Below, piece after piece: positions 1-13,352 of a DNA stretch of 13,352 bases. Position 1 is the first letter of the stretch, and every line of letters begins with the position of its first letter. The position numbers and the translations under genes were made by a program. Under the pieces are notes generated by a model. It saw only the letters and a program-made list of their open reading frames with translations, was not told the DNA's origin and searched no databases. Source of the stretch: Desulfuromonas sp. SDB (lineage in GTDB: Bacteria; SDB-A); contig LKUE01000114.1 in NCBI GenBank assembly GCA_001412365.1, positions 1-13,352 on the forward strand, given 5' to 3'.

Positions 1-85
1 AATTGTTCATTGTTAATTGATCATTGTTCATTGAATATAGGACTCAGTGTTCATCTGTGGTTATTGTCTTTGAGTCAGGGAGGGG
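1..85. other. Noncoding left flank with short direct repeats
   Basis: No gene is visible here. The 11-base word ATTGTTCATTG occurs at 2-12 and again at 23-33, separated by a related AT-rich string. A six-base inverted repeat, GACTCA at 41-46 and TGAGTC at 71-76, flanks a 24-base loop just downstream of the nitroreductase stop codon. It could be a weak transcript-end structure, but it has no T-run and is a poor terminator. I see nothing else in the stretch. Confidence 0.4.
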
Positions 86-595
86 TCACCACCTGTCCCA
101 ATGAATTCTAGACTGATCAAATCTCTCCGGCTGTTTCTTCTCCTCCCCCGGATAACCCAGTGCAATCAAAGATACTGGAATTATTTGATCAGGCAGGGAA
201 AACAATTTTTTCATTCCTTCCACCCTTTCTTCTCGAGGATACACTCCCAGCCAAACCGAACCAATGCCGAAATTATAGGCAGCCAGCAAAATATTCTGGG
301 TAGCGGCAGAGCAATCCTGGATCCAATAACCTTCCGATTTAATCAACAGTTTATCCGCACATACCAGAATTGCTAGAGTTGCCTGTTTCATCATTCCCGC
401 ATAAGGGTGAAAATTTGGCATATCATCTAAAATCATCCGTTTATCGGTTACCACAAAACACCAGGGTTGCTGATTTCTGGCGGAAGGAGCATACATTCCA
501 GCATTGAGAATTTTTTCTATGGTTTCCTGATCAATCTTATCACTGGTGAATTTCCTAATACTTCTTCTATTTAAAATTATTTCATATCCGTCCAT
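86..595 (-). CDS. Nitroreductase-family FMN oxidoreductase
   Basis: This is a 169-residue protein of the nitroreductase / FMN oxidoreductase fold. Such enzymes are cytoplasmic homodimers that use FMN and NAD(P)H to reduce nitro compounds, quinones or other electron acceptors; the physiological substrate cannot be read from sequence. The phosphate-binding N-terminal motif RRSIRKF is at residues 10-16. The PSARNQQPW segment, typical of the flavin pocket, is at 37-45. A helix with WIQDCSAATQNILLAA is at 91-106, GIGSVWLGVYP at 110-120 and IALGYPGE at 144-151. The length is typical of the compact subfamily found in anaerobes. The ATG is preceded by AGGAGG (599-604) three bases away, which fixes the start. 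The gene is separated from the peptidase gene upstream by a strong terminator, so it is probably its own transcription unit. No convincing -35/-10 pair was found in 596-751. Confidence 0.93.
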   Translation of the reverse strand: MDGYEIILNRRSIRKFTSDKIDQETIEKILNAGMYAPSARNQQPWCFVVTDKRMILDDMPNFHPYAGMMKQATLAILVCADKLLIKSEGYWIQDCSAATQNILLAAYNFGIGSVWLGVYPREERVEGMKKLFSLPDQIIPVSLIALGYPGEEKKQPERFDQSRIHWDRW

Positions 596-751
596 AATCC
601 TCCTTTTTCTAATTATTAAATCATATAAAATAGTATCATTGACAATGAAAATATAACAGTTTTTAGACTGTTTATTTTTTCTTAAACTTTTTAATCCAAA
701 ATATTATAAAAACAAAAATCTAAATTTGATTTGTTTAATGTAGAGGAATGT

Positions 752-781
752 AAAAGGAGAAGATTGTAATCTTCTCCTTTT
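752..781 (-). terminator. Strong intrinsic terminator of the C25 peptidase gene
   Basis: This is a perfect inverted repeat with two 14-base arms and a 2-base spacer (left arm AAAAGGAGAAGATT at 752-765, right arm at 768-781). It lies 10 bases beyond the peptidase stop codon. In the minus-strand transcript the GC-containing stem GGAGAAGATT/AATCTTCTCC is followed by TTTTA, the classic Rho-independent layout. The arms end in A/T runs on both sides, so it could also stop plus-strand transcription. The rest of the 596-791 gap is AT-rich with no gene. Confidence 0.85.
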
Positions 782-791
782 ATTTTAGAAG

Positions 792-3700
792 TTAACGGAT
801 TACAGTAATGTTTTTTGTTTCAGTGTAATTATCGGAAGTAAATCTTACGAAATAACACCCATTGGATACTGAACTGCCTTTAGAATCTAATGCGTTCCAA
901 GTTATTTCATGAAAACCGGCATTTTTAAACCCATTTTCTAAAGTGGTTACTCTTTGACCTGCAATGTTGTAAATACTGATATTGATATTTGAAGAAATGG
1001 GTAGTGAATATCTGAATAAAGCTTGATCCTGGATAATATTATTACTGCAGATGAACGATAAATCAATATTTTGACCATTAAAATTTAAAGCATTCTGAGG
1101 ATTCATATTTTCTTTTGACTCACCAAATTTACTTATGGCATAATCTGAACTTCCATCTTCATGGTACATTGTTCCGGCAAAAGTAACACTACCATTATTA
1201 TTTGCACATACGTTGGCAATTGTTGATTTGTACCAAAATTGATTGTAAATTACTTCAAATGGATTGCCGAACATAAAACTTCCTGATTCAATATCATAAA
1301 TATCTCTTGTTACTAGTACTGCACAACTTTCTTCTAAGCAAGGATCCCATCCCTGTCCACTGCAACAATAAACAAAACTTTCACTCAATCCAACTTTTGT
1401 AATTGAATTGATATTATAAATATAAGGATGTGAGTTACTAGAAAATTCAGTAAAATTAATCTCATTCCCATTAACATCAGTTTCTCTGATGAAGCCACCT
1501 GAAGAAGTTGAACCAACAATCATGAATCTATTTCTGTCTGGGATGTAAGCGACATCCTGTGGATCCGAATCAGTCGTATAATCAACATGAGAATGAATTG
1601 TTCCATCCGTATTTACCACCCAAAATGAATTACCTATCATCACATATTTTCCATCACTTCTTTTTGCAACTGTTTTTAAAGAATCATATACTGAATTGAT
1701 ATCACTATAAATAAATGATTTATTAAATTCAAAACTCCCATCATCACAAATACAACATTCTCTTACCCAATTAAATTTATCATCAGTTATCCCATTACCT
1801 AGAAGGATATAATGTTGATATGATGTCTCAATAATATCCAGTATTGGACTGATAATATCTTCTGTTGAATTAATATATTCATTCAGATAATTATAGTTAT
1901 TATCATAAACAACTATCTTTTTAAGGTAATTTATATCTTGCTTTCCACCTACAAAAATCAAGTAACCATCATTGGTCTCAATAAAACATGTGATTGTATC
2001 CATATCAATATTCGATATAACTGTAGCAGTATCAAGTTCACCATTTGCTTCAATTAACTTATAGATAGAGCCATTCTTAACTAAAACCAAATGTTCACCA
2101 GTACTTTTTTGAATTACATACTGACCATAACTATTACCTCCAGCACCGCCTTCATCCCAGTAATTAGCCCAATCAAGATCTCCAATATAGCCACCCGCAT
2201 CAGAGTACCAATAGGCATGTTTTAAAGTGTCAACAAATGGCTTGAAAATCCCTGGCTTCTGAACAGTTAGAACTACATCAAAAATATTGTCTGAAGTTCC
2301 GGATCTATATAATTCATAATCCATATGAACCCACCCAGATTGACTTGTAGTATCTATATAACAGCCCCAATTATTAATATTATCATTTTCTTCGGGGAAT
2401 GATATGGTTACTATTGCATCTTCTACCGGATCAGGTTCTCCATCTCCAGTTGGTACCTTACATACTTCCACATCATATTCTGGATAAGGATGTTGACTGG
2501 TAAGATGGATGTAATGATTATGGAATACCGAAAATGATTCAAGATCATTAATGTACCATAAATTGGATTCCGGATCACCCAATAAGTTAAAGTTGTTTAC
2601 CAAATAATGAAACCTACCCGGCGGAAAAGTTAGAAGAGTTATTAAACCGGCATAATTACTTCTTCCAGTACAAAATCCTGCTCCAGTATTTTTTGTGTAA
2701 TAATCATTTGTTTCCGGGATTAAATATGTCGAAATATCTACAGCTATGCCATCTGATGGTCCAATTTGAGTATTATGAGGATAGATTACCCCTAATCTTG
2801 AACTCATAATAGTACCAATTGCTCTGCTTCCATTGCTATATTCACTGGCGGTTAATTTCTCTGCTAAACAATCTTCTGAATTGTCAAACCATCCGCAATT
2901 ACATGCGGGAGTTACAATAAAACAGGGTGGAGTATTAGCTAATAATTGACCTAACATTGGTATCCATTGATGATAAACGTTTCCATACCAATAAGTTCCA
3001 CCAATGTTACCATGAGCTGAGATATAACAAAAAATATTACCATTTTGTAAGCAGGTGGGGACACTTGGAAAATTTGGACATGAGTAATTCTCTTCAAAAA
3101 GACCAGTAACATTAAATAATGACGATATTTCACTGTATAATAAATAACATGCTGTACTGCCTAGAGCAATATCACCTAACCTTGCCCCAACAAGCAATAT
3201 ATTCCAGGAGTGATCATTATTTTGATATAATTCATATTTTATTTGATCCTCCACCCAATCTTCAACCTGACCTACATCTTCAACAGGAATTCGCCCTACT
3301 AATATGTCACCCATCCAATCACATGCATCATTATCAACAAAATATTCTCCATAAATTAAATTATTATTTTCATCCCAATCATAATAATAAGGTACTATAT
3401 CTGAAAAGTACATATCACAAGGAACATCATAATGAACCCAGCCTATTGATGAAAATTTATAACCAATAGGTATTGTTCTATAAATACCATTATCCGTGCC
3501 TGCAAAATTAGCATAAATCAATCCAAAACGATTGTGATAATCCTGGAGAAAATGCCTTATTTTCTCCTGTATATCCACACCACTGTAAGTACTATTAATC
3601 CAGCTTGTAGTAACTACTTCCGAGGGAATCCCCCTTGCTTTCTTCCATCTGATAAGAGGTTCGAAATAGTCAACAAAGCTCTCATTATTGACTATGACTA

Positions 3701-4358
3701 CATATTCAACTAAACCTTCATATTCAGCCAATTCTCTAACCATTGGTGAGTATCCAATAATATCTAAATCATTATCCACTAAATCAGCCACCATATCCTT
3801 AAAAATATTGTATTGATTTGGAGATAAGGAAATAGCAATTTCTTCATTTAATTCGTAATCAATTTGAATTTGAGTGCTTAGTAGCATTTGTAATTCATTG
3901 GTAACCGGATTGTAACGGAAGGGGCATATTACTGCTCCAGTTAACATAAATCCGGACATGTTCCCATTATTAAAGGTAATTAATGGTGATTCAGGAAAAA
4001 ATTGATTTAAACTGTAAACTGAATCATTTTCCGGTGTAAATGTAGTATCATCTGGAGATGATGAACCTTGTTGCTGAGGTATGATATCATAATAACCTAA
4101 GGATATCCATTCCTGATTTTCCAATGAAACATTTGAAGCTTTTGAGGTTTGAGGAATACAGTAGTTATAGATCAAGGATGGTAAAGCGGGGTATCCAGGT
4201 TCAGAACAAGAAACTCCGTCATCAATTTGGACTATATCGTAATCTTCATATTCTGAAAATGATATTCCATCCAAGTTAAATAAGATATTTTTCTGCAACA
4301 TCTGTCCGTTTAAGCTGTTCAATGTTACTGTCATTGTCAATAAAATTATCCACTTCAT
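792..4358 (-). CDS. Secreted C25-family (gingipain-like) cysteine peptidase with C-terminal sorting domain
   Basis: This 1188-residue exported protease is counted from the ATG at 4358. The frame extends to a GTG at 4397, but the ATG has AGGAGG four bases upstream and begins a clean signal peptide (MKWIILLTMTVTLNSLNGQ, residues 1-19), so 4358 is preferred. Residues about 20-215 look like a C25 propeptide. The C25 core spans about 218-600, with the conserved YISAHGNIGG containing His449 and VTPACNCGWFD containing Cys486. These are the expected catalytic dyad, about 37 residues apart as in gingipains, and a family-typical FNLLGDP segment follows. Residues about 735-1085 form repeated beta-rich blades (propeller-like) with clustered cysteines (868, 869, 871 and 998, 999, 1007, 1012). 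The last ~100 residues match a FlgD-like / type IX secretion sorting domain (SIYNIAGQRV, then CYFVRF and KNITVIR). The protein is probably surface-attached or secreted and cleaves other proteins. A sigma-54-type promoter lies upstream. The family call is firm; the substrate is unknown. Confidence 0.92.
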   Translation of the reverse strand: MKWIILLTMTVTLNSLNGQMLQKNILFNLDGISFSEYEDYDIVQIDDGVSCSEPGYPALPSLIYNYCIPQTSKASNVSLENQEWISLGYYDIIPQQQGSSSPDDTTFTPENDSVYSLNQFFPESPLITFNNGNMSGFMLTGAVICPFRYNPVTNELQMLLSTQIQIDYELNEEIAISLSPNQYNIFKDMVADLVDNDLDIIGYSPMVRELAEYEGLVEYVVIVNNESFVDYFEPLIRWKKARGIPSEVVTTSWINSTYSGVDIQEKIRHFLQDYHNRFGLIYANFAGTDNGIYRTIPIGYKFSSIGWVHYDVPCDMYFSDIVPYYYDWDENNNLIYGEYFVDNDACDWMGDILVGRIPVEDVGQVEDWVEDQIKYELYQNNDHSWNILLVGARLGDIALGSTACYLLYSEISSLFNVTGLFEENYSCPNFPSVPTCLQNGNIFCYISAHGNIGGTYWYGNVYHQWIPMLGQLLANTPPCFIVTPACNCGWFDNSEDCLAEKLTASEYSNGSRAIGTIMSSRLGVIYPHNTQIGPSDGIAVDISTYLIPETNDYYTKNTGAGFCTGRSNYAGLITLLTFPPGRFHYLVNNFNLLGDPESNLWYINDLESFSVFHNHYIHLTSQHPYPEYDVEVCKVPTGDGEPDPVEDAIVTISFPEENDNINNWGCYIDTTSQSGWVHMDYELYRSGTSDNIFDVVLTVQKPGIFKPFVDTLKHAYWYSDAGGYIGDLDWANYWDEGGAGGNSYGQYVIQKSTGEHLVLVKNGSIYKLIEANGELDTATVISNIDMDTITCFIETNDGYLIFVGGKQDINYLKKIVVYDNNYNYLNEYINSTEDIISPILDIIETSYQHYILLGNGITDDKFNWVRECCICDDGSFEFNKSFIYSDINSVYDSLKTVAKRSDGKYVMIGNSFWVVNTDGTIHSHVDYTTDSDPQDVAYIPDRNRFMIVGSTSSGGFIRETDVNGNEINFTEFSSNSHPYIYNINSITKVGLSESFVYCCSGQGWDPCLEESCAVLVTRDIYDIESGSFMFGNPFEVIYNQFWYKSTIANVCANNNGSVTFAGTMYHEDGSSDYAISKFGESKENMNPQNALNFNGQNIDLSFICSNNIIQDQALFRYSLPISSNINISIYNIAGQRVTTLENGFKNAGFHEITWNALDSKGSSVSNGCYFVRFTSDNYTETKNITVIR

Positions 4359-4362
4359 TTTT

Positions 4363-4368
4363 CCTCCT
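4363..4368 (-). promoter_or_regulatory. Ribosome-binding site that decides the peptidase start
   Basis: AGGAGG on the minus strand sits four bases before the ATG at 4358. The alternative GTG at 4397 has no such site and would add 13 hydrophilic residues before the signal peptide. The context AGGAGGAAAAATG is identical, base for base, at the PqqD-like gene (5040-5052). Confidence 0.85.
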
Positions 4369-4441
4369 AAAAAAAATGTTTTAGGTACATTTGACACAAA
4401 ATCTTAGTCATTCACTTACACGAGCTCGTTCCTTTTTTATG

Positions 4442-4459
4442 TGCAAATATTGTGCCAAA
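4442..4459 (-). promoter_or_regulatory. Sigma-54 (-24/-12) promoter of the C25 peptidase gene
   Basis: The minus strand reads TTTGGCACAATATTTGCA. This matches the sigma-54 consensus TGGCAC-N5-TTGCA, with the invariant GG (4456-4455) and GC (4444-4443) exactly 10 bases apart. The predicted start of transcription is about 4431, giving a leader of about 70 bases before the ATG at 4358. A nearly identical element lies before the neighbouring PqqD-like gene, and the next gene beyond encodes a sigma-54 activator, which strongly supports function. Confidence 0.85.
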
Positions 4460-4642
4460 ATGATTATGAATTTAAATAATTAAGAGAGTTAAACTATTTT
4501 CAGGAAATTTTTGAAAAACTTATATAATTCAATACTAAATACAACAAAGAAAAAAGTATCTTATTTAAAAATTATACAAAATTTTACGAAAATATATTTT
4601 TGTCTTTATGATGGATAAAAAAATTGATCGATTGAAATACAG

Positions 4643-4659
4643 TGTTCTATAATAGAACA
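4643..4659. promoter_or_regulatory. 17-bp perfect dyad, possible activator site upstream of the peptidase promoter
   Basis: TGTTCTATAATAGAACA has 8-base arms around one central base. It lies about 220 bases upstream of the predicted peptidase transcription start, within the usual reach of a sigma-54 enhancer site. A second 17-bp dyad with the same TGTT...AACA ends occurs at 5127-5143. It could instead be a second RNA hairpin after the PqqD-like gene, but no T-run follows it directly. The binding role is inference. Confidence 0.4.
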
Positions 4660-4675
4660 GATCATTTTAGACAAT

Positions 4676-4703
4676 AAAAAAAATTACTCCCTTCATTGAG
4701 GAG
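4676..4703 (-). terminator. Probable intrinsic terminator of the PqqD-like gene
   Basis: Just after the PqqD-like stop codon, the minus strand has CTCC...GGAG (4703-4687) forming a stem of about five pairs including one G-T pair, with a loop of seven bases. It is followed by TAATTTTTTTT (4686-4676). The T-run is strong and the stem modest. It would separate the PqqD-like transcript from the peptidase gene, consistent with the peptidase having its own promoter. The remaining 4460-4642 stretch is AT-rich with no recognisable gene. Confidence 0.6.
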
Positions 4704-4709
4704 ATAAGA

Positions 4710-5042
4710 TTAACCAGCATATTTAATATCAGGAATTCTTCTGATTTTTGATAAAATTATCTCACTATTGAATTCAATGATTTTTTTATCGTAGAAATCC
4801 TTTAACAAACGATTTACTGAATGTTTATAATTCATAATTTTATGCTTATAAACATAACTGATAATATTAATTATATCATCAACTGAATGTCTGCCATCAC
4901 AACGGATGAGAACTTCTTCCTGGAACCGGTCTAATTCCAGGTAAATGCCGTTCTTATCCGAGGTTATTTTTGCATTGTAACATCTTCCATCACAATACCG
5001 GTTGAATTCAACTCCTTCACAGATACTGGGATAGTTTTTCAT
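4710..5042 (-). CDS. Stand-alone PqqD-like protein (RiPP recognition element fold)
   Basis: This 110-residue protein resembles the PqqD family. These small winged-helix proteins bind the leader of a ribosomally made peptide and hand it to a modifying enzyme, usually a radical SAM protein. The signature is seen from about residue 35 to 91: LELDRFQEEVLIRCDGRHSV, then a helical DDIINIISYVY stretch, a second helix, and LLKDFYDKKIIEF. This corresponds to the family pattern of a central beta hairpin, the 'cdG.rtv.eI' turn, and the terminal 'fl..L...glI' helix. The N-terminus is unusual in carrying Cys8, Cys17 and Cys21 (CDGRC), which might bind metal. The start has AGGAGG four bases away. It has its own sigma-54-type promoter and its own terminator. 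No radical SAM enzyme or credible precursor peptide is visible within this window. The fold is likely; a role in peptide modification is only possible. Confidence 0.7.
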   Translation of the reverse strand: MKNYPSICEGVEFNRYCDGRCYNAKITSDKNGIYLELDRFQEEVLIRCDGRHSVDDIINIISYVYKHKIMNYKHSVNRLLKDFYDKKIIEFNSEIILSKIRRIPDIKYAG

Positions 5043-5062
5043 TTTTCCTCCTCTTTGGTTAT

Positions 5063-5080
5063 TTAGTGTTTTTCCACTAA
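5063..5080 (-). promoter_or_regulatory. Small hairpin at the 5' end of the PqqD-like transcript
   Basis: The inverted repeat TTAGTG / CACTAA flanks a six-base spacer and overlaps the predicted transcription start (about 5076). In RNA it would form a short hairpin with a GAAAAA loop ahead of the ribosome-binding site, perhaps affecting stability. The stem is only six pairs, so chance is possible. Confidence 0.25.
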
Positions 5081-5086
5081 TAATTT

Positions 5087-5104
5087 TGCAATTACTGTGC
5101 CAAA
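5087..5104 (-). promoter_or_regulatory. Sigma-54 (-24/-12) promoter of the PqqD-like gene
   Basis: The minus strand reads TTTGGCACAGTAATTGCA, again TGGCAC-N5-TTGCA. The GG (5101-5100) and GC (5089-5088) are exactly 10 bases apart. The predicted transcription start is about 5076, leaving a leader of about 34 bases before the ATG at 5042. The element lies between the activator gene and the PqqD-like gene, so the latter need not depend on read-through. Confidence 0.85.
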
Positions 5105-5126
5105 TAGGAGAAATTTCAGATAAAAG

Positions 5127-5143
5127 TGTTTTCTTTTAAAACA
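5127..5143. promoter_or_regulatory. 17-bp TGTT...AACA dyad upstream of the PqqD-like promoter
   Basis: TGTTTTCTTTTAAAACA has 6-base arms and a 5-base centre. It sits about 60 bases upstream of the predicted PqqD-like transcription start and 20 bases after the activator stop codon. It shares length and ends with the dyad at 4643-4659. It may be an activator site, or a weak AT-rich hairpin ending the activator transcript. Confidence 0.3.
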
Positions 5144-5163
5144 ATATATAGATATTTATTGAT

Positions 5164-8100
5164 TTAATTTGATTTCTTTAAATTATTTTTATCAATTATT
5201 CTATATAGCTTTGCCCTTCCAATATTTAATTCTTTTGCTGTTTTTGAAATATTCCAGTCCTTTCTGCTTAAAGCTTTTTCCACAAAGTTGACTTCAACAT
5301 CTTCAATAATTTCAGAAAGCGGTTTACCCTTATACTTGTCAAAATCATTTATTGATTTGATTTTGATTTTTTTATCAGAAACCATTATTTCATTTTCATC
5401 AATTGGATTGTCCCCATGATGATTAACTACTACTTTGGCAATTACATTTTCCAATTCCCGGATATTCCCCGGCCAGTGGTGGTGAGTAAGTTTGTCAATT
5501 GCAGGCTGGTTGAATCCTGATATATTCTTGGAAGCAAGATTATTATACTTTTCTAGTATATGATAAGCTAGACTGGTTATATCTTCCAATCTTTCCCTTA
5601 GGGGAGGAACTCTGATTTTCAGTACATCCAACCGGTGATATAAATCTTCCCGAAAATTTCCATTCTCCACTTCTTTATACAAATCTCTATGGGTGGAAAC
5701 TAAAACCCGCACATCTACCTTTATGGGACTCTGTCCTCCTACTCTCCATATTTCATTGTTTTGAAGTACTCTTAATAATTTAGTTTGCAATTCAATAGGA
5801 ATATCCGCAATTTCATCAAGTAGTAGAGTACCTCCCTGGGCAAGTTCGAATTTACCTTTCTTAGCTGAAACCGCCCCGGAAAAAGCGCCTTTTTCATGTC
5901 CGAAAAGTTCAGTTTCCGCTAAACTTTCCGGAACAGCTGAACAGTTAATGGCAACAAGAGGTTTATCTCTTCTATTACTCAATTTATGTAGAGCTCTGGC
6001 TACTAATTCTTTACCTGAACCGGTTTCCCCGGTTATATAAACAATCATATCCATTTTAGAACAATTTTCAATTTGACGGTAAAGTTCTTTCATGGAGGGA
6101 CTATTGCCGATAAATAATCCAAGGTTTTTAATTTCAGAAAGATGTTTGTTATATTTTATCTTTTCATGTTCCACCAAGATAGGAGTCAATATTTCTGCAG
6201 TTTCCAGAACAATTTCAACATCCTGATCGGTGAAAAAACCATGTTCAATATTCCGGCGATCAAGATATAAAGCTCCGAATATTTCATCTTTCGAAAGAAT
6301 AAGGGGAACTGCAATTACAGAGAGAAAAGATTTTTCAATGATGCTGGGATTATTTTTCAATTTTTCATTTTTAATAGCATCGGGAATTAATACTGGTTGA
6401 TTAGTTATAACTGCTTCTGAAAGAATGCCCTTGCTTAAATCAATCTCCTCATTTTCCATTTTGGTGGAAACTGATCTTATCTCAAAATTATTTATATCAA
6501 CCAATTTATTGGAAGCATTACTAGAACCAACAAATTTGCTAATTATCATCTCCGGAGAAAGGTCATCTCTCACTATTAAAATAGCACTGTCCGCATTTAT
6601 GGTATTTTGAAGATAATTCAAAAATTCACGGTATGCAGTCTCCGGCTTTAATAGTTTTACCAATCTTTGAATCAATTTCATTTCATCTTTCAGTTTTTTA
6701 GTTGAGTCTAAATATTCTTCTAACTCCATATATTTTAATTTATATACAGGATTTGTGCTATGTTCAATAACTCTTTTATATAATTTACAGGCATTCCTTG
6801 CATCAATATCAGCTTGTCTAATCAAGTTTTGATCATCAGATTTATATTTTAAATTCCATAACTGGTAGTATATTTCCGCCTTTTCTTCGATCTTTTTTGA
6901 ATTATCCAGGACTTTATTAAGTAAATTTGCAATAATTAAATCCTGTTGACCTTTTTTTGTTTTCAACATTTGTTTCAGTTCTTCTTTTTTAAAACACTCT
7001 TTACAACAATCATTTAACTCCTCTATTGCTTGATCATATTTATTACAAGCAATATACGTGCCAATTAGTAACAATATAATCTTAAACTTGAGATTATCTT
7101 CGTATTTTAAATTAAATGAATTTTGCAGTTTATAAATTAAGTTTTCGGTTACCTGGTAATTTCCTAAAAAGTAAGAGCATACTGCAGCTTTGTACAACAT
7201 CATTCTTACTTTTTGATTTTCCAGTGAATGATAATATTGATAATTCAATACTGATAAATATTTCTTTTTTGCCTTTAGAAATTCTTTTCTCAGCAGGTAG
7301 ATATCGCCGATTTTATTATTGAGATTAATAATATTTTCAATGCTGCCAACTTCACTACTAATCTCTAAACTCTGTTCATAATAATGAAGGGCTTTAGATG
7401 TTTCCCCACGATTGCTGAAACTATCAGCAAATTCAATTAATCCGATTATTTTTGCATATTTGTTATCTGTGTTATCACAGATATCAATAAATTTGTTAAA
7501 ATAATCTTCAGATTTATCCCCTGCTTTTTTGTATATATAGATATTTCCGATATCCTTATAATTTTTTCCCAGGTTATCCTGATTGGCAAGAGTTCTGTTT
7601 ATATCCGCGCTTTTCTTAAAATATTTCAAGGCTTGGTCAAATTTACCCCGGAGATTGCAGAGATTACCGAAATTACTATAGCTATTTGCAACTAAAGACA
7701 TATCTTTTAATTGCTGTCCAATATCCAATTGCTGTTGGTAACAATTTTCTGCTTTATCATATTTTTGATTGTGGGAATAAATATAACCAAGTTCTGACAA
7801 AATCTTCCCTTGGAGGACAAGATCATTAATATTCTTTTGGTATCTCAATGCAATAAGCAGGCTTTGTTCAGCTTTATCGAAATCACTCAGATGAGTATAT
7901 AAATTACCCAGGCTTCTATTCACACTTGCTTTTAACTGGTTATCATCACATTGCTCTGAATCTTTACAAGCTTGAATAAGATATTTTTCAGCATGTTTAA
8001 ATTTCTGCACTTTTTCCAGAATTTCGCCGATATTTCTGTGCAAAATTACTTTTGTTTTTAAATCCAATAAATTTTGTGCTTCAGCTTCAACTTTTTGATA

Positions 8101-10314
8101 AATTTTCAAAGCTTTTTCATTATCAAATTTCAATCTGGCAATATCTCCCGCGATCAATGCATATTTTACTGTTTTAGTACTTACCCCACTATTCCAATAA
8201 AATTCCGATAAACGGTTAACTGAATCCTCTTGTTGATATTTAAGAATATCTTCTAAATTCAAACCATCCACTTTCTGCATCAATTCAGACTCATAGTATT
8301 CGGCTATTGCTAAACTCATTTTTCGAAAATAATCTTTATTAAGATTATTTAGAATTACTTCTCTAATTCTGGAATGATTGAAACAATATTGATTCTCCGA
8401 AAAAATCAATATTGATTCCTCTGCCAGTTGATCTAAAACTTCTAATGTTTTAGTTTCATTCCATTTCAACAACTTCATGGACATATCCACATCAATGTAT
8501 TCACCTGCAATTGAATTTAATTCGGCTAGAGATTTTTGTTCAACAGATAAATTTGTCAATTTTTTTTCGATTAAGTTTGAATAAAAATCAGTTTCAGCTA
8601 AATTAAATGCTTCAGTTATAGTAGATAAATTCTTGATCTTTTGGTGGATTTTATTCTTATACAAAATATCAATTAATTCTTTAATAAAAAGAGGTAAACC
8701 CTGGGTATAGTTAACCAAATCCTTAATCTCTCTTTTATTTAAACTTTCACCAAAATAATTATTGAATAAATGGGATATTTCTTCGGGATCAATTTTTGAT
8801 AAATGAATTTCAGTCCAAAAAGTATTTGTATCTTTTTCTAATTTTGACTCAACTAATCCCTGACTGAACATATCTTTCCTGGATAAGGCGATGATAAATA
8901 TTCTTGATTTCTTAAGATCTCTTTCCGAGAACTTCAACCATCGAATAAAAGGAGCATCTGATAATTGGAGATCATCAAAAATCAAAACCACGCAGGGAGA
9001 TGAAAATTTACTGGGATTTTTAAATGCAGTCTCTGAAAAATTAATTAAAAACTTTGTGATAACCTGGAAAAATTTCATTTCCGCTTCTTCTCCAGACAAA
9101 ACAGGTATGCGTTCCAATAATTCAGAAAATTCATAATTCTTCAAATCTGGATCAATATTCATCAAATCAGAAGCCAGATTGCCCAGAAGTTTCACTCTCT
9201 TTAACTCCGAAATTAACTGACATGAGTTTATCAAGCTGTTTATCAGTATTTTAAAAGGCTGATGTAAATACCCATGTTCCTTGAGATTTACAGTTATAGC
9301 AGGGATTTGTTCTAAATCCAAATTCAGTTTAAATTCCTCCCATAGCCTAGACTTACCGATTCCTCCTTCCCCATATATATATACTCCTGATCCCTGCTTA
9401 TTGTTTGCTCTTTCAAATCCTTTCTTTAATTCTTTCAATTCAGTTTTTCTTCCCAAGAACATAGTTCCAAACATTATCTTAGTGTCCACTAACAAAGGGC
9501 AAACAGTAGAGGTAGAGGATAGCAATCTAACTAATTGGTAAGATAACTCCTGACAGGATTCATATCGTTTATAAGGCTTTTTATGCAAAAGTTTACAGAT
9601 AATTTTCTTAGCTGGATCCGGCAATTCAGATTGAGGTTTGCTTAAATCCTTTATATCTTGATTTATATGAGCCATTGCAATTTCGGCAAAACTATTACCG
9701 GTAAAAGGCGGTTTTCCAGTAAGCATTTCAAATAAAATAATCCCCAAAGAATATAAATCACTTCTATGGTCAATTTTACTGGCGTTAACACATTGCTCAG
9801 GCGAAGAATAGTGAATTGATCCCAAAAACAAACCTTCCATTGTCAGTTGAAGATCATCATTTAACTTCATCAAGTCAAAATCGGTAATTTTTACTTGGTC
9901 ACTCTTATCAATCAATATATTTTCCGGTTTAAGATCTCGATGAACTATTTGATTTCCATGTAATTCATTTAAACCTTCACAAACTTGGCATATAATTGAT
10001 ATTACCTGATCGAGATTCAGATCATAATTATGAATTTTCTGAATATACGCTCTTAAAGAATCACCATCTACATACTCCATTACAAATCCGACTTTATCCT
10101 CTTGTTCTATCCATTCAATCATTTTAACCAAATGGGGATTATTTAATTTCTTAGCAGCGATAAAGCTTCTTTTAAATCTTCTCCGCTGATCCTGATTATG
10201 TAAGGCTTGATGGATTATTTTTAAAGCGGCAATTCTATTATCTCTAGCATTCCTTACCCTGTATACATTTGAAAAAGAGCCTTCAGAGATTTTTTCTTCA
10301 ATAATCCAATTCAT
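5164..10314 (-). CDS. Giant sigma-54 activator: Ser/Thr kinase, STAND-like ATPase, TPR, GAF, AAA+, Fis-type HTH
   Basis: This 1716-residue cytoplasmic regulator has six modules. (1) A Ser/Thr kinase spans about 1-265: VYRV after a reduced glycine loop, Lys32 in AALKI, HRDLKPEN at 125-132 with Asp127, DFD in place of DFG at 145-147, and SPE at 171-173. (2) A STAND/AAA_16-type ATPase spans about 285-700, with LGRKTEL, Walker A GEGGIGKS at 315-322 and Walker B IFDD at 445-448. (3) A TPR array spans about 720-1110. (4) A GAF sensor domain spans about 1225-1390. (5) A sigma-54 interaction AAA+ domain follows, with Walker A GETGSGKE at 1429-1436, GAFSGA at 1476-1481 (the sigma-contact loop, Ser for Thr), Walker B LLLDE ending at 1501, and WPGNIREL before the C-terminus. 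(6) A Fis-type HTH lies at about 1672-1714. There is no response-regulator receiver, so kinase, ATPase or GAF inputs should control it. The ATG is forced by an in-frame TAA nine bases upstream; no Shine-Dalgarno site is evident. Its likely targets are the two sigma-54 promoters immediately downstream. Confidence 0.95.
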   Translation of the reverse strand: MNWIIEEKISEGSFSNVYRVRNARDNRIAALKIIHQALHNQDQRRRFKRSFIAAKKLNNPHLVKMIEWIEQEDKVGFVMEYVDGDSLRAYIQKIHNYDLNLDQVISIICQVCEGLNELHGNQIVHRDLKPENILIDKSDQVKITDFDLMKLNDDLQLTMEGLFLGSIHYSSPEQCVNASKIDHRSDLYSLGIILFEMLTGKPPFTGNSFAEIAMAHINQDIKDLSKPQSELPDPAKKIICKLLHKKPYKRYESCQELSYQLVRLLSSTSTVCPLLVDTKIMFGTMFLGRKTELKELKKGFERANNKQGSGVYIYGEGGIGKSRLWEEFKLNLDLEQIPAITVNLKEHGYLHQPFKILINSLINSCQLISELKRVKLLGNLASDLMNIDPDLKNYEFSELLERIPVLSGEEAEMKFFQVITKFLINFSETAFKNPSKFSSPCVVLIFDDLQLSDAPFIRWLKFSERDLKKSRIFIIALSRKDMFSQGLVESKLEKDTNTFWTEIHLSKIDPEEISHLFNNYFGESLNKREIKDLVNYTQGLPLFIKELIDILYKNKIHQKIKNLSTITEAFNLAETDFYSNLIEKKLTNLSVEQKSLAELNSIAGEYIDVDMSMKLLKWNETKTLEVLDQLAEESILIFSENQYCFNHSRIREVILNNLNKDYFRKMSLAIAEYYESELMQKVDGLNLEDILKYQQEDSVNRLSEFYWNSGVSTKTVKYALIAGDIARLKFDNEKALKIYQKVEAEAQNLLDLKTKVILHRNIGEILEKVQKFKHAEKYLIQACKDSEQCDDNQLKASVNRSLGNLYTHLSDFDKAEQSLLIALRYQKNINDLVLQGKILSELGYIYSHNQKYDKAENCYQQQLDIGQQLKDMSLVANSYSNFGNLCNLRGKFDQALKYFKKSADINRTLANQDNLGKNYKDIGNIYIYKKAGDKSEDYFNKFIDICDNTDNKYAKIIGLIEFADSFSNRGETSKALHYYEQSLEISSEVGSIENIINLNNKIGDIYLLRKEFLKAKKKYLSVLNYQYYHSLENQKVRMMLYKAAVCSYFLGNYQVTENLIYKLQNSFNLKYEDNLKFKIILLLIGTYIACNKYDQAIEELNDCCKECFKKEELKQMLKTKKGQQDLIIANLLNKVLDNSKKIEEKAEIYYQLWNLKYKSDDQNLIRQADIDARNACKLYKRVIEHSTNPVYKLKYMELEEYLDSTKKLKDEMKLIQRLVKLLKPETAYREFLNYLQNTINADSAILIVRDDLSPEMIISKFVGSSNASNKLVDINNFEIRSVSTKMENEEIDLSKGILSEAVITNQPVLIPDAIKNEKLKNNPSIIEKSFLSVIAVPLILSKDEIFGALYLDRRNIEHGFFTDQDVEIVLETAEILTPILVEHEKIKYNKHLSEIKNLGLFIGNSPSMKELYRQIENCSKMDMIVYITGETGSGKELVARALHKLSNRRDKPLVAINCSAVPESLAETELFGHEKGAFSGAVSAKKGKFELAQGGTLLLDEIADIPIELQTKLLRVLQNNEIWRVGGQSPIKVDVRVLVSTHRDLYKEVENGNFREDLYHRLDVLKIRVPPLRERLEDITSLAYHILEKYNNLASKNISGFNQPAIDKLTHHHWPGNIRELENVIAKVVVNHHGDNPIDENEIMVSDKKIKIKSINDFDKYKGKPLSEIIEDVEVNFVEKALSRKDWNISKTAKELNIGRAKLYRIIDKNNLKKSN
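7047..7064 (-). promoter_or_regulatory. Intragenic match to the sigma-54 consensus
   Basis: Inside the TPR part of the activator gene, same strand, the sequence reads TTGGCACGTATATTGCTT. GG and GC are exactly 10 bases apart, and the core (TGGCACG-N4-TTGC) is closer to consensus than the two intergenic promoters. It encodes ordinary protein sequence (IGTYIAC), so it may be chance. If active, it would start a transcript of the GAF-AAA+-HTH half. Confidence 0.35.
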
Positions 10315-10398
10315 TTTAGTTTACAAATACGGTATTTAGGATATAAATAAAATACAATAAACTATTTTGTATTAAAATCGAACAGAAGTAAAACAAAT
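10315..10398. promoter_or_regulatory. Divergent intergenic control region with two dyads
   Basis: These 84 bases separate the two divergently transcribed regulators and must hold both promoters. AAATACGGTATTT (10325-10337) is a perfect 13-base dyad 11 bases from the activator start. AATACAA (10351-10357) and TTGTATT (10367-10373) form a second inverted repeat with a 9-base spacer. The region is so AT-rich that a specific -35/-10 pair cannot be assigned. No sigma-54 element is present, so the regulators themselves are probably housekeeping-sigma transcribed. Confidence 0.4.
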
Positions 10399-13352
10399 AT
10401 GTATCCTAATCTAATACCCAGTTTTATTGCGGATAAATTTCTTATATTCAGAAATTTAAACAAAGCTTATAAGGAAGGGGAACTATGGGCAGGGGTACTA
10501 TTCGTGGACATATCCGGTTTCACTGGAACCACCGAACAATTGATGAAAAATGGCAAGGAAGGAGCAGAAGTTCTATCCAATCTGATTAATGAGATTTTTT
10601 CTCCGAGAATAGAAACAATATACAAAAACAGTGGATTCATAACCCACTTTGCCGGAGATGCTTTTTGCGCAGTTTTTCCAAAAGATAAAAATTTAGTCAG
10701 AAGAATATTTACCAGTGCCCAGGAAATTCTTGATCAGTTTATTAAGCAAGGCAGTTACAAAACCAAATTCGGTTCATTTAATTTCTCGGTTAAAATAGGC
10801 ATTTCCTATGGAAAAGTTATCTGGGGGATAATATTCAATCAACATCAAAATGCTTATTATTTCCGGGGAGAACCACTATATCAATCAGCGGAATGTGAGA
10901 AATACTGCCAGGGTAATGATATAATTTTTGACTATAGTATTAAATCTTTAATAAAACAAGAAAAGATAAAATTCACTAAAATTGATAATTCAAAATTCAA
11001 ACTTAAAAATATTGATTTTATTTTCAGAGGTAGAAAAGAAATTAGGAAGATTAAAAACCAGTTAAATCTTGGATTCTATCCTGAATATTTATTTAATTTA
11101 TCGCAATCAGGTGATTTTCGAAACGTAGCTACCTGTTTTATATCATTTTCAAATGAAACTAATATTCACACTTCATTGAGTAAAATAATAGATTTAGTTC
11201 ATCAATACGGTGGTTACTTCAACAATATCAATTTCGGGGACAAGGGATCATTTTTGTTGGTATTCTTCGGGGCACCTTCCACTCAGGAAAAGATTTATCT
11301 TCATGCAGTTGATTTTGTATTGGAAGTAAACGAAATTGAAAATTTTCAACCTTCAATTGGAATTAGTTACGGGCAAGTTTACTCAGGTTTTCGAGGAAGT
11401 AGATCCCGTGCAGAATACATTTGTCTGGGATCAGTGGTAAATCTTTCTGCTCGTTTAATGAAAAAAGCTGGTTCAAATCAAATTCTAACCAACCATGACT
11501 TATCCCAGAAAATTAATGAGGAATACCAGGTAAAACATATTGGAAATAAAAAATTAAAGGGATTTAAAAATCTTCAACCAATTTATAAAGTACTGGGGAA
11601 AAGAACAATAACCTTAAAGCTTAAATACCGGACAGACTTAGTTGGAAGAGAGAAGGAATTAAATAAACTTAAAGACAAGATAAATAGGTCTCTTTCCTCC
11701 TCTAAAAAAATACTTGCCTATATTTATGGAGAACCGGGAATCGGCAAAAGCAGATTGCTATATGAATTAAAAGAAAATATACCTGAAAATATTAAAATAT
11801 TTGAATTTCAGACTGACAGTATTTTAAAAAAGAATTTTAACTGTATTTTAACAACTTTTAATAAGCTAGTTAATCATCAGGAAGTAATCCCCAGAAATTT
11901 TAGTTTAGTTAAATTAAAGAACAATTTTCTCAAGTTTATTGAAAACTACAATTTACAAAAATACATAGAAAAATTGAATTTCCAATTGGACGAATTTTTT
12001 GATGTTATCTCTTCTTTATTTGGATTTTCAAATGAGAAGTCATTTTTATCCAATCTGCCACCCCAAGATTATCAAAAGCAATTAATTGAATTAGTCTATT
12101 TATTATTGAAAATTTTAATCAGTAAAAATAAATGTATACTTTTTATCGAAGATTTGCATTGGATGGATTTTAATTCCAGAGAGGTTTTTAATAGATTAAT
12201 ATTGGATTCAAAGATTTCATCTCCTTTTATCATCACCAGCCGCTATACCGAAAATAAAGAAAAGCCAGCTTTTGATTATGTTAAAGGAATTGAAAAGACG
12301 GTTATAGAATTAAAAGGTCTTAGTAAAGAAAGTGAGAAAATTATAATTGAAAAACTTCTAAAAAATAATATTTCCGAAAATTTATATATAAACATACATC
12401 AAAAAGTTCAGGGCAATCCTTTTTTTCTGGAACAGTATTGTAATTTTCTGGTTGAATCAAATTTACTGGAGTTTGCTGAAAATGCTTTAAAACTAACTTG
12501 CAAACAAATTGAAATTCCCACCAATATAAATGACATGATCATGTCCAGGATTGATCATCTTTCCAGGGAATTAAAAAATTTAATATTCATTTCTTCAGCT
12601 TATGGATCGGAGATTGATTGTTCGTTATTTACAGAAATATTGAAAAAATTAAACATTAAGTTAAAACCAAAAAAGTTCAACAGAGTAATTTCCGAAGGGA
12701 TTGAAAAAAATATCTGGGATAAAAAAGATGATGATATTTTAATTTTTCATCATATTCTTATCAAAGAAGTTGCCTATGAGATGCAATCAAAACAACAGTT
12801 GAGACAATACCATGGAAGTATTGGAAATATTTTGGAAAAGACTTATCCTGGACAACCAAGTTTCTTTTCTAATTTGGCTTATCACTATCAAAAGGCAGGA
12901 ATTGATGAAAAGGCAATTGAGTATTTGGAAAAAGCAGGTGATTGGGATAAAAAGAATTATTATAACAAATCAGCAATTGACCATTACCATCAGCTTTTAA
13001 ATTATAATTTACCTAAACCTAGAATAGTAAACATAAAAATGAATATTGCCGAAATCTACACTACCATAGGAGAATATGCTAAAGTTTTTGTAATTTATCA
13101 TGATAATCTTGAACTTTCCCAGAACAATTCAGAACTTCAAGCAGATAATTTCTTTGGACTTGGTTTTTATTATTACAATACTGGTGAATACTTAAGAGCT
13201 TTAAGCTATTATCGAAAAGCGAAGAACATTTATAAACAACAAGGATATAAAAAAGAACTGATAAAAATTTATTTGTACACAGGATTTATTTTAAAAGATA
13301 AATGTAAGTATGGATTAGCAGTTATTTTTTATCGGAAAGTTCAAAATTATGC
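10399..13352 (+). CDS. Soluble adenylyl cyclase-like protein: tandem class III cyclase, STAND-like ATPase, TPR (truncated at window edge)
   Basis: The frame stays open for 984 codons to the right edge, so the C-terminus is missing. Domain order matches the soluble adenylyl cyclase (sAC) type. The first cyclase domain spans about 30-200, with FVDISGFT (metal Asp37) and HFAGDAF (second metal Asp87). The second cyclase domain spans about 240-400, with FGDKGSFLLVFFGAP at 279-293, EYICLGSVVNLSARLM at 339-354, and the transition-state pair Asn348 and Arg352. An ATPase begins at VGREKEL (415-421), with Walker A GEPGIGKS at 444-451 and Walker B ILFIEDLHW at 580-588. TPR-like repeats run from about residue 820. 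One composite active site (metals from the first domain, Asn/Arg from the second) seems intact, so it probably makes a cyclic nucleotide. However, the base-selecting Lys of sAC is His83 here and the Thr counterpart is Ile341, so ATP versus GTP preference is uncertain. It is divergent from the sigma-54 activator and shares its ATPase-TPR design. The start is the first ATG in frame; only a weak AGAAG precedes it. Confidence 0.92.
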   Translation, partial: MYPNLIPSFIADKFLIFRNLNKAYKEGELWAGVLFVDISGFTGTTEQLMKNGKEGAEVLSNLINEIFSPRIETIYKNSGFITHFAGDAFCAVFPKDKNLVRRIFTSAQEILDQFIKQGSYKTKFGSFNFSVKIGISYGKVIWGIIFNQHQNAYYFRGEPLYQSAECEKYCQGNDIIFDYSIKSLIKQEKIKFTKIDNSKFKLKNIDFIFRGRKEIRKIKNQLNLGFYPEYLFNLSQSGDFRNVATCFISFSNETNIHTSLSKIIDLVHQYGGYFNNINFGDKGSFLLVFFGAPSTQEKIYLHAVDFVLEVNEIENFQPSIGISYGQVYSGFRGSRSRAEYICLGSVVNLSARLMKKAGSNQILTNHDLSQKINEEYQVKHIGNKKLKGFKNLQPIYKVLGKRTITLKLKYRTDLVGREKELNKLKDKINRSLSSSKKILAYIYGEPGIGKSRLLYELKENIPENIKIFEFQTDSILKKNFNCILTTFNKLVNHQEVIPRNFSLVKLKNNFLKFIENYNLQKYIEKLNFQLDEFFDVISSLFGFSNEKSFLSNLPPQDYQKQLIELVYLLLKILISKNKCILFIEDLHWMDFNSREVFNRLILDSKISSPFIITSRYTENKEKPAFDYVKGIEKTVIELKGLSKESEKIIIEKLLKNNISENLYINIHQKVQGNPFFLEQYCNFLVESNLLEFAENALKLTCKQIEIPTNINDMIMSRIDHLSRELKNLIFISSAYGSEIDCSLFTEILKKLNIKLKPKKFNRVISEGIEKNIWDKKDDDILIFHHILIKEVAYEMQSKQQLRQYHGSIGNILEKTYPGQPSFFSNLAYHYQKAGIDEKAIEYLEKAGDWDKKNYYNKSAIDHYHQLLNYNLPKPRIVNIKMNIAEIYTTIGEYAKVFVIYHDNLELSQNNSELQADNFFGLGFYYYNTGEYLRALSYYRKAKNIYKQQGYKKELIKIYLYTGFILKDKCKYGLAVIFYRKVQNY

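Follow-up and report, generated by a model that had tools for sequence, protein, structure and literature searches.

The locus described here raises the question of whether a giant sigma-54 activator, encoded beside two matching sigma-54 promoters, controls the genes that follow those promoters and so forms a regulon with its neighbours.

Gene content of the locus

The window, that is, the whole stretch of DNA analysed (13,352 bp), is an entire contig of a 3.14 Mb draft genome, whose family is represented by three relatives only among the genomes compared. The giant activator gene (5164..10314, 1716 aa) is followed on the minus strand by a small-protein gene (4710..5042, minus strand, 110 aa) and a C25 peptidase gene (792..4358, minus strand); a nitroreductase gene also lies on the minus strand of the contig. 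Divergent from the giant activator gene, across a gap of 84 bp, is a cyclase-AAA_16-TPR gene (10399-13350) which runs off the contig and whose ATPase-TPR layout is common to the giant activator.

The peptidase has the C25 and propeptide domains (PF01364, 87 bits; PF08126, 45 bits, Pfam) together with a type IX sorting domain (TIGR04183, 29 bits against a cut-off of 23), and SprA_N of the type IX secretion system is encoded in the source genome. It is thus a secreted peptidase, as the earlier note had proposed, and belongs to the gingipain family. Its start is placed at the ATG at 4358, while the list of open reading frames gives an upstream GTG at 4397. The PqqD-like label that the same note gave to the 110-aa protein is weak. 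Residues 31-90 are weakly PqqD-like, and both family models score below their curated cut-offs (TIGR03859, 21 of the 46 bits needed, E = 1.7e-4; PF05402, 14 of the 23 bits needed, E = 0.06). A PqqD fold predicted with AlphaFold was of low confidence (mean pLDDT 44) and was not usable, and a sequence search of solved structures returned nothing credible. No relatives of the protein were found in the 385 other genomes searched, and Pfam recognized no radical SAM partner among the five main window genes.

An intrinsic terminator (4687..4703, minus strand; CTCCTCAATGAAGGGAG followed by TAATTTTTTT) is predicted after the small gene. It is the sole terminator-like site in 4380-5300 (shuffle mean 0.2), and would divide the two target genes into separate units. 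A perfect 15-bp inverted repeat with a 2-bp loop at 751-782, just past the peptidase gene, is also a likely terminator.

The giant kinase-activator protein

As a rule, a sigma-54 activator is phosphorylated by a histidine kinase or binds a ligand. In the 1716-aa protein, the order given by the Pfam scan is kinase, AAA_16, TPR, GAF, sigma-54 activator, AAA lid and Fis-type HTH. The Ser/Thr kinase occupies residues 5-257 (PF00069, 188 bits), AAA_16 residues 286-460, the TPRs residues about 837-1107, GAF residues 1225-1376, the sigma-54 AAA+ domain residues 1402-1567 (PF00158, 233 bits) and the Fis-type HTH_8 residues 1670-1705. With the AAA lid also present, the protein adjoining the promoters is a complete sigma-54 AAA+ activator, in agreement with the earlier reading of the locus.

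The Walker A (GETGSGKE) and Walker B (LLLDE) motifs are conserved in an alignment with two paralogues, and the kinase residues K32, D127 (of HRD), N132 and D145 are invariant in the seven giants aligned. The kinase motif of the source giant is DFD, not DFG. The L1 loop reads GAFSGA here and GSFSGA in both paralogues, compared with the consensus GAFTGA. GAFSGA is among the variants expected to retain activity in a Desulfovibrio study (PMC4641369), and changes at the F and T of GAFTGA mostly lower activity (PMC3162934).

Two sigma-54 promoters

The promoters P1 (5087..5104, minus strand; TTTGGCACAGTAATTGCA) and P2 (4442..4459, minus strand; TTTGGCACAATATTTGCA) both match TGGCAC-N5-TTGC exactly and keep the GG-N10-GC spacing. 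The ATGs of the genes downstream, at 5042 (P1) and 4358 (P2), both lie within an identical AGGAGGAAAAATG. From the end of the element to the ATG there are 44 nt for P1 and 83 nt for P2; with a predicted start 12 nt past the GC, the distances become about 34 nt and 73 nt, respectively. The two matched sigma-54 promoters first noticed by eye in this stretch are therefore confirmed in consensus, spacing and placement before both genes. Absence of rpoN had been named as grounds for rejecting them; the source genome carries it (PF04552, 161 bits, E 4e-47 in the Pfam scan), so they are not rejected on this count.

Throughout the 3.14-Mb genome there are 7 copies of the exact core, compared with 0 in the reversed control, and 5 of the 7 lie shortly before a gene start. 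The one-mismatch core occurs 86 times genome-wide versus 36 in the control; two-mismatch matches in the window showed no excess (5 found, 5.0 expected). Chance falls far short of explaining two exact sites that are intergenic, lie 645 bp from each other and each precede a gene start. A third exact core (TGGCACGTATATTGC, 7049-7063, minus strand), which the earlier note had passed over, lies inside the activator's own coding sequence. It was also observed that one-mismatch cores are strand-skewed on the deposited contigs of the source genome (57 reverse and 29 forward; control 16 and 20).

These features, all read from sequence, make it probable that the one-protein sensor and its neighbouring targets constitute a local sigma-54 regulon. 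A signal read by the input half (kinase, STAND-like AAA_16, TPRs and GAF) would allow the AAA+ domain to assemble as a hexamer, the Fis-type HTH would bind both of the palindromes described below, and the GAFSGA loop would remodel the sigma-54 holoenzyme poised at the two promoters, such that the 110-aa protein and the secreted protease would be produced at the same time. The substrate of the kinase may be the activator itself or a different protein.

Paralogues in the source genome

Two giant paralogues, on contigs C208 and C353, have the same architecture and 33-37 percent identity in alignment. On C208, an exact site (TGGCACGGAAGTTGC) is located directly downstream of the giant gene, 36 bp before a signal-peptide gene, and the gap contains 3 of the genome's 9 copies of the AACAAWTTGT repeat (WAACAAWTTGTNNC), a motif derived from this gap itself. 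On C353, a contig that ends inside the giant gene, TTTGGCATAAAAAATGC is found shortly before the ATG of a divergent signal-peptide gene. From the layouts of the window, C208 and C353, all three giants in the source genome adjoin a sigma-54-like site preceding another gene; where the sequence downstream is complete (window and C208), each giant has a repeat of its own. The earlier note had suggested asking whether TGGCAC-N5-TTGC sites cluster with related activators genome-wide; they do, both of the other giant paralogues adjoining a sigma-54-like site.

Candidate enhancers and alternative explanations

Candidate enhancer 1 (5127..5143, minus strand) is the palindrome TGTTTTAAAAGAAAACA. It lies 20 bp past the stop codon of the activator gene, and P1 is about 22 bp downstream of it. 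Candidate enhancer 2 (4643..4659, minus strand) is the palindrome TGTTCTATTATAGAACA, about 185 bp upstream of P2; no T-run follows it, and by sequence it is therefore not a terminator. Given that the largest promoter group in D. vulgaris lies within 100 nt of the activator site, with a few beyond 300 (PMC4641369), both distances are acceptable. The 17-bp form TGTTYT-N5-ARAACA, a motif derived from the locus's own two sites, was found five times in the whole 3.14-Mb genome, twice at this locus. When both upstream regions were shuffled, a matching pair (perfect palindromes of equal spacing, with arms differing by no more than one base) arose in 186 of 20000 cases (0.9 percent). Each palindrome taken singly is not longer than in shuffles, and support for the two thus comes from their pairing and genome-wide rarity, not from their lengths.

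Two other treatments of the palindromes were rejected. As RNA hairpins they were unsupported (folding z of -0.8 and +0.9), and their one-mismatch copies were too many to be meaningful (186 matches versus 78 in the control). A weak copy with two arm mismatches (TGTATTAAAATCGAACA, 10368-10384) lies in the 84-bp gap between the activator and cyclase genes, where autoregulation is possible.

The palindromes might be functionless or belong to another regulator, with the giant acting on both promoters while in solution or bound elsewhere. Their unexceptional single lengths are in keeping with this, as are the remaining three genome copies, two of which are in coding sequence and one upstream of a TrpR-like gene. 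It is nevertheless somewhat unlikely, in view of the pair test, the analogous locus-specific repeat at C208, and the repeated identical palindromes that are clear at L097, a giant locus of another genome (p below 0.01), and marginal at a second, L085 (p = 0.04).

A local regulon run by the giant must also be weighed against the proposition that P1 and P2 are true sigma-54 promoters driven by another complete activator, the giant acting elsewhere. Ten strong PF00158 proteins are encoded in the source genome, i.e. nine besides the giant, and sigma-54-like sites occur at many loci. Further intergenic ones precede signal-peptide-like proteins, a type IV pilin-like protein, response regulators and a NifX-like protein, all named from N-terminal sequence except those that were Pfam-scanned. 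With nine other strong activator-domain proteins and such sites at unrelated loci, the description of the regulon as self-contained is not fully supported. The unequal enhancer-promoter distances, the DFD motif of the kinase and the many giants of other genomes that have no significant downstream site also count against the local regulon. The paired palindrome beside the giant gene nevertheless favours the neighbour as activator, as does the sigma-54-like site next to both paralogues, and control by a different activator appears unlikely. It is very improbable that P1 and P2 match the consensus by chance and that both genes are transcribed from ordinary sigma-70 promoters: sigma-70-like matches at the locus are as common as chance (8 versus 6.2 in shuffles) and 2 of the 7 exact genome sites are intragenic, but the exact consensus stands at two intergenic sites with the correct spacing and position, is absent from the genome-wide reversed control, and recurs in a similar arrangement at related loci.

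Giants and split pairs in other genomes

About 30 proteins of the giant's size and layout, from many families, were recognized with a seven-giant profile among 386 genomes. The three sister-genus genomes contain activators, none of giant length, and a GAF-linker alignment scan of named genomes gave no relatives. A scan with RpoN yielded a single distant locus, in Petrocella, at 31 percent. The exact core was present within 600 bp downstream in 4 of 31 giants (shuffle mean 0.02, reversed control 0) and the one-mismatch core in 6 of 31 (shuffle mean 0.32). Based on a consensus score with our own weighting, the 500 bp downstream contain a sigma-54-like site significant at p<=0.05 in 11 of 30 giants, and at p<=0.01 in 8 of 30; the other 19 of the 30 have no significant site. 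At the giants' loci, the gene after the downstream site usually opens with a signal-peptide-like stretch.

In two giants of one family (L095 and L099) the downstream site is TTGGCAC-N5-TTGA, an A replacing the usual C of the -12 GC. The secreted proteins downstream of giants at L085 (2031-5048), L089 and L101 open alike (ATPAPGDIDVPRD, PYPGATDVPRD); judging from these openings, a related effector family may travel with giant activators.

Downstream sigma-54-like sites were also found in 3 of 20 unfused GAF activators used as a control. The idea that such sites are special to giants was accordingly dropped (10 of 29, window excluded, versus 3 of 20; Fisher p = 0.19). Because ordinary activators have downstream sites too, adjacency does not single out the giants. 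Activator-target adjacency is normal, and it is the kinase fusion that is the unusual part.

Among the 20 closest unfused activators, seven have a separate Ser/Thr kinase gene immediately after them. The encoded kinases are 27-34 percent identical to the kinase domain of the giant, and the two that were checked with Pfam are kinase-PEGA proteins. Such a split pair corresponds to the giant in unfused form, and suggests that kinase and activator would act together. The kinase gene overlaps the activator gene by 3-25 nt at L116, L118, L120, L123, L124, L128 and L132.

Comparison with known systems

The giant has the same kinase-ATPase-TPR order in its N-terminal two thirds as kinase-AAA_16-TPR signalling proteins and MalT/STAND-type regulators. 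The outputs of those proteins are a histidine kinase or a LuxR-type HTH, whereas that of the giant is a sigma-54 activator. No kinase-fused sigma-54 activators were found in an open-access literature search. An older study of Pirellula activators reportedly may describe one.

The GAF-type enhancer-binding proteins NorR, NifA and FhlA (group 3, PMC7175178) have in common with the giant a GAF domain directly before AAA+, a C-terminal HTH, and conserved Walker motifs and L1 loop. Unlike this group, the giant has an N-terminal Ser/Thr kinase, AAA_16 and long TPRs, extends to about 1700 aa, and carries GAFSGA instead of GAFTGA in its L1 loop. Its input architecture is absent from the group table of the same paper (PMC7175178).

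An activator adjoining sigma-54 promoters of exported proteins also recalls the sigma-54 exterior regulons, for which the theme of the survey was EPS, flagella, LPS, lipoproteins and cell wall (Francke et al. 2011, PMC3162934). Unlike those in the survey, the targets here include single secreted proteins, one of them a T9SS-type peptidase, beside a kinase-fused activator. The C25 domain, propeptide and type IX sorting domain are shared with peptidase family C25 (gingipains). This member differs from the others in the sigma-54 promoter ahead of its gene and in the phylogenetically isolated organism that carries it.

Implications

The regulon logic is ordinary for sigma-54, and the interest of the locus lies in the fused kinase, the split version of this arrangement and the palindromes specific to each locus. 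A wider reading, which we put forward tentatively and which as a whole is less than probable, would take the giants as widespread, undescribed one-protein cassettes in which each sensor gene is followed by a palindromic enhancer of its own, then by a sigma-54 promoter and the gene for a secreted effector. In the same reading each duplicate would have a distinct enhancer code, the split pairs would be the two-gene form, and the giant's own kinase would control the activator by phosphorylation.

With this layout, sequence by itself is enough to predict the enhancer, the promoter and the target. Similar layouts beside related sensors in unrelated bacteria suggest a compact and repeated way of controlling secreted proteins. 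If the kinase does control the activator, there would be a direct tie between Hanks-type kinases and the sigma-54-dependent production of secreted proteins in little-studied bacteria.
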